Source: Fervidobacterium changbaicum (GTDB lineage Bacteria > Thermotogota > Thermotogae > Thermotogales > Fervidobacteriaceae). Taken from it: a stretch of DNA of 64,000 bases. A program made the position numbers and the translations under genes. The DNA is taken from contig NZ_CP026721.1 in the NCBI RefSeq assembly GCF_004117075.1, positions 496,001-560,000 of the forward strand, written 5' to 3'. Positions 1 through 64,000 of the stretch are shown in pieces. Each line of letters begins with the position of its first letter. Positions within the stretch are counted from its first letter, which is position 1. The notes below the pieces were generated by a model, which did no database searches, had not been told where the DNA came from, and saw only the letters and a program-made list of their open reading frames with translations.

Positions 1-1
1 C

Positions 2-2086
2 GATAGTGTTACATTCAAAACATCTTCTAAAGAAAACTACTTATACGTTAATGCAAAGGACTTTGGAGGAAAATCTTTACTGTCGATACTCAAAGTAACT
101 GATTTGGAGCGAATTTCGACAGTTGGCTCGTGGACTTACGATGGTTCAATCGAGGACTTTGATGTTGTTGAAGACTTCATATATGTTACTAGTGGATATG
201 ATTTGATTATCATTAATTCAAGAGACAAATACAAACCCAAAACAGTTGGTACATTAAAATTCGAGTCTACGCTATCTGCCATAAGAGTTTACAAAACCTA
301 CGGCATTGTTGGTGTTGGGTATGATAAGATAGAAGTCGTAAACTTGACTACCCCATCATCGCCGTCGGTATTTTCTACAAAAGCCGGTGAAAGGTTGTTC
401 TCTTTCACTATACCAACACTGTACACAAAGAAGAATGGTGTGAAGAAAGATTCTATTAATATAACTCAAGGTAGGATAAATGACATAGTACTCTTTGGCG
501 ACAAAGCATACATTGCAGCTGACCTTGCCGGCATTTGGGAGTTAGATTTGTCGGTGCTTCCGAATATTACTATTAAGGATATAAAGAACGTCGTACCTGG
601 TGACTATTCATGTATCGATGTAGGTACGGTTAACGATGAATGTGTACTGGCTTTCGGAGAAGGAAATACTGCAGGGATTGTTAAGTTACCAATCGCGACA
701 ACACCAGTTGCAACAAAACTTGATTATACATTCGATACTCCCGTAAGAAGAGTTAGAATACATAATGGAAAGATCTTCATACTTACAATGGATAGGTTTT
801 ACGAATGGGATGGAAGTGCAAGCACACAACCAACTTTAATAAGGAACATTCGCGGAAGCAACCTACATGATTTTTATTTCTTATACGAAAAAGATGGAAC
901 GGAAAATTGCCTACTATTCGATGAAGTACGTGGCATGTGGAGATTTAGAAAATTTGGAACAAAATATGAGCTCTACGAACCTAACAAAATATACTCTTCA
1001 AAAGACCACGTTCAATACGGTAAATTCATCTTTTTGATAGGAGATGGATTTGTCGGCAATAACCTTGATGGAGAAGGACTTTACGCTATTGACGCTAGAG
1101 ATCCTTACAACTATATCGTACAAGACTACCTACTTGGCGAATACGAAAAGATAAAGCTCAATCCATATGGTTTAAATCCAAAAATCGCAGTTCAAAAGAA
1201 GTCTGAGAATAAAATTATCTTGTACGATTATAGAACAGAAAATCTTGATTTTTCTACCGATACAACCTTAGATTTATCTTCCTATAGTAAAGTTTACGAT
1301 TTCGCGATTGATAGCAGGAACAATATATACGCACTCGTTCTGGATGGAACAACGAGTAAAGTTGTAAGGTTTGACTATAATACTTTTACAAAATCAGCTG
1401 AGACAACTCTGCCAGGAACAATTAGTCAAGCATTGCCTTACGTGTCATCCCCTGTTGAAACTGTTGAGCCGAAGAATATCGAACTTGCAATTGACAACCT
1501 CTCCAAGAGCAAGGAAACATTGGCTGTGTTAGTGGCTCTTGGCCGCGCAGGAAGCATGAAACTCTCTGCGGACCTTAATTCAGCTTCCTCAACAATCTTC
1601 ACTAGATATTACTCTGTTCAAAAAGAACAAGACAGTTACACGCTAAAGAAATACAATCCCGGTTTCGATCAAAAGATAATTGCGGACAAATACTTTGATA
1701 GAATTTATGTGGCAGATGGAGAATACAACGGCGTATGGTTGATGGATAGGAACGGAGTAAACTTGCTTGACGCTGACGAAGATAAACTTTCTTCTATACC
1801 GCTTTTTGAAGGAGCACCTGCTAGAAATATTTCTTGGTTCGGCAACAAGCTCTTCGTAGCTGGCGGTGGATTTGGCTACAAGATAGTAGATGTTTATCAA
1901 AAGAAGCCTGTCGCTGAAGTGAACTTTTCAGGTCTAACGTACACATTTAACCTAACAAGTAACGATGACAAGTACCTCTTCGTTTCAACGGATAGCGGTT
2001 TAATCTTGTATGATATATCAAACCTTTCAAATATCACACCATTATTCACTCTTAGCATGCCAATGTTCAAGGTCATCGGAAGGTAA
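2..2086 (+). CDS. beta-propeller repeat protein, 5' end outside window
   Basis: The frame is open from base 2 with no stop, so the gene starts before the window; a TTG at 104 lies inside the gene and has no ribosome site. About 695 residues are visible. They form many short beta-strand repeats of the LVIVD/YVTN beta-propeller type, such as 'YVTSGYDLIIINSRD' and a C-terminal 'LFVSTDSGLILYDISNLSN'. No enzyme motif is seen. Proteins like this are usually exported or surface-exposed binding scaffolds, but the signal peptide would lie outside the window. A hairpin terminator follows directly. Function unknown; the propeller call is by repeat pattern only. Confidence 0.7.
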   Translation, partial: DSVTFKTSSKENYLYVNAKDFGGKSLLSILKVTDLERISTVGSWTYDGSIEDFDVVEDFIYVTSGYDLIIINSRDKYKPKTVGTLKFESTLSAIRVYKTYGIVGVGYDKIEVVNLTTPSSPSVFSTKAGERLFSFTIPTLYTKKNGVKKDSINITQGRINDIVLFGDKAYIAADLAGIWELDLSVLPNITIKDIKNVVPGDYSCIDVGTVNDECVLAFGEGNTAGIVKLPIATTPVATKLDYTFDTPVRRVRIHNGKIFILTMDRFYEWDGSASTQPTLIRNIRGSNLHDFYFLYEKDGTENCLLFDEVRGMWRFRKFGTKYELYEPNKIYSSKDHVQYGKFIFLIGDGFVGNNLDGEGLYAIDARDPYNYIVQDYLLGEYEKIKLNPYGLNPKIAVQKKSENKIILYDYRTENLDFSTDTTLDLSSYSKVYDFAIDSRNNIYALVLDGTTSKVVRFDYNTFTKSAETTLPGTISQALPYVSSPVETVEPKNIELAIDNLSKSKETLAVLVALGRAGSMKLSADLNSASSTIFTRYYSVQKEQDSYTLKKYNPGFDQKIIADKYFDRIYVADGEYNGVWLMDRNGVNLLDADEDKLSSIPLFEGAPARNISWFGNKLFVAGGGFGYKIVDVYQKKPVAEVNFSGLTYTFNLTSNDDKYLFVSTDSGLILYDISNLSNITPLFTLSMPMFKVIGR

Positions 2087-2112
2087 ACAAGTAAATGCGT
2101 AATCAAAAAACT

Positions 2113-2146
2113 AAGGGGGTGGGGATAACCATCCCCTTATTCTTTT
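2113..2146 (+). terminator. terminator after the propeller gene
   Basis: The stem GGGGAT (2121-2126), loop AACC and ATCCCC (2131-2136) is followed by the T-rich run TTATTCTTTT. It starts 35 bp after the stop codon and separates this gene from metH. Confidence 0.65.
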
Positions 2147-2239
2147 GAATCCCGCTGTACAATACTACAAAAATACCAAATGTATGATATTATATAGAAA
2201 AAACAGCCATAATAAAAGAAAAAGGGGAGGAGTGAAGAG

Positions 2240-4594
2240 TTGAGTAACTTAACCAGACAACAGTTTTCTGAGCTCCTATCACAAAGAGTTTTGTTCCTTG
2301 ATGGTGCTTACGGAACTGAGCTTTTCAAAAGAGGCTACATAAAGAACCGAGAACCTATAGAATTACTTAATATAACAAATCCCGACGCTGTCCTATCGCT
2401 TCAAACCGATTATGTAAATGCTGGTGTTGATTTCTTGCTGACAAATACATTTAGTGCAAACAGGCACAAACTAATGAAACTAGGGTATGACCAATACTTT
2501 GGCGAGATTAACCGAGCTGCTGTAAAGATAGCTAAAGAAGCTGCAAAGACTTCAGATAAACCAGTTTACGTTCTTGGTGATATCTCTTCTGTAGGCGAAA
2601 TGATAGAACCTCTTGGAGAGCTGAAATCAAAGTATGTATACAATATCTTCGAAGAGCAGGTTGAAGCACTCGTTGAAGCTGGTGTCGATGGGATTATAAT
2701 TGAGACAATGAGCGATATCAAAGAAGCAAAGCTCGCATACTTGGCAGCAAGAGAAGTCGCCCCGAATCTACCTATTCTGGTAAGTATGACCTTTGAGGAA
2801 AACAGCGTTGCAGTAACAGGGACCAGTTTAGAGTTATATGTCGCCTTATTCAACGACCTTGATGTTGATGCAATTGGTATCAACTGTACGCTGACACCTG
2901 ATAAAATGGTTCCGCTCGTGAGGAAATTGGCCGGATTATCAAAAAAGCCCATTTTTGCAGAACCAAACGCAGGGAAACCAGTCTTATCCTCCGATGGCAG
3001 ATTGACTTACAAAACTACTCCAGAAGAATTTACAGTCTATGTTGAAGATTATGTGGAACTTGGTGCAAATATTGTCGGTGGGTGTTGTGGGACAGGTCCT
3101 GAACACATCAAGTACATGGTTCAACATATTGGCTTGAAGAAACCAAAGACAAGAAAAATAAATCAACTGGACGTAATCACAAGCAGGGTCCATATGTTTA
3201 ATGTGGAGCCATTTTTAATTGTTGGTGAGCGTATAAATGCTTCTGCGAAGAAAAAACTACACAACGAGATTCGCGAATTCAATTTTGAGCATGTTTTGAA
3301 ACTTGCAAAATCTCAAGAACAGGAAGGTGCTCATGCAATTGATTTGAATTTTGGAATAGAATCTGTACTGTTGGAAGAACACTTTTCTAAAGTTATTGTA
3401 GAGCTGGACAGGATCGTTAGTATCCCCATTTCGTTTGACATACAGCACAATGAATTCCTCGAAAGCGCATTAATTGAGTATCCTGGAAGACCTTTGATTA
3501 ATTCTTCAAAAGCACTACCTGAAGAGCTTGATAAGAAAGTAAAGCTACTTAAGAAGTATGGCGGACTATTAGTTGTTCTTGCGATGGGTAAGGAGATACC
3601 AAAAACAGCCGAAGAGAGGTACGAGCTTGGTAGGCGTGCTATTGAATATCTGGAAATCCAGGGAATAGACCGTTCAAGGATTTTTGTAGACCCACTGGTT
3701 TTGCCCATAGGAGCAAACCAGGATTACAGTGTAACGCTTGACACCATTAGGATGCTCTCTAATGACGGTATCCGAACGATACTTGGGCTTTCAAACTTCA
3801 GCTTTGGAATGCCAAACCGCGACGAGCTAAACGCTTCGTTCTTAGCTTTAGCAATGCATTCAGGACTATCTGCAGCGATTTTAAATACGTCAGAGGAGCT
3901 AACAATGAGAATTCTGCGTGGGATGAAGCGAATTTTGGGTAAGGAGGGTTCCAAGTTTGGCGAGGAAATAAAGAGTAGTGAACTGGTCAGCTTACTCCTT
4001 CGCGGAAATATAAATGAAGCCGAGAAGTATGTGCTGTCTTTCTTAGATACGTTAACGCCACTTGAGATAATTCAAACAGTGCTTGCGAAATCGATGGAAG
4101 AAATAGGAAATCTCTATGCTGACAACAAAATTTATCTCCCACACCTCATACTTGCTGCGGAGACTTCAAAACCCATATTCAGTAAGCTACTTTCTATGGT
4201 AGCTGAAAAAGACTCTGCGATATTAGGCAGGATACTACTTGCAACAGTTGAAGGAGATATCCACGATATCGGCAAGAAGATAGTTGGAACGGTTCTTGAG
4301 AGCGCAGGGTTCCAAGTAATCGATATAGGCAAGGACGTTCCCGCTGAGGTAATTCTTCAGAAAGTTAAGGAACTTAATCCAGATATAGTAGGTTTGTCGG
4401 CAATGATGACAACAACCGTTTCCCAAGTCGGCCAAGTCGTGAAAACTCTTAGAGAAAACGGAGTAAGTACGCCAATTATTGCTGGTGGTGCCTCTATGAA
4501 TGAAGAATTGGCACAACGCTTTGGGAGTTATTATGCAAAAGACGCTCAGGAGGCTGTTAAATTGTGCAAAAGGATTTTGAATATCGATAAATAA
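2240..4594 (+). CDS. metH: cobalamin-dependent methionine synthase (MetH, no reactivation domain)
   Basis: Transfers a methyl group from methyltetrahydrofolate to homocysteine through cobalamin, in the cytoplasm. Domains in order: homocysteine-binding barrel (about 10-300) with zinc cysteines C216 ('GINC') and C282-C283 ('GGCCGTG'); pterin-binding barrel (about 325-570, 'VGERIN'); cobalamin cap (about 575-655); Rossmann cobalamin domain with 'DIHDIG', D673 and H675, H675 being the expected lower cobalt ligand. The protein is 784 aa, and the C-terminal SAM-dependent reactivation domain of the E. coli enzyme (about 1,200 aa) is absent. The same shortened form is known from Thermotoga. The TTG start is set by GGGGAGGAG at 2224-2232. 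No SAM or cobalamin riboswitch is visible in the 150-bp leader. Confidence 0.95.
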   Translation: MSNLTRQQFSELLSQRVLFLDGAYGTELFKRGYIKNREPIELLNITNPDAVLSLQTDYVNAGVDFLLTNTFSANRHKLMKLGYDQYFGEINRAAVKIAKEAAKTSDKPVYVLGDISSVGEMIEPLGELKSKYVYNIFEEQVEALVEAGVDGIIIETMSDIKEAKLAYLAAREVAPNLPILVSMTFEENSVAVTGTSLELYVALFNDLDVDAIGINCTLTPDKMVPLVRKLAGLSKKPIFAEPNAGKPVLSSDGRLTYKTTPEEFTVYVEDYVELGANIVGGCCGTGPEHIKYMVQHIGLKKPKTRKINQLDVITSRVHMFNVEPFLIVGERINASAKKKLHNEIREFNFEHVLKLAKSQEQEGAHAIDLNFGIESVLLEEHFSKVIVELDRIVSIPISFDIQHNEFLESALIEYPGRPLINSSKALPEELDKKVKLLKKYGGLLVVLAMGKEIPKTAEERYELGRRAIEYLEIQGIDRSRIFVDPLVLPIGANQDYSVTLDTIRMLSNDGIRTILGLSNFSFGMPNRDELNASFLALAMHSGLSAAILNTSEELTMRILRGMKRILGKEGSKFGEEIKSSELVSLLLRGNINEAEKYVLSFLDTLTPLEIIQTVLAKSMEEIGNLYADNKIYLPHLILAAETSKPIFSKLLSMVAEKDSAILGRILLATVEGDIHDIGKKIVGTVLESAGFQVIDIGKDVPAEVILQKVKELNPDIVGLSAMMTTTVSQVGQVVKTLRENGVSTPIIAGGASMNEELAQRFGSYYAKDAQEAVKLCKRILNIDK

Positions 4595-4597
4595 AAT

Positions 4598-4625
4598 AAG
4601 GAGGTCCGATTGGGACCTCCTTTTT
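4598..4625. terminator. bidirectional terminator between metH and the convergent operon
   Basis: A perfect 10-bp stem AAGGAGGTCC (4598-4607) / GGACCTCCTT (4613-4622) with loop GATTG, followed by T on the plus strand. The A-rich left flank gives T on the minus strand, so it can serve both convergent genes. Confidence 0.85.
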
Positions 4626-5019
4626 AACCCCTTTTCGAATAGTATTCGGTAAGCAATTCGAACATTCTGTCAATTTCCTGAAGCTTTGCTTCCTTGACTT
4701 CATTTGGCAAACCTGACATCAATATAGCCCTTCTTAGAGCGTAGTAGCGGTAAGATGCATCCCAGTAATTATCATTTGGGGTTAATCCGAAAGTTTTAAA
4801 AGCTCTTAGTAATTCCTCGTTGTCGATGCCCTCTACTACATTTTTTGTTTTTTGGAATTCACGTCTGCGTCCTACGTTCGTTTCTGATTCAGGTTCTGTG
4901 AAAAACCTTAGGAGAATGTACAGTGTGTAAAAAACCAGGAATATCGCAGCTATTCTGAGAATCAAAAAGATCCAACTGATCGGTGGCACTGGAAAATAGT
5001 AGTAAAATTCAAAATCCAT
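4624..5019 (-). CDS. small membrane protein with a degenerate J-like C-terminal domain
   Basis: 131 aa. One N-terminal membrane segment (about 12-42, 'WIFLILRIAAIFLVFYTLY') is followed by a charged linker and a helical C-terminal domain (about 70-131). That domain pairs with the C-terminus of the upstream neighbour: both have an 'AF..(L/F)GL' start, a 'RYY.L' helix and end in 'LTEYYSK', so the two are tandem paralogues. The layout resembles a DnaJ J-domain, but the HPD tripeptide between helices II and III is missing. Last gene of the operon that begins at gltX. Function unknown. Confidence 0.7.
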   Translation of the reverse strand: MDFEFYYYFPVPPISWIFLILRIAAIFLVFYTLYILLRFFTEPESETNVGRRREFQKTKNVVEGIDNEELLRAFKTFGLTPNDNYWDASYRYYALRRAILMSGLPNEVKEAKLQEIDRMFELLTEYYSKRG

Positions 5020-5045
5020 GCTACCACCACCTTAAGCAAAAAAAC

Positions 5046-5585
5046 TCAACTCATCTTTGAATAGTATTCAGTTAGTATTTCATAAGCTTTTGCTAATTCT
5101 TCAAGCATCATCTGCCTTTTTTCTTCGCTGATTTTCATTTTATTAACCTTCTGCACAAGCTCATAGTATCTTTCGCTCACTTTTGTGTAGGAGACGTTCG
5201 AGCGAAGACCAAGTATTCGGAACGCCTGTTGTACGTCGGGACTATCAAAATGTTCAGCAGTTCTAATTGAACTTTTTAACTCTTCTTTATATTCATCTCT
5301 TTCGTTTTGATACATGGTTTCAGTTTCTTCGGATGAATTTTTTTGCTGACCGCTTTTTACAGTTTTCCGTTTTGGAAAGATTAATACTACCAAAAAAACT
5401 ATTAGAGGTAAGGCGACAAGCAAAACATCTCGCAGCAGCGCTCTCAAAAAGACTGAAAACCCGAAAGGTAATATCACTCCTAATAAAGGTGCTAAAAAGG
5501 AGAAAGCGAAGAGAAAAATTACTACTGAAACGAAACAACCCAAGCAACTCTTACCACTAGTTTTTATACTTTTCGCGTGATTCAT
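5046..5585 (-). CDS. membrane protein with a degenerate J-like C-terminal domain
   Basis: 179 aa. Two membrane segments (about 16-36 and 44-70) are followed by a charged linker and a C-terminal helical domain (about 118-179) that reads like a J-domain: 'AFRILGL', then 'RYYELVQKV', then 'AKAYEILTEYY'. The HPD motif needed to stimulate DnaK is absent, so a cochaperone role is doubtful. Tandem paralogue of the 131-aa protein downstream, 26 bp apart. It starts 7 bp after the stop of the exported protein at 5593-6843, so the three probably work together at the membrane. Confidence 0.7.
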   Translation of the reverse strand: MNHAKSIKTSGKSCLGCFVSVVIFLFAFSFLAPLLGVILPFGFSVFLRALLRDVLLVALPLIVFLVVLIFPKRKTVKSGQQKNSSEETETMYQNERDEYKEELKSSIRTAEHFDSPDVQQAFRILGLRSNVSYTKVSERYYELVQKVNKMKISEEKRQMMLEELAKAYEILTEYYSKMS

Positions 5586-5592
5586 ACAGTTA

Positions 5593-6843
5593 TCACTTCA
5601 CTGTACCCTTCTGTATTATTGAATCCCCTTCTACGTACGATACAAATATGGCTGATGATTTGACCTTTTTGCCCAACATTGTGTTGATAAGAGGCTCGAA
5701 ATTGAGGAAAATGCCCATAAAATACTTGGGATCGTAAACTGATGTGAAGAACGTCCTATCACCTGGTTTATATTTGCTCGGATTCACTGTGTATGTAATC
5801 ATTCTGTCATTCTTTATAAGGATATAGCTTTCCATTCCATCTTCAGTGGTTAAAACACCGTACCTTTCAGAACCTATGGTCACATACTTCTTCACTTCAT
5901 CAGGCATTTTGAAACCTGTTCCAAAGACTACCGAGTAAGAAGAAAGAGTAGGCTGAGATGTTGTTTGGTTAGATTTACTACTCTGATTTTGTCCTTGTGA
6001 ATCACTACTCAGCAACACACTGACGGTCGAAGCGATATCAGCAGAAAGGTACATAACTCCTGTTACGTTTAGATTTGTTATATTAAAGTTCGAAACCAAA
6101 GCATCGATGAATGTCTTTTTCAAAGCGTCAGGAATAGATCTGTTAATAAATATCAGCAAATCTCCTCCCACATTTTTATCAGCAAGTATATCTACAGGCT
6201 TCGTGTTTTGCAACGTTTTGAGAACATTTTTCGCATCAGGAGTTTTGGCATCCAGCTTTTGGTAGAATGAAAGTGCATTGTTTTCTATCCTTATGTATCC
6301 GTATCCCTCAAACGTAATTTTTCCATCTGTGATGTTTGAATACGTCACGCCGAGGTTACCTTTGAGATTTGCCAGTAAATTAGCAGGAGCTTTTCCGCCA
6401 CCAACTTGACCGTCAGAATAAATGAAGTAATTCTCAACGAATTTCACTTTTTTTAGCGTGTCTTCTTCTAAGAAACTCTCTAAGACCTTTTTAACCTTTG
6501 TTGTACTTTTCACCGGTCCCAATACAACCGTGAGATTTCCGTCCTTATTAATTGCAACGAGCATTTCTTTACTGAACAAATCAAAATCATCCAATGTGTA
6601 TTTCATAGACAAAAGTTGTTGTTCCAAGACACCTCTTACAAGTGATTCTAATCCAATGCCCGTATCAGCCAGCAATGTTTGACCAATTGGTAGCGCTTTA
6701 AAAGCATCGTAAGCTTTTGGAACATCAGGAATGTAAAGAATCGTAGAATAATCCTTTGGTAAGAACTTCAAAGCATCGGAAAAAGCAAAAACAGTTAGCA
6801 AAGCTATTAGTATGAAACTGTAGAACTTCTTCGTCATTTGCAT
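5593..6843 (-). CDS. exported protein of unknown function (DUF3352-like)
   Basis: The start is placed at the ATG at 6843, because GGAGGTG lies 6 bp upstream; the longer GTG-started frame (6858) would overlap that site. The product is 416 aa with a signal peptide or N-terminal anchor (about 4-24, 'FYSFILIALLTVFAFS'). The mature part opens with 'LKFLPKDYSTILYIPDVPKAY', recalling the 'P.dt..y..v.d' opening of DUF3352 proteins. A Ser/Asn/Gln-rich linker lies near residue 290. No catalytic motif is visible. It lies between alaX and the two membrane J-like proteins, all within 40 bp of each other. Confidence 0.65.
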   Translation of the reverse strand: MQMTKKFYSFILIALLTVFAFSDALKFLPKDYSTILYIPDVPKAYDAFKALPIGQTLLADTGIGLESLVRGVLEQQLLSMKYTLDDFDLFSKEMLVAINKDGNLTVVLGPVKSTTKVKKVLESFLEEDTLKKVKFVENYFIYSDGQVGGGKAPANLLANLKGNLGVTYSNITDGKITFEGYGYIRIENNALSFYQKLDAKTPDAKNVLKTLQNTKPVDILADKNVGGDLLIFINRSIPDALKKTFIDALVSNFNITNLNVTGVMYLSADIASTVSVLLSSDSQGQNQSSKSNQTTSQPTLSSYSVVFGTGFKMPDEVKKYVTIGSERYGVLTTEDGMESYILIKNDRMITYTVNPSKYKPGDRTFFTSVYDPKYFMGIFLNFEPLINTMLGKKVKSSAIFVSYVEGDSIIQKGTVK

Positions 6844-6880
6844 AATAGACACCTCCACTTAAACTTTAGATTAGGTTTCT

Positions 6881-8008
6881 TTACTTTTTGTACGTTTCTT
6901 GGAACAGTACTTCAAGTTCACTTAGTGAAACTCTTTTTTCAGGTAAATACTGTGCGAATTCCTGTTTCCCTCCGCCTTTGCCACCGTACTTTTCGATGAG
7001 CTTTTTAACAAATTCTCTTACATCGTACTTCTTAGAAGCAACGATGTACTTACTACCGTCGTAGAAAACTAAGAACTCATCTTCAATACTTTTTGAGAGA
7101 AAGTTTCCAACTTCGGTGTAACCTTCTAAGTAAACAAATTCTTTGTTCTCTACAGCTTTCTTCAATACTTCAGCATACTCTTGAGAAATTTTTGAGAGCA
7201 AGGAATTTTTTTCTTTAAGTTCATTAAGCAATTTCTCAACGCGTAAGTTCAACTCATCGACAGAAGCAGTGAGCTGTCTTGAGAGATTTTTTAGCACGTT
7301 GTTATACTTTTTAAAGTACTTCAGAGCCCTTTGGCCCGAAACAAAGTACATTCTTGTAAGGTTCCCTTTCACTTTTTCCATATCTATAACTTTTATAACA
7401 CCTATCTCACCAGTGTTATCAACATGGAAACCTCCGCAAGCTGAGACATCCAAATTAGGTATCTTTATTAATCTTACCTCGCCTTTTACTTTGTCGCTTA
7501 ACGGTTTTCGCAGCTCAAATGCTTTAACACCTTCAATGTCTGTTATTATTTCTTCAACGTTCACGCAGAATTGGATTATTCTGTTTGATAAATCTTCCGC
7601 TTCTTCAATAACCTCAGGTTCTATGAACGGTATGTCCAAATCTATAGTTGAGTACTCTTCCCCCATACGAAAGCTAACAGTTTCCACTTCTGCAACTTCG
7701 ATAAAAGCTGCTGATAGGATGTGCTGGGCGGTGTGCTGCTGTGCTATATCCCTTCTGCGTATTTGGTCAATTTCTACGTCGTACGTTCCAGGTTCAATTT
7801 CAGTTGCAAGTTCGTGAACAGTATATCCGTCTTTTTCAGTTACACCTAATACATCGATACCTCCAATTTTTCCCCTATCTCCAAGCTGACCACCTTTGCC
7901 ATCAGGATAAAAAGGCGATAAGTAAGCGTATGCATAGTATCTCCCACTTTTCTTCTCCACTTTAATAATTTCTACTTTATTACCTTTATACAATGATTGT
8001 ATCTTCAA
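6881..8008 (-). CDS. alaX: AlaX-type alanyl-tRNA editing protein with DHHA1 domain
   Basis: Free-standing editing protein expected to hydrolyse mischarged Ser- or Gly-tRNA(Ala) in the cytoplasm. It holds the second-additional-domain zinc motif: 'HTAQH', then 'CGGFH' about 100 residues later, plus a 'GGQ..DRG' element near the N-terminus. The C-terminal 150 residues are coiled coil and DHHA1-like, so it is the long AlaX form. There is no class II aminoacylation domain. I chose the TTG at 8008 because AAAGGGG ends 9 bp before it and the N-terminus then fits the family; a TTG at 8032 would add eight residues. It follows gltX by about 47 bp. Confidence 0.88.
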   Translation of the reverse strand: MKIQSLYKGNKVEIIKVEKKSGRYYAYAYLSPFYPDGKGGQLGDRGKIGGIDVLGVTEKDGYTVHELATEIEPGTYDVEIDQIRRRDIAQQHTAQHILSAAFIEVAEVETVSFRMGEEYSTIDLDIPFIEPEVIEEAEDLSNRIIQFCVNVEEIITDIEGVKAFELRKPLSDKVKGEVRLIKIPNLDVSACGGFHVDNTGEIGVIKVIDMEKVKGNLTRMYFVSGQRALKYFKKYNNVLKNLSRQLTASVDELNLRVEKLLNELKEKNSLLSKISQEYAEVLKKAVENKEFVYLEGYTEVGNFLSKSIEDEFLVFYDGSKYIVASKKYDVREFVKKLIEKYGGKGGGKQEFAQYLPEKRVSLSELEVLFQETYKK

Positions 8009-8054
8009 AGCTTTCAACCCCTTTTGCAACAATCAAAACCTTCCAGCTGTCGAC

Positions 8055-10494
<2,440 letters not shown>

Positions 10495-10503
10495 TTCCAA
10501 ATT
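10495..10503. repeat. 9-bp target duplication, right copy
   Basis: TTCCAAATT; its last base is the final base of the phosphodiesterase stop codon (minus strand), so the insertion left that gene complete. Confidence 0.85.
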
Positions 10504-11678
10504 TATCTTCTAATAAAGATTGCTGGCACAAAAACTTCATCTTCTGTCAGACTACCGTGCATCCCCGCAAGTCTTTCTTCACCACCGCTGTATAAGTAAG
10601 TGAAAGCGTTATTCCCCTTTGTTATCATTATAGCATCACCTATTCTATTGTACAACTCTGGGTGTATTCTACCCGGTCCGAATAACCCTACGTCTATGCC
10701 TTCTCTACTTGATAGGAAGACGCAACTTGATGGAAAATTTTCTTCAAAATAGCTTTTCAACGGTTCGTAATTGCTCTTTTTGGACAAGTAGAAATACATC
10801 ATCCTCATTTCCCCGCCAGGTGGACATGCTAACAACCTGTTGAATGGGTCTGTTGATTTCAAGAAATAGTTTGTTGAGTTTGGTATTTGAACCATGCCAT
10901 GATCAGACGTAATCACGAAAAGAGTATCGCTTGGCAGATATTCTTCTACGAACCTCTTGATTTCAATAAGTAACCTTGCCATTTCCATCTCGTAAGCTTC
11001 ACTATCTGGACCTTTTTTGTGCCCTAAGCCATCCAGATATCCCCAATATATATATAACATTCCTTGCCAGTCTTCGGAGAGCCTTTTCTTTAATGTTGCA
11101 AGTAAATCGCCCATATAATAGTAGCCCATCACATGAGCGTTTTTGTGTATAAGGTAAGATAGTCCAGAATTTGAAATTGTAGCGTGCGTCATTACTCCCC
11201 CGTAGAGTCCTTTCTCTTTTAATAAATCAAAGACATTATCCAACCTGTGTAAGCGCTTTTTAATGAGACCGGCGAATATTCCGCCTTCAACACCGGGATA
11301 TGTGAATTCTATCATGTTGGTTATTGAGCCTATCTCACGTAGGTAAAGGATATAACCAAGAAGGCCGTGTTCCTTAGGTGTCTTCCCTGTAAACCAACTT
11401 GTCACAGCTGCAACTGTTGTTGTAGGGAAGACACTGGAAACTCTTATTACATCTTTAAAACCTATACCCTCATTAATTTTGATGAACTTGTTATACCCCA
11501 TCCCGTCAACTAAGAATATTACTATCCTCTTTATACCCTGGAAAAACCCCTCGAAGTTGCCTTCGAGGGGGAATTCTGAATGGTTTGAATGAATTCCAAA
11601 GCACTTAAGAAACGAAGAAACAAGGTTAACAATTGACTTGCTGTATTGTGGAGCAATCAACCCATTATCAGCAAACAT
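10503..11678 (-). CDS. type I phosphodiesterase / nucleotide pyrophosphatase family protein
   Basis: 391 aa from the ATG at 11678, whose A is the last base of the malG stop codon (TAATG overlap); longer frames run into malG. It belongs to the alkaline phosphatase superfamily: 'FLVDGMGYNKF' (first metal Asp), 'FPTTTVAAVTSWFTG' with the nucleophile Thr, 'GYLDGLGHKKG' and 'ITSDHGM' (metal Asp and His), and a late 'GMHGSL' His. No signal peptide, so cytoplasmic. Substrate unknown. Translational coupling to malG suggests a job in maltodextrin-related metabolism, but this is inference. Confidence 0.8.
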   Translation of the reverse strand: MFADNGLIAPQYSKSIVNLVSSFLKCFGIHSNHSEFPLEGNFEGFFQGIKRIVIFLVDGMGYNKFIKINEGIGFKDVIRVSSVFPTTTVAAVTSWFTGKTPKEHGLLGYILYLREIGSITNMIEFTYPGVEGGIFAGLIKKRLHRLDNVFDLLKEKGLYGGVMTHATISNSGLSYLIHKNAHVMGYYYMGDLLATLKKRLSEDWQGMLYIYWGYLDGLGHKKGPDSEAYEMEMARLLIEIKRFVEEYLPSDTLFVITSDHGMVQIPNSTNYFLKSTDPFNRLLACPPGGEMRMMYFYLSKKSNYEPLKSYFEENFPSSCVFLSSREGIDVGLFGPGRIHPELYNRIGDAIMITKGNNAFTYLYSGGEERLAGMHGSLTEDEVFVPAIFIRR

Positions 11679-14089
11679 TATCCTTTGACCGCTCCTTTCA
11701 CAAGCCCGCCGACGATATACTTTTGCATCAGTAAGAAGAGGATAACCATAGGAACCATACCTATCATCGCCGCAGCTGTGAATAGTCCCCATTGTGTCTC
11801 AAACGGACCTGTCGAGAATGTGTACAAACCTATTGCGTATGTGTATTGTTTGACGTCCTGTAATATAATCCTTGCGAGTACGAACTCGTTGAAAGTACCC
11901 ATAAAGGTGAGTATAACGATAACTGCAAGTATCGGTGAAGCAAGTGGTAGAACGATTTTCACAAATGTTTGCCATCTTGTTGCACCATCGATGAGAGCTG
12001 CCTCTTCTAATGAATCCGGTATAGTATCGTAGTAACCCTTTATAAGGTACATGTTATACGCTATACCACCCAGATAAGCAAATATCAAACCAGATAGTTT
12101 ACTCAACCCAAATCCTGGAATGTATTTTCCAGCAAATGACAAGAATGTGTAAATCGCAATCATATACATTATTGCTGGGAACATCTGGATAAGCAAAAGT
12201 GACATTATTCCGTACTTCCTACCTTTAAATCTCATTCTACTGAATGGATAAGCAGCCAAAGCGGTTACAGAAGTTATGATAATTGCCACACTTAATGATA
12301 CAATCACACTATTCATAATCCACTTCAGCATGTAGTGATCTGGTTTTCTCTGCCAGATTTGATCAATTCTAAACGCAGCGCCATCGAGTTTCTTCAGCGC
12401 AGCGGAAAGTTCTTTAATGTTGAGCTTGTCTGACAATTCGGATGACTTTCTAGACATCACATTCATATTCGGTACCACGTTGTTCCTATACACAGAAAGA
12501 ACGGTGTCAGTCAATCGTTCCATGGCAACTGGTCTAACCTTTACACCTGTTTTTGAGACCGGCATGAATTTTGGCCCCTGAATTTCCACATCTGCTAGGT
12601 AAAGCTTTAAGTCTTTTACAAATGGTTCGTAGTTTTGGGAGAATAATTCGTAGTTTGTAAACATATCCTTTGCTGTTCCTGGCCAATCTAGCTTGGAAGC
12701 TATCTTTCTTATCTTTGATTGCTTTTTCTGGTCAGTTATCATATTTGCAATATCCGTTGTGATTCCAAAAACCCTCTTAGATTGTATGTTAAGCAGTTGA
12801 AGTTGAGCAGGTAATTTCATATTAGCAACCATTGTCTTGATCTTTTCGAGTTGGTCAATGGCTAGTCTTGCTTTGAGGTACAGCAAAGGATCGTGCAAAA
12901 GTTCATATGCTTTTGCAAGTTCTGTGTTTATTTTGTTAATTTCTTCATCTATTTGAGCTTGCCTACTTTTGTATTTCGATATCTCAGCTTGCAATTGTAA
13001 CATTCTTTCTGTTGTCTTTTTCAATTTATTCATCAAATTCACGGTTTCGTTTATGGTGCTTGCTATTCTCGTTGTGAAAACATCTATCGTGTTCAAAAAG
13101 TCTGCAAACGGTGCTTTGTCCTTGTTTGTGGCTTGCGCCCATTTAGTCATAACTTCGTTGTATCCATTCTGAAAATCGGTTAGTGCTTGATCGATGTCTT
13201 TAAGATCATCAAATTGCTGTACGTTAAGTTGGATATCCTCAATTTGCTCAAGTGTTGCTTTGAAGCGCTCCAATATTGTGTTTTCATCTGGTAATGACTC
13301 TGCCGAAACATTTGAAATCTTTGCTGCGTCAAGCAAATCAGCACCAGACTTGAGAACTAGTGCGTATTCCTTTAGCTGTGGAACCAAGAATGAACGAATT
13401 GTTTTGGAAAGGTTCAGATACTGACTTTGATAAGCACGATATGTCTTTTCCAGTGGTTCAACCGTACTTTGTATTGTTGATTTCTCATTGTTGAGTTCTT
13501 CCAACCGAGCTTTCTTTTTTCCAATCATCTCTTCCCAATTTTCCTGTCCTGAATACGGGTCAACTTCTTGAATTGAGCTGAGGTTCTCTCCTCTGGAGTA
13601 TAACTCATATGCAGCCACTTCCAAATATTTCGATGGCTTCGGGAATTGGAGTTCTTTAATGATGTTATCTAAATTCGAAACGTAAGATTTTATGAGCTTG
13701 TCAGAGTTTTTCTCAAAATATTCATTCAGATAGGAAATAGCATCATCTATTGCCTTTTTCAGCTTTTCAGTCTCCTCAATATAAGACTTAAATCTTTTCA
13801 CATCATTTTGGAAAAGTACTTTCGCCTTTTCAACCGTTATGTTGTCATGAGGAGGCGCCATCAGAATAAGAGCATCCATATCGGAAACCAGTCTGGGTCC
13901 GTTTTTCTCCGGAGCTATAAGGTCTACATAGTTTTGAAGTGTCATCCTGCTGCTGAACAGTTTCGTTGAAAACGCCGCATTATCACGTCTTAATGATGTA
14001 GAGACAACCCAAACAATTGGAAACAGGACAACGACAGAAACTATTATCAAAACTATATGAGTAAGCAATTTTCTTTCCTTTTTGACCAT
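11678..14089 (-). CDS. malG: maltodextrin ABC permease MalG with a giant coiled-coil loop
   Basis: Inner-membrane subunit of the maltose/maltodextrin importer. The C-terminal ~220 residues are a normal MalG: five membrane helices with the EAA loop 'EEAALIDGATRWQTFVKIVLP'. The N-terminal helix (about 10-32, 'LFPIVWVVSTSLRR') is also standard. Between them, where ordinary MalG has a short outer loop, lie about 530 residues rich in Glu/Lys/Gln/Leu heptads and free of membrane helices. By topology this is an extracytoplasmic coiled coil. Total 803 aa against roughly 280-300 usually. It overlaps the malF stop by one base, with GGAGGTG upstream. Confidence 0.9.
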   Translation of the reverse strand: MVKKERKLLTHIVLIIVSVVVLFPIVWVVSTSLRRDNAAFSTKLFSSRMTLQNYVDLIAPEKNGPRLVSDMDALILMAPPHDNITVEKAKVLFQNDVKRFKSYIEETEKLKKAIDDAISYLNEYFEKNSDKLIKSYVSNLDNIIKELQFPKPSKYLEVAAYELYSRGENLSSIQEVDPYSGQENWEEMIGKKKARLEELNNEKSTIQSTVEPLEKTYRAYQSQYLNLSKTIRSFLVPQLKEYALVLKSGADLLDAAKISNVSAESLPDENTILERFKATLEQIEDIQLNVQQFDDLKDIDQALTDFQNGYNEVMTKWAQATNKDKAPFADFLNTIDVFTTRIASTINETVNLMNKLKKTTERMLQLQAEISKYKSRQAQIDEEINKINTELAKAYELLHDPLLYLKARLAIDQLEKIKTMVANMKLPAQLQLLNIQSKRVFGITTDIANMITDQKKQSKIRKIASKLDWPGTAKDMFTNYELFSQNYEPFVKDLKLYLADVEIQGPKFMPVSKTGVKVRPVAMERLTDTVLSVYRNNVVPNMNVMSRKSSELSDKLNIKELSAALKKLDGAAFRIDQIWQRKPDHYMLKWIMNSVIVSLSVAIIITSVTALAAYPFSRMRFKGRKYGIMSLLLIQMFPAIMYMIAIYTFLSFAGKYIPGFGLSKLSGLIFAYLGGIAYNMYLIKGYYDTIPDSLEEAALIDGATRWQTFVKIVLPLASPILAVIVILTFMGTFNEFVLARIILQDVKQYTYAIGLYTFSTGPFETQWGLFTAAAMIGMVPMVILFLLMQKYIVGGLVKGAVKG

Positions 14090-15795
14090 TATCTGTTCAC
14101 CTCCTCGAAGGACCCGGACAAGCGGAAGTTGATGAAGCTCAAAGTTCCAACTATAAAGAATATCAGAATCGATATTGCAGAAGCAAAACCAAAGTCCTGA
14201 CCACGTCCACCTTCAAAAGCAAGTTTGTATGTATATGAAATCAAAATATCCGTAGAACCCGCGGGGGTTGTAGTATTTGGCATTGCAGGTCCTCCACCAG
14301 TAAGGAGGTAAATATTGACGAAGTTATTAAAATTAAACGCAAAACTACCTACGAGCAGTGGTGCAATTGTGGTCATCAGGAGTGGGAACGTAATTTTCCA
14401 GAACCTCTGCCATTTGCTAGCACCATCTATTGCTGCAGCTTCATAGTAATCTTCCGGTATACTTTGCAAAGCACCCAGTGAGACAACCATCATATACGGA
14501 AAACCAAGCCATGTGTTAACTGTCAAAACAGCAACCTTGGCCCAAAACGGATCGTTGAACCACCTGATTGGCTCTCTACCAAACAACTGTGTGACTATGA
14601 ACTTATTGATAATACCATATGTTTCGTTGAAGAAACCGTTCTTCCAAACAAGCACTGAAATAAACGCAGGAATTGCCCAAGGGATAATCAAGAGCGATCT
14701 GTAAACTGCACGCCCTTTCAAGTTCGGATTGTTAAGCACAAGTGCAAGTATCAAGCCTATCACAAAGGTAAATAGAACACTCAAAGCTGCCCACGTAAAG
14801 TTCCAAACGAAAATCTTGGCAAAAGGTCCAGAAATGGTTGGGTCTGTGAATATCCTTGTGAAATTCTTCAATCCATAGTAAGAAATGTAACCACCAACGA
14901 TTACCTTTTCACCCTTTTCGTTTATGTCATATATCGTACCATTTTCCTCAATTAGTGGTCTGTTCGTTATCGTATTAATAAGAACGGTCTTAACTATACT
15001 TTTTCCTTTCTCTATCGTTTCCGCAAGCCCAAGTTTATACATGTGTTTGATGTTGTACATAAACAACTTGCCTTCCTCGTTTTGCCTGATTGCGTATCTA
15101 TTTCCATTATTATCAACGAATTCAATTTTACTCATTATTGGGAAAAGGATGTAGTACTTGAAGTAATCCTCGTTTATAGCTGTGGAACCGTCATCCGGAT
15201 TGTAGAAATATCTGTATATCTTCCCATTATCTTTAATGAGCTCTATCCTTCCATTTTGTTTTTCTACACTTAATCCACTCTCGCTAAGCTTTATCAATTC
15301 CACTTCAGCAAGTATCAATTGACCAGCTTCACTTTTAAGTACACGATAGTCTCTTGCAACGTAGTAAGTCGAACCATTGAAAACTACGGTTCTAAAATCA
15401 TTGGTTGGTTGTGTACCTTCAAACCTCACGTAGACACTGTAGTTTAGCGGTGAGCTATCCGGGACAATGTACGTATAAATAGGATCAACAAGCAGTCTCT
15501 CGACAATTTCTTGACGTGTCATGATGTGACCGGTTCCATAGTTTGTGAATGCTGTTCTAATTGTAAACGCAATAGGGTACAAAACGAGTATAAAGAGTAA
15601 AATCAAAGCGGGTATCATGTAACGATAAGGATAGGCATTTCTGTTGAGAATAAAAAAGTCTATCAAGAACACCAAAACAAATAGTGTAACAGACAGTTCA
15701 TAAAAACCTCTTCCGAACAGGAAAATAGCACCAATTATGCTAAATACGGTGAACGCTATGAGTGTAAGATATCCTATAGTTTTCCAAAACTTCAT
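14089..15795 (-). CDS. malF: maltodextrin ABC permease MalF
   Basis: 568 aa. I start at the ATG at 15795, which has GGGAGGATG upstream; the frame extends 11 codons further without support. N-terminal membrane helices (about 10-55 and 60-90) are followed by a large periplasmic domain (about 95-315, the P2-like region that contacts the binding protein in MalF), then six core helices with the EAA loop 'EDYYEAAAIDGASKWQRF'. It follows malE after a 150-bp gap with a strong hairpin. The ATPase subunit is not encoded here. Confidence 0.92.
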   Translation of the reverse strand: MKFWKTIGYLTLIAFTVFSIIGAIFLFGRGFYELSVTLFVLVFLIDFFILNRNAYPYRYMIPALILLFILVLYPIAFTIRTAFTNYGTGHIMTRQEIVERLLVDPIYTYIVPDSSPLNYSVYVRFEGTQPTNDFRTVVFNGSTYYVARDYRVLKSEAGQLILAEVELIKLSESGLSVEKQNGRIELIKDNGKIYRYFYNPDDGSTAINEDYFKYYILFPIMSKIEFVDNNGNRYAIRQNEEGKLFMYNIKHMYKLGLAETIEKGKSIVKTVLINTITNRPLIEENGTIYDINEKGEKVIVGGYISYYGLKNFTRIFTDPTISGPFAKIFVWNFTWAALSVLFTFVIGLILALVLNNPNLKGRAVYRSLLIIPWAIPAFISVLVWKNGFFNETYGIINKFIVTQLFGREPIRWFNDPFWAKVAVLTVNTWLGFPYMMVVSLGALQSIPEDYYEAAAIDGASKWQRFWKITFPLLMTTIAPLLVGSFAFNFNNFVNIYLLTGGGPAMPNTTTPAGSTDILISYTYKLAFEGGRGQDFGFASAISILIFFIVGTLSFINFRLSGSFEEVNR

Positions 15796-15900
15796 CGGTT
15801 CATCCTCCCTGCAGTCATTTTCGGACATTCCCTTGGTAAAACTTTTTCTGGAACTTGGTAACTCTAACTCTTTCTTCGTGAAAATTTATATCTTATTAAG

Positions 15901-15927
15901 AAAAAGCACGGGGGCATTCCCCCGTGC
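15901..15927 (-). terminator. malE-malF intercistronic terminator/attenuator
   Basis: On the minus strand a perfect 9-bp stem GCACGGGGG / CCCCCGTGC with loop AATG is followed by five T. Partial read-through would give much more malE than malFG mRNA, a common arrangement for binding-protein operons. Confidence 0.88.
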
Positions 15928-15945
15928 CCCTGATTTTCTATTTAA

Positions 15946-17133
15946 TTACTTAATTTGTGCCTTTATCTGAGCAACTGCGTCAGCAAGTGCTTTTTCTGCT
16001 GGAACACCCTGGTCGAGTGCTTTAGCCAAAGCATCACCCATTGCTCCCCACACTGCTGCCATTTCTGGAACGTTTGGCATTGGCAGACCGTATTTTCCAA
16101 GGAAGTCAGCAAATTTCTTTGTGAGTGGATCCTTTGCCATAACAAGTTCGTTGACGTCTGTTCTGGATGGACACCTTGGGTCTGCTTGCCAAATTTGGTA
16201 CATAATATCTTTTGTTGCGATGAATTTTGTCAGGAAGTCAAGCGCAAAGAGTTTGTTCTTGCTCTTTGCGTTGACCATGAAACCTTGTGCACCGAAGAAT
16301 GGCTTTGGTTTCTTTCCGCCAGGAAGGTCTGGAATTGGGGCAACATCAAAGTTTATACCGGCTTGCTTATATCCTGGAACTGCCCATGGACCGTTGATGA
16401 TCATTGCTGCCAAACCATCTTTGAACAGACCGTCCATTGTGTTGTAGTTGTCACCAGATGTGAGTATCTTTTCATCAACGAGTTTCTTAATAAGTTTCAG
16501 ACCTTCGATTGCTCCTGCATTCGCAAGGCCAACATCTTTAACATTGATTTTTCCACTCTTGTCTGTTCCAAAAACATATCCACCCATGCCGAAGAATGCA
16601 AACGAGCTGAAGTAGAAGTTCTTGTAGTCGTAGATGAATCCCCTAACTTCACCGCCGTAGTCTTTTTCTATCTTCTTTGCAAGTGCGATAAGTTCATCGA
16701 ATGTTGCTGGCGCTTTCTGTACGTAATCTTTGTTGTACATTAGTGCTGGACCGTCGAATGCATATGGTACACCATAAATCTTACCGTTGTAGGTAAATCC
16801 TTGAAGAGGTGCCGGGAAGTACTTTTCTTTTTCTGGAAGGTTAATTGGTTCAAGCAAACCGTTAACAACAAGTTCACCAACCCAGTCGTGTGCTCCAACG
16901 ATGATATCTGGACCTTCACCAGCTGGCGCTGCCGTTAAGAATTTGGATTTAATATCTCCGAAGTTCACCTGAATAACGTCAACCTGAACACCGTACTTTG
17001 CTTTGTACTGGTCTGCAAGTTTCTTGAGAATAGGAACCTGTGCTTCCGATGTCCAAATGGTAATCTTCTTGGCTTGAGCAAATGCCAAGAAAACAAAAAG
17101 AACTGCCAATACTACTGTTAACCACTTTCTCAT
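15946..17133 (-). CDS. malE: maltose/maltodextrin-binding protein MalE
   Basis: 395 aa with a signal peptide (about 1-19, 'WLTVVLAVLFVFLAFAQA'). There is no lipobox Cys, so it is a soluble periplasmic protein. Family-1 solute-binding fold: 'ITIWTSEAQVPILKKLADQY', 'GEGPDIIVGAHDWVGEL', 'MIINGPWAVPGY'. It captures maltodextrins and docks on MalF/MalG. The ATG at 17133 has AAAGGGGAGGT upstream. First gene of the mal operon with a good promoter (17176-17203). Confidence 0.93.
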   Translation of the reverse strand: MRKWLTVVLAVLFVFLAFAQAKKITIWTSEAQVPILKKLADQYKAKYGVQVDVIQVNFGDIKSKFLTAAPAGEGPDIIVGAHDWVGELVVNGLLEPINLPEKEKYFPAPLQGFTYNGKIYGVPYAFDGPALMYNKDYVQKAPATFDELIALAKKIEKDYGGEVRGFIYDYKNFYFSSFAFFGMGGYVFGTDKSGKINVKDVGLANAGAIEGLKLIKKLVDEKILTSGDNYNTMDGLFKDGLAAMIINGPWAVPGYKQAGINFDVAPIPDLPGGKKPKPFFGAQGFMVNAKSKNKLFALDFLTKFIATKDIMYQIWQADPRCPSRTDVNELVMAKDPLTKKFADFLGKYGLPMPNVPEMAAVWGAMGDALAKALDQGVPAEKALADAVAQIKAQIK

Positions 17134-17160
17134 ACGCTCTACCTCCCCTTTTAGGATGAT

Positions 17161-17226
17161 GTGGAAACCTCTTATATTATACTACAACTTACGGTAAAGT
17201 GAACCAATTTTTGGAAAAGTTTCCAC
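17161..17226. promoter_or_regulatory. candidate operators around the malE promoter
   Basis: TGGAAAAGTTTCCA (17212-17225) has perfect 6-bp arms around AG and lies just upstream of the -35. Its outer half GTTTCCAC (17219-17226) also forms an 8-bp inverted repeat with GTGGAAAC at 17161-17168, so matching half-sites flank the promoter. This fits a sugar-responsive repressor, perhaps with looping; no regulator gene is adjacent. Confidence 0.4.
17176..17203 (-). promoter_or_regulatory. malE promoter
   Basis: Minus strand: -35 TTCACT (17203-17198), 16-bp spacer, -10 TATAAT (17181-17176), 42 bp upstream of the malE ATG. Confidence 0.7.
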
Positions 17227-17370
17227 AGAATCCATGAATGTTTGAAGTTTCTTATCAGTTCTACCGAATACGTCGCTATACACACAAAAATATACCTTAG
17301 CATACCAGAGCATACCAAAGGATACAACAGCAAGCAAGAATTTGTCAGTAATAATTCGGAATACCTAGTG

Positions 17371-17399
17371 TTGAAATGTAGCTACAAGCCATGTATAAT
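17371..17399 (+). promoter_or_regulatory. promoter of the GTPase gene
   Basis: -35 TTGAAA (17371-17376), 17-bp spacer, -10 TATAAT (17394-17399). It lies about 50 bp before the ATG at 17448 and rules out the longer frame that starts at 17391. Confidence 0.8.
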
Positions 17400-17447
17400 T
17401 CTAATGCTATGAACTTACATCAGCCAAAGTCAACGGAGGTGAACAAC

Positions 17448-18791
17448 ATGGAAAAGAAAAGAAGGAGAGTTATTATCCTTGGTGCAGCTGGTAGGGATTT
17501 CCACAACTTCAACACGTTCTTCAGGAACAACCCAGATTATGAGGTTGTAGCGTTCACAGCTACACAGATTCCAGACATTGCAGGTCGAATTTACCCTGCC
17601 GAACTTGCAGGTCCACTTTATCCAAATGGCATTCCTATCGAAGATGAAGCCAAGCTTCCAGAACTCGTTAAAAAGTACGATGTAGATGAAGTTATCCTTG
17701 CTTACAGCGACTTGCCACACCAATACGTAATGGAGAGAGCAGCAATTGCACTTGCAGCAGGTGCAGATTTTAAACTTATGGGACCTGACTCAACAATGAT
17801 TGAGTCAACAAAACCTGTTGTTTCTGTTTGTGCAGTGAGAACAGGTTGTGGAAAGAGCCAAACAACAAGAAGGGTTCTTGACATTTTGAGAAGCAAAGGA
17901 CTCAAGGTAATTTCTATAAGACATCCGATGCCATATGGTGATTTGGTAGCGCAAAAAGTCCAGAGATTTGCAGATTATTCAGACCTTGACAAACACAACT
18001 GTACAATTGAAGAAAGAGAAGAATACGAACCACACATCGACAGAAAAAGTGTAATCTACGCAGGTGTGGATTACGAGGCAATTCTTAGAGCAGCTGAGGC
18101 AGAGAACCCAGATATCATACTTTGGGATGGAGGAAACAACGATTTCCCATTCTATAAAACAGACCTGCACATCGTTGTAGTAGACCCACATAGGCCCGGT
18201 CACGAGGTTACGTACTACCCAGGAATGGCCAACCTTCTCATGGCAGACGTTATAGTAATAAATAAAGAAGAAACAGCAAACAGAGAAGATATCGAAACGG
18301 TTAGAAAGAACATTGCAAAATGGAATCCTAATGCTATAGTAGTCGATGCTGCATCACCAATTTTCGTTGATGATCCATCACTAATCAGAGGTAAGAAGGT
18401 GCTTGTTGTTGAAGATGGTCCAACTCTAACGCACGGTGAAATGAGATACGGCGCTGGCTACGTTGCAGCCAAGAGGTTTGGTGCAAGAGAAATTATTGAT
18501 CCAAGGCCATTTGCAGTTGGTTCAATCGTTGAGACATACAAGAAGTACAACCACCTCGATGTCATACTCCCAGCAATGGGTTATGGCGAAAAGCAAATCA
18601 AAGAACTTGAAGAGACAATCAACAAATCCGATGCAGAAGTCGTAATAATCGGTACACCTATCGACTTGAGAAGAGTCATGAAACTCAACAAACCTGCTGT
18701 CAGGGTCAGGTACGAACTCCAAGAAATAGGAGAACCAACACTTGACCAGATCCTTACAGATTTCCTCAAGGAAAAAGGGCTTTTGAAATGA
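17448..18791 (+). CDS. cyclic 2,3-diphosphoglycerate synthetase-like P-loop GTPase (COG2403)
   Basis: 447 aa from the ATG at 17448 behind GGAGGTGA. The N-terminal Rossmann-like part ('RRVIILGAAGRDFHNFN', about 4-20, then 'DEVILAYSDLPH') precedes a P-loop region 'VRTGCGKSQTTRR' (about 132-144), 'ILWDGGNNDFPF' and 'VVVDPHRPGHE'. This order matches the COG2403 family, whose archaeal members make the thermoprotectant cyclic 2,3-diphosphoglycerate. Whether this bacterial relative does the same is unknown. Single gene with its own promoter and terminator. Confidence 0.8.
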   Translation: MEKKRRRVIILGAAGRDFHNFNTFFRNNPDYEVVAFTATQIPDIAGRIYPAELAGPLYPNGIPIEDEAKLPELVKKYDVDEVILAYSDLPHQYVMERAAIALAAGADFKLMGPDSTMIESTKPVVSVCAVRTGCGKSQTTRRVLDILRSKGLKVISIRHPMPYGDLVAQKVQRFADYSDLDKHNCTIEEREEYEPHIDRKSVIYAGVDYEAILRAAEAENPDIILWDGGNNDFPFYKTDLHIVVVDPHRPGHEVTYYPGMANLLMADVIVINKEETANREDIETVRKNIAKWNPNAIVVDAASPIFVDDPSLIRGKKVLVVEDGPTLTHGEMRYGAGYVAAKRFGAREIIDPRPFAVGSIVETYKKYNHLDVILPAMGYGEKQIKELEETINKSDAEVVIIGTPIDLRRVMKLNKPAVRVRYELQEIGEPTLDQILTDFLKEKGLLK

Positions 18792-18812
18792 TTAGAGATG
18801 AGTAAATAATCA

Positions 18813-18847
18813 AACGGGTGCGTGGCAAAAACGCACCCGTTGTTTTT
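18813..18847 (+). terminator. terminator of the GTPase gene
   Basis: Perfect 10-bp stem AACGGGTGCG (18813-18822) / CGCACCCGTT (18832-18841), followed by GTTTTT. Confidence 0.88.
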
Positions 18848-18877
18848 ACTTATCTTTATTCGTGTGTTACCTTTAAA

Positions 18878-19108
18878 CTAAACGGTCACATCTAAGTTCT
18901 TGCCCTGGAACAATTCACCAGCGATTCGCACGAGTTTTAAGTTCATATCTTGCTGTTTGTAAAATGCGAATTCCAGAGTTCTAAGCATAAGCTCTTTTGC
19001 TTGCTGAACTTGCTGAGCAACATCCGTAGCTGATGCCACAGTTGCAGGTCTTGCAACTGTTGGGGGATAAACTGGACCAAGAACGCTATTCACGCCTGCT
19101 ATGGTCAT
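18878..19108 (-). CDS. small protein of unknown function
   Basis: 76 aa from the ATG at 19108 with GGGGTGA upstream; the longer frame enters the transposon end. A Pro/Val/Ala-rich N-terminus (about 1-28) precedes an amphipathic helix region ('AQQVQQAKELMLRTLEFAFYKQ'). The pattern is loosely like small YjfB-type motility proteins, but I would not assign it. No signal peptide. The IS605-type element ends about 25 bp upstream, so its original promoter may have been displaced. Confidence 0.5.
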   Translation of the reverse strand: MTIAGVNSVLGPVYPPTVARPATVASATDVAQQVQQAKELMLRTLEFAFYKQQDMNLKLVRIAGELFQGKNLDVTV

Positions 19109-19132
19109 ACCCTTCACCCCTACAACTTTATC

Positions 19133-19246
19133 TTGACACTCCCAATCCGCTAAAGGGGATGGGATTCTTAGTAGCTCAAGGCTACCTTCCATGGAGAAGT
19201 GCTTACTCCATGGCTACAAAGGTGTGGCTTAAACCTCACACCTTTG
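19133..19246 (-). ncRNA. putative omega-RNA (right-end guide RNA) of the TnpB element
   Basis: Three hairpins run in series through the tnpB 3' end and right end: a 10-bp perfect stem CAAAGGTGTG/CACACCTTTG (19217-19226 / 19237-19246), an 8-bp perfect stem CCATGGAG/CTCCATGG (19189-19196 / 19206-19213), and a 5-bp stem GTAGC/GCTAC (19171-19175 / 19181-19185). TnpB omega-RNAs are known to come from this place, with the guide just past the right end. The transcript start is not visible. Confidence 0.55.
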
Positions 19247-20391
19247 ACGGGTGCCAATCCCGCTACTACTTGGTTGCTGCCAAGATACCTTTTATATATG
19301 TTTACTGCTCCTACTCCATCCCTGTGATACTCAAACCCACATTTTGCACACTTGTACCTGCGACCTTCTGAGTGATTTTGTTGTCCACACACCGGACACA
19401 TTCTGCTTGTATAACTTTCTGAAATTTGCTCAACTTTTATCCCGTGCACCTGCGCTTTGTACATTATTAGGTTTGTTATTCGTCTAAAGCACCACTGATG
19501 CACTTTTTGCATTGCGTTGTCGTTGCCTTCTACTCTTTCTCGAATGTTTGTGACATCCCCTATCACGATGGTGCTTATTGCTTTTTGATAACACATCCCC
19601 ACAAATTGGCTCGTGATTTTGTGTAGTATATCGTTCAGCTGGTTGCTTAGTTTTCTCAACAGTTTGTTTTTTGCTCTTAGAAGCTTTCTGTACCTTCTTG
19701 AGTCTTTTTTGCATTTGCTGATTGCTGACTGCAGTTTTGCCAGTTCCTTGTTCCTGTAGCGAAGCACCTGGTTTAATGCACCACCGTGATATGAAACGAC
19801 TTCTTTACCATCAAAGAATGTAATGGGGCGGAGTATGCCCAAATCTACCGCTACAAGCTTTGTGTCTTTTTCTTTGCGCTCTTCAATCTTCACCTCTATT
19901 CCAAGGTGAAGATAGTATCTGCCTGCTTCATACACCAACTTGGCTTGTCTAATCTTTGTAGCAGATGGCAGACTTGTTTGAAACTCAAAAGGCTCTCTGT
20001 CTTTGCCTAAGGATAGCCTCAATCTACTATCGGCCAGGAGTTTGATTGCACTATCCTTCCAAATGAAGGGTATGAACTTTTTTCTTTTGTACGGTGGTTT
20101 TGCCTCAGGATTGAACTTAAGGGCTTTAAAATAACCATCGAGTGCTTGGAAGTATAGTTGGACGAACGCTTGTTTTGAGTGAGTATGGATGTTGATGTTA
20201 GACGCCCAACGAAGGATAAACTTTTGTGCGCTATTTTCAGAAAGCCAGAAGTCTTTCTTTTGTTTGATTTTCTTGACAAGGGAAAGAGTTTTATTGTAGA
20301 TTCTTGCTGCAGTTTGGTTGAGTTCGTTGCACATATTATACAATTCAGCAGGAACAGGAACTTTGTATGTTCGTATCACATATCTTGACAC
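19168..20391 (-). CDS. tnpB: RNA-guided endonuclease TnpB (IS605 OrfB)
   Basis: About 407 aa from a GTG at 20391, chosen because GAGGAGGT lies about 10 bp upstream; the frame extends 41 codons further but that part overlaps the tnpA 3' end in another frame. RuvC-I is 'VAVDLGI'; the zinc finger is 'CPVCG'...'CAKCG'; RuvC-III is 'YHRDGVGAVNI'. At RuvC-II the sequence is 'IVIGDVTNIRE': the usual Glu position holds Gly and a Glu comes six residues later. A conserved 'HQW.F' follows. No stop or frameshift, so it is likely functional as a nuclease. Confidence 0.9.
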   Translation of the reverse strand: MSRYVIRTYKVPVPAELYNMCNELNQTAARIYNKTLSLVKKIKQKKDFWLSENSAQKFILRWASNINIHTHSKQAFVQLYFQALDGYFKALKFNPEAKPPYKRKKFIPFIWKDSAIKLLADSRLRLSLGKDREPFEFQTSLPSATKIRQAKLVYEAGRYYLHLGIEVKIEERKEKDTKLVAVDLGILRPITFFDGKEVVSYHGGALNQVLRYRNKELAKLQSAISKCKKDSRRYRKLLRAKNKLLRKLSNQLNDILHKITSQFVGMCYQKAISTIVIGDVTNIRERVEGNDNAMQKVHQWCFRRITNLIMYKAQVHGIKVEQISESYTSRMCPVCGQQNHSEGRRYKCAKCGFEYHRDGVGAVNIYKRYLGSNQVVAGLAPVKGVRFKPHLCSHGVSTSPWKVALSY

Positions 20392-20774
20392 TCTTCTATG
20401 AACCTCCTCATAGTTTCCTCGGATACAGTCCCGGCGCTTCCAACGTAGTATGTTCTGCTCCATAGTCCTTCTTTGGTTCTCAGATGTGGAAATTTCTCCG
20501 ATATTTAGAAACACCTTTGAACAAATTAATAATGAATGCAGGAGAGAGTCTTGGAGGAGCAGAGACGAACAAATGTACGTGGTCTGGCTGGACAGAGAGA
20601 TAAGACAGTGATTTCATGATTTTTAGCCGTTGAGTAGATAATACGTTCAAGCTCGGTTTTGATTTCGTTGAGCAAGAATGGCTTGCGATATTTAGTAATC
20701 CATACAAAATGGTAATTCAAATCATACGTGCTCCAGCGAGTTTTACGAATTCCCTTATCGAACACCATATACAA
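20376..20774 (-). pseudogene. tnpA: TnpA (Y1/HUH transposase of IS200/IS605), frameshifted
   Basis: Three pieces line up as one TnpA of about 133 aa: an N-terminal part in the frame of 20774 ('YDLNYHFVWITKYRKPF'), a middle part with the HUH motif 'QPDHVHLFVSAPPRL' in the frame of 20707, and a C-terminal part back in the first frame ('LWSRTYYVGSAGTVSEE') ending at 20376. The breaks are explained by loss of 2 bp in a CT repeat near 20593-20601 and loss of one A in an A-run near 20493-20495. The helix that carries the catalytic Tyr reads 'MRRFIEECQ', with Phe where Tyr is expected. It is very unlikely to be active. Confidence 0.85.
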
Positions 20775-20888
20775 TTATACTATTACATGCACAAAAAATC
20801 AAATTCTTACTATTCCCCTAAAGGAGAGTAGCTTGCGGGCTTGTTGGTGAACTGTCAAAAAATAATCCTACTTTAGAGCTTTTCGTGT

Positions 20889-22115
20889 TCAGTTCTTTAC
20901 GATTTTAAAAACCGTCTTTTCTTCTGTGCTCTCAACTTTTATCTCCAAGCTCAGCTTTTTGGCTATTTCATTTGCAATGTAAAGTCCCAGACCTGTACCG
21001 TTTGATTTCTCACCCTTGAAAAACCGCTCGAAAATCTTAGGAATAAGCTCTTCAGGTATTTTTTCGCCGTGGTTAACAACTGCAATTTGGTTGTTCTTGA
21101 TGTCTATAAGGTAAGGAGGAGCACCGTGAGTTAGCGCATTATCGAGTAAAATCGTAAAGATTATGCCGAGTCCTTCCTTATTGGTCCTCATTATACCTTC
21201 ACCTTGGACTTCTATGTCAACAGGCTCTGAGTTTCGATTCTTGAATTTCTGATTTATCAGATCCTCGCAAAATTCTCTTAATTCTATATTCTCCTGTGTT
21301 AGATTTTCTACTCTTGCAATTAAAAGCATATTCTCAATTATCTGCTTTATCTCCCTGCTACTCTCTTCTATTGCTTCTACGGATTCTCTTAAAACATTTT
21401 CGTCTCTCAAACCCCAACGTTTAAGCATATTCACATATCCCAGTAACGTTGCTACTGGCGTTCTCAATTCGTGTGAAACAGCGGAAACAAAAGATTCTTG
21501 CGCCTTATACGAGCGTTCTATCCTTTCCATCAGCTCGTTGAATTTTTGAACGAGTTCCTTAAGTTCATAGGTCTTTGGTGTTATATCAACTCTTTTAGTA
21601 ACGTCTGAACCACCAAGAGACTCGATTTGGGATATGAATTCTTTTAACTCTCTCACGTTCTTTCGTGTCAAAAAGTAACTGAGTATAGTCACCCCTAAAG
21701 CGAGAAACAAAATAGCGATAACGAAAAGTTTCCTTATATTTTCAAGAAATCTGATGACTGGTGTTATTTCTTTCCCAATAATCAGACTTTGAACACTGGT
21801 CATATAGAAGTACCTGTTTTCAATTTTCTTTAGTCCCACCTCATTAATTAAGCCTATCCCAAAAGGATCATTAATAACAGCTTTTTCTTCCAAGTCAGCA
21901 ACATAAACATCCCATCTTAACACGATGTACTGCTTGCCAAATGGTGTAGAAATTACAGTTACAAACCTCCCTGGGTTGGAAAAATCCTCCAGAACGGGTC
22001 TCATAGCCATCTTGTAGAAGTATAGGTATGTAACACCGAGAACTAAAGAAACAAGAACAACGGTTGCAATAGTATTTATAAGCGCTAACTTAGTGGTTAG
22101 TTTCAAGCTCTTCAC
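20889..22115 (-). CDS. sensor histidine kinase
   Basis: 408 aa, GTG start. Two membrane segments (about 10-32 and 133-155) flank a ~100-residue extracytoplasmic sensor. Then come a HAMP-like linker, the H-box 'VSHELRTPVATLLGY' (His about 216), the N-box 'DNALTHG' and the G-box 'GTGLGLYIANEIA'. It phosphorylates the response regulator encoded just upstream; the two genes overlap by 26 bp. The stimulus is unknown. The IS605-type element lies directly after the stop codon, so any former downstream partner gene is now separated. Confidence 0.93.
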   Translation of the reverse strand: MKSLKLTTKLALINTIATVVLVSLVLGVTYLYFYKMAMRPVLEDFSNPGRFVTVISTPFGKQYIVLRWDVYVADLEEKAVINDPFGIGLINEVGLKKIENRYFYMTSVQSLIIGKEITPVIRFLENIRKLFVIAILFLALGVTILSYFLTRKNVRELKEFISQIESLGGSDVTKRVDITPKTYELKELVQKFNELMERIERSYKAQESFVSAVSHELRTPVATLLGYVNMLKRWGLRDENVLRESVEAIEESSREIKQIIENMLLIARVENLTQENIELREFCEDLINQKFKNRNSEPVDIEVQGEGIMRTNKEGLGIIFTILLDNALTHGAPPYLIDIKNNQIAVVNHGEKIPEELIPKIFERFFKGEKSNGTGLGLYIANEIAKKLSLEIKVESTEEKTVFKIVKN

Positions 22116-22779
22116 CGACCAGTCTGTAACCTATTCCTCTCACTGTTTTTATTAAATCTGGTGAAAGTTTCTTTCTAAGGTAGTTTATATACACTTCCAC
22201 AGTATTGTCAGAACCGTAATAATCAATACCCCAAACGGCGTTAAGTATCTCTTCTTTGCTCACTGTTCTATTAATGTTTTTAACAAGGTAGAGTAGTAAT
22301 TCAAATTCTGTTTTTGTTAATTCTACTTCCTCTTTATTGTAGTAAACAGTTCTTTTATCTTCATACACTTCTAAAGAACCTATTTTGTAAGGTTTAGAGA
22401 TATCTATATGTTTCCGCCTCAGAAGTGCCCTTACTCTGGCTAAGAGTTCTTCGTTATCAAAAGGCTTTGTAAGGTAATCGTCTGCGCCTGATTCAAAACC
22501 TGCAAGTTTGTCTTTTTTCATCCCGAGTGCTGTAAGCATCAAAATTAAAACATCGGGACTGAGCTTCCTCAAATTTTGGGCGATTTCATATCCGTCCATG
22601 TCTGGTAACATTATGTCAAGTATAACCAAATCTGGTGAGAACTGCTTAAAGTTTTCAAGCGCATCTATACCATTGTCGAATGAAGCTATTTCGTACCCCG
22701 CGTGTTCTAGCTCTATCTCAAGTAATCTACGAATCTTTCTATCGTCCTCAACAATCATTATCTTTGGTACCCTTGCCAT
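22090..22779 (-). CDS. OmpR/PhoB-family response regulator
   Basis: 229 aa from the ATG at 22779, set by GAGGTGA; seven extra codons upstream are unsupported. The receiver domain (about 1-118) has the acidic pair 'VEDD', phospho-acceptor Asp in 'LVILDIMLPDMDG' and the Lys in 'LTKPFD'. The C-terminal winged helix (about 130-225) has 'TKTEFELLLYLV' and 'VEVYINYLRKKL'. Transcription factor controlled by the overlapping kinase gene. Targets unknown. Confidence 0.94.
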   Translation of the reverse strand: MARVPKIMIVEDDRKIRRLLEIELEHAGYEIASFDNGIDALENFKQFSPDLVILDIMLPDMDGYEIAQNLRKLSPDVLILMLTALGMKKDKLAGFESGADDYLTKPFDNEELLARVRALLRRKHIDISKPYKIGSLEVYEDKRTVYYNKEEVELTKTEFELLLYLVKNINRTVSKEEILNAVWGIDYYGSDNTVEVYINYLRKKLSPDLIKTVRGIGYRLVGEELETNH

Positions 22780-22830
22780 GAAGCTCACCTCAGATTTCAA
22801 GAACCTATGAATTATGTATGCTTTGAAATA

Positions 22831-22858
22831 TTGAAAATTGTAAAAGGTATGGTATACT
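22831..22858 (+). promoter_or_regulatory. tRNA-Ser promoter
   Basis: -35 TTGAAA (22831-22836), 16-bp spacer, -10 TATACT (22853-22858). The expected start is about 8 bp before the tRNA. Confidence 0.75.
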
Positions 22859-22872
22859 ATCTACTGCTGGAT

Positions 22873-22960
22873 GGAGGCGTGTCCGAATGGCTAAGGAGCC
22901 GGTCTCGAAAATCGGTGGACCTTACGGTCCTTGTGGGTTCGAGTCCCACCGCCTCCGCCA
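22873..22960 (+). tRNA. tRNA-Ser (anticodon CGA)
   Basis: 88 nt with acceptor stem GGAGGCG/CGCCTCC, anticodon loop CTCGAAA (anticodon CGA, reads UCG), a long variable arm (TGGACCTTACGGTCCTT) typical of tRNA-Ser, the T-loop TTCGAGT, discriminator G and encoded CCA. A run of six T follows as terminator. Confidence 0.96.
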
Positions 22961-22980
22961 TTTTTTATTATTTAAGCTAA

Positions 22981-23640
22981 TTATTTTTCGCTAGCTTTAC
23001 TTTTTTGTTTAGCATAGCCTGCCAACGCTGCTTCCCAGAGTTCTTTGAAGGAGATATCGTAATCTTGCAGTTGCTGAACCAAATCCGTACCTATAGATTC
23101 TATCAAGCTCCTCGCATATTCGTCATCAAATAGAACGAGGTAATAGTAAGTTGTTACCTCTCCCTTTCCCTTTCTCCAGATCTTATACGTTACGGCCAAC
23201 GAACCATCAAGCGGGAGTCTCTGATAAAGCTGTTCAAATAGTTCAACGGTTCTTGCAAGTAACGCTTCATTTTTTTCTCCTTTAAGAACAGAATTCAGTT
23301 GTTGCAGAAGGCTATTTTTCAAAAGCTCTAATTCTGAAATCAAAACTTGGAAAGCTACTTGCAAGGCACCTTCCTTAACGCTTTTTTCGTTGAAGGCCGG
23401 CCCTGAGAACTCGCCTAATGCATAGATAGTAGTTCTCTCTTGCGAAAGTTTACTCAACTTCTCGCTGATAACTTCATTTTCGTAAATTAACTGGACATCA
23501 TTATCTTTTTTTGCTACATCAGGTAGCTCAACTTTTGAAGGTTGAGACACTACGGGTTTTGGTACAGTTATGGCTACCTGTGTGAATATTAAGGTTGCCG
23601 CTACTACTGAAAATATCAACCAAAATATCAGTTCTTGCAT
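22981..23640 (-). CDS. membrane-anchored or exported protein of unknown function
   Basis: 219 aa, ATG behind GAGGTGG. The N-terminal hydrophobic segment (about 4-24, 'IFWLIFSVVAATLIFTQVAI') is a signal anchor or signal peptide. The rest is soluble: a Pro/Val linker, then a mixed alpha/beta domain with 'ALGEFSGPAFNEKSVKEGA' and 'VTTYYYLVLFDDEYA'. The alternating Ala-rich helix is faintly like LPP20-type lipoprotein domains, but there is no lipobox and I do not assign it. Last gene of the long minus-strand run, 22 bp after the radical SAM gene. Confidence 0.65.
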   Translation of the reverse strand: MQELIFWLIFSVVAATLIFTQVAITVPKPVVSQPSKVELPDVAKKDNDVQLIYENEVISEKLSKLSQERTTIYALGEFSGPAFNEKSVKEGALQVAFQVLISELELLKNSLLQQLNSVLKGEKNEALLARTVELFEQLYQRLPLDGSLAVTYKIWRKGKGEVTTYYYLVLFDDEYARSLIESIGTDLVQQLQDYDISFKELWEAALAGYAKQKSKASEK

Positions 23641-23662
23641 TCAACCACCTCAATATGAATTG

Positions 23663-24646
23663 TCAATACTTTATGCTCTCAGAATACCTTCTTAGCATAT
23701 CTGAGAATGGCGTACCGTCCAGGAATATACCATCTTCATCGGAGATTTCCAAAAAAGAGACACTCATCTTATCGTTCCCATATCCTTTTACCCAAGACGT
23801 AAACCTCCGACTATAAGCAATCTCTTTTACACCAAACCTCTCCACAATCATTCTAACCACACGGCTACGTACCATATCTCCAAATGAAGGATGATAGGGA
23901 CCGGCAGCAACGTACTTTAATTGCGACTGCGGAATATGATATCCAAGTCTAATGACTTTCCCATTGTGACCTTCGATGAAAATCACCATTTCGGCTAAGA
24001 TATTTACAGCTTCATCAAGAGTTTGCGGCTTATACAAACCTTGCTTAAAAAGTACTTCCAGTTCGGTATCTTTAAAAACAATTGTGGGATGTATTCTGAA
24101 CAAACTTACACCCGTGTTAATAAGAATCCGAACGCTCTCTAAATCTTTAGCTCTGGTGTCACTGGGAAGACCGGTCATAAGGTGCGCTATGACTTCGAAC
24201 CTGTCTTTAAGAAGTGAAATTGCTCTGAGAACGTCAGCACCAGTATAATTTCGCTTAGAATTTTTCAATACCTCGTCATCTATACTTTCGACTCCCAGTT
24301 CAACAGTTTTCACATTCCAACGCTTTAGAATTTCAACTACATGTTCATCGATAACGTCAGGTCTAGTGGATATCCTCTTTGGTATATCAGGTCTTATTGA
24401 AAGCAATTTTTCCATCAGTTCGGGTTTCAAACCTGTAAAGGTACCGCCATAGTACCCTATTTCATCCACGTCGGTTAAGTTTTGAAGGCTTTGCGCAATT
24501 TCTTTAAGGTCTGGAAGTGTTTCACCTGTCATTATAGATTGATTACAGTAAATGCATCGCGTCCGACAACCAAGATTTGGAAGGAACACAGGATAAATCT
24601 TTGGTCTTCTTTCCAAATCTTTCTGTTGAAAATCCATTTGCTTCAC
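23663..24646 (-). CDS. radical SAM protein (Elp3/MiaB-like core)
   Basis: 327 aa. The cluster motif 'CRTRCIYC' (C27, C31, C34) binds the 4Fe-4S/SAM cofactor; 'YYGGTFTG' and 'ELGVESIDDEVL' are the usual SAM-binding strands of the Elp3/MiaB/NifB core. There is no acetyltransferase or TRAM domain, so it is shorter than Elp3 or MiaB. It resembles COG1243-type proteins whose substrate is unknown. Its start overlaps the yqeY stop by 4 bp (ATGA), so the two are co-translated. Confidence 0.85.
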   Translation of the reverse strand: MKQMDFQQKDLERRPKIYPVFLPNLGCRTRCIYCNQSIMTGETLPDLKEIAQSLQNLTDVDEIGYYGGTFTGLKPELMEKLLSIRPDIPKRISTRPDVIDEHVVEILKRWNVKTVELGVESIDDEVLKNSKRNYTGADVLRAISLLKDRFEVIAHLMTGLPSDTRAKDLESVRILINTGVSLFRIHPTIVFKDTELEVLFKQGLYKPQTLDEAVNILAEMVIFIEGHNGKVIRLGYHIPQSQLKYVAAGPYHPSFGDMVRSRVVRMIVERFGVKEIAYSRRFTSWVKGYGNDKMSVSFLEISDEDGIFLDGTPFSDMLRRYSESIKY

Positions 24647-25086
24647 TTAAGTAGCTCCTTTACAACTTCGTTCACGAGTTTTCCATCGGCAGAACCTTTA
24701 ATTCTTGCCATGACTTCTTTCATAACCTTTCCGAAATCTTTCTGCGTAGCGTTTAACTCCGATATCACAGATGATACAATTTGTTTTATCTCTTCCTTGG
24801 AAAGCATCTTCGGAGCGTACTCTTCAAGTATCTTAAGCTCTTCCTCTTCGGCCTTTGCCAGATCTTCTCTACCTGCTTGTCTGTAAGCCTCTATAGATTC
24901 CTGGCGTTTCTTTATTTCTTTGAGTATGAGCTTTTGCACATCTTCATCTGTTGCTTCTCTTTTCTCTCCTTCTACTTCAAAATATCCAATAGCCGTTTTT
25001 ATCGACCTCAAAACTCTTAGTCTGATCTCATCTTTATTCTTCATAGCTTCCTTCATATCGTTGAGTATCTTTTCTTTAAGTGCCAT
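24643..25086 (-). CDS. yqeY: YqeY / GatB-like tRNA amidotransferase domain protein
   Basis: 147 aa, full length for the family. Typical features: 'LRVLRSIKTAIGYFEVE', 'LKEIKKRQESIEAYRQAGR', 'EEYAPKMLS' and a C-terminal 'GSADGKLVNEVVKELL'. The fold equals the C-terminal domain of GatB and binds tRNA in that context; the free-standing protein has no proven function. ATG at 25086 behind GGGGAGGAG. Confidence 0.92.
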   Translation of the reverse strand: MALKEKILNDMKEAMKNKDEIRLRVLRSIKTAIGYFEVEGEKREATDEDVQKLILKEIKKRQESIEAYRQAGREDLAKAEEEELKILEEYAPKMLSKEEIKQIVSSVISELNATQKDFGKVMKEVMARIKGSADGKLVNEVVKELLK

Positions 25087-25127
25087 TGTACTCCTCCCCT
25101 TATCTTTAAGTTAGTTCCGAAGTTGAG

Positions 25128-26111
25128 CTAATCTCCAAACAGACCAGCAAGGAAGTTTTTTACTGCACTGAGGTTAGACTTTGGATTGTATCCACCTTCA
25201 TGTACAATGACCAAATAATCAATTTCCAAAGAGCTTGTTATCAAAACACCTATCTTCTTAAAATCCTGCGACAAAAGAGAAAACTTTCCAACAGGGTCTT
25301 TTACGTGTGTATCGGTACCAAGGGAAATCATGAGTGCATCTGGTTTGAAATCTTGTATCTTTTGAATGGCCCGTTTTAGTGCCTCTTTGTACATCTCTAT
25401 ATCCGTATTTCCGGGTAGGGGAATGTTTAAATTTGTTCCATACGCTTTACCTTCACCACGTTCTGTTTCATAGCCACTGAACCAGGGATAGAACCTTTTT
25501 GGATCACCGTGTATGGAAACGTAAAGTACATTGGGGTCTTTGTAAAATATGTCTTGAGTCCCATTGCCGTGGTGGAAATCTAAATCCAGAATGGCAATTC
25601 TCATTCCTTTTTCTTCTAAGAACTTTGCAGCAATTGCCACGTTGTTAAAATAACAATATCCACCACCAAAATCAGTCATCGCATGGTGGCCCGGTGGTCG
25701 CGTAAGAGCATACGTTGGTGTCTTGTTGTCAACTGCATATTTCGTTGCGCTTAGTACCACATCTACAGCTCTTTTTGCCGCTGAAAACGTTTCTCTTCTT
25801 ATTGGCGTTCCTGTATCAAATATAGGATCAACGAAGAATACCTCTGGCAGGTATTCTTCATCTACCTCCTGCGACTTCTTGACGATGTAATTAAAGTACT
25901 TCTCACTGTGAACCTTCAAAATATGCTCTTCGCTGAACTCAGTTGGTTGTATCTCCTGGAACCGTTCCTGGATATAATCCAAAACAAGTTTTAACCTGCT
26001 CGGTCTTTCAGGATTTCTTATGAACCTTCCATTATCGATTTCCTTCTTAGGAATAAAGTATTCATTTAGTTCGGCACAGAAATATAAACTCGCCTTTTTT
26101 TCATTCGCCAT
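25128..26111 (-). CDS. histone deacetylase-family amidohydrolase (acetylpolyamine/AcuC type)
   Basis: Zinc-dependent deacetylase of the HDAC superfamily, 327 aa. Catalytic His pair H142-H143 ('RPPGHHA'), zinc ligands in 'DLDFHHGNG' (D178, H180) and 'LGTDTH' (D267), and the catalytic Tyr in 'HEGGYNP'. Bacterial members remove acetyl groups from polyamines or from lysines such as those of acetyl-CoA synthetase. Thermophiles use long and branched polyamines, which makes acetylpolyamines an attractive but unproven substrate. It starts one base after the rpiB stop. Confidence 0.9.
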   Translation of the reverse strand: MANEKKASLYFCAELNEYFIPKKEIDNGRFIRNPERPSRLKLVLDYIQERFQEIQPTEFSEEHILKVHSEKYFNYIVKKSQEVDEEYLPEVFFVDPIFDTGTPIRRETFSAAKRAVDVVLSATKYAVDNKTPTYALTRPPGHHAMTDFGGGYCYFNNVAIAAKFLEEKGMRIAILDLDFHHGNGTQDIFYKDPNVLYVSIHGDPKRFYPWFSGYETERGEGKAYGTNLNIPLPGNTDIEMYKEALKRAIQKIQDFKPDALMISLGTDTHVKDPVGKFSLLSQDFKKIGVLITSSLEIDYLVIVHEGGYNPKSNLSAVKNFLAGLFGD

Positions 26112-26549
26112 TTATTTTTCGAGCTCCTCGATTTTCTTGACTCTTCTTTCGTGCCTTCCACCTTCGAAAGAGGAACTCAAGAAAGCATCAACAGTCCACT
26201 TTGCTAACTCGATTCCCATAAGCCTTCCTGGAAGAACTAAGATATTTGCGTCGTTATGTTTGCGCGCGTAAATAGCCATTTCTGGAAACAGGCAAAGCGC
26301 AGCGCGAATGCCTTTGATTTTGTTTGCCGCAATTGACATTCCTATACCTGTTCCACACATAAGAATTCCAAAATCGCATTCTTTGTTTGTAACTTTTTCA
26401 GCAACCCGCTTTGCATAATCAGGATAATCCACACTTTCTATAGAATATGTCCCACAGTCGATCACTTCGATACCAGACTTTTGAAGGTGTTCTTTTACCC
26501 TTTCTTTCAACTCGAAAGCAGCATGATCACTACCTATTGCTATTTTCAT
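26112..26549 (-). CDS. rpiB: ribose-5-phosphate isomerase B
   Basis: Interconverts ribose 5-phosphate and ribulose 5-phosphate in the pentose phosphate pathway. 145 aa. Family motifs 'GSDHAAFELKE', 'DYPDYA', the catalytic Cys region 'ILMCGTGIGMSIAANK' and 'RKHNDANIL'. I start at the ATG at 26549, 10 bp after CAGGAG; a GTG one codon earlier is possible. Confidence 0.95.
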   Translation of the reverse strand: MKIAIGSDHAAFELKERVKEHLQKSGIEVIDCGTYSIESVDYPDYAKRVAEKVTNKECDFGILMCGTGIGMSIAANKIKGIRAALCLFPEMAIYARKHNDANILVLPGRLMGIELAKWTVDAFLSSSFEGGRHERRVKKIEELEK

Positions 26550-26591
26550 CACAATCGCACTCCTGGATTATCTAATGTAGTTGCTCAAAGA

Positions 26592-26927
26592 CTACTTAAT
26601 AGAATTAACCGCTTCCATGGCTGATGGAAAGACTCTAATTACTTTGTCTAGGGCAGTCATAGCAAGGAGTTTTTTTACATTATCGTTGACGCTAGCGAAA
26701 GCAATAGCTCCATTTGCGGATAACGCTGTTTTATGTAAACTCACAAAAGTTCCCAATCCAAAGCTGTCAACGAAATTTACTCTTGTGAAATCGAATACGA
26801 TCTTTGATTTACCCTTTTTAATAAGGTTGTCAACCACCCAGTTCCTCAAGGTCATAGCGTTTTGCATAGTTATGTCACCTTCAAGAGAAACGATAGCTAC
26901 ACCGAATTGTTCAGTGAATGTGTACAT
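26592..26927 (-). CDS. STAS-domain anti-sigma factor antagonist (copy 2)
   Basis: 111 aa, a single STAS domain. The phospho-acceptor Ser lies in 'NFVDSFGLGTFVSLHK', the SpoIIAA-type site that a partner kinase would phosphorylate. ATG at 26927 behind GGAGG. Paralogue of the neighbour at 26964-27299; the copies differ around the site (DSFGLG against DSTGLG). No anti-sigma kinase or sigma factor gene is nearby. Confidence 0.92.
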   Translation of the reverse strand: MYTFTEQFGVAIVSLEGDITMQNAMTLRNWVVDNLIKKGKSKIVFDFTRVNFVDSFGLGTFVSLHKTALSANGAIAFASVNDNVKKLLAMTALDKVIRVFPSAMEAVNSIK

Positions 26928-26963
26928 AAATCCCTACCTCCTTCTGTAAAGTTTAAAGAACTC

Positions 26964-27299
26964 CTATTTGTTCAGAAATTCAAGAGCTTCGTTTTCATTA
27001 TCGAATATATTCAATATCCTATCAAGCGCAGTCATTTTAAGGAGGTTCTTAATGTTATTATCGAGATTTAAAAAAGCTACGGCTCCTGCATTCATTAACG
27101 CTTGTTTGTGTATCGCAACCATCACGCCCAGTCCCGTGGAATCAATGTATCTGGTTTTGGAAAAGTCCAGAATTACTTTCTTAAAACCTTTTTCAAAAGT
27201 TTCTTCGTATATCCTCCTTTTAATTTCCTGCGCATTTGTTAATTCAAGTTCCTCCGGAAGTACAAATTTTACAATATCCCCCATCATTCTCTTTTCCAT
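26964..27299 (-). CDS. STAS-domain anti-sigma factor antagonist (copy 1)
   Basis: 111 aa from the ATG at 27299, behind GAGGAAGGTG; the frame is open ten codons further up but that part would cover the ribosome site. Canonical STAS phosphorylation site 'RYIDSTGLGVMVAIHK'. Expected to bind an anti-sigma factor and release it when unphosphorylated. 37 bp before the second copy and 41 bp after lexA. A STAS gene next to lexA and rpiB is also what I recall from Thermotoga maritima, there as one copy. Confidence 0.92.
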   Translation of the reverse strand: MEKRMMGDIVKFVLPEELELTNAQEIKRRIYEETFEKGFKKVILDFSKTRYIDSTGLGVMVAIHKQALMNAGAVAFLNLDNNIKNLLKMTALDRILNIFDNENEALEFLNK

Positions 27300-27340
27300 T
27301 TTCAACACCTTCCTCGAAACAACTGTCAAAGTAACCTAGT

Positions 27341-27937
27341 TTACCTTACGATCCTTATCAGTCCTACCATTTTTCCGATAATCCTTACTTTCTTTGGGTC
27401 GTACCTCATAATAGGATATGATTCGTTTTCTGGAACAAGTTCAACAACACTATCTTTCAATATGAATCTTTTGAGAGTTATTTTGTCATCAACGACAGCA
27501 GCCACTATCGAGTTGTTTTCTGCTGTGTACTGTTTTTTTAGTATCACATAATCACCATCAATTATATGAGCGTTCGTCATACTGTCCCCCTGAACTTTAA
27601 GCGCGAAGTATTCACCATAGCCGCGGAGCATCTCGATAGGCACTTCGATCTCCTCATCAACTTCTTCGAACATCTCTATCGCCTGACCAGCGGCAATTTT
27701 TCCCTTTACAGGGACGACTATACTTTCCTTGCGATCGGCAAGTGTTATAGCTCGCGCACCCTTGGAACGCTTTATGTACCCCTTCTTCTCAAGTGCTATG
27801 ATATGTTGTTGTGCACCTCTGGGAGTCATTTTGAAATGGCGTGCGACGTCCCTGATGGAAGGTGCGAAGCCTTTTATTGTTATGTATTCTTTGATGAATT
27901 CATAAACCTGCTGTTGTCTTTCGGTTAATTCCCTCAT
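27341..27937 (-). CDS. lexA: LexA repressor
   Basis: SOS regulator, 198 aa. N-terminal winged helix (about 1-65, 'APSIRDVARHFKMTPRGAQQHI'), cleavage site A83-G84 ('KIAAGQ'), catalytic Ser119 ('GDSM') and Lys156 ('ITLKRF') of the S24 autopeptidase. It starts 4 bp inside the archease gene (ATGA overlap). I looked for a CGAAC-N4-GTTCG-type SOS box at the visible promoters in this window, including tatD-ruvA, and saw none. Confidence 0.95.
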   Translation of the reverse strand: MRELTERQQQVYEFIKEYITIKGFAPSIRDVARHFKMTPRGAQQHIIALEKKGYIKRSKGARAITLADRKESIVVPVKGKIAAGQAIEMFEEVDEEIEVPIEMLRGYGEYFALKVQGDSMTNAHIIDGDYVILKKQYTAENNSIVAAVVDDKITLKRFILKDSVVELVPENESYPIMRYDPKKVRIIGKMVGLIRIVR

Positions 27938-28389
27938 ACATCGAACACCACCCTTAGGGTTATTTTCTCACCAAATTCAACTTGCAATCCGTGGTATGTC
28001 AGTGCTTTAATTCGTAGCGCAACCCGCCTTTTTGTAAAATAAACACACTGATTTTCAACTTTCACTGGAAGGTATCCACGGTCAACCGTTGAAATTATAT
28101 CGTTAACAGCATCAAACAAGTCATCTATAAACCCTTCTTTGTTTGCGTCGCTGATATTATAACATTTTTTTATAACGTTTTGCAAATCTTTGTTGTCTTT
28201 CTTACTACATTCCTTAAAAAGGTGTGACAGCGATTTTGAAGCATTGCCGTTATAACCTTCCGAAAAATCTGAATTCTCCATAATTATCTGAACAATGTCA
28301 TTTAACAACTCTGTTAAGTCTTTAGCTACTATTTCATATGCAAGATCAGCTGTATGAGAAATTTCTCTAAACAAGTTATTCTTCACCAC
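27934..28389 (-). CDS. archease
   Basis: 151 aa. The ends are diagnostic: '[14 protein letters not shown]' near the start (metal-binding Asp) and '[12 protein letters not shown]...VVFDV' at the C-terminus. Archease activates the RtcB RNA ligase by aiding its guanylylation; no rtcB lies in the window. The middle (about 45-95) is Lys/Asn-rich and less conserved. Overlaps gyrA upstream (14 bp) and lexA downstream (4 bp), so all three share one transcript. GTG start; the next codon is also GTG. Confidence 0.85.
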
Positions 28390-30853
28390 CTATAACTGCG
28401 AAATCTGCTACCATATCACCATCAGCTAAGTGGATTATCTTAACACCTTGAGCAACTCTTCCCCTTGGTGGCACATCTGCCACTTTGAACTTTATAGAAG
28501 CTCCGTCTTTTGTAAAGACCACAACTTCTTCGTCTCCCTTTACATAAGCAACTCCAACAACGGATCCTGTTTTTTCCACTTCTCCTATATTTTTGATTCC
28601 CAGTCCATCCCGGGATTGTTTCCTGTACTCACTTGCTTCCGTAAGCTTTCCAAAGCCTTTTTCAGTTATCGTTAGTATGTATCCAGTGTCGTCGTTCAAG
28701 ATTGTGGCTGAGACTACTTGGTCTCCTTCCCGTAACTTGATCCCCCTAACACCTGCGGCATTTCTTCCCATGGTCCTAACCTCATCAACAGGGAATCTTA
28801 TACTCATACCAAGTTTGGTAGAGATCAATACTGTACTTTCTTCATACTCTACACGCAAAACGGAAACAAGTTCGTCCCCATCTCTAAAGGTAATAGCTCT
28901 TATACCTTTTGACGTGATGTTCCTGAAATCTTCTAAACTGGTTCGCTTCACAACGCCGTTCTTTGTGACGAATAACAAATCCCCAGTGTAATCCGAAATA
29001 TCCATCATAGCAAGAACTCTTTCATTTGGCTCAAGTTTGATGTACTTGGTAATTGGTTTTCCTTTTGTAGCCCTGCTGCTTTCTTCTATATCTATGTTTT
29101 CGATTTCATAGACTTTTCCCTGTGAGGTAAAGAAGAGTGTCTTGTTATGTAGTTTCGTGTAGATGATTTGAGATATGATATCGTCATCCATTAGATTCGC
29201 ACCAGTGACACCTTTGCCGTTTCTTCTTTGTGTTCTAAATGCATTTAAGTCCATAAGTTTTAGGAAACCTTTTCGTGTGAGTGTCATAACGACGTCCTTG
29301 TTTGGTATAAGGTCTTTCTTATCAAATTTTGTGATTACTTCTTCATATTCTGTAATCTCTGTTCTCCTTTCATCTGCATATTTGTTCTTAAGCTCGAGTA
29401 ATTCCTGAACTATTACTTCATACACCTTTTCATCGCTCATTAAGAGTTCTTTTTCCTTTTCAAGTCTTACAAGGACTTCCCTGTATTCGGATTGGAGATT
29501 CTGCGTTTCAAGGTTGGTCAACCTGCCGAGCCTCATATCAAGCACGGCCTTTGCTTGTTCTTCTGTCATCTGTAGTATTTCCATGAGCTGAGACATGGCG
29601 TCTGCGGTATCTTTCGCATTTCTAATTATGTCAACCACCGTATCGATAGACCTTGAAGCCTTAATGAGCCCTTCGAGAATGTGCGCTCTACGAGAATCTT
29701 GCTGATATGCATACTGTGTCCTCTTCCTGATTACCTCAAACCTGTGTTTTATGTACGCTTCTATGAGTTGTTTTAAGTTCATTAATTTCGGCTGTTTATC
29801 GGCATCGATAACAAGGAATGTGGCGTTAAAACGTGTCTGAAGACTTGTCTTTTGGTAGAGATTGTTTAAGATGACATCTTCATTTATGTCTTCCGGAAAT
29901 TCAATGACGATCCTAAGTCCTTCTTTATCACTTTCATCCCTCAAGTCCTTAACAGGAACTTCTTCTTCTTGCAGATAACTTGCAATCTGATTTATCAAGT
30001 CGGCTTTACTTACACCATAAGGAATCTCAGTGATAATAATAGACTTTTTCTTCTTGTCCTGTTTAATCTCTACCTTTCCCCTAACTGTGAAGCTTCCCTT
30101 TCCGGTAACGTACATTTCCCTAATACCGGACTTACCTATTATGATTCCACCTGTTGGGAAGTCCGGACCTTTTATCACGTCTATTAACTCTTCTATGGAT
30201 ATATCTGGTTTTTTAATAACTGCGATTATTGCATCAACTACGTCGTTTAGATTGTGCGTTGGTATGCTCGTTGCCATTCCGACTGCAATACCACTTGCGC
30301 CATTTAGAAGTAGATTTGGTATCTTTGATGGCAGCACTTCTGGTTCTTGCAGTGAACCATCGAAGTTATCAAGCATGCGCACCGTTGATTTATCAATGTC
30401 CTCAAGCATTTCTTCGGCAATCTTATGTAGCCTCGCCTCGGTGTACCTCATCGCAGCGGGTGGATCGCGGTCAACAGAACCGAAATTTCCTTGACCTTCA
30501 ACAAGAGGGTATCTCATTGACCAGGGCTGGGCCATTCTCACAAGAGCTTCGTATATCGCAGCATCACCATGCGGGTGGTACTTACCCATGACTTCACCAA
30601 CGATACGCGCTGACTTCTTAAATGGCTTGTTATGGAGCAATCCAAGTTCATACATTGAGTACAGTATCCTTCGTTGAACCGGCTTAAGCCCATCCCTTAC
30701 ATCCGGTATGGCTCGACCGATGATAACGCTCATTGAGTAGCTCAAGTAAGACTTAACAAGCTCTTCTTCCAGTATGCGTTCTATCACGTTTGAATTGTTA
30801 TTCTCGTTGGATTCATTGCTGGGCAACGTTTCTTTTACTTCTTTTTCGTCCAC
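28376..30853 (-). CDS. gyrA: DNA gyrase subunit A
   Basis: 825 aa. The catalytic Tyr137 is in '[10 protein letters not shown]', preceded by '[21 protein letters not shown]'. The C-terminal beta-pinwheel has the GyrA-box '[10 protein letters not shown]', which separates gyrase from ParC. In the quinolone region the position of E. coli Ser83 is Ala (A98) and that of Asp87 is Glu (E102). An Asn/Ser/Glu-rich N-terminal tail of about 20 residues is extra. GTG start behind GGGAGGT. Confidence 0.96.
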
Positions 30854-30907
30854 TGGAAATTACCTCCCTATAGTTTTACCTAACATAATTGAAAAAGTTC
30901 AGTTCAA

Positions 30908-32875
30908 CTAAGAAATCTTTGCCCCCGGTTCTATTTCACTTGAGACTGTTAGCAATGTAAGCTTATCGTTTTTCTTCGCAGCAAGAAGCATACCCCTTGA
31001 TTCAATTCCCATAAGCTTTGCTGGTTTTAAATTCGCAACGACAACTATCAATTTCCCTACGAGTTCTTCTGGTTTGTAGAACTGAGCAATCCCAGCAACA
31101 ATCTGCCTTGTTCCAAGTTCACCAAGGTCAATCTGCAACTTGACTAATTTTTCAGATTTTTCAACTTTTTCTGCTGCTAACACCTTTGCAACTCTCAGGT
31201 CTACTTTTTTGAAATAATCTATATCTATAAGTTCCTCCACAGACACAACATTTTCACTTCCAACCTGACCGGCAACCTTTTCCTGTTTTTCCATAGTTTT
31301 CTCCCCCTGTTTTTGAGGTTGTTGTACTTTTTCAGTTTCTTTTTGCGTTTTTTCTATCTTCTTAAAAAGAGGTTCGCCGTGGATAACTTTGTTACCTTTA
31401 AGTATGTTCCAGCCTTCTAAGAGCTTTTCTGAGAACGCTTCACTTACTGAAAGTCTACTATAAATTTCCTTTGAAGAATTTGGCATCACGCAAGACACCA
31501 GAGTTGCTACTTTGAATATACTCTCGGTAACGAGCGAAAGAATCGTCCCAAGCCTTTCTTTATTACCTTCCTTAGCAAGTACCCACGGCTTTGTCTCATC
31601 GAAGTACTTGTTCAAATCGCCAATGAACTGCCATAGCACGTCGAGAGCTTCGGTAATTCTGTATTTATCCATAAGTTCGATGTACATTCGTTTTGTTTTC
31701 TCATAGTTTTCTACCAAATTCTTGTCTATTTCTTCCAGTTCGCCAATTCCTGGGATTTGTGAATCGAAATGTTTTACGATCATCGCCAAGGTTCGATGTA
31801 ATAGATTTCCGTAATCGTTTGCAAGGTCTGAATTGAGCCTTTTGATCAGGTTTTCCTCTGAGAAATCGCCATCTTTACCGAACATAATGTCCCTGACAAG
31901 GTAGTACCTAACAACGTCATTACCATACTTTTTGACGTATTCCCTAGGATCTATCGCATTTCCAAGCGACTTACTTATCTTCTGACCATTTACTGTCAGC
32001 CAACCGTGTGCGAAAATTTTCTTTGGCAATGGTAGTCCAACAGACATAAGCATTGCAGGCCAAATCAGGCTATGAAACCTGTTGATCTCCTTACCAATAA
32101 GATGCACATCAGCAGGCCACCACTTGTTGAAAGATTCCATATCATCTGGATACCCTATTGCAGAGACGTAATTTATCAGAGCATCAACCCAAACATATAT
32201 CACGTGCTCTGGATCATCTGGCATAGGAATGCCCCATTTCAATGTCGTACGTGTAATCGAAAGGTCTTTCAACCCGGATTCAAGAATCTTTAGCATCTCG
32301 TTTCGGCGGAAGTCAGGTTCGACAAAATCCGGATTTTCCCTGAAATGTTTTAAAAGTGCGTCATTGTATTTGGACAGTCTAAAGAAGTAATTTTCCTCTT
32401 TAATCAATTGCACCTCACGTTTACAAGATGGACATACGTGTTTACCATCTTCTGTGTGTTCGAGCTCGTCTTCATTCCAATATGTCTCACAAGGTACACA
32501 GTACCAGCCTTCATAGGTTCCTTTGTACACGTCTCCGTTTTCCATCATCTTGGCAACAAAGTACTGCACGGTTTTCATATGGTTTTCATCGGTTGTTCTG
32601 ATGAAATAATCGTTGGTAATTTCGAGTTCTCTCCAAAGTTCTTTAAACTTTTGAGCTAGTTCATCGCACAGCTGTTGTGGTTCAACGCCTTTCTCCCTTG
32701 CAGCTTGTGCTATTTTCTGCCCATGTTCATCGGTTCCCGTTAAATAAAAAACATCGTAACCCATCATTCTCTTAAAACGAGCAAAGATGTCTCCGACAAT
32801 AGTTGTATAAGAGCTTCCAATGTGCGGTTCTGCATTAACATAGTAAATAGGGGTGGTAATATAGAATTTCTTCAC
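30908..32875 (-). CDS. metG: methionyl-tRNA synthetase
   Basis: 655 aa from the GTG at 32875, 6 bp after GGAGGTG (a TTG at 32890 would cover that site). Class I motifs 'YYVNAEPHIGSSYT' and 'KISKSLGN' (KMSKS region), with a zinc knuckle 'CVPCETYW'...'CPSCK'. After a Gln/Lys/Glu linker (about 505-545) comes the C-terminal tRNA-binding OB-fold ('VDLRVAKVLAAEKVEKSEKL'), as in dimeric bacterial MetRS. Head of the long minus-strand run. Confidence 0.95.
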   Translation of the reverse strand: MKKFYITTPIYYVNAEPHIGSSYTTIVGDIFARFKRMMGYDVFYLTGTDEHGQKIAQAAREKGVEPQQLCDELAQKFKELWRELEITNDYFIRTTDENHMKTVQYFVAKMMENGDVYKGTYEGWYCVPCETYWNEDELEHTEDGKHVCPSCKREVQLIKEENYFFRLSKYNDALLKHFRENPDFVEPDFRRNEMLKILESGLKDLSITRTTLKWGIPMPDDPEHVIYVWVDALINYVSAIGYPDDMESFNKWWPADVHLIGKEINRFHSLIWPAMLMSVGLPLPKKIFAHGWLTVNGQKISKSLGNAIDPREYVKKYGNDVVRYYLVRDIMFGKDGDFSEENLIKRLNSDLANDYGNLLHRTLAMIVKHFDSQIPGIGELEEIDKNLVENYEKTKRMYIELMDKYRITEALDVLWQFIGDLNKYFDETKPWVLAKEGNKERLGTILSLVTESIFKVATLVSCVMPNSSKEIYSRLSVSEAFSEKLLEGWNILKGNKVIHGEPLFKKIEKTQKETEKVQQPQKQGEKTMEKQEKVAGQVGSENVVSVEELIDIDYFKKVDLRVAKVLAAEKVEKSEKLVKLQIDLGELGTRQIVAGIAQFYKPEELVGKLIVVVANLKPAKLMGIESRGMLLAAKKNDKLTLLTVSSEIEPGAKIS

Positions 32876-32918
32876 ATCTGGCACCTCCAAAAAATTGGTT
32901 TTCTAAGATTCTTAAATT

Positions 32919-32927
32919 ATTATACCA
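32919..32927 (-). promoter_or_regulatory. extended -10 promoter of the metG run
   Basis: TGGTATAAT on the minus strand (extended -10), about 45 bp before the metG GTG. No good -35 is seen, as is common with extended -10 elements. Confidence 0.65.
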
Positions 32928-32981
32928 CACCTTACGTAAACGTGTGTGAAGCTTGTGAAAACATACAGGGCTCTTCGTATT

Positions 32982-33021
32982 AAAAACGCGAGGTGGAAAA
33001 ACCGTTGGCTCCACCTCGCGT
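32982..33021 (-). terminator. terminator after the LysM protein gene
   Basis: Perfect 12-bp stem ACGCGAGGTGGA / TCCACCTCGCGT (32986-32997 / 33010-33021), followed by TTTTT on the minus strand. Confidence 0.88.
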
Positions 33022-33049
33022 CTGTTTGCTTTTTCTCGGAAATATTCGA

Positions 33050-34852
33050 TTATTTGGCTTCAAATAGCTCCTTCAAAGGCGGTATAAGATCCAGATACTT
33101 CTTGTAGTAAACAATTTCCCAACCGGGTCGAATAAGGTTTGGGTTTTTGATAATAGGGTTGAGTGTCATGAGTTCAACAATAGCAAGCGGTAATTCTTCA
33201 TCTGAAGTTGCGACGCCCAATCTATAAGCTATCTGGGCTAATGTATCGCCCGGTTTCACAGTATAAGCAAGCTGTACTAATGAAACCCTGTTATTGTCTT
33301 CCTTGATGTTCAAAACGTTTCCATCCAAGATTTTCTTAATCTGTGCAAAAAGAATATTCTGAACAGGCACTTCAAGCTCGCTCAGCACTGTTCCATCAAT
33401 AATCGCGTTTTGACCATAGGTCCTTATCGTTGGAACGGAAACAACAAACACATCGTTATCATCAACTGGTTTACTCATGAATTCCAGTTTTCTCACATCT
33501 TTCTTGTTCAGTACGACCTCGTAATTTATGTTCTCAAATATATCGTAAATCCATGGAGAACTTACAAGTGATTTTTCAAAAATAACCTTACCATCCTTAA
33601 ATGAGAGCAAAGTTAAACCGTTCTTGATAATATCCTTTACTTGCTTCCCTGTTAACCGCAGTGTCTTCACCGTGGTTGTCTTACCAACAATGGCATAAAG
33701 ATCCTTCCTTGTAATATCACCTTCAACAAAACCTTCGAAATTTGGGCTAAATACATTCCATATTCCTATGTGAGATTTTGTATATTCAATTATCGATTTA
33801 TTAACAAGCTCTGTAATTAAAGAATCTTCTAAAATAGCCATGTATTTGTTGAATCCTATCGTTTCTGTTGAATTCAAAACAGGCTCGTTCAACCATTTTT
33901 CAACTTGTGGTTCAAACTGTTGAGCCCAGCTTAACACATTCTCTACTGGTTTTATTTTTCCTACGTTGACATTCTGTATTGATACCTTGCTGATTTTCCA
34001 TTTACCAGCCTTTTGTGAAAGTGTTATATCTATTCGATTAACAGAGGCTCCTTCGCTACCCGGAAGCGAAAACACTTTGTTCTCTTTATTGACATTTGCA
34101 TAGACAATCGCTTGATTACCAAAAAGGAAAATATCCACATCTTTGCCAAATTCCTTAATCAATACGTCACCGATGTTGAGTCTGCTTTGTAATGCTATTT
34201 GCTTTCCAGTAACTGGATCGTAGTTGATTCCACCGCTGGTTGCAAGGATGATAATATCTGGAGCAACTTCAGTTTTTAAGGTCTGTATTGTTGTTCTGAT
34301 TTTACTGATGTAGTCTGAAGAGACCAAATTTCCATATGGTGGAACAACTCCAATCGTAGCAACCTTTACACCTTTTGAGAAAACTTTAACATAATAATTT
34401 TTGACAAAATCGAATTTATTAGTCAAATTAGCAGCAAGAACATACGGTTTTAGACTTTTTAAGGTGTTTTCAAATTGTTTTCGCTCAAGTCCTAGTTCAA
34501 ATGTACCAGGGACAAACACATCGTACCCGATCTGGTTAAACAAAGAAACAACGGGATTCTCAAGGATATTTTTCTCCACAAAATAATCACCGAAAGGGCT
34601 ACCATAAAACAAGTTTCCGGTATCGACTAGCAACAAATCTGAATTTGCCTGACGGAGCTGGTTAACGTAAGAGTATATCTGCACTAGACCTTTTGGTTCA
34701 TAAGTGCTTGTGAAGTAATTAAAAGGTAGGACATTTCCATAAACGTTCGCCGTATGGATAATGGATACCGTAGCTGAAGTGGTCTGGGCGAAAACAAAAA
34801 CCGCAAAAAGTGTTAGGATCGACAGTATAACAATAATCCTACTTTTTCTCAT
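33050..34852 (-). CDS. exported 5'-nucleotidase-fold protein without metal ligands, C-terminal LysM
   Basis: 600 aa. A signal peptide (about 1-22), a UshA-like metallophosphoesterase domain (about 28-290), a 5'-nucleotidase C-terminal domain (about 320-510) and a LysM domain (about 540-590, 'YTVKPGDTLAQIAYRLGV'). The metal-site motifs are all altered: 'HTANVYG' where the family has HTND.HG (N36, Y38), 'DTGN' for D.GD (N80), 'GTFE' for GNHE (T117, F118) and 'FGNQA' for GHSH. I read it as a pseudoenzyme held at peptidoglycan by LysM. It overlaps tdk by 4 bp. Confidence 0.85.
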   Translation of the reverse strand: MRKSRIIVILSILTLFAVFVFAQTTSATVSIIHTANVYGNVLPFNYFTSTYEPKGLVQIYSYVNQLRQANSDLLLVDTGNLFYGSPFGDYFVEKNILENPVVSLFNQIGYDVFVPGTFELGLERKQFENTLKSLKPYVLAANLTNKFDFVKNYYVKVFSKGVKVATIGVVPPYGNLVSSDYISKIRTTIQTLKTEVAPDIIILATSGGINYDPVTGKQIALQSRLNIGDVLIKEFGKDVDIFLFGNQAIVYANVNKENKVFSLPGSEGASVNRIDITLSQKAGKWKISKVSIQNVNVGKIKPVENVLSWAQQFEPQVEKWLNEPVLNSTETIGFNKYMAILEDSLITELVNKSIIEYTKSHIGIWNVFSPNFEGFVEGDITRKDLYAIVGKTTTVKTLRLTGKQVKDIIKNGLTLLSFKDGKVIFEKSLVSSPWIYDIFENINYEVVLNKKDVRKLEFMSKPVDDNDVFVVSVPTIRTYGQNAIIDGTVLSELEVPVQNILFAQIKKILDGNVLNIKEDNNRVSLVQLAYTVKPGDTLAQIAYRLGVATSDEELPLAIVELMTLNPIIKNPNLIRPGWEIVYYKKYLDLIPPLKELFEAK

Positions 34853-35448
34853 GCTCTTCCCTCCTTGTTATCTCTGATTTCACCATTTTTCTCATACCTT
34901 TCGTAACACTCCTTACAAACGGCAATGTATTTATCCTTTCCACCTACATCGAAAACACCACCGTTACTTTTCAGCTTGTACGATAGTGTTGCTTTGTACT
35001 CACCACACACCTCGCAGACTGCCTTTTTCTTGATTACTTCGTCAGCCAAAGCCATTAATTTTGCTGTTGTCTCAAAAGGTTCCCATAAATAGCTCATGTC
35101 CAGTCCGGCACAATAAACATCCACTCCATCCAAGGCTATTTCCTTAACTATAACGGCCAGTTCCGCGTCAAAAAAGTGGACCTCGTCTATAAAGACCGCA
35201 TCCGGCTTCTCTTTCAGCGTCTGATAATACTCGAACAACTCCTTTGTGTCCTTCACAACTCGTGCAGGCATTTTGTGAAATTTGTGAGTTACAACATCAT
35301 CCGCACTGTAACGTGTATCAATCGCCGGTTTGAAAATGAGCGTTTTTTTCCTACCAATTTCATAAATCTCAGCAAAATTAAGAAGTTCTGTCGTCTTACC
35401 AGAGTACATGGGACCTGTGATTACTGTTAATTTTCCTACAGTGGTCAT
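34849..35448 (-). CDS. tdk: thymidine kinase
   Basis: Phosphorylates thymidine for salvage; 199 aa, type II TK. P-loop 'GPMYSGKTTE' (about 12-21), 'FIDEVHFF' (catalytic Glu and Mg-binding Asp), and a zinc site 'CEVCG'...'CKEC' in the lasso domain. ATG with GGGGGAG upstream. The 4-bp overlap with the LysM/nucleotidase-fold gene is unexplained functionally, though both families deal with nucleosides. Confidence 0.95.
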   Translation of the reverse strand: MTTVGKLTVITGPMYSGKTTELLNFAEIYEIGRKKTLIFKPAIDTRYSADDVVTHKFHKMPARVVKDTKELFEYYQTLKEKPDAVFIDEVHFFDAELAVIVKEIALDGVDVYCAGLDMSYLWEPFETTAKLMALADEVIKKKAVCEVCGEYKATLSYKLKSNGGVFDVGGKDKYIAVCKECYERYEKNGEIRDNKEGRA

Positions 35449-35576
35449 AACTAAAAAGGCACTCCCCCTGTTTTTGATAATCTACTTTTTGAAAGGTTTT
35501 TATCGAACTTCTTTAAATATATTACCATAAAATTTGATTTTTGTCGACAAAGTTACAAAGCCTCGTTTCTTAAAAC

Positions 35577-35606
35577 TTATCAAACTAACTTTTTATCTGG
35601 TATAAT
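35577..35606 (+). promoter_or_regulatory. tatD-ruvA promoter
   Basis: Extended -10 TGGTATAAT (TATAAT at 35601-35606) with a weak -35 TTATCA (35577-35582) at 18-bp spacing. Confidence 0.7.
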
Positions 35607-35632
35607 TATAGCAGGAAAAGGAGGAATAACCA

Positions 35633-36469
35633 ATGGATCAAGGAAGGAAAATAATTGATACGCATGCGCATCTACATATGCCCCACTTCAAAGCTGATTT
35701 TCGTGATGTTTTAACGAGAACTGCACAACTGCACTTTGTGCTTAATGTTTCAACAAGCTTGCAAGACATGGAACCATGTATCTCCATTTCAAACAGCTTA
35801 CCAAATACCTACTTAGCAATAGGAATCCATCCTCATGATTCGAAAGAAGCACACGAAATCGGCACAAAGTATCTGGATATTCTTGAAGAAAAGGCAACAA
35901 AAATAAATAGGATCATCGCAATAGGCGAAATAGGATTAGATTATTTCAGGAATATTTCACCTGTCGATATTCAGAAAAAAGTTTTCGCAGACCAACTTGC
36001 ACTGGCATTGGAGTTGCATTTACCGGTAATTTTGCATATCAGAGATGCGTACGAAGATACATATGATATCCTTAAGGCATTTTCTTCAGAAGATTTAAAA
36101 GGGATAGTACATGCGTTCGGTGCTGATGAAACTTGGGCAAAAAGGTTTGTGAAGCTTGGATTTAAACTTGGTATTGGAGGTCCCATTACATATCCAAAGA
36201 ACGAAATGCTAAGAAACGTGGTCAAAATAATAGGAAGGGAAAATATTGTCCCCGAAACAGATTGTCCTTACTTACCACCGCAACAGTATCGAGGTAAGCG
36301 AAACGAACCAATTTATGTTTCATACGTATATGACGAACTTGAAAGGATATTTGGCTCCGATGTTTCGGAAACGATGTGGAGTAACGTAAAAGAAATCTTC
36401 CGTGATATTATAAGCGATAAATTGTTCAAGGTTGAACAACAAGAACCACTCGGAGATGATGCAAAATGA
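35633..36469 (+). CDS. tatD: TatD-family metal-dependent deoxyribonuclease
   Basis: 278 aa TIM barrel. Metal ligands in 'DTHAHLH' (H11, H13), 'GEIGLDYF', 'LHIRDA' and 'PETDCPYL'. TatD enzymes are 3'-5' nucleases acting on damaged DNA or RNA. ATG behind GGAGGAA. It overlaps ruvA by 4 bp (ATGA), which supports a DNA-repair role. The last ~20 residues ('KVEQQEPLGDDAK') are a charged extension. Confidence 0.92.
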   Translation: MDQGRKIIDTHAHLHMPHFKADFRDVLTRTAQLHFVLNVSTSLQDMEPCISISNSLPNTYLAIGIHPHDSKEAHEIGTKYLDILEEKATKINRIIAIGEIGLDYFRNISPVDIQKKVFADQLALALELHLPVILHIRDAYEDTYDILKAFSSEDLKGIVHAFGADETWAKRFVKLGFKLGIGGPITYPKNEMLRNVVKIIGRENIVPETDCPYLPPQQYRGKRNEPIYVSYVYDELERIFGSDVSETMWSNVKEIFRDIISDKLFKVEQQEPLGDDAK

Positions 36470-37029
36470 TAGAGCAAATTCGAGGAAGGTTCTTAGGTCG
36501 TAGCGAAGGGAAGGTCCTTGTTGACGTAGGAAATATCGTACTGGGAATTATCTGCGATGCAGAAAGCTTTTCCGAAACTACCGAAGGTGAAGAAGTTGTT
36601 GTGTATACAAAACTGATAGTCTCACAGGAAGATATGAGTATATACGGGTTCAATTCAAAGGAAAAAAGAGATGTATTCGAAAAGCTCATAAAGGTATCTA
36701 AGTTGGGACCTAAGAGTGCAATAAAGATCCTTTCATCAGCAAGTATAGAACTTCTGTCAACTGCAATAGCAAACGGCGACATCGAAAGACTATCTTCGAT
36801 CCCTGGAATTGGTAAAAAGACTGCTGAAAGGATAGTTGCCGAACTCAAAGATGAGTTTGAACCTATGCAGGTTGATGAGGTATCACTCGAAGCAATCGAA
36901 GCTCTTGTATCGCTTGGATATGCAAAATCACAAGCTCAAAATGCTGTAAAACATGCAAGAAAAGAATTTCCAGACGCTTCCTTATCCAAGCTGATAAAAG
37001 AGTCACTCAAGATTTTATCGAAGATGTGA
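36466..37029 (+). CDS. ruvA: Holliday junction helicase subunit RuvA
   Basis: 187 aa. N-terminal OB-fold (about 1-62), tandem helix-hairpin-helix ('VSKLGPKSAIKILS' and 'LSSIPGIGKKTAERIVAELKD') that grips the junction, and a C-terminal domain III (about 140-187, 'EAIEALVSLGYAKSQA') that contacts RuvB. RuvB is not adjacent. Translation is coupled to tatD. Confidence 0.95.
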   Translation: MIEQIRGRFLGRSEGKVLVDVGNIVLGIICDAESFSETTEGEEVVVYTKLIVSQEDMSIYGFNSKEKRDVFEKLIKVSKLGPKSAIKILSSASIELLSTAIANGDIERLSSIPGIGKKTAERIVAELKDEFEPMQVDEVSLEAIEALVSLGYAKSQAQNAVKHARKEFPDASLSKLIKESLKILSKM

Positions 37030-37123
37030 AGAAAAATACTGTAGGCAAGAATGTCTAGAAGAAAGAAGGTATCGTTATGGGGTAAGTCCTTTTGGTGGAA
37101 TTTCAGCTACAAATTCACCAAGT

Positions 37124-37621
37124 GTGGTCAACCCCGTTTTAAGTTATAAATTAGACCCTGGAGAACCAGGAGTTCCATTTGGCGCACCGGCAAGTCAAAG
37201 TTTTCTGAGAGTGATTAGTCAGGAATTTGCCAACTATATGGACTTTAAAAAGCAAGCTGCCGAACAAGGTGGATTCATTGTATACGGTGGCATATACCTT
37301 GATGTTCAAAAGCGTGGTTCGTTCCTTGCAGCAGTTGCCGGTAAAACCAAAGTACTTATCTATGTTCCGGGGCAGAGGGATAACGGCCATTCGAACGAAA
37401 ATCAGCAAGGCAACATAGGTGAAGACTCCGATATAAAGAGAAGTGAAATCGAAAGGAAAATAGATGAATTGTATAGGAAACTCCAACAAACGGTTGACCC
37501 TACGGAGCGGGAAAAATTGTTCCAACAAATACTCTTACTCACGATGGCTATTAATGCACTTATGGTGGGCATGAGGATTCCTGAACTGCTCGTCGGAATG
37601 CTTTTAAACACAACGGTTTAG
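37124..37621 (+). CDS. unknown protein, probable start-region frameshift
   Basis: The frame opens with a GTG at 37124 that has no ribosome site. The same frame continues upstream without stop and reads 'VSPFGGISATNSPSVVNP', which looks like genuine N-terminus. An ATG at 37077 lies 7 bp after AAGAAGGT but reads ATG GGG TAA; one more G in the GGGG run would join it to the long frame. The protein (165 aa, or about 181 if joined) has a Gly/Pro-rich start, a beta-rich middle ('GGFIVYGGIYLDVQKRG'), a charged helix and a hydrophobic C-terminus (about 135-160). No family recognised. Confidence 0.6.
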   Translation: MVNPVLSYKLDPGEPGVPFGAPASQSFLRVISQEFANYMDFKKQAAEQGGFIVYGGIYLDVQKRGSFLAAVAGKTKVLIYVPGQRDNGHSNENQQGNIGEDSDIKRSEIERKIDELYRKLQQTVDPTEREKLFQQILLLTMAINALMVGMRIPELLVGMLLNTTV

Positions 37622-37664
37622 AGTAACGATATTCCGTGAAAAAACAACAGGGGGAGGGGCATTT

Positions 37665-37994
37665 GTGAAAATCTCAGAAATAGCAAAGGTCATAGGTTTA
37701 AGAGAGGTAGTTTTCTGCAATGATTATGAAATCGAACACTGTTACATTGGTGACTTATTAAGCGTTGTTATGCGTTCAGCACAGCAAAACACTATTTGGC
37801 TTACAGTTCAGAGCCATGTGAACATTATAGCTGTAGCTGCACTGACGGGTATTAAGGCGATCGTACTGTGCGAAGGACTAGATTTTACTCCGGATACAAT
37901 AGAAAAGGCTAAAGAAGAAGGTATCAACCTTTACTCTTCTTTAGAAAGTTCTTACATACTGGCTGGGAAGATTTACGAACTCGGCATTCGTTAA
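37665..37994 (+). CDS. DRTGG-domain protein
   Basis: 109 aa, GTG start 6 bp after GGGGGAGGGG. The sequence 'CYIGDLLSVVMRSAQQNTIWLTVQSHVNIIAVAAL' and 'KAIVLCEG' fits the small free-standing DRTGG-like domain seen beside PHP and GHKL genes in clostridial and Thermotogota hydrogenase loci. The biochemical role is unknown. First of three tightly packed genes (gaps of 9 and -13 bp). Confidence 0.75.
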   Translation: MKISEIAKVIGLREVVFCNDYEIEHCYIGDLLSVVMRSAQQNTIWLTVQSHVNIIAVAALTGIKAIVLCEGLDFTPDTIEKAKEEGINLYSSLESSYILAGKIYELGIR

Positions 37995-38003
37995 TTGTGA
38001 ATA

Positions 38004-38708
38004 GTGGTCGAAAAAATGTATAGAGCCGATCTGCATGTTCATTCTTGCTTATCTCCCTGTGCGGAACTTACAATGGTCCCTTCGGTAGTGTGCAACTCTG
38101 AATTGGAGGTATTTTCTATTACCGATCATAACTCCGCACGAAATGTTGCGGTTTTTACTTTTTTATGCAAAGACAAAATTATTGTTCCTGGTATTGAAAT
38201 TCACACATTGGAAGACGTTCACTTATTGGGTTATTTCCCAAGCATCGAGGATGCATTAGCTGTTTCAGAATTTGTGGAAGATATGCTTCCAAAATTCGAA
38301 TACGACCCAGAAAAATATGGTTACGAAATAGTTTTAGATAAGAACGAAACGTTCGTTGGAGCTCTGGATTATTACCTTGGTTTTCCTACGAATCTAACAA
38401 TTGATGATGCCTTGGAACTGATTAAGCAACACAACGGGCTTGCAGTACTCGCACACGTTGACAGGAAGTTCGGTGCAATTCAGCAACTTGGAATGGTTCC
38501 GCCTAACGTTAAGTATGTGGAGGTACGAAAAAGAGAAGTAGCCTTAGAATTGAGAGCTCAGGGATTCGTTGTGTTAACTTCTTCTGATGCTCACACACCA
38601 GATGAAGTGGGTTCGAGGAAAGTGTACTTTGATGAAAAACCAAAGAGTGCAGAAGACGTGTTACAGTTAATCCGGGAAAGGAGGTTCAAAACAATTTGGG
38701 ACTTATAA
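38004..38708 (+). CDS. PHP-domain metal-dependent phosphoesterase
   Basis: 234 aa. PHP metal motifs: 'ADLHVHSCLSPC' (about 8-19), 'SITDHNSARNV', 'GIEIHTLEDVHLLGYF' (about 62-78), 'AVLAHVDR' and 'SSDAHTPDEVG'. Likely hydrolyses a phosphate ester; substrate unknown. Starts at GTG 38004 or at ATG 38016; neither has a strong ribosome site. It overlaps the GHKL ATPase gene by 13 bp. Confidence 0.85.
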   Translation: MVEKMYRADLHVHSCLSPCAELTMVPSVVCNSELEVFSITDHNSARNVAVFTFLCKDKIIVPGIEIHTLEDVHLLGYFPSIEDALAVSEFVEDMLPKFEYDPEKYGYEIVLDKNETFVGALDYYLGFPTNLTIDDALELIKQHNGLAVLAHVDRKFGAIQQLGMVPPNVKYVEVRKREVALELRAQGFVVLTSSDAHTPDEVGSRKVYFDEKPKSAEDVLQLIRERRFKTIWDL

Positions 38709-39241
38709 CACTGTCTGACCACGTGCACGATATAGCTGAAAACTCGATAAATGCTGGAGCAAAGAATGTTAGATTGCTAATCAAAGAAACGGATGATACT
38801 TTTTATTTTTCCATCGAGGATGACGCAGGCGGAATCAGACCAGATATACTCGAAAAAATATTCGATCCGTTTGTCACAACACGAAAAAAAGAGATACGAA
38901 AGGTTGGACTTGGCTTACCGTTCTTAAAGCAGTCTGCAGAAGCAACGGGCGGATATGTTAAAGTGAGCTCAGAATACGGCAAAGGTACGAAAACTGAGGC
39001 ACTGTTTTACAAGTCCCATATCGATTGTCAACCAGTTGGGAACTTGGTTGATACCTTTCTTGTACTTCTGCTCAACCAAGATATCAACTGGGACATCCAA
39101 AGATGTTACAACCAAGACTGCTACGAAATCTCTTCCAAGACTGTAAAAGAGTACTTTGGAATCTTGGATACACCAGAAAAGATAAAGACATTGTCGGAGC
39201 TGCTTGCAGAACTTGAAAATTCAATTATGAATTACCAATAA
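38696..39241 (+). CDS. GHKL ATPase-domain protein (histidine kinase-like, no H-box)
   Basis: 181 aa, TTG start with GGAGG 11 bp upstream. Only the ATP-binding module is present: N-box 'HDIAENSINAGA', G1 'IEDDAGGI', F-box 'IFDPFVTTRK', G2 'KVGLGLPFLKQ' and 'GYVKVSSEYGKGT'. There is no dimerisation/His domain and no sensor. The C-terminal ~70 residues contain two Cys ('RCYNQDCYEI') of unknown role. Could act as an anti-sigma-type protein kinase. Confidence 0.82.
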   Translation: MGLITLSDHVHDIAENSINAGAKNVRLLIKETDDTFYFSIEDDAGGIRPDILEKIFDPFVTTRKKEIRKVGLGLPFLKQSAEATGGYVKVSSEYGKGTKTEALFYKSHIDCQPVGNLVDTFLVLLLNQDINWDIQRCYNQDCYEISSKTVKEYFGILDTPEKIKTLSELLAELENSIMNYQ

Positions 39242-39273
39242 CTTTACAAAACTCAAAAGGGGAGGAAAAAAAC

Positions 39274-41490
39274 ATGCGAAGAAAACTTGTTCTGATTGGT
39301 TTAACTCTACTTTTTATCTTCTTAAGTGCAACACTACTTGGCTTCGTATTAAACGACGTAAGGTTCGAAGGATTAAGGACCATCGAGAAAGATGAGCTTG
39401 CACAAGCTTACAGTACGTACATAGGAAAGGATATAAACATGTACGCGGTCGAAGATATAATCTCCAATCTCGAAGAACTCGGATATTTTGAAGATGTTCA
39501 ATACAACCTTGAAAGCGTACAAGGTAAGGAAAATGAGAAGGTCCTTGTTATCAAAGTTGTGGAAAACGAACCTATCACAAAAGTTTCGCTTGAAATCGCC
39601 GGCCCGGGAATTATATCAAAAGAAACGTTGCAAAGTTCAATAACGATCCAGGAAGGTAAGGCTTTTAGTTTCAACAAATTCTGGGAGAGTATAAACAATA
39701 TAGCAAAAATATATTCTGACAATGGATACATAGTTGCAACACCAAAATCGGAAGATAAGACGTTTGCTTTTGTCTACGTTTCCGGTCGTATTGATGGTAA
39801 CAACGTCTTGTTCAAGGTGACCGAGTACGTACTTTACGATGTAAAATTTGAAATTCTAAGTGATGACGAACAATTCAAAGCAGAGTTTAAGAAAATTGAA
39901 AACCAAGTTAGCTTATCGAAGTACAAAGATTACGCACAAAAGAACATACTTTTGAAAATCTTCGATAGCCCCAGGAATTATGTACCAAACTTACAAAAAA
40001 TGCAAGAATTTTTCCAATTTCTTTCTAAATACGTGTACTTTAAGGTAATTGACATTTCATCATCTGAGATAGAAACAGATACTCCTGCAAAGGAACTTGT
40101 AGTCACGGTAACAGACAACACCGTTGTAACTCAGCCAGTTCAACTGAAAGGAATCAGAACCAAGGGTAACACCATTTTTACTGAAAAGGAACTTGTTGGA
40201 GAACCAAAAGAAGGTGTGTACACAAACTTTCAAATTTTGAAAGCTATACAGGCCGTAAAAGACAAATATGACAAGGCAGGTTATTACGTCAACCTGAATT
40301 TGGAGGCAGGCAGTGACGGTTATTTGTACATAGTGGTAACCGAAACAAAGGTTAAGGACGTAAAGATACTTGGAAACGATCGAACTAAGACTTACGTCTT
40401 TGACGATCTCATTGCCGTTAAACCAGGTGACTATCTAAACCGCAACCAACTTCAAGCAACGTACATCGAACTAAAGAAGAGTAATTTCTTTAAAGACGTG
40501 AAGCTCAACATCGAACCTTTAGATACATCTAATGCCAACGTAATTGTGACGGTTTTGGAGAAAGATAAGAAATCCGATTCTGATTTTCAAGTTGGTATTA
40601 CTTGGGGACCTGTGAATGATAGACCTTGGTATGAAGGATTTGCTGGTGTCCTCTCACTGTCCTCCACAAATCCTTTTGGTTACGGTGAAAACTTCTCTGT
40701 ATCATTGATGAAAGCACTTTCTAATACAAATCTATCGTTAAGTTTTGGAATTAGAAAACCCTTTGAAATGCCTCTTGGCTTTACATCCTCTATATCGTTC
40801 AATCAAGAGACAGAGGAAGGAACAACTACGACAAAATGGAGCACTTCAGCAGGAATCAGTACGTTAAAACTTCCAATTGGTCAGTTTTCCTTAAGCACAA
40901 GCTATTCCGAAACAACGGTTTCGTCTGAAACAGTTCTCACAACAAAAACACTGAGTCTGACAGGAACTTACATCTATGAAACCCTTGATAATCTCTATGT
41001 TCCTATGAAAGGTTATTCGCTTACATTAAGTGGAACGAAATACTTCCCGTTCTCAGAACAAGGTTCGGATGCTGTTAGTTACTTCGCCGAAGTTACTTAC
41101 CACTTCCCGTTATCAGAAACTATTTCATTAGCAACTCGAATTTACAACTCTCAGGTTTTCCAAACATCGGGAGCACCAATCAGTTTTAGCCTCGCAGGTC
41201 CGTACCAAGTAAGAGGAGCTAAAAGTGACGAGAAAGGGACAGTTCTTGTGCTGAACAACAACGAAATCCGATTCAAAGAAGCAGATCAGATATTCTATTT
41301 CTCACTCTTTTACGACATCGGTTTTGTTGGCCAAGACTATTCGTTCGACAATCTTAAATCATCCACCGGTTTAGAACTCGGATTGGTTTTGCCAATGTTT
41401 GGCTTGGTCCGAGTCGGCGTGGGATTACAAATCTTACCGACATTTTCTCCAAATTTCAACACGTACTTCATACTCGGCCAAACATTCTAA
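39274..41490 (+). CDS. bamA: Omp85/BamA-family outer membrane assembly protein
   Basis: 738 aa. Signal peptide (about 1-24), several POTRA domains (about 25-420; 'VLNDVRFEGLRTIEKDEL', 'PVQLKGIRTKGNTIFTEKEL', 'KVKDVKILGNDRTKTYVF') and a beta-barrel (about 430-738) rich in alternating polar/aromatic strands, with the lid-loop-like 'YQVRGAKSDE' and a C-terminal Phe ('YFILGQTF'). It inserts barrels into the toga. ATG behind GGGGAGG. No omp-alpha/beta or SurA gene is adjacent. Confidence 0.88.
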   Translation: MRRKLVLIGLTLLFIFLSATLLGFVLNDVRFEGLRTIEKDELAQAYSTYIGKDINMYAVEDIISNLEELGYFEDVQYNLESVQGKENEKVLVIKVVENEPITKVSLEIAGPGIISKETLQSSITIQEGKAFSFNKFWESINNIAKIYSDNGYIVATPKSEDKTFAFVYVSGRIDGNNVLFKVTEYVLYDVKFEILSDDEQFKAEFKKIENQVSLSKYKDYAQKNILLKIFDSPRNYVPNLQKMQEFFQFLSKYVYFKVIDISSSEIETDTPAKELVVTVTDNTVVTQPVQLKGIRTKGNTIFTEKELVGEPKEGVYTNFQILKAIQAVKDKYDKAGYYVNLNLEAGSDGYLYIVVTETKVKDVKILGNDRTKTYVFDDLIAVKPGDYLNRNQLQATYIELKKSNFFKDVKLNIEPLDTSNANVIVTVLEKDKKSDSDFQVGITWGPVNDRPWYEGFAGVLSLSSTNPFGYGENFSVSLMKALSNTNLSLSFGIRKPFEMPLGFTSSISFNQETEEGTTTTKWSTSAGISTLKLPIGQFSLSTSYSETTVSSETVLTTKTLSLTGTYIYETLDNLYVPMKGYSLTLSGTKYFPFSEQGSDAVSYFAEVTYHFPLSETISLATRIYNSQVFQTSGAPISFSLAGPYQVRGAKSDEKGTVLVLNNNEIRFKEADQIFYFSLFYDIGFVGQDYSFDNLKSSTGLELGLVLPMFGLVRVGVGLQILPTFSPNFNTYFILGQTF

Positions 41491-41513
41491 AATACCTTGG
41501 AGGTTTTCAAAGA

Positions 41514-42137
41514 ATGAGTGTTAACGAATTGCTTAAGAACCTTGAGCGAATTAGAGAAGAAGCAAAGCCTCTTGTCGAGTCGAGATGGAGAGAGTTTGAA
41601 AAGCTGAGAAGAGAAGGATCTGAGGAAGACTTATTTTCAGAGCTATGTTTTTGCATTCTAACAGCGAATTGGAGTGCCCAGGGTGGTATAAAGGCTCAAA
41701 AAATCATCGGAAATGGATTTGTGTATATGTCAAAGGAAGAACTAGTCGCCAAATTACGTGAAGTTGGGCATAGGTACCCTGAAGCACGAGCAGAGTACAT
41801 AGTCTCAAACAGATGGCTCTTTGGAAAACTCAAGGAATTGATACAACAGGAGGATCCAAGAGAATACATAGTAAAGAACGTAAAAGGACTTGGCTGGAAG
41901 GAAAGCTCGCACTTTCTACGTAACGTTGCGTACACCAACTATGCCATACTTGATAAGCATGTTCTAAGGGTTATGAACAAGCACAGCTTAATCGAAGAGA
42001 TACCAAAAGGATGGACGAAAAAACGATATTTAGATTACGAAGAACGTCTTAGAAAGGTTGCAGAGATGTTTGGAGAGCACTTAGGGAAGTTTGACCTCTA
42101 CCTGTGGTATATGATAAAAAAGACAGTGGACAAGTAA
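41514..42137 (+). CDS. 8-oxoguanine DNA glycosylase/AP lyase (Ogg2)
   Basis: 207 aa HhH-GPD protein. The helix-hairpin-helix 'VKGLGWKESSHFLRNVAY' has the catalytic Lys in 'GWKES', and the catalytic Asp is in 'ILDKHVLR'. 'LTANWSAQGGIKAQK' is also typical of Ogg2. It removes 8-oxoguanine and cuts the backbone. ATG with TTGGAGG upstream, 24 bp after the Omp85 gene. Confidence 0.9.
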   Translation: MSVNELLKNLERIREEAKPLVESRWREFEKLRREGSEEDLFSELCFCILTANWSAQGGIKAQKIIGNGFVYMSKEELVAKLREVGHRYPEARAEYIVSNRWLFGKLKELIQQEDPREYIVKNVKGLGWKESSHFLRNVAYTNYAILDKHVLRVMNKHSLIEEIPKGWTKKRYLDYEERLRKVAEMFGEHLGKFDLYLWYMIKKTVDK

Positions 42138-42171
42138 ACAATACTGTCTAATTAAAGAAGGGGGAATTTCG

Positions 42172-43083
42172 ATGAAACTAATTGAGAGCGTTCCAAATTT
42201 CAGCGAGGGTAGAAGGGAAGAAATTGTAAGACAGATTATTGAAGAAGCAAGCAAATATCCAAAAGTAAAAGTACTCGACTGGTCGATGGACAAAGACCAT
42301 AATAGGTCTGTTGTTACGCTCGTCGGTGAGCCCGAGCAAGTTCTTAACGCACTTTTTGATATGACAAAGAAAGCAGCCGAACTCATAGACCTGCGTTACC
42401 ACAAAGGCGAACATCCAAGGATGGGAGCCACGGACGTTATTCCTCTTGTTCCACTAATTGGAACAACTATGCAAGAATGTGTGGAGTGGTCTAAGCAACT
42501 TGGCAAAAGAATAGGCGAAGAACTTGGGATCCCCGTTTATCTATACGAACGCAGTGCAACAAGACCAGAGAGGGAGAACCTTTCTGAAATTAGAAAAGGC
42601 GAATTTGAAGGTTTCTTTGAAAAAATCAAAGACCCAAAATGGAAACCAGATTTCGGACCAGTTCGAGTTCATGAAACGGCAGGTGTTACTGCTGTTGGAG
42701 CAAGGGAATTCCTAATTGCGTTCAACGTAAATCTTGGAACAAACAACATAGAGATTGCCGACAAAATAGCAAAGGCAGTAAGACACATCAGCGGTGGATA
42801 CAGATACGTTAAAGCGATGGGTGTGGAATTGAAAGAAAAGGGTATCGTACAGGTATCTATGAATTTAACAAATTACAAGAAATCACCAATCTTCAGAGTC
42901 TTCGAGACTATAAAACGTGAAGCAGCAAGGTACGGAGTCCCAGTTGTTGGAAGTGAAATTATAGGCATGGTCCCTTTACAAGCTATTGTTGACACATTCG
43001 CATGGTATTTGCAAATTGACGATTTTGGAACAAACAGGGTTATAGAAGAAAGGCTACTTAACGAATTAACAAAAGAAGAATAA
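42172..43083 (+). CDS. ftcD: glutamate formimidoyltransferase
   Basis: 303 aa, only the transferase half of FtcD. Motifs 'ESVPNFSEGR', 'DHNRSVVTLVGEPE', 'HPRMGATDVIPLVP' and 'NVNLGTNN'. It moves the formimino group from formiminoglutamate to tetrahydrofolate, the last step of one histidine degradation route; the cyclodeaminase domain is absent and no hut genes are nearby. ATG behind AAGGGGG. Followed by a terminator. Confidence 0.92.
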   Translation: MKLIESVPNFSEGRREEIVRQIIEEASKYPKVKVLDWSMDKDHNRSVVTLVGEPEQVLNALFDMTKKAAELIDLRYHKGEHPRMGATDVIPLVPLIGTTMQECVEWSKQLGKRIGEELGIPVYLYERSATRPERENLSEIRKGEFEGFFEKIKDPKWKPDFGPVRVHETAGVTAVGAREFLIAFNVNLGTNNIEIADKIAKAVRHISGGYRYVKAMGVELKEKGIVQVSMNLTNYKKSPIFRVFETIKREAARYGVPVVGSEIIGMVPLQAIVDTFAWYLQIDDFGTNRVIEERLLNELTKEE

Positions 43084-43128
43084 AAGCACTAAACTGCGTT
43101 AATTCACAATCTCTAAAATCATATTTTT

Positions 43129-43162
43129 AACGGGAGATGCACTTGCATCTCCCGTTTGTTTT
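43129..43162 (+). terminator. terminator after ftcD
   Basis: Perfect 12-bp stem AACGGGAGATGC / GCATCTCCCGTT (43129-43140 / 43145-43156), loop ACTT, then TGTTTT. Confidence 0.88.
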
Positions 43163-43215
43163 GTGATATAATATCACTGAAAGGTTCGTGATTCGAACTT
43201 TTTTCTTTGTATAAT
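43163..43215 (+). promoter_or_regulatory. promoter/operator region of the aldo-keto reductase gene
   Basis: Two possible -10 elements, TATAAT at 43167-43172 and at 43210-43215. The first sits in the middle of a perfect palindrome GTGATATAATATCAC (43163-43177). A second inverted repeat, GTTCG(TGATT)CGAAC, covers 43184-43198. No good -35 is seen for either. Confidence 0.45.
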
Positions 43216-43251
43216 CTTAGTTTTTGCACAAAAGAGATGGAGGTGAGAATT

Positions 43252-44205
43252 ATGGAGTACAGAAAAGTAGGCAAGTGGGGTTTGAGAATCAGCGAGGTTT
43301 CACTTGGAACATGGCTAACATTTGGTAGTCAACTGGATCTTAAAGCAACACGAGAAGTAGTTAGATACGCGGTCTCAAGCGGAATAAATTTTATCGACAC
43401 CGCCGAAGCGTATGCAAATGGAATTGCTGAATCTATACTTGGGATAATACTAAAAGAGTACAAAAGAGAAGATTTAGTTGTTTCCACAAAAATTTTCTGG
43501 GGTGGAGATGGTCCAAATGACAAAGGACTTTCCAGAAAGCATCTACTAGAAGGTATTTGGAATTCTTTGAAGAGATTGCAGCTGGATTACGTAGATATAG
43601 TGTACTGCCATAGACCGGATCCAGAAGTTCCAATGGAAGAGGTTGTCTGGACAATGGATCAGATTTTGCGAAGTGGTCTTGCGTTTTACTGGGGCACAAG
43701 CGAATGGAGTGCTGAAGAAATAGAGAAAGCACATCAGGTTGCAAAAGAACTTAATTGCATACCACCAGTTGTTGAACAACCTCAGTACAACCTTATATTC
43801 AAAGATAGAGTCGAGAAAGAATACGCCCCAATTTACGAAAAATACGGAATGGGACTGACCACGTGGAGCCCACTTGCTTCAGGTGTACTTACCGGTAAGT
43901 ATTTGGAGGGTATCCCGCAAGGTTCAAGACTTGACAGGTGGCCATGGCTAAAACAAGTCATGGAGGAACGCGGCATTTTTGGTGAAGAAACAACGAATAA
44001 GATTAAGAGACTCAAACAAATCGCTGACAACCTCGGTGTTACAATGTCTCAGCTCTCCATAGCTTGGTGTCTCAAAAATCCGCACGTAAGTAGTGTGATA
44101 CTCGGTGTGAGCTCACTTGAGCAACTTAAAGAAAATATAAAAGCTGTAGAAGTTAAAGACAAAATAACTGATGAAATTTACAGAGAACTCTCGTCACTAT
44201 TTTAA
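43252..44205 (+). CDS. aldo-keto reductase (Kv-beta/YghZ-like)
   Basis: 317 aa from the ATG at 43252, set by GGAGGTGAG; the longer frame overlaps a -10 element. AKR barrel with the catalytic tetrad in 'NFIDTAEAYANG' (Asp, Tyr), 'STKIFWGG' (Lys) and 'IVYCHRPD' (His), and the NADPH-binding end 'SSVILGVSSLEQLKEN'. 'WSPLASGVLTGKY' is typical of the voltage-gated channel beta-subunit group. Reduces small aldehydes or ketones; physiological substrate unknown. Stands alone. Confidence 0.9.
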   Translation: MEYRKVGKWGLRISEVSLGTWLTFGSQLDLKATREVVRYAVSSGINFIDTAEAYANGIAESILGIILKEYKREDLVVSTKIFWGGDGPNDKGLSRKHLLEGIWNSLKRLQLDYVDIVYCHRPDPEVPMEEVVWTMDQILRSGLAFYWGTSEWSAEEIEKAHQVAKELNCIPPVVEQPQYNLIFKDRVEKEYAPIYEKYGMGLTTWSPLASGVLTGKYLEGIPQGSRLDRWPWLKQVMEERGIFGEETTNKIKRLKQIADNLGVTMSQLSIAWCLKNPHVSSVILGVSSLEQLKENIKAVEVKDKITDEIYRELSSLF

Positions 44206-44235
44206 TCACGAAAAATGATTAATCAAAGCAGTAAG

Positions 44236-44259
44236 GCCGCGCTAATGCGCGGCTTTTTT
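44236..44259 (+). terminator. terminator after the aldo-keto reductase gene
   Basis: GCCGCGC (44236-44242), loop TAAT, GCGCGGC (44247-44253), TTTTTT. Its T-run touches the stop codon of the convergent GH38 gene. Confidence 0.88.
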
Positions 44260-47200
44260 ATTCAATCACCAAGGTATAAATCTTGAAAGGTTCATACTCA
44301 ATCTTGACACTCCCACCACACACTTCCAAATCCTTTTTCGCGTTTTCCAAAATATCTGTTAGGTATGCTTTAGAGAAAAGAAACTTCGGAACTACTTCTA
44401 ATTCACCTGATGAGCCAACTTGCTCGCATATCCTTACAACTTTCTTCTCGCCTATTTTTCTGTAAGAAAGCACTTTGAAATTATCTGACTTAATATCTAA
44501 CAAATTCTTCGGTTGACTTAGCAAACCTTCAAACACAATTATTCGCTTATTGAATTTGTCCGCTCTCTGGACGATATCCTTGACATCGCAAGCTCCATGA
44601 AGATATATAGCGTAGGAAAATTCTTGTTTTCCTTCATCATCGTAAAAATCGGGATATATTCCTGCCTTTAGGACCGTTAGCTCTATATTCGAACCTTCAA
44701 CCGAATGACCGTATTTACCATCGTTTATTATCGATACACCAAAGTCGTACTGTGAAATATCTACCCATCTGTGCGCCAACACCTCAAAACGTGCTTTTTC
44801 AAAGTTCGTATTCCTATGCGTAGCCCTTTCAATGTATCCTCCATCGATATCAAATTTGGCAATTCTGGAAAGTACGTTTGTTGGGAATTTCACTTTCAGT
44901 ACAGTCCTTCTTTGGTGCCAATCCACAAGCGTTCGTATAACGACCTCTTCGTTATCATTTCCAATGATAAAGAATTGCTCAACTACTGAACCTCCAACGC
45001 TGTACGTTGCTTTCAAAACTTTCCTCAGCTCATTATCCTCAACTACAAAAACGTCGTCTGCTTTCAAAATCTTTTCAGAAAAACGAGAACGATAATCTAT
45101 ATCCCAGTTGTCCCAGTAAGCCGGAACATCCTTGTACAAAGCCATCAAATTGCCTTTCCCCTTAAATGCGGATTTTCTTAGATGTTTGTTGTAAATTTGC
45201 AAAGAACCGTCGTTGAATATATCAACCTTCAGATGCATATTTTCTACATGATAGCCCCTTTCGTTCCTTGAAATCATGAACGTCGTGTTGTTAGATGGAA
45301 TTGATTCATTAGGATTTCTGACATTATCAAGGTTATCAACATTCAGCGTTGCAAATCCCAAAGGTTCAATAAACACGTCGTCACCAATCAGCTTGTAAAA
45401 ATACTTACCGTCGTACGTACAAACCTTTCTTAAAGGCTTACCGTTGAAATCGAGCTCCAGACTCCTTTCTAATTCAAATTCAATTCCTTGCTCAAAAGAA
45501 GAGGTATTGAAAAGTGTAATGTATCCACTGGATGATGCTTTATTTCCAGAAACTATGCTTTCCTGAAGTTCTTTACAGCGTGAGATAATATAACTCAGCT
45601 CGTTATTAGTTGTCTCGTAGACCTCGTGTATTGCAGAACCTGGGAGAATGTCGTGAAACTCATTCCGAAGCAGTATTTTCCATAGCTTGTCAATCTCTTG
45701 TTGCAACTCACCATCGTATAAAGCATTCAAGATCTCAGTAATTCTTAAGTATTCTTCAGCAATTTTGTGCAAACGTTTTGTCCTGCTTTGTGAAGTCAGC
45801 GTACCACGATGGAGTTCCAAATAAAGTTCATTGTCCCATGTTGGCAAATTCTCGGCAGAAAAATCTTCTTTCAGTTTTTCAAAGAAATTCTCCGTTGTCG
45901 AGTACTCTACATCTGGTATCCCAGGAATCTCCTTCAGAGCATAGTAATTCTCACACATTTCTTCCGTAGGTCCACCACCACCATCACCGTAACCAAACGT
46001 TAAGAAGACCTTGTCGGTCAGTTCCTTCTGGCGAAAATTCTGCCAAGTGTTTATGATTGACTTTGCACTAATTCTTCCATTATAACCTTCCTCTAAGTTC
46101 TTGTAATTGTAATAGACTACCTCAGTCCCATCAATCCCACGCCATTTGCATATGTCGTAAGGGAAATCATTCGATTCATTCCAATTGAGTTTTGTCGTCA
46201 CAAAAAATTCTATTCCTGATTCTTTCAAAACCTGGGGTAACACCCATGAAAATCCAAATACATCAGGCAACCAAGCCACTTTTGAAAACCTTCCAAAATG
46301 CTCTTCAAAGAACTTCTGACCGTAGTAGAACTGTCTGATAAGAGACTCTACGCTTGGGATATTGCAATCCGACTCAACCCACATACCTCCAACTGGTTCC
46401 CACTGACCCTTGTTTACTAAATCCTTTATTTGCTCAAAAAGTTCTGGATAACTTTCCTTCAAGTCTTCATACATCTGAGCAGACGACTGAATAAATACAA
46501 AATCTTTGTATCTTTTCGCCAGTTGAACAGCATTTGCAAATGTTCTGACGATCTTTCGTTTAGTTTCCTCAACAGGCCAAAGCCAAGCATAATCGATATG
46601 TGCGTGCCCAGCTAAGTAAACCTTTCCTATCATGGGAAATCTTATCGATGCATTCAAAAGCTTTGAAATTAACTCTTTGTAAGCATTTAACAGAGATTCC
46701 CTAACGTCTTTTCGCCACATTCGGTACAACGTTGGAATTATAGGTGGTTCCCAAACGCTAGAGACTATGTGTTTAGCTGACTCATTTCTATTTAGTCCGT
46801 GTAAGTAGTTTTCCGTGTCACGAGGAATCTCTATGGTATGTAGACATTTGTCTAACGAGTCTATTAAGAACGTAGCCAGACCTTCATCCGCACTTTCTTG
46901 TACTACTTCAACAACGTTTCTAAAAAATCTTACTGCTCTTAACATATCGGCATCGTAGAAAATTAAAAAGCCCTCACTAAATACGGGTTCCGATTTGGTT
47001 CCGAAAAGCCCCCTTGGCATTGTTTCAACAATTATTTCGTGCTTCTCACCATCGCAAAATTGAGTTAGGTTTACTTCTCTGTGGTATTCGTTTATCTCTC
47101 CAAAAGGTTTTCCATCAATTCTAACAAGAGATTCTCCACCAAACCAACCACGCAAGTAACACACATGGGAATTCTCTGATGGTTTTATCTGAAATTCCGT

Positions 47201-47365
47201 TGAGAAAACTACAGGATAGCTCATATCATTCCACTCATAAGGAAGATTTATTGACTTCGTGTTGTGTTTCCAACTCAGTTCTTCAACTTTGACCACACAA
47301 TACGGCATCAGCTCATCAAGTAGTTTGTAAAATCTTGAGCATTCGATTTGTCTTTTTCTGTACAT
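44258..47365 (-). CDS. GH38 alpha-mannosidase
   Basis: 1,035 aa, no signal peptide, so it works on imported oligosaccharides in the cytoplasm. An N-terminal beta domain (about 1-240) precedes the GH38 barrel: 'GHAHIDYAWLWP' with zinc ligands H256 and D258, nucleophile Asp368 in 'WLPDVFGF', and 'NEFHDILPGSAI' (zinc His). C-terminal beta-sandwich domains follow (about 650-1035). Cleaves terminal alpha-linked mannose. ATG behind AAGGGGAG. Divergent from nanE and sharing a 270-bp regulatory region with it, so it probably belongs to the same regulon. Confidence 0.92.
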   Translation of the reverse strand: MYRKRQIECSRFYKLLDELMPYCVVKVEELSWKHNTKSINLPYEWNDMSYPVVFSTEFQIKPSENSHVCYLRGWFGGESLVRIDGKPFGEINEYHREVNLTQFCDGEKHEIIVETMPRGLFGTKSEPVFSEGFLIFYDADMLRAVRFFRNVVEVVQESADEGLATFLIDSLDKCLHTIEIPRDTENYLHGLNRNESAKHIVSSVWEPPIIPTLYRMWRKDVRESLLNAYKELISKLLNASIRFPMIGKVYLAGHAHIDYAWLWPVEETKRKIVRTFANAVQLAKRYKDFVFIQSSAQMYEDLKESYPELFEQIKDLVNKGQWEPVGGMWVESDCNIPSVESLIRQFYYGQKFFEEHFGRFSKVAWLPDVFGFSWVLPQVLKESGIEFFVTTKLNWNESNDFPYDICKWRGIDGTEVVYYNYKNLEEGYNGRISAKSIINTWQNFRQKELTDKVFLTFGYGDGGGGPTEEMCENYYALKEIPGIPDVEYSTTENFFEKLKEDFSAENLPTWDNELYLELHRGTLTSQSRTKRLHKIAEEYLRITEILNALYDGELQQEIDKLWKILLRNEFHDILPGSAIHEVYETTNNELSYIISRCKELQESIVSGNKASSSGYITLFNTSSFEQGIEFELERSLELDFNGKPLRKVCTYDGKYFYKLIGDDVFIEPLGFATLNVDNLDNVRNPNESIPSNNTTFMISRNERGYHVENMHLKVDIFNDGSLQIYNKHLRKSAFKGKGNLMALYKDVPAYWDNWDIDYRSRFSEKILKADDVFVVEDNELRKVLKATYSVGGSVVEQFFIIGNDNEEVVIRTLVDWHQRRTVLKVKFPTNVLSRIAKFDIDGGYIERATHRNTNFEKARFEVLAHRWVDISQYDFGVSIINDGKYGHSVEGSNIELTVLKAGIYPDFYDDEGKQEFSYAIYLHGACDVKDIVQRADKFNKRIIVFEGLLSQPKNLLDIKSDNFKVLSYRKIGEKKVVRICEQVGSSGELEVVPKFLFSKAYLTDILENAKKDLEVCGGSVKIEYEPFKIYTLVIE

Positions 47366-47415
47366 AGCAATCGCTCCCCTTTCTTCAACAATTAAATCAG
47401 CTTCACTTTATCAAA

Positions 47416-47445
47416 ATTATATACTTTTGGAAGAATAATTTCCCA
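47416..47445 (-). promoter_or_regulatory. GH38 promoter with overlapping imperfect operator
   Basis: -10 TATAAT on the minus strand (47421-47416). An imperfect palindrome TTGGAAGAATAATTTCCCA (47427-47445) fills the spacer/-35 region. It shares TTGGAA...TTTCC arms with the perfect palindrome at 47554-47570. Confidence 0.5.
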
Positions 47446-47553
47446 TAGCATGATTGGAAAGAAAAAAGAGATAACTTTAGACAAAGATTGATTTCAATTC
47501 TTTTATTCTTTTTTCACAGATTCCCACCTATTTTCTCAGAAAAAACAGATTTT

Positions 47554-47570
47554 TTGGAAATGATTTCCAA
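47554..47570. promoter_or_regulatory. perfect palindromic operator upstream of nanE
   Basis: TTGGAAATGATTTCCAA: 8-bp arms around a central G. A possible -10 TAAAAT (47574-47579) lies directly downstream, so bound protein would block the operon promoter. The RpiR-type regulator encoded at the operon end is the obvious candidate (inference). Confidence 0.6.
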
Positions 47571-47638
47571 TGATAAAATTTTTTTGGAGAATATTTCAAT
47601 TTTGTCTTCGCAATTGCTCAAACGAAAGGGTGGTGCAG

Positions 47639-48325
47639 TTGGAAAAAATACAACGTGGGATTATCTTGAGTGTTCAATTGGAACCTACAGATCCCATTAC
47701 GGACCCATGCTTTGTCCTAAGCATGGCGAAAATTGCTGAAAGCGTAGGAGCGGTAGCTATAAGAACCAATGGTAGGGAGCACGTCAAAATTTTGAAGGGA
47801 AAAATAAATATTCCCATTATAGGCTTGGTTAAGAACAGGGCGTATGAAGCATATATAACTCCAACTTTTGAGGACGTCAAAGAAGTAGTAAGCGCTGGTT
47901 GTGATGTAGTAGCTATAGATTGCACCCGTCGCAAGCGCCCTGTTCCTGTAGAAGATTTATTCAGCATGGTGAGAACTAGGTTTCCCCATGTAGAGATTAT
48001 AGCTGATATAGCAGATGAATTTGATGCAGAACGAGTTCTACCTTTAAAGCCGGACTATCTGGCAACAACCCTCAGCGGATATACGGACTATACAAAAAAC
48101 GTTAAACTGCCAAATATAGAGCTTGTAAAAAGGTTATCTTCGTTTTCTCCAGTTCCTGTAATTGCTGAAGGTGGTTATTCAAATGAAGAAGAGATTACAC
48201 AAGCACTTATTGCTGGTGCGTACGCAGTTGTTGTTGGAACAGCAATAACAAGACCATGGATAATGTTGTCCAAACTCGTCGAAACATTCAGGAGTACCAA
48301 TGGCTCGAGGAGTGAAAAGAGATGA
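47639..48325 (+). CDS. nanE: N-acylglucosamine-6-phosphate 2-epimerase (NanE-like)
   Basis: 228 aa from the TTG at 47639, 8 bp after AAAGGG; longer frames upstream cross the operator. TIM barrel with 'VQLEPTDPITDP', 'AVAIRTNGREHV', 'IIGLVKNRAYEAYITP', 'DVVAIDCTRRKRP', 'ATTLSGYTDYTK' and 'VIAEGGYSNEE', all typical of NanE. Converts ManNAc-6-phosphate to GlcNAc-6-phosphate. Operon partner of the ROK kinase (57226-58122). It overlaps the next gene by 4 bp. Confidence 0.9.
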   Translation: MEKIQRGIILSVQLEPTDPITDPCFVLSMAKIAESVGAVAIRTNGREHVKILKGKINIPIIGLVKNRAYEAYITPTFEDVKEVVSAGCDVVAIDCTRRKRPVPVEDLFSMVRTRFPHVEIIADIADEFDAERVLPLKPDYLATTLSGYTDYTKNVKLPNIELVKRLSSFSPVPVIAEGGYSNEEEITQALIAGAYAVVVGTAITRPWIMLSKLVETFRSTNGSRSEKR

Positions 48326-49623
48326 CACTTGAATATGATGTTACCGTGTTTGGTGCAGGCCTCGCAGGTGTAAGTGCAGCAGTAACGGCTCAGCGACTTG
48401 GGAAAAAGGTAATCTTAATCGAACAAAGCTCAGTCGTTGGTGGCAATGCAACTGCAGGACTTGTTAATCCATTCATGAGGTTCTGGCTTGATAACCAGTT
48501 GCTGTGTGGAGATTTCTTCGAAGAGTTAATTACAGATCTAAGAAAACGAGATGGAATAATCGAAAATTGTTTTGACTCTGAGGTACTGCGATTAGTATTG
48601 ATGGAAAAACTGCAAAGTGTGGATATCCTTTTCAGAGCGATACCTATATCGGTAAGAGACAGCAAGGATGAAAAGTCCGGACTAAAAAGAATTGAAAAAG
48701 TTGTGGTTAAAACAGCGTTAGGAAACGAGTATGAAATTCATTCTAAGCTTTTTGTTGATGCGACAGGTGATGGTAGTTTTTCTTACCTTGCAGGCTGTTC
48801 ATACGATTCTGGAGATGAGACAACACATGAAAACCAAGGGACAACTCTCATGTTCACATTAGCGAACGTAGACTTTGAGAAAGTACGTGAATATGTGAGA
48901 AGAGAGCCCGAAAACTTTTTCAAATGGGTTTCACCAAACTCGAAAGTTTTGTCCGTAGGAGGATACTTTAAGGAGGTGAGAAAAGCAAAGGAAGATGGAC
49001 TCAACTATCCGGTTGACTATTTCTTCTTCAACCAACTACCTGGAACTGGTAGAGTAACAGTTAACACGACTCACGTATGGGTCAAAACAACTGATGATTT
49101 TGAAATCTCGAAAGCACTAAAGGATCTTCACAAACAGGTTGAAACAGTGTACACATTTGCAAAAAGATATGTGCCCGGATTTGAAAACTGTTACGTTGAA
49201 AAGATAGCCACTTATCTTGGCGTCAGGGAGAGTCGCCGTATTCGGGGTTTATATACCTTCTCCGAAGACGATGTTATTAGAAAAAGCAGATTTGAGGATG
49301 GGGTTGTTAAAGCTGTTTATGGCATCGATGTTCACAAAAAGATTCAAACCAGCAACTCAAAAAACACCTCTGAAGTTCCCAGATACGAAGACTATTACGA
49401 GATACCATTAAGATCACTGATTTCCAAAGATTTCGTGAACCTGGGTATAGTTGGTCGAAATTTCTCGGGAACATTTTTAGGTCAATCCGCAGCTCGAATA
49501 ATGGCAACATGCACGGACATGGGTGAAGCAATCGGACGTGCGGCTGGTATGGTAAATACTAGTTTTCATGAAATTATAAGGTCAAGAATGCTAGACAATG
49601 AAAAAGGGAGGGGTTCGGAATGA
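48322..49623 (+). CDS. FAD-dependent oxidoreductase (FAD_oxidored type)
   Basis: 433 aa. N-terminal dinucleotide fold 'VTVFGAGLAGVSAAVTA' (about 8-24) and 'LIEQSSVVGGNATAG', then 'LFVDATGDGSFSYLAGC' and a C-terminal FAD-binding 'GQSAARIMATCTDMGEAIG'. This is the PF12831 type often found inside glycoside-use operons. The substrate is unknown; oxidation of a sugar hydroxyl before hydrolysis or epimerisation is one option. It lies between nanE and the binding-protein gene with 4-bp overlaps on both sides. Confidence 0.82.
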   Translation: MTLEYDVTVFGAGLAGVSAAVTAQRLGKKVILIEQSSVVGGNATAGLVNPFMRFWLDNQLLCGDFFEELITDLRKRDGIIENCFDSEVLRLVLMEKLQSVDILFRAIPISVRDSKDEKSGLKRIEKVVVKTALGNEYEIHSKLFVDATGDGSFSYLAGCSYDSGDETTHENQGTTLMFTLANVDFEKVREYVRREPENFFKWVSPNSKVLSVGGYFKEVRKAKEDGLNYPVDYFFFNQLPGTGRVTVNTTHVWVKTTDDFEISKALKDLHKQVETVYTFAKRYVPGFENCYVEKIATYLGVRESRRIRGLYTFSEDDVIRKSRFEDGVVKAVYGIDVHKKIQTSNSKNTSEVPRYEDYYEIPLRSLISKDFVNLGIVGRNFSGTFLGQSAARIMATCTDMGEAIGRAAGMVNTSFHEIIRSRMLDNEKGRGSE

Positions 49624-50867
49624 AAAAGGTATTTTTGGTGCTGTTGGTTCTTATCGCTGCAATTGGTTTTGCTAAAACTATCACGTTGGAATTCTGGACA
49701 CTTTCTTTAAGTCCAACGTTTGACGAATACTTAAAAGCGATGATTGCTGATTTTGAAAAAAACAATCCTGGTATTAAAATCAATTGGCTTGATATACCTT
49801 ATGCTTCAGCAGTTCAAAAGTTAACAGCGGCTATTGCGGCTGGGCAAGGTCCTGATGTTGTGAACTTGAACACAACTTGGGCTGTTGACTTTGCAATTCA
49901 AGGTGCAATATTGCCCATAGATAATTTAATTCCCCCAGTCACCATTAAACAATACTGGGAAAAGCTTTGGAACGCAACAGTAGTAAATGGTAAAGCTTAT
50001 GCGTTTCCGTGGTATGCATCCATCCCGATATTAATGTACAATAAAGACTTGTTCAAAAAGGCAGGGCTCGATCCAAATAAACCTCCAAAGACTTGGGATG
50101 AAGTTTTGGAGTATTCGAGAATTATAAGGGCTAAATTGGATATATACGGTTTCGAGCCAAATATAATCGCTATTGATGAACTTCTCTTGGAAGGTGTTCC
50201 TATAGTAACACCAGACGGCAAAAAGGCAGCTTTCAACACCCCAGAAGCGGTTGCCCGACTGGAATGGTTCCAAAAAGCATACAGAGAGAATTTGATGCCA
50301 AGGTCGCTTGGCGGTTATGGTGAAGGTAGAGAGTTCTATCAGCAAGGTAAGATAGTTATGTATCCAGCAGGGTTGACAATGCTAAAACACATAGAAGTTA
50401 ATAGTCCGAATATATTCAAGGTTACGGATGTGGCACCACACCCCGTTGGAAAAGCTGGGATAATAAAGGTCTCATTGATGAACCTTGTGATTCCCGTTAC
50501 TTGCAAATATCCAAAGGAAGCGGCAAAATTTGCTGCTCATGTAACTTCACCGAAATGGCAGATAGAGTTTAGTAAGTACGCTACAGTATTACCTTCAACC
50601 GTGCAAGGCTTGGAAACAAGTGAATATTTCAGACAAAGAGTTAAAGCAGGCGACCTTAACGCTAAAGCTATGTACATGGCAAGTCTTTCCATGAAAAATG
50701 CAGTAGATCTTAATGCTCCAAGTGTTATAGGTGTTCCAGCTAGTAAACTCCCAGATGTCAGAAAGGTTCTTCAGGACTATTGGATGAAGGCAATTAAAGG
50801 CGAACTTACAGCAAAAGAAGCGCTGAGCTTGGCCGAAAAAGAAGTCAATGCAATATTAGCAAAATAA
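49620..50867 (+). CDS. sugar ABC transporter substrate-binding protein (family 1)
   Basis: 415 aa with a signal peptide (about 1-18) and no lipobox. Family-1 fold: 'TLEFWTLSLSPTFDEYLKAM', 'AGQGPDVVNLN', 'YAFPWYASIPILMYNKDLF'. Ligand unknown; by its neighbours a mannose- or N-acetylmannosamine-containing oligosaccharide is plausible. Ribosome site GGGAGGGG inside the preceding gene. Followed by a strong hairpin before the permease genes. Confidence 0.9.
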   Translation: MKKVFLVLLVLIAAIGFAKTITLEFWTLSLSPTFDEYLKAMIADFEKNNPGIKINWLDIPYASAVQKLTAAIAAGQGPDVVNLNTTWAVDFAIQGAILPIDNLIPPVTIKQYWEKLWNATVVNGKAYAFPWYASIPILMYNKDLFKKAGLDPNKPPKTWDEVLEYSRIIRAKLDIYGFEPNIIAIDELLLEGVPIVTPDGKKAAFNTPEAVARLEWFQKAYRENLMPRSLGGYGEGREFYQQGKIVMYPAGLTMLKHIEVNSPNIFKVTDVAPHPVGKAGIIKVSLMNLVIPVTCKYPKEAAKFAAHVTSPKWQIEFSKYATVLPSTVQGLETSEYFRQRVKAGDLNAKAMYMASLSMKNAVDLNAPSVIGVPASKLPDVRKVLQDYWMKAIKGELTAKEALSLAEKEVNAILAK

Positions 50868-50890
50868 ACGCAATCTCATGGCAATTTAGT

Positions 50891-50914
50891 GTGGGGGGTG
50901 CCCCCCACATTTGC
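50891..50914 (+). terminator. binding-protein/permease intercistronic hairpin
   Basis: GTGGGGGG (50891-50898) pairs with CCCCCCAC (50901-50908). The T-run after it is short (ATTTGC), so partial termination or mRNA 3' protection is likely. Confidence 0.65.
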
Positions 50915-50937
50915 TAAGTTTATGTGGGGTGATAAAT

Positions 50938-51804
50938 TTGCGAGCAAGGAAGAGACAAACGATTATAATTGCTGTACTTTTTCTCTTCGTGCCTTTGACT
51001 CTTTTGTGTATATTTACCTATTATCCAATAATAAGAGGAATAATACTATCTTTTAGCGACTATAATATGTTTACTAAGAAGACAACCTGGGTAGGTTTGA
51101 GAAACTATAAAGAAATATTTCAAAACAAATACTTTTACGAAGCACTTCGAAATATCTTTAAATACCTGATCGTGGTTCCTCTTATACAGTTTACCGCAAT
51201 ACTTACAGCTGTACTTGTAAATCAAGACATTCCTGGAATCAAATTCTTTCGAACTCTTTTCTATGTTCCGGTGATAACTGGGTCAGTTATTGTTAGTATG
51301 ACTTGGCGCTGGATCTACAACGTTGATGGCTTATTAAACAGTTTTCTGCTGTCCACAGGTGTAATAAAAGAACCAATTATGTGGTTAACTGACGAACGGT
51401 TCGCACTCTATAGTGTTATGTTTGTAACGTTTTGGAGGGGTATTGGTTACTACATGGTCATTTACCTCGCAGGTCTTCAAAATATACCAAGTGAGCTGTA
51501 CGAAGCAGCAAGAATAGACGGAGCAAATGCTAGGCAGATTCTAGCAAGAATCACATTACCGCTTCTCAGACCTACCATGTTGTTCTGCTTCACGATTTCC
51601 AGCTTGGCTGCTCTTAAGGTATTTGAAGAAGTGTTCCTAATGACTCAAGGTGGTTCCGGAACAACAACGATGATGTATTTGATTTACGATTACGCTTTTG
51701 TCAGATTTAAATTTGGACTTTCGACCGCAACCTCCGTGGTTTTCGCAGGTATTCTAATAGTATTCACAGCTATCAATTTCAAATTCTTTGGACCAAAGAG
51801 GTGA
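50938..51804 (+). CDS. sugar ABC transporter permease (UgpA/MalF-like)
   Basis: 288 aa from the TTG at 50938, 6 bp after GGGGTGAT; an ATG-like start nine codons earlier would cover the ribosome site. Six membrane helices and the EAA loop 'SELYEAARIDGANARQILARI'. Pairs with the next permease. No ATPase gene is present in the operon. Confidence 0.92.
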   Translation: MRARKRQTIIIAVLFLFVPLTLLCIFTYYPIIRGIILSFSDYNMFTKKTTWVGLRNYKEIFQNKYFYEALRNIFKYLIVVPLIQFTAILTAVLVNQDIPGIKFFRTLFYVPVITGSVIVSMTWRWIYNVDGLLNSFLLSTGVIKEPIMWLTDERFALYSVMFVTFWRGIGYYMVIYLAGLQNIPSELYEAARIDGANARQILARITLPLLRPTMLFCFTISSLAALKVFEEVFLMTQGGSGTTTMMYLIYDYAFVRFKFGLSTATSVVFAGILIVFTAINFKFFGPKR

Positions 51805-51811
51805 TATAACC

Positions 51812-52639
51812 ATGACAATGAAAAAAATAATTAGAGTAATTCTTAGTTATATCATTCTGATAGCTTTAGGTATATTTTTCACCTTCCCATTCATTTGGGT
51901 ACTATCAACGTCATTTAAAGGTCCAGGTGAGAATCTGTTTACTTGGCCGCCAAAATTTATACCGCAAAATCCAACGTTAGAAAACTACGTAACCGTATTT
52001 CGGAAAGTTCCGATGATAAGATACTTTCTGAATACGATAATCATAACCTCCTTGGGTGTGATTTTTCAAGTCATTTTAGCAGCACTCGCTGCTTATCCCC
52101 TAGCACGACTTGAGTGGAAGGGGAAAGACCTTGTCTTTAAGTTCATCCTTCTTCCCCTTTTAATACCTATGGAAGGCGCTCTAATCGTTAACTTTATTAC
52201 TATATTGAAAATGGGGTTGTATGACAGGTACTTGGCCGTTGTTCTTCCAAGTGCTGTATCAATTTTTGGTATATTTCTAATGCGACAACATTATCTGTCA
52301 GTACCAGCAGAACTTGAGGATGCTGCAAGAATTGATGGGTGTAATGAATTCCAAGTCTTTTGGAAGATAACATTTCCATTAGTTAGACCAGCAACTGCTG
52401 CCCTTGCAATATTTGCTTTCACTGCATATTGGAACTCCCTGCTCTGGCCACTCATCGTTCTCAGAACACCTACGAAGTATCCTATCCAAGTAGGATTGTC
52501 TCAGCTGAGTAGTACGTTCGAACCCAACTTCAGAACTGCATCAGCTGCGATGGTCATTGCAATGATACCTATTTTAACATTCTTCTACCTTACTCAGAGA
52601 TACTTCATAGAAGGTTACAAGGGCGCAATAATTGAGTAA
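51812..52639 (+). CDS. sugar ABC transporter permease (UgpE/MalG-like)
   Basis: 275 aa from the ATG at 51812 behind GAGGTGAT. Six helices and the EAA loop 'AELEDAARIDGCNEFQVFWKI'. Unlike the 803-aa MalG of the mal operon it has ordinary length and no outer coiled coil. 7 bp after its partner. Confidence 0.92.
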   Translation: MTMKKIIRVILSYIILIALGIFFTFPFIWVLSTSFKGPGENLFTWPPKFIPQNPTLENYVTVFRKVPMIRYFLNTIIITSLGVIFQVILAALAAYPLARLEWKGKDLVFKFILLPLLIPMEGALIVNFITILKMGLYDRYLAVVLPSAVSIFGIFLMRQHYLSVPAELEDAARIDGCNEFQVFWKITFPLVRPATAALAIFAFTAYWNSLLWPLIVLRTPTKYPIQVGLSQLSSTFEPNFRTASAAMVIAMIPILTFFYLTQRYFIEGYKGAIIE

Positions 52640-52680
52640 TAAAACACCTAACTCAGTTAAGGTAGGGGGAGTGAACAGGT

Positions 52681-55584
52681 ATGAAGTGGGCTTATAAGGT
52701 ATTTGTATACTTGTTGCTTTGGTTAATTCCCGGGATAATTTTAGCTATTCCTTCTATCGGGATCCTCTACTCACCAACAACAGAAAGTTATTACACCAAA
52801 CCTACTTACGACAATATAATCCGTGGAGTGCTTAGTGTATTAGACTACGGTAAGCTCGAATACGAGGTCATCAATACAAGCAAAGTTACAAGTATACCAG
52901 ATAACATAAAGGTCCTTATAGACCCTTCAAATGGTGCCATTTCAGATAGCGAAATTAACCTTGTCGAATCTTACCTTATGAAAGGCGGAAAACTCATAGC
53001 CTGTTACGAAAGCGGTCTCAAAGATGCGCAGGCTAAAAACAGGAGTAACTTCGCATACTCAAAATTCTTAGGTGTTAAGTTCGTTTCTTGGGATAGCGGA
53101 AAGTACTTCGTCATGAAGCCTACGCAAACAGGGGTCTCTGTTTTTAAAACGGACAAGAATATACCTTTGTCGAGAGGCTTCACTTTTGTCATAGATCTGA
53201 CACAAAATGCAACACCTCTGGCTATTTGGTATACAAAAGATGGAAAGATTTCAAACGAAAAGTATCCGGCTGCTGCGGTTCTTTCACCTTTTGGTGTTTA
53301 TTTTGGCGAGAACATATTCCTTCAAACCTCGACCAACGATGAACTTAAATCTTTGGTACTCAATACCATCGGTCACTTACTTGAAGAACCTATATCAAAC
53401 GTTAATCCTGTGTTTTATCTTAAAGCCTCATTGGACGAAAAAATTGCGACATTTGAAACCAGGCTATTGGAAAGTAGAAAAAAGATTCCAAAAACGCAAC
53501 TATACAAGATGCAGGAAATGCTTTGGGAGATAAAAGATGCATCAAAAAAAGCATCTGATTTATCAGAGTTGAAAAAGCTCCAAAAGATGGTCGATTTGCT
53601 TGAGATACAACTCTTACCACAGTACAATGTCCAGTTAAGAGGTATCTGGTTTGATAGTTACGCAATCAGAGATTGTGAAACACCGGAAAAGTTGCGCAAA
53701 CAGATTCGAGAACTCCACGAGCTTGGATTCAACGCTATCTTTCCTGAAGTTATCTACAAAGGAATGACAATTTCTCCGAAGATTTCCAGATTTCCTCAAG
53801 ACCCAGCTTTTCAGGACTGGAAAGAAGACCCATTGCAGGTTATAGTTGACGAAGCCAAGAAACTAGGGATGGAGGTTCATGCGTGGTGTTGGATCTACGC
53901 TGTTGCGTCCGGAGGTATCAAAACTCCGTTCATGGATGCTCATCCAGAGTGGATTGAGAAGGACAAATATGGTAGTATCTTTTCAAAAAACAACACCGCA
54001 TGGTTATCGCATGCAAATCCAGAAGTAAGAGACTACCTTATTAACACTTTGCTGGAAGTGATACAAAAATACGACGTAGACGGTATAAATCTGGATTACA
54101 TACGGTACGATGGTGATGAATTTGGATACGACGAATTCGCTGTGAAAAGGTTTAAAGAAGAGACAGGAATAGATCCATTTACCATTGAGAAGTACAGTAA
54201 AGAAAGCGTTATATGGCAAATGTGGCGTGAGGAGAACGTAAATACATTTGTGAGAGAATTCTACAGTAAAGCTAAGAAAATTAAAAACAACTTAGTCATC
54301 AGTGCGGCAGTATACCCAACACTTAGTGGTGCTCGCATGGAGAAAAAACAAAACTGGGAATACTGGGTAAAGAGTGGATATTTAGATCTTCTCATCCCAA
54401 TGGATTACAGAAATTCGGCCGAAGATCTCAAGATACTCTTTGATATGCAGTCTGAGTATAAAAAAGATGTTTACCTTTGCCCTGGTTTGCAACTGATATC
54501 TTTGGACGAACCTAAGAAAGTCATCGATCAAATCGCCTTAACAAACAACTACTTCAAATCCGGATTTGTTCTGTTTTCTGTCTCTCACATAAAGAAATTT
54601 TCAAATGACTATGAGTATTTCAGAGTGGTTATGTCAAAGCACGCCGTAACCCCATTCAAAGGTATAGATGTACTACTTGATTCATTTGCTGATACTTTGA
54701 TGGATGATATTAGTATATTCACCGAAAACGACTCACTCAAAGAGGACATTAATTTCATCTTTTCAGAATTTGAAAAGATCAAGAAAAGCAGTAATTACGC
54801 CGACCTGGTCGACAAAATATCAAATGGCATCTTCACAATATCGGACAACGTAAAGGATCCAACTCTGGCTCTAAGCGCTATAGATTCCCTAAGCTGGATG
54901 CTCGAAATCACATACCCGGCTGCAAATAAATTAAAGCCAAAAAGTTCATTCTTTCCCCAAAAACCTAAAGAAATGGTAGTAGTGGAAAACATTGTTCCAA
55001 TACCGAAATTAGAAGTCAAACAAGGTAAAGCAACCCTTAGTAGAAATCTCGAAGAGTGGAAAGATGCTGAGACAAGCGGTCAATTCCTTATGTACGATAC
55101 CGGCCAGAGAGCGGATGTATCAAGTTATGCTAAGATCATGTACGATGATGAAAACCTGTACGTGCTTTTTGTTTGTAAAGAACCTGATTTTAGCTCAGTT
55201 AAAGTTGTTTCTGGTCCACGCGACACCCGCACTTACTTGGGGGATTCTGTAGAAGTGTTCATTCTCAAGGACGAAAGAACTAATTCCTACTACCACTTTG
55301 TCGTTGGTTTCGACGGTACCATCTATGACGAACTGGGATACGATAGTAAATGGAACGGTGATATTGTGGCAACAACTTGGAGAGAAATTGATGCGTGGTA
55401 TGTGGAAATAAAAATTAACATGAATTATTTGGGAATTTCTTTGAAAGATACTTCCGAACTAAAGGCAAACTTCTGCAGAAACCGCTGGAAAGGCAATATT
55501 CCCTTTTATTATACTTGGAGTGTTACTTATGGTTCATTCCACACACCTGAAAGATTTGGGAAACTTATATTTCAAAGAAAGTAA
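52681..55584 (+). CDS. secreted GHL10 glycoside hydrolase with C-terminal CBM9-like domain
   Basis: 967 aa. Signal peptide (about 4-23); an N-terminal amidotransferase-like/trimerisation-like domain (about 25-235, 'IKVLIDPSNGAISDSEI'); a linker helix; a GHL10 barrel (about 315-650) with 'LRGIWFDSYAIRD', 'GMEVHAWCWIYAV', 'VDGINLDYIRYDG' and 'DLLIPMDYRN'; a helical region; and a C-terminal CBM9-like domain (about 785-967, 'YDDENLYVLFVCKE', 'LGDSVEVFI'). It probably degrades the glycan outside the cell for the importer encoded upstream. The Asp residues of 'NLDYIRYDG' are candidate catalytic acids. Confidence 0.85.
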   Translation: MKWAYKVFVYLLLWLIPGIILAIPSIGILYSPTTESYYTKPTYDNIIRGVLSVLDYGKLEYEVINTSKVTSIPDNIKVLIDPSNGAISDSEINLVESYLMKGGKLIACYESGLKDAQAKNRSNFAYSKFLGVKFVSWDSGKYFVMKPTQTGVSVFKTDKNIPLSRGFTFVIDLTQNATPLAIWYTKDGKISNEKYPAAAVLSPFGVYFGENIFLQTSTNDELKSLVLNTIGHLLEEPISNVNPVFYLKASLDEKIATFETRLLESRKKIPKTQLYKMQEMLWEIKDASKKASDLSELKKLQKMVDLLEIQLLPQYNVQLRGIWFDSYAIRDCETPEKLRKQIRELHELGFNAIFPEVIYKGMTISPKISRFPQDPAFQDWKEDPLQVIVDEAKKLGMEVHAWCWIYAVASGGIKTPFMDAHPEWIEKDKYGSIFSKNNTAWLSHANPEVRDYLINTLLEVIQKYDVDGINLDYIRYDGDEFGYDEFAVKRFKEETGIDPFTIEKYSKESVIWQMWREENVNTFVREFYSKAKKIKNNLVISAAVYPTLSGARMEKKQNWEYWVKSGYLDLLIPMDYRNSAEDLKILFDMQSEYKKDVYLCPGLQLISLDEPKKVIDQIALTNNYFKSGFVLFSVSHIKKFSNDYEYFRVVMSKHAVTPFKGIDVLLDSFADTLMDDISIFTENDSLKEDINFIFSEFEKIKKSSNYADLVDKISNGIFTISDNVKDPTLALSAIDSLSWMLEITYPAANKLKPKSSFFPQKPKEMVVVENIVPIPKLEVKQGKATLSRNLEEWKDAETSGQFLMYDTGQRADVSSYAKIMYDDENLYVLFVCKEPDFSSVKVVSGPRDTRTYLGDSVEVFILKDERTNSYYHFVVGFDGTIYDELGYDSKWNGDIVATTWREIDAWYVEIKINMNYLGISLKDTSELKANFCRNRWKGNIPFYYTWSVTYGSFHTPERFGKLIFQRK

Positions 55585-55615
55585 TGACTCCAAAATCTTC
55601 ACTTAATAACTTTAG

Positions 55616-55694
55616 AAAGGAGGTGTTCGGTACACGTCCCAGTTTGTAAAACTTAAAACATAGACTAACGTGGGGGCCGTGTACTGCTCTATAA
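55616..55694 (+). promoter_or_regulatory. structured ribosome-site leader of the DUF4127 gene
   Basis: A strong Shine-Dalgarno AAAGGAGGTG (55616-55625) lies 69 bp before the start codon. Between them CGGTACACG (55628-55636) pairs with CGTGTACTG (55678-55686), including one G-U, and CCCA (55638-55641) with TGGG (55671-55674). Folding leaves about 12 nt between GGAGG and the ATG. Confidence 0.5.
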
Positions 55695-57197
55695 ATGAGA
55701 GTATTATTTCTTCCACTAGATGAAAGATTTTGCACTAAAGACTACTTCATTCACCTTTGCTCGTCTGTTGGTATAGATGTAATTTTTCCCGAGCATTTTG
55801 GGTTAAAAAAAACACCGGCAGACGTTGAATATTTAGCTAACTGGTTGGTACAAAACTCTCTTGGTTGCGATTTTGCAGTGCTATCTTTGGATATGCTCTT
55901 GCATGGCGGACTGGTCCCATCGAGGTTGGATTATACCCAAGAAGAGACATTAATTAAACGCTTGAATGTTCTGTCACTTGTGAAAAAACAAAACAGCAAT
56001 CTAAAAATATACGCAACGAAGACTGTTACAAGAATACCTACGTACAACTCTATGGAAGAAGAACCAGACTACTGGGTTTACTTTGGTAAAGCTCTATATG
56101 AGTATTCCACAAGCCTTGCCAGTGGGCATAATATTAAAGAGCACAATATTCCTCAGTGGATAATTCAGGACTTTTTGTGGAGACGAAGGAGGAACTTACA
56201 GACCACCAAGGAAGCTATCAACCTTGTGAAAGCAGGTGTTATAGACTTCTTAAGCATAATGCTTGATGACAACTCCGAAGGTAGTCTTGTCTACAAAGAA
56301 GCGTGTGAACTCGAACAGCTGGTTGCACAATTGGGCTTAAACGAGAAGGTACAAATAAGAAACGGTGCAGACGAAGCTTCGTTAAGTCTAATTTCAAAAT
56401 GTCTCTGCGATCATTTCCGCCTTCAGCCAAGGTTTAAAGTCATCTATCGAAAGCCAGAATATGCTTATCTTGTGCCCCCGTATCATAGCGATGAACTGGA
56501 CACGTCTACCAAAAGCCACATTTTAGGAGCTGGTGGACATCCTGTCGACTTAGAATCTGAGTTTGATATTTTGCTTTACGTGAACAATTTTGAACCAGAC
56601 GAACCAAAAGAAGCACCTTTTCAGAATAAATCGATTCAGAATTTAAAACGCACTGAACACGCTGAATTAATAGAATGGATCGACCTTGCTTACGAACAAA
56701 ACAAGATAATAGCAATTGCAGATGTAAGATACGCGAATGGTTCGGATAATTCTTTAGTTGAAAGGATATTGGAAAAACCAATAAATTGGGAACTTACAAC
56801 TTACTACGGCTGGAACACAGCAGGTAACACGCTTGGCTCAACGTGTGCACATTCAGTATTGTTGTATCTCAGCAAAAAGGGTTTACTTCAAATAGACAGA
56901 GAGAAACTGGAGAAATATCAGTCAATACTTCTATTAGAACACTGGGGCTACCAAGCTAATGTCCGAAAGATGCTCTATGAGGAGCTCAGAAGACGTAACC
57001 AAGATATAAATTCATGTCTTTCAATGATTAAAGATGAAGAATGGGCTAAGAGGTTCGTCGAGAAAAATCTCGAAGTGTACATGGACAGAATAAACCAATC
57101 TTTAAAAAAGAACTGGAAATACTCAGTCTTTTTCCCATGGCACCGTCCTTTTGAAATAGGCATAGTGCTTATCGATACTAAGCAGGTGGTTGGTTAG
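55695..57197 (+). CDS. DUF4127 family protein
   Basis: 500 aa, no signal peptide. The N-terminal 'VLFLPLDERFCTKDY' and 'AVLSLDMLLHGGLVPSR' are the family signature; 'DDNSEGSLVYKEA', 'RNGADEASLSL', 'IADVRYANGSDNSL' and 'YYGWNTAGNTLG' are further conserved-looking acidic/polar motifs. The function of the family is unknown. The ATG at 55695 is preceded by an in-frame stop one codon earlier and has no nearby ribosome site (see the leader above). Its position between the glycosidase and the sugar kinase suggests an intracellular step on the imported sugar. Confidence 0.85.
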   Translation: MRVLFLPLDERFCTKDYFIHLCSSVGIDVIFPEHFGLKKTPADVEYLANWLVQNSLGCDFAVLSLDMLLHGGLVPSRLDYTQEETLIKRLNVLSLVKKQNSNLKIYATKTVTRIPTYNSMEEEPDYWVYFGKALYEYSTSLASGHNIKEHNIPQWIIQDFLWRRRRNLQTTKEAINLVKAGVIDFLSIMLDDNSEGSLVYKEACELEQLVAQLGLNEKVQIRNGADEASLSLISKCLCDHFRLQPRFKVIYRKPEYAYLVPPYHSDELDTSTKSHILGAGGHPVDLESEFDILLYVNNFEPDEPKEAPFQNKSIQNLKRTEHAELIEWIDLAYEQNKIIAIADVRYANGSDNSLVERILEKPINWELTTYYGWNTAGNTLGSTCAHSVLLYLSKKGLLQIDREKLEKYQSILLLEHWGYQANVRKMLYEELRRRNQDINSCLSMIKDEEWAKRFVEKNLEVYMDRINQSLKKNWKYSVFFPWHRPFEIGIVLIDTKQVVG

Positions 57198-57225
57198 ATG
57201 TTGACAAGGAAGGGGACATTAGTAA

Positions 57226-58122
57226 ATGGAAAAGAAAATCATTGCAGTTGATATTGGTGGAACTACCGTTAAAGGCGCAGTATTTTCCAAAAATAAAATA
57301 CAAAAAAAGGTTGTTAAGAACACATCTAGGGTAGATCCGCTAAACACGACAATAAAGATCATTGAACAGTTAATGGAAAATGACAAAGAAATATCAGCCA
57401 TCGGTATTGCAACAGCAGGAAGAGTTAACTCATTAACGGGAGAAATCTTATATGCTACACCCAACTTGAAGAACTGGGCAGGTAGAAACATAAAAAAAGA
57501 GCTGGAAACTCTCTTTGGCATCCCGACATATGTTATAAACGATGCCAAAGCAGCTACATTAGCTGAAGCTTACACTCGTAAAGTGCACTCACTTGTCTTT
57601 TTAACCATAGGAACGGGATTAGGCGGGGGGGTCTTTATTGATGGTAAATTGGTAAATGGAACTTTGTGGGAAGCTGGGGAAATTGGGCATACCATACTTT
57701 ATCCAAATGGTCGAAAATGTAACTGTGGCAAGAGAGGTTGCGCAGAGCAGTACATATCTATGAAAGTTCTCCACAGGTACGCAAAAATCCCCTTAGCTGA
57801 AAGGAATCAGTTGCTTGCCGGTTTCATAAACAACGAAGAAAAAGTGTTAGCTGCAGTTGAAAAATTGTGCGGTAACCTGGCGATGTTGATTGATAAAATA
57901 TTTCTCATCATAGACCCAGAAATTGTAGTCGTTGGCGGAGGATTTTCAGAGCTTGGAGAAATGGCCTTGCATATACTTAGGAACAAGCTGATAGAGTATT
58001 CGTCTAAATCTCTTTATCATCCAACTCAGGTCGAACTCAGCATCTTTCAAAACGACGCTGGGCTTATTGGTGCTTCTCTTTTCGCTGCAACGCAGTATGA
58101 GGAGGTAGTATATCATGGTTGA
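57226..58122 (+). CDS. nanK: ROK-family sugar kinase (N-acetylmannosamine kinase-like)
   Basis: 298 aa. ATP site 'DIGGTTVKGAVF' (about 9-20), catalytic Asp in 'VINDAKAATLAEA', 'LTIGTGLGGGVF', and the ROK zinc signature 'GHTILYPNG.KCNCGKRGC'. With nanE in the same operon, ManNAc is the most economical substrate; glucose or mannose remain possible. It has an enzyme layout without the N-terminal helix-turn-helix of ROK repressors. Overlaps the regulator gene by 8 bp. Confidence 0.85.
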   Translation: MEKKIIAVDIGGTTVKGAVFSKNKIQKKVVKNTSRVDPLNTTIKIIEQLMENDKEISAIGIATAGRVNSLTGEILYATPNLKNWAGRNIKKELETLFGIPTYVINDAKAATLAEAYTRKVHSLVFLTIGTGLGGGVFIDGKLVNGTLWEAGEIGHTILYPNGRKCNCGKRGCAEQYISMKVLHRYAKIPLAERNQLLAGFINNEEKVLAAVEKLCGNLAMLIDKIFLIIDPEIVVVGGGFSELGEMALHILRNKLIEYSSKSLYHPTQVELSIFQNDAGLIGASLFAATQYEEVVYHG

Positions 58123-58951
58123 AGATATCTTGACGCGTTTAAGTTACCAACCCGGTGCTCTGACTAAAAAGGAAAAAATAATAGCACAGTACGTCATAGA
58201 GAACGGTGAAGAGGTTGTGCATATGAGCATCACAGAACTTTCTGATTTATTGAACGTTGGTGAAGGCACTATCGTTAGATTTTGTCAAAAACTCGGCTTT
58301 GAAGGATTTCATTCTTTCAAAATATTTCTTGCAAAAAGTTTACCAAATAACAAAAACGAGGCAGAATCCTTTTCTTCTGAGGACCTGCTTTTGCAAATAA
58401 AAACGAATCACATTAATACTATTGTACAAACGTACGAATTACTCAGTTCGTCCAAGGAAGTCCTAAGCAAGTGTGCCGAAATAATTTCGCAATGCAAAAA
58501 GCTTTACACAGTAGGTGTTGGTGCATCTGGAGCAACAGCATTGGATGCATACTACAAATTTATGAGAATAGGTATTGATACGTTCTTTTCCCAAGACACC
58601 CACTTAGTAGCTATGGCACTTGCCACCTCCACTTCGAATGATGTCCTTCTTGCCTTTTCTCAAAGCGGGTCAACATCTGTGATCGTAGATCTGTCGAAAA
58701 TGGCAAAGGACAATAATACAAAAATTGTTGCCGTAACGGGACATAAGAGATCTCCTCTTGCAGAAGTCGCTGATTATGTTTTACTTACGCCTATTCGCGA
58801 AGCACCATTTGAAAGCGGTGCGATAAGATCGAAAATTTCTCAGCTACATGTCTTAGAAGCTCTATTTGAAATGACTAAGCGGAATATAAAAGAAAGGGCA
58901 AACCACTATATACAACAAACTGCTCGCGCTGTTGAAAGGTGGATTTACTAG
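58115..58951 (+). CDS. RpiR-family transcriptional regulator
   Basis: 278 aa. N-terminal HTH (about 1-75, 'MSITELSDLLNVGEGTIVRFCQKLGF') and C-terminal SIS domain (about 120-250, 'YTVGVGASGATALDAYYKFMRIG', 'LAFSQSGSTSVIVDL'), which binds phosphosugars. Last gene of the operon. It probably senses a sugar phosphate of the pathway, such as ManNAc-6-phosphate or GlcNAc-6-phosphate, and acts at the palindromes at 47427-47445 and 47554-47570 (inference). Confidence 0.92.
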   Translation: MVEDILTRLSYQPGALTKKEKIIAQYVIENGEEVVHMSITELSDLLNVGEGTIVRFCQKLGFEGFHSFKIFLAKSLPNNKNEAESFSSEDLLLQIKTNHINTIVQTYELLSSSKEVLSKCAEIISQCKKLYTVGVGASGATALDAYYKFMRIGIDTFFSQDTHLVAMALATSTSNDVLLAFSQSGSTSVIVDLSKMAKDNNTKIVAVTGHKRSPLAEVADYVLLTPIREAPFESGAIRSKISQLHVLEALFEMTKRNIKERANHYIQQTARAVERWIY

Positions 58952-59619
58952 CAGATTTACACATGCAGAGTATTTCCGAGGTTCTAAGTATCGTTTGTAG
59001 AAAACAAGTGAAAAATGTGCAAAACTAAAGAAATTTGTGATAACTGATTTTCTTGCAGTTTGTTTGCTAAAGGAAGATCTTATGAGCATTTTCTTATGAT
59101 ATGGTCTCTTGATAAAATGATATAGCAAATGGACATTATAGCACACATTTGCTACTAATGACATATCAAATTGGACGTGACGAAATGTAGTGTCTTCATT
59201 CTTTTAGCATTGGTATTATCTGCACTTACAAAACATGCTGAAACAAATTTTTATTTTAAACTAGGCACAAAGAAAAGTAGTTAATTAGATAATGTTTTAA
59301 GGTAAAAGCAATAGGCATATCAATAACTTAAAAACAGATTTTTAACTGTTGATTCTAAGCAAAATGAGATCATCTTAGCGTATCAGACGATGCTGATAGT
59401 AAACGCCACATGATTAAGGTAATAATAAGCACTTTGTATGTAGTTTGAATAGCTCGACATAGTACAGCGTTTTGATCCGTAACGAATGAGAGAAGTATAA
59501 CTGATTTCTTATGAAGCTACACCGGTCCAAAGAGTTCCAACTGTTTTGTGTTCTCGATTAATAAGCGACGCTTTATTGTGAAGCGTAAGAATATAACAAT
59601 AAGAAAGGGGGTAGCGAGG
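58952..59619 (+). other. 668-bp gene-free stretch
   Basis: No frame here looks like protein. The sequence is AT-rich. A 9-bp perfect inverted repeat TAGCAAATG / CATTTGCTA (59123-59131 / 59146-59154, 14-nt loop) and a small ACGCTT/AAGCGT hairpin (59568-59573 / 59581-59586) near the next gene are the only structures I see. No clear terminator follows the RpiR gene and no convincing promoter is visible. Confidence 0.5.
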
Positions 59620-61068
59620 ATGAAACCGTGTGTAAAGGTTTTATTTTTGTTTGCGATTCTTGTACAGGTAGTTTCGTTTGCTTCAACGTCTCAAACACGT
59701 ATTTCGGTACTCTTAAGCGTCGAACTCGACTCATCCGGGGCTTCAAAAGGTTATCTTTTTAGCGTGGTAAAGTTCGAGTGTCTCAGTTCTGTCAAAGTAA
59801 ACGATAGCGCGTTCTCAGCTGGGGACATAATTGAAATAACAACAAACCAAGGAGGTCTCATAGTAAATGGTAACGCTGTAGGAGTTGATACATTAGTTCT
59901 AAAAGGTACTGTGAAGTTACTATCAGCAAAGCGAGCGCTCGGAGTACCACAGTACTCAGACACAATATATGTTAAATTTGTCAATGGAAAGATTGCGTTA
60001 ATTAACGAACTGGAATTAGAGAATTATGTAGAGTTAGTTGTTCCAAGCGAGGTACCATCATGGTTTGAGAAGGAGGCGATTAAAGCTCAAGCTGTTTTGG
60101 CAAGAAGCAGAGCGGTGGCAGACGTTTTGAGCGGGCCGAAAGAAAAGTTCTTCGGAGCTCACTGTGATGACAGTACAAATAGCCAGGTTTTCAACAATCA
60201 GATAGTTAGCAATATAATTAAGGTTGCAGTTTCCGAAACGACTGGTGAAATTTTAGTTATCGACGGTAAACCAATGGATACGATAGTGTATTTTTCAACA
60301 TCTGCTGGATTCACTTCAAACAGTGAGGAAGTTTGGAGCGACGCAAAGGGCAAATTCCCAGGTGAACCGATACCTTATCTAAGATCAAAGCCACAGTTCT
60401 CAAAATTTATTGTAAATGAAGTAAACGAAGTATTTTGGGATAAATTCTTCAGATCTTTCTGGGGCCTTGAAAAAGAACTTTGCGATTTTTATGACCGAGA
60501 GTCTCCATGGTTTCGATGGAAAGTAACTATGACCAGAGAGGAACTCGAGGTTTCAATTAGTAAAGGTCTTGTTGCAAGGGAAAAGGCCGACCTTACCTTA
60601 GGGTTCGATGCCATTAGAACAGTTGAAGGAAGGCTAATAGACGTAAATGATCCAAACTTCTCCATAGGAGAGCTGAAAGACTTACAGGTCATGAAACGAG
60701 GGCAAGGTGGCATCGTTATGACTCTCAGAATTATAGCAGAAAGCGGAATCTACGATGTCGACAAAGAATATAACATACGTTTCGTTATAAGACCTACAAA
60801 AGCAATAACCGGTATGCCAAAAGACATAAACCTTGAAAGGCACGACGGAAGTCTTGTTTCCAACTATTCCATTCTCCCCAGCGGGTATTTCACGTTTTTA
60901 ATAGAGAAATTCGAAGGAAAGATAAAGCAGATCACATTTTACGGTGGTGGAAACGGCCATGGTGTTGGTATGAGTCAGTACGGCGCAAATTATCTCGCTA
61001 AAAATGGCAAGAACTATCAAGAGATCATTCGTACATTCTACGAAGGTGAAATAGAAAAAGCGTTTTAA
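59620..61068 (+). CDS. SpoIID/LytB-domain lytic transglycosylase-like protein
   Basis: 482 aa from the ATG at 59620, 8 bp after GAAAGGGGG; the longer frame has no ribosome site. Signal peptide (about 1-22). The SpoIID domain has the catalytic Glu in 'LVVPSEVPSWFEKEAIKAQAV', 'DDSTNSQVF' and the closing 'GHGVGMSQYGANYLA'. SpoIID cuts glycan strands that have lost their stem peptides; homologues are widespread in non-sporulating bacteria. Single gene with its own terminator. Confidence 0.88.
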   Translation: MKPCVKVLFLFAILVQVVSFASTSQTRISVLLSVELDSSGASKGYLFSVVKFECLSSVKVNDSAFSAGDIIEITTNQGGLIVNGNAVGVDTLVLKGTVKLLSAKRALGVPQYSDTIYVKFVNGKIALINELELENYVELVVPSEVPSWFEKEAIKAQAVLARSRAVADVLSGPKEKFFGAHCDDSTNSQVFNNQIVSNIIKVAVSETTGEILVIDGKPMDTIVYFSTSAGFTSNSEEVWSDAKGKFPGEPIPYLRSKPQFSKFIVNEVNEVFWDKFFRSFWGLEKELCDFYDRESPWFRWKVTMTREELEVSISKGLVAREKADLTLGFDAIRTVEGRLIDVNDPNFSIGELKDLQVMKRGQGGIVMTLRIIAESGIYDVDKEYNIRFVIRPTKAITGMPKDINLERHDGSLVSNYSILPSGYFTFLIEKFEGKIKQITFYGGGNGHGVGMSQYGANYLAKNGKNYQEIIRTFYEGEIEKAF

Positions 61069-61114
61069 GTTCAAAAGCTTTTCTTGAAAAGTAAGATTTC
61101 ACAACAGTTTGTAA

Positions 61115-61137
61115 GGGGCTTCGGCCCCATTTTTTTA
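61115..61137 (+). terminator. terminator after the SpoIID-like gene
   Basis: GGGGC (61115-61119), TTCG tetraloop, GCCCC (61124-61128), then A and eight T. Confidence 0.92.
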
Positions 61138-61294
61138 CGGCGTGCACCTTTTATTTTCTGCTAGTTAGTTCTTCTTGTAATCAAAATTTTAAGAAATTTG
61201 GAAAAAATAGGAGACTTGAAGGTATAAATGGCAGAAAGTCCGCATTTTTCGATTTCAGGAATAGAAATAGTGAAAATTTGGAGATTGTATAATC

Positions 61295-61322
61295 TGGTCA
61301 AAATATGATAGTATGTTATAAC
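61295..61322 (+). promoter_or_regulatory. possible promoter of the family-5 transporter operon
   Basis: -35 TGGTCA (61295-61300), 16-bp spacer, -10 TATAAC (61317-61322). Another -10-like TATAAT at 61288-61293 has no -35. The remaining ~150 bp after the preceding terminator show nothing else. Confidence 0.4.
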
Positions 61323-61374
61323 AAATTGTGCCGTACGAGTTATATGCCATATCATTTTTAAAGGGGTGAGAAGT

Positions 61375-62964
61375 ATGAAAAGGTTTTATGCGATTCTGAC
61401 ACTGTTGGTACTGATGGTAACTATTTCACTTGGTGCAGAACTTTCCATGATAATTTCTGTCACAGGTCCATTCCAGAGGAACTTTAACCCGTATTTTGCA
61501 GGTGCTACCGGCTACGTTGCAGCAGGTTTCATTTACGAAACATTGATATATGCGAACACAAAAACAGGAGATTTTGTACCTTGGCTGGCATCAGAGTTTA
61601 AATGGGGTGCTGGCTACAAAGAAATTACTTTCAAATTGCGCAGAGGAGTCAAGTGGTCAGACGGAACATCTTTTACAGCAGATGACGTGATATTCACATT
61701 CGAAACGCTGAAAAAATTCCCTGCACTTGATGTTCCGGGAGTTTGGAAAGGTGGACTGGCTGAGGTTGTGAAAGTCGACGACTATACCGTGAAATTAAAA
61801 CTCTCAACAGTAAACACACTCTATTTGTATAGCGTTGCGGGAGTTTACATACTTCCAAAGCACATTTGGAGCAAAGTTGAAGATCCGTCAAAGTTCACCA
61901 ATGAAAATCCTGTTGGAACAGGAGCTTATCTACTCGATAACTTTTCCACACAGGTTATAACGTTGAAGAAGAACCCAAACTACTGGAATGCTGCAAACGT
62001 AAAAGTTGATTCGATAAGAATACCCGCGTTTAGCGGCAACGAAAGTGCACAGTTGGCGGTTGCAAACGGTGAAATCGACTGGGCTGGTATTAACTTCCCA
62101 CAGATCGAGAAACTTGTTCAGCAGAGGAAAGAACTGAACTATTGGTTTGCAGAGGGTAATCCAGTGTTCTTGTTCTTTAATCTTGCAAAAGACCCATTCA
62201 AGGATGCGACCTTGAGGAAAGCATTTGCATATGCAATTAATACTGACATGTTGATCAAAATCGGAATGACCGGTTATGCTGCCCCAGTGAATCCGGTTGT
62301 TATTAAGTCTGGATACGAGTATCTGATAAGCGAAGATTTGAAGAATTTGTGGTGGAAGTATGACCCAAAGACTGCAGAGAAGCTTTTTGCTCAGGCCGGT
62401 TTCAAGAAAGGAAAAGATGGAATTCTTGCGAAGGGTAATATTAAGCTTAGTTACGAATTATTAGTTCCAGCAGGATGGACAGACTGGATCGCCGTCTGTG
62501 AGTTGCTATCACAACAAATGGCGAACTACGGAGTTGAGCTAAAAGTTACACCTATAGATTACGGTGAATATTTGCAAAGAATTCGGAACAAGAACTTCGA
62601 CGTAGTTCTGAGCTGGTCAAATTACGGCGCTACTCCGTACAATTTCTACGATAACCATCTGAACTCTGCAAATGCATACGTTGGTAGTAACAGAGGCGGA
62701 TGGATAGATAAGACAACCGACGAACTTTTGGCGAAGATAAAGGAAACAGCAGACATATCTGCAAGGAAGGTTATCATGTCAAGGTTACAAAGAATCCTTC
62801 TTGAAAACGTACCAGCTGTTCCTTTGTATTACAATCCAGTTTGGTTCATTTACTCGACGAAGAACTTTACAGGCTGGCCAAATGAAAAAAAGCCTTACGT
62901 AGAACCAAGAATTACCGGTATGGATAAAATTTATCTCATCATGAACTTGGAACCTGTTAAATAA
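61375..62964 (+). CDS. family-5 ABC substrate-binding protein (oligopeptide/oligosaccharide type)
   Basis: 529 aa from the ATG at 61375 behind AAAGGGGTGAG. Signal peptide (about 1-20, 'ILTLLVLMVTISLGAE') without lipobox. Family-5 features: 'GPFQRNFNPYFAGATGYVAAGFIYETL', 'FKLRRGVKWSDGTSFTADDVIFTFE', 'NPVGTGAYLL', 'KAFAYAIN'. In Thermotogota many such proteins bind beta-linked oligosaccharides rather than peptides, so the annotation 'dipeptide transporter' would be misleading without binding data. Confidence 0.9.
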   Translation: MKRFYAILTLLVLMVTISLGAELSMIISVTGPFQRNFNPYFAGATGYVAAGFIYETLIYANTKTGDFVPWLASEFKWGAGYKEITFKLRRGVKWSDGTSFTADDVIFTFETLKKFPALDVPGVWKGGLAEVVKVDDYTVKLKLSTVNTLYLYSVAGVYILPKHIWSKVEDPSKFTNENPVGTGAYLLDNFSTQVITLKKNPNYWNAANVKVDSIRIPAFSGNESAQLAVANGEIDWAGINFPQIEKLVQQRKELNYWFAEGNPVFLFFNLAKDPFKDATLRKAFAYAINTDMLIKIGMTGYAAPVNPVVIKSGYEYLISEDLKNLWWKYDPKTAEKLFAQAGFKKGKDGILAKGNIKLSYELLVPAGWTDWIAVCELLSQQMANYGVELKVTPIDYGEYLQRIRNKNFDVVLSWSNYGATPYNFYDNHLNSANAYVGSNRGGWIDKTTDELLAKIKETADISARKVIMSRLQRILLENVPAVPLYYNPVWFIYSTKNFTGWPNEKKPYVEPRITGMDKIYLIMNLEPVK

Positions 62965-63013
62965 TAAAATGAGTTGATAATTTTTGAAATTCTAAAAGGA
63001 GTTTCATCAAATT

Positions 63014-63091
63014 AACAGCAACGCACGATAATTACTTCCTGCTGTTGACTCAGGGATTTTGTAAGAAACACGACAGTGCGTTGCTGTTTTT
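63014..63091 (+). terminator. long-loop attenuator between binding protein and permease
   Basis: A perfect 13-bp stem AACAGCAACGCAC / GTGCGTTGCTGTT (63014-63026 / 63076-63088) closes a 49-nt loop and is followed by T. The loop contains its own CCTG/CAGG hairpin, and its GCTGTT (63051-63056) can pair with AACAGC of the left arm. Confidence 0.7.
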
Positions 63092-63121
63092 ATAAAGAAA
63101 TCTTGTCTTGAGGTAAGGAAG

Positions 63122-64000
63122 GTGAGAGGTTTGAAGTACGTTGCCAACAGATTGTTTTTCTTTGTTATAACTCTTTTCTTCGCTCTCACGATTAATTTTG
63201 TTCTTCCCAGGCTTATGCCAGGTGACCCTGCAGAAAGGATCCTTTCACGCTTTGGTCCAAACGTGGATGAAAAAGCTATAGAGGCAATGAGAATAGCCCT
63301 TGGTGTAGAAAAAGATAAAAATTTATTATCACAGTTCGTTGATTACTTAAAAAACACGATCACAGGGAACTTCGGTATATCTTATCTTCACTATCCCGTC
63401 CCGGTGTCACAGGTTCTGAGAAATTCGATTCCATGGACTCTAGGGCTAGTCGGAACTTCAACAATTTTGAGCTTCTTGCTTGGAACTTTTCTTGGTATAT
63501 ATGCAGGATGGAATAGAGATAAACTGAGTGGCTCTGCGTTACTGGTATTTTCACTTTCGTTAAGAGCAATTCCATACTTCTGGTTAGCGATGATAATATT
63601 GTACATTTTCGGCTATAAACTTGGATGGTTCCCGTTATCGAATGCTTACTCTACAACAGAGATTCTAACAGGTTTCAGTTTAGTCTTAAGTGTAATATAC
63701 CACGCGATACTGCCTAGTATAACACTTATCGTTGCATCCCTTGGAAGCTGGATACTGACAATGAGAAACAACATGGTGTCTGTTCTTTCAGAAGATTTCA
63801 TCACCCTAGCGGAAGCAAAAGGTTTGGACGAGAGATATATAATGGTGCACTACGCGGCAAGAAATGCAATATTGCCGAGTATTACTGCATTTGGTATATC
63901 ACTCGGTTTCGTCGTCAGTGGAGCCCTATTAACAGAGATAGTGTATTCATATCCAGGTGTAGGTTATCAACTTTACAGAGCTGTCCTTAGCCAGGATTTC
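63122..64000 (+). CDS. ABC transporter permease (OppB/DppB type), 3' end outside window
   Basis: Open to the last base (293 codons seen). Start at GTG 63122 (GAGG 8 bp upstream) or at TTG 63131 (behind GGTGAGAGG). First helix 'RLFFFVITLFFALTINFVLPRLMPGDPAERIL', where 'PRLMPGDPAE' is the OppB signature, and the late 'GALLTEIVYSYPGVGYQLY' is also typical. EAA-like 'LAEAKGLDERYIMVHYAARNA'. Partner of the binding protein upstream; the second permease and ATPases should follow beyond the window. Confidence 0.93.
   Translation, partial: MRGLKYVANRLFFFVITLFFALTINFVLPRLMPGDPAERILSRFGPNVDEKAIEAMRIALGVEKDKNLLSQFVDYLKNTITGNFGISYLHYPVPVSQVLRNSIPWTLGLVGTSTILSFLLGTFLGIYAGWNRDKLSGSALLVFSLSLRAIPYFWLAMIILYIFGYKLGWFPLSNAYSTTEILTGFSLVLSVIYHAILPSITLIVASLGSWILTMRNNMVSVLSEDFITLAEAKGLDERYIMVHYAARNAILPSITAFGISLGFVVSGALLTEIVYSYPGVGYQLYRAVLSQDF

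Follow-up and report, generated by a model that had tools for sequence, protein, structure and literature searches.

The window analysed here, 64,000 nucleotides of the 2.27-Mb genome of Fervidobacterium changbaicum (G000:C1:496001-560000), contains a gene for a TnpB protein that has glycine where the catalytic glutamate of RuvC-II normally stands, next to a transposase gene that is broken. The locus raises the question of which residue takes the place of this glutamate, whether the 3' end of the gene belongs to a guide RNA, and what a TnpB left without its transposase could still do.

The tnpB gene is on the minus strand (19168..20391, stop codon included), as are the other features of the element given below unless stated otherwise. 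Its reading frame is open from a GTG at 20391 to the stop at 19168 and encodes 407 amino acids, numbered here from that GTG. The product matches the NCBIfam family guided_TnpB (NF040570) with 195.9 bits against a cut-off of 100, and the Pfam families Cas12f1-like_TNB (PF07282) and OrfB_IS605 (PF01385). RuvC-I (VDLG), RuvC-III (HRD) and the zinc finger (CxxC/CxxC) are all intact and canonical, as the initial annotation stated. The RuvC-I Asp183 (codon 19843..19845) is invariant among the 96 distinct sequences that have a letter at this place, and the RuvC-III Asp358 (codon 19318..19320) among the 103 that have one at its own.

The RuvC-II motif reads IVIGDVTNIRE. Its Gly278 (codon 19558..19560) lies 54 residues before Cys332 and does align, as had been noticed, with the Glu of canonical TnpBs and of AsCas12f (MEDLTNIRD); it is Gly in 105 of 105 distinct sequences. 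The initial annotation proposed the Glu of 'IRE', seven residues past Gly278, as the shifted catalytic acid (Glu285, codon 19537..19539). This residue is near the canonical place in sequence; the window protein has Glu there, as do 35 of the 105 distinct sequences. The remaining 70 have Asn (23), Asp (19), Gln (12), Lys (11) or another residue (5 in all, Ser among them), whereas Glu325 (codon 19417..19419), in the context SESYTSRMC six residues ahead of the first zinc-finger Cys, is Glu in all 105. A TnpB open reading frame in locus L111 carries the canonical Glu and the Glu of 'IRE' together, so the latter is not the substitute, and AsCas12f has its canonical Glu together with Asp at the 285 place. 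Catalysis by Glu285 is thus hardly credible, and the residue to mutate in such TnpBs is corrected to Glu325.

These residue counts start from 141 loci, of which 122 gave a tblastn piece and 119 a piece spanning residues 275-340; the resulting 105 distinct sequences include that of the window (repeated in L133) and are not independent, several loci coming from one genome. The 19 loci that gave no piece, eight of them canonical TnpB loci and re-fetched copies, and the non-spanning L125, L131 and L132 are outside the count. Relatives in genome contigs were found by a scan with an alignment, a scan with the single protein having returned none. For the genome loci L050-L129 the fetch relied on the patterns CGF[ES][YW]HRD and QK[ILV]HQW, and residues 278, 285 and 325 lie outside both.

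Presence of Glu325 goes together with absence of the canonical Glu. In the canonical TnpBs of this genome, four in number (L004-L007), Glu occupies the Gly278 place and Pro the Glu325 place. A comparison restricted to open reading frames with the zinc-finger pattern (77 frames, 74 matches, 56 distinct rows) yielded 49 rows with Gly278 and Glu325, seven with the canonical Glu and without Glu325, among them the frame in L111 noted above, and no mixed row. TnpB lineages with a rearranged RuvC-II were already described, as the initial annotation stated. Yoon et al. 2023 (PMC10711439) give the name Ealt to a Glu that stands six residues ahead of the zinc finger. In their account Ealt and Ecan sequences separate clearly, Ealt falls into D-Phi-G and DPG clades, and models of Ealt TnpBs and Fanzors put the Glu at a site that is distinct but consistent. 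Nety et al. 2023 (PMC10278001) describe the RuvC-II-rearranged clades RII-r3 and RII-r5, with one active RII-r5 ortholog. The window protein resembles the D-Phi-G/Ealt TnpBs and the RII-r clades in its non-Glu canonical place, its Glu six residues before the zinc finger and its D-L-G at RuvC-I, and no decisive difference appears in the sections of the two papers compared. As a TnpB family member that lacks Glu at the canonical place, about 50 residues ahead of the zinc finger, has one six residues ahead of it and carries D-hydrophobic-G at RuvC-I, the protein is by its motifs (E-SYTSRM-C with DLG) a D-Phi-G/Ealt TnpB. It is an ordinary, well-preserved member of a described clade, found in a transposase-dead copy, and not a new kind of system.

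A structure was predicted with AlphaFold2 from a 42-row alignment, in which D183, G278, E325 and D358 never vary, unlike E285. The model is of moderate confidence (mean pLDDT 83.0, pTM 0.56). In it D183 lies in strand 179-184, G278 in strand 274-279 and E325 directly after strand 319-324, and D358 opens helix 357-370. At the level of secondary structure only, this placement in a model with pTM 0.56 is compatible with E325 reaching the pair of Asp residues. Residues 286-290 and 292-294 have pLDDT below 50; the low confidence at 286-290, next to Glu285, is a further point against that residue. Among the fold matches, Cas12f and TnpB complexes rank first, with ISDra2 TnpB (8h1j) at Z 21.4, rmsd 7.9 and 338 aligned residues. 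A paper on Fanzor structure places the catalytic Glu on the loop that leads from the fifth strand to the TNB domain, in a statement made jointly for Fanzor, TnpB and Cas12a.

The model also matches mimivirus Fanzor2 (9b0l, Z 18.4, rmsd 8.1, 360 aligned residues). Fanzor and pro-Fanzor proteins share this fold and the Ealt glutamate with the window TnpB. They differ in reading DPG where the window protein reads DLG, and in their link to IS607 as opposed to the IS200/IS605-type tnpA relic found here. The combination of DPG with Ealt that marks Fanzors and pro-Fanzors is absent from the window protein, which has DLG. Two relatives from the same order (L034 and L036) do have VDPG at RuvC-I together with Ealt, the so-called Fanzor fingerprint. 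Their near copies L025 and L041 read DLG, so that one change can suffice to produce DPG with Ealt outside the Fanzor clade.

The gene is part of an IS200/IS605-type element (19133..20853) with its right end at 19133 and its left end at 20853, as located from a second genomic copy and sister genomes. The second copy begins to match exactly at 19133 and two sister genomes have an uninterrupted site, so that the 19133 boundary of the feature first annotated is a genuine element end. On the left side the second copy matches up to 20858. The flanks joined across the element align unbroken in two of eight sister-genome loci (L134 and L135) and as two separate pieces in L137 and L138, while in the remaining four the downstream flank alone aligns. 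Because the joined flanks run unbroken in L134 and L135, the insertion produced no target duplication.

Just outside the left end is TTGAC (20854..20858, minus strand), and its core TGAC (20854-20857) is the target and presumed TAM. Left ends were located by pattern in 17 of 26 loci, the other nine giving none; 16 of them follow TGAC and one follows TTAC, under a pattern that itself demanded T[GT]ACAG, and the 16 cases represent 14 different sites, since L034/L035 and L041/L042 share a site. The boundaries of the multi-copy groups, derived without this pattern, agree with TGAC. The base preceding TGAC varies, and the motif is therefore TGAC rather than TTGAC. The initial annotation had sought the target motif beside a TTGAC-like sequence at the 19133 side; TGAC stands beyond the opposite end, where it is now correctly placed. 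The TTGAC at 19133-19137 (plus strand) was considered as a TAM and rejected, being the complement of the right-end GTCAA.

The right end consists of GAAT, a hairpin and TCAA, that is, a subterminal hairpin with guide and cleavage tetranucleotides. Three features mark the element as IS200/IS605: a Y1 transposase gene (here a broken relic), an insertion site directly 3' of a short motif that was not duplicated, and this right-end hairpin set. In the description of IS608 (PMC5934647) the right end is likewise GAAT-hairpin-TCAA and insertion is 3' of a tetranucleotide without duplication. It differs from the element here in its motif, TTAC instead of TGAC, and in that tnpA is broken here. The insertion parts a small gene (18881-19108) from a histidine kinase gene (20889-22115). 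The ATG of the small gene lies 24 nt beyond the element, and part of this flank is kept in all nine genomes of the host genus in the searched collection.

The tnpA relic (20379..20774) matches Y1_Tnp above the cut-off, split over two frames. Compared with the relative L033, whose TnpA is open, it has lost 2 nt and 7 nt, its span contains two TAA stops, and Phe replaces the Tyr of RRYIEECQ. The earlier view that tnpA is dead is borne out by these changes. From its position near the C-terminus we infer that this Tyr is the catalytic Tyr of TnpA; the Y127 of IS608 sits on the last helix of its TnpA (PMC5934647). One open Y1 transposase gene is found elsewhere in the genome (C1:2159697-2160056). 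The four canonical-Glu TnpBs mentioned above belong to another IS605 group, and one of them lies near an open Y1 transposase gene.

The right end also has the form of an omega-RNA scaffold. Folding, covariation and a covariance model outline an omega-RNA-like structure (19133..19289, with a putative 5' boundary) that mostly overlaps the 3' end of tnpB. Fold and alignment give six hairpins (19269-19284, 19247-19263, 19217-19246, 19189-19213, 19170-19186 and 19140-19164). RNAalifold and covariation add a pseudoknot between TTGGCA in the loop of hairpin 2, inside tnpB (19252..19257), and TGTCAA, the last six bases of the element (19133..19138). RNA positions are numbered from window 19289 (1) to 19133 (157). 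Of three perfect hairpins reported in a row by the initial annotation, two stand, with perfect stems of 10 bp and 8 bp; the third has a shorter perfect core, and there are three weaker hairpins besides.

The minus strand from 19289 to 19133 folds with -58.0 kcal/mol, against -45.1 (sd 3.9) for dinucleotide shuffles, none of 200 being as good (z -3.34). When 20 nt of flank are added, one shuffle in 200 does as well (z -2.93). From 24 of 27 same-phylum right ends (L021, L023 and L042 were omitted as near copies) RNAalifold obtained 33 pairs, 10 of which change on both sides; without prompting, it also brought out the long-range helix that joins the TTGGCA loop to the terminal TGTCAA. Over these 24 ends the six hairpins and the pseudoknot have 94.2% of cells paired, against 37-48% in controls with the partners displaced by 1 to 3 columns. 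Two-sided changes occur in 80 cells against a shuffled mean of 23.5, and no shuffle of 500 is as high. Two of the five covariation measures are weaker: 14 pairs have two-sided changes against 10.6 (reached by 13 of 500 shuffles), and there are 43 further pair types against 39.4 (reached by 34 of 500).

A covariance model built from the 24 ends, with the pseudoknot left out, matches the coding strand in 81 of the 83 loci fetched as relatives (L050-L132, three viral loci included), the weakest best match having an E-value of 2.4e-6. There is no match in L118 and L125, the latter cut at a contig end, nor in any of the four canonical TnpB loci. Among the 80 genome loci (L050-L129) the scaffold is matched in 78, and the fetch patterns lie before it; the matches of the three viral loci are partly by construction, because their fetch pattern GVR..HL falls inside the scaffold-coding stretch. 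The pseudoknot was examined in a second alignment of 62 rows that was not fitted to it. For 46 of the 47 loci that it takes from this search the scaffold match sits at the 3' end of tnpB, and for L080 it sits 1.6 kb away. At pair 38-152, 47 of 51 rows are standard, and all four Watson-Crick types occur. Pair 37-153 is standard in 47 of 51 rows (one with U-A for C-G), pair 36-154 in 54 of 55, pair 35-155 in 57 of 57 and pair 34-156 in 55 of 57, whereas the outermost pair, 33-157, holds clade-wide in no more than 26 of 57. The hairpins have 92.7% paired cells in this alignment, which leans to the covariance model. A search of Rfam 15 gave no match above the gathering score and six matches at E-values up to 5, the best with 18.8 bits; we do not claim the scaffold as unpublished.

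The hairpins might instead be no more than a terminator or single-stranded DNA structures recognised by the transposase. Preceded by GAAT and followed by TCAA, the last hairpin equals the right-end set (GR/CR) of IS608, and for this reason it may also have served TnpA. This reading leaves aside five further hairpins in or beside coding sequence, a pseudoknot that covaries and is laid out like that of the ISDra2 omega-RNA, and the presence of the scaffold with relatives from many phyla. As a full account of the structure it is very improbable, and the last hairpin can serve both roles. An omega-RNA scaffold, with a conserved structure at the tnpB 3' end that closes at the end of the element and includes a pseudoknot, is well supported, as first suggested. 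In ISDra2 the pseudoknot is described as joining positions -6 to -2 with -102 to -106. The ISDra2 TnpB and its omega-RNA (PMC8612924, PMC10097598) are described with a scaffold over the tnpB 3' end, a terminal pseudoknot, a guide from the flank and a TAM equal to the insertion motif, the first two seen and the last two presumed in the window as well; they differ in having the canonical Glu278 and TTGAT, where the window system has Glu325, TGAC and more hairpins. A useful by-product is a guide-RNA model for the whole clade, with six hairpins and a pseudoknot, that is supported by covariation and found with relatives from many phyla.

A 13-nt repeat, TATCTTGACACTC (plus strand), occurs at the right end (19129-19141) and at the tnpA/tnpB overlap (20381-20393). 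Coding accounts for the conservation of the latter place in relatives, and the match is therefore taken as chance. TGTCAAGATA is also able to pair with the scaffold's 5' TATCTTGGCA.

Judged from sequence, the locus has defined element ends, a broken tnpA, an open tnpB with D183, E325 and D358, and a conserved pseudoknotted structure of RNA type. We hypothesise that TnpB would bind an RNA transcribed from the right end and use about 16-20 nt of flanking DNA as its guide. The presumed guide is GATAAAGTTGTAGGGGTGAA (19113..19132, minus strand), just beyond the right end, as in ISDra2. TGAC would be required as the TAM, and double-stranded DNA would be cut by the triad D183-E325-D358. The empty donor joint, TGAC followed by GATAAAGTTG..., would thus be cleaved and the element restored. 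Karvelis et al. propose that ISDra2 TnpB with its right-end RNA cuts the donor joint, and a plasmid study describes such TnpB activity as gene drive. The locus is very probably a transposase-dead IS200/IS605 element that has kept an open D-Phi-G/Ealt TnpB, likely an RNA-guided nuclease whose cutting of the empty donor site protected the transposon. Now that its presumed guide and motif are identified, this Ealt TnpB is open to direct testing. A search of the genome for a second target of the guide (up to three mismatches) returned two matches, one being the locus itself and the other having TGCC for TGAC and one guide mismatch; the reversed control also gave one match.

TldR proteins are domesticated, nuclease-dead TnpBs that have lost the RuvC catalytic acids. 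The window TnpB might likewise no longer cut DNA and be at most an RNA-guided DNA binder, a reading favoured by the dead tnpA and by the position of the element 24 nt ahead of the start codon of the small gene. The acid set of the clade (D183, E325 and D358) is, however, complete and invariant, tnpB is open, and the neighbourhood has no mark of regulatory association that we found. We regard loss of cutting as quite improbable.

The initial annotation suggested that the window TnpB may persist for its own activity. Because tnpA is dead, excision no longer creates an empty site here; the nuclease can therefore act only on empty alleles entering the cell, if it is expressed at all. A stand-alone, homing-like nuclease that, after loss of the transposase, uses Glu325 and the fixed guide GATAAAGTTGTAGGGGTGAA to cut incoming empty alleles of the intergenic site is unlikely. 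If true, an immobile element would persist by repair alone, against empty alleles from gene transfer.

The second copy (L008, C1:1871862-1873211) has no tnpA match beyond its left end, and its tnpB is out of frame through a loss of 7 nt. Comparison of the two copies gives a dN/dS of 0.21 (0.19 for codons 1-370); at the codon level this shows past selection on the TnpB protein and not its present use. Read on its own, the sequence may reflect either a TnpB persisting for its own activity or a recently inactivated transposon. Synonymous divergence between the copies is 0.18 over codons 1-215 and 0.02 over codons 216-370, as would follow from an exchange of the 3' part.

The same genome has a third, weak match to the scaffold model (L146, C1:1310455-1310592; 26.2 bits, E-value 2.3e-5), possibly an end without tnpB. 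A stretch of 60 bases at C1:152068-152127 (L016) is 81% identical to part of the right end and is possibly a decayed end.
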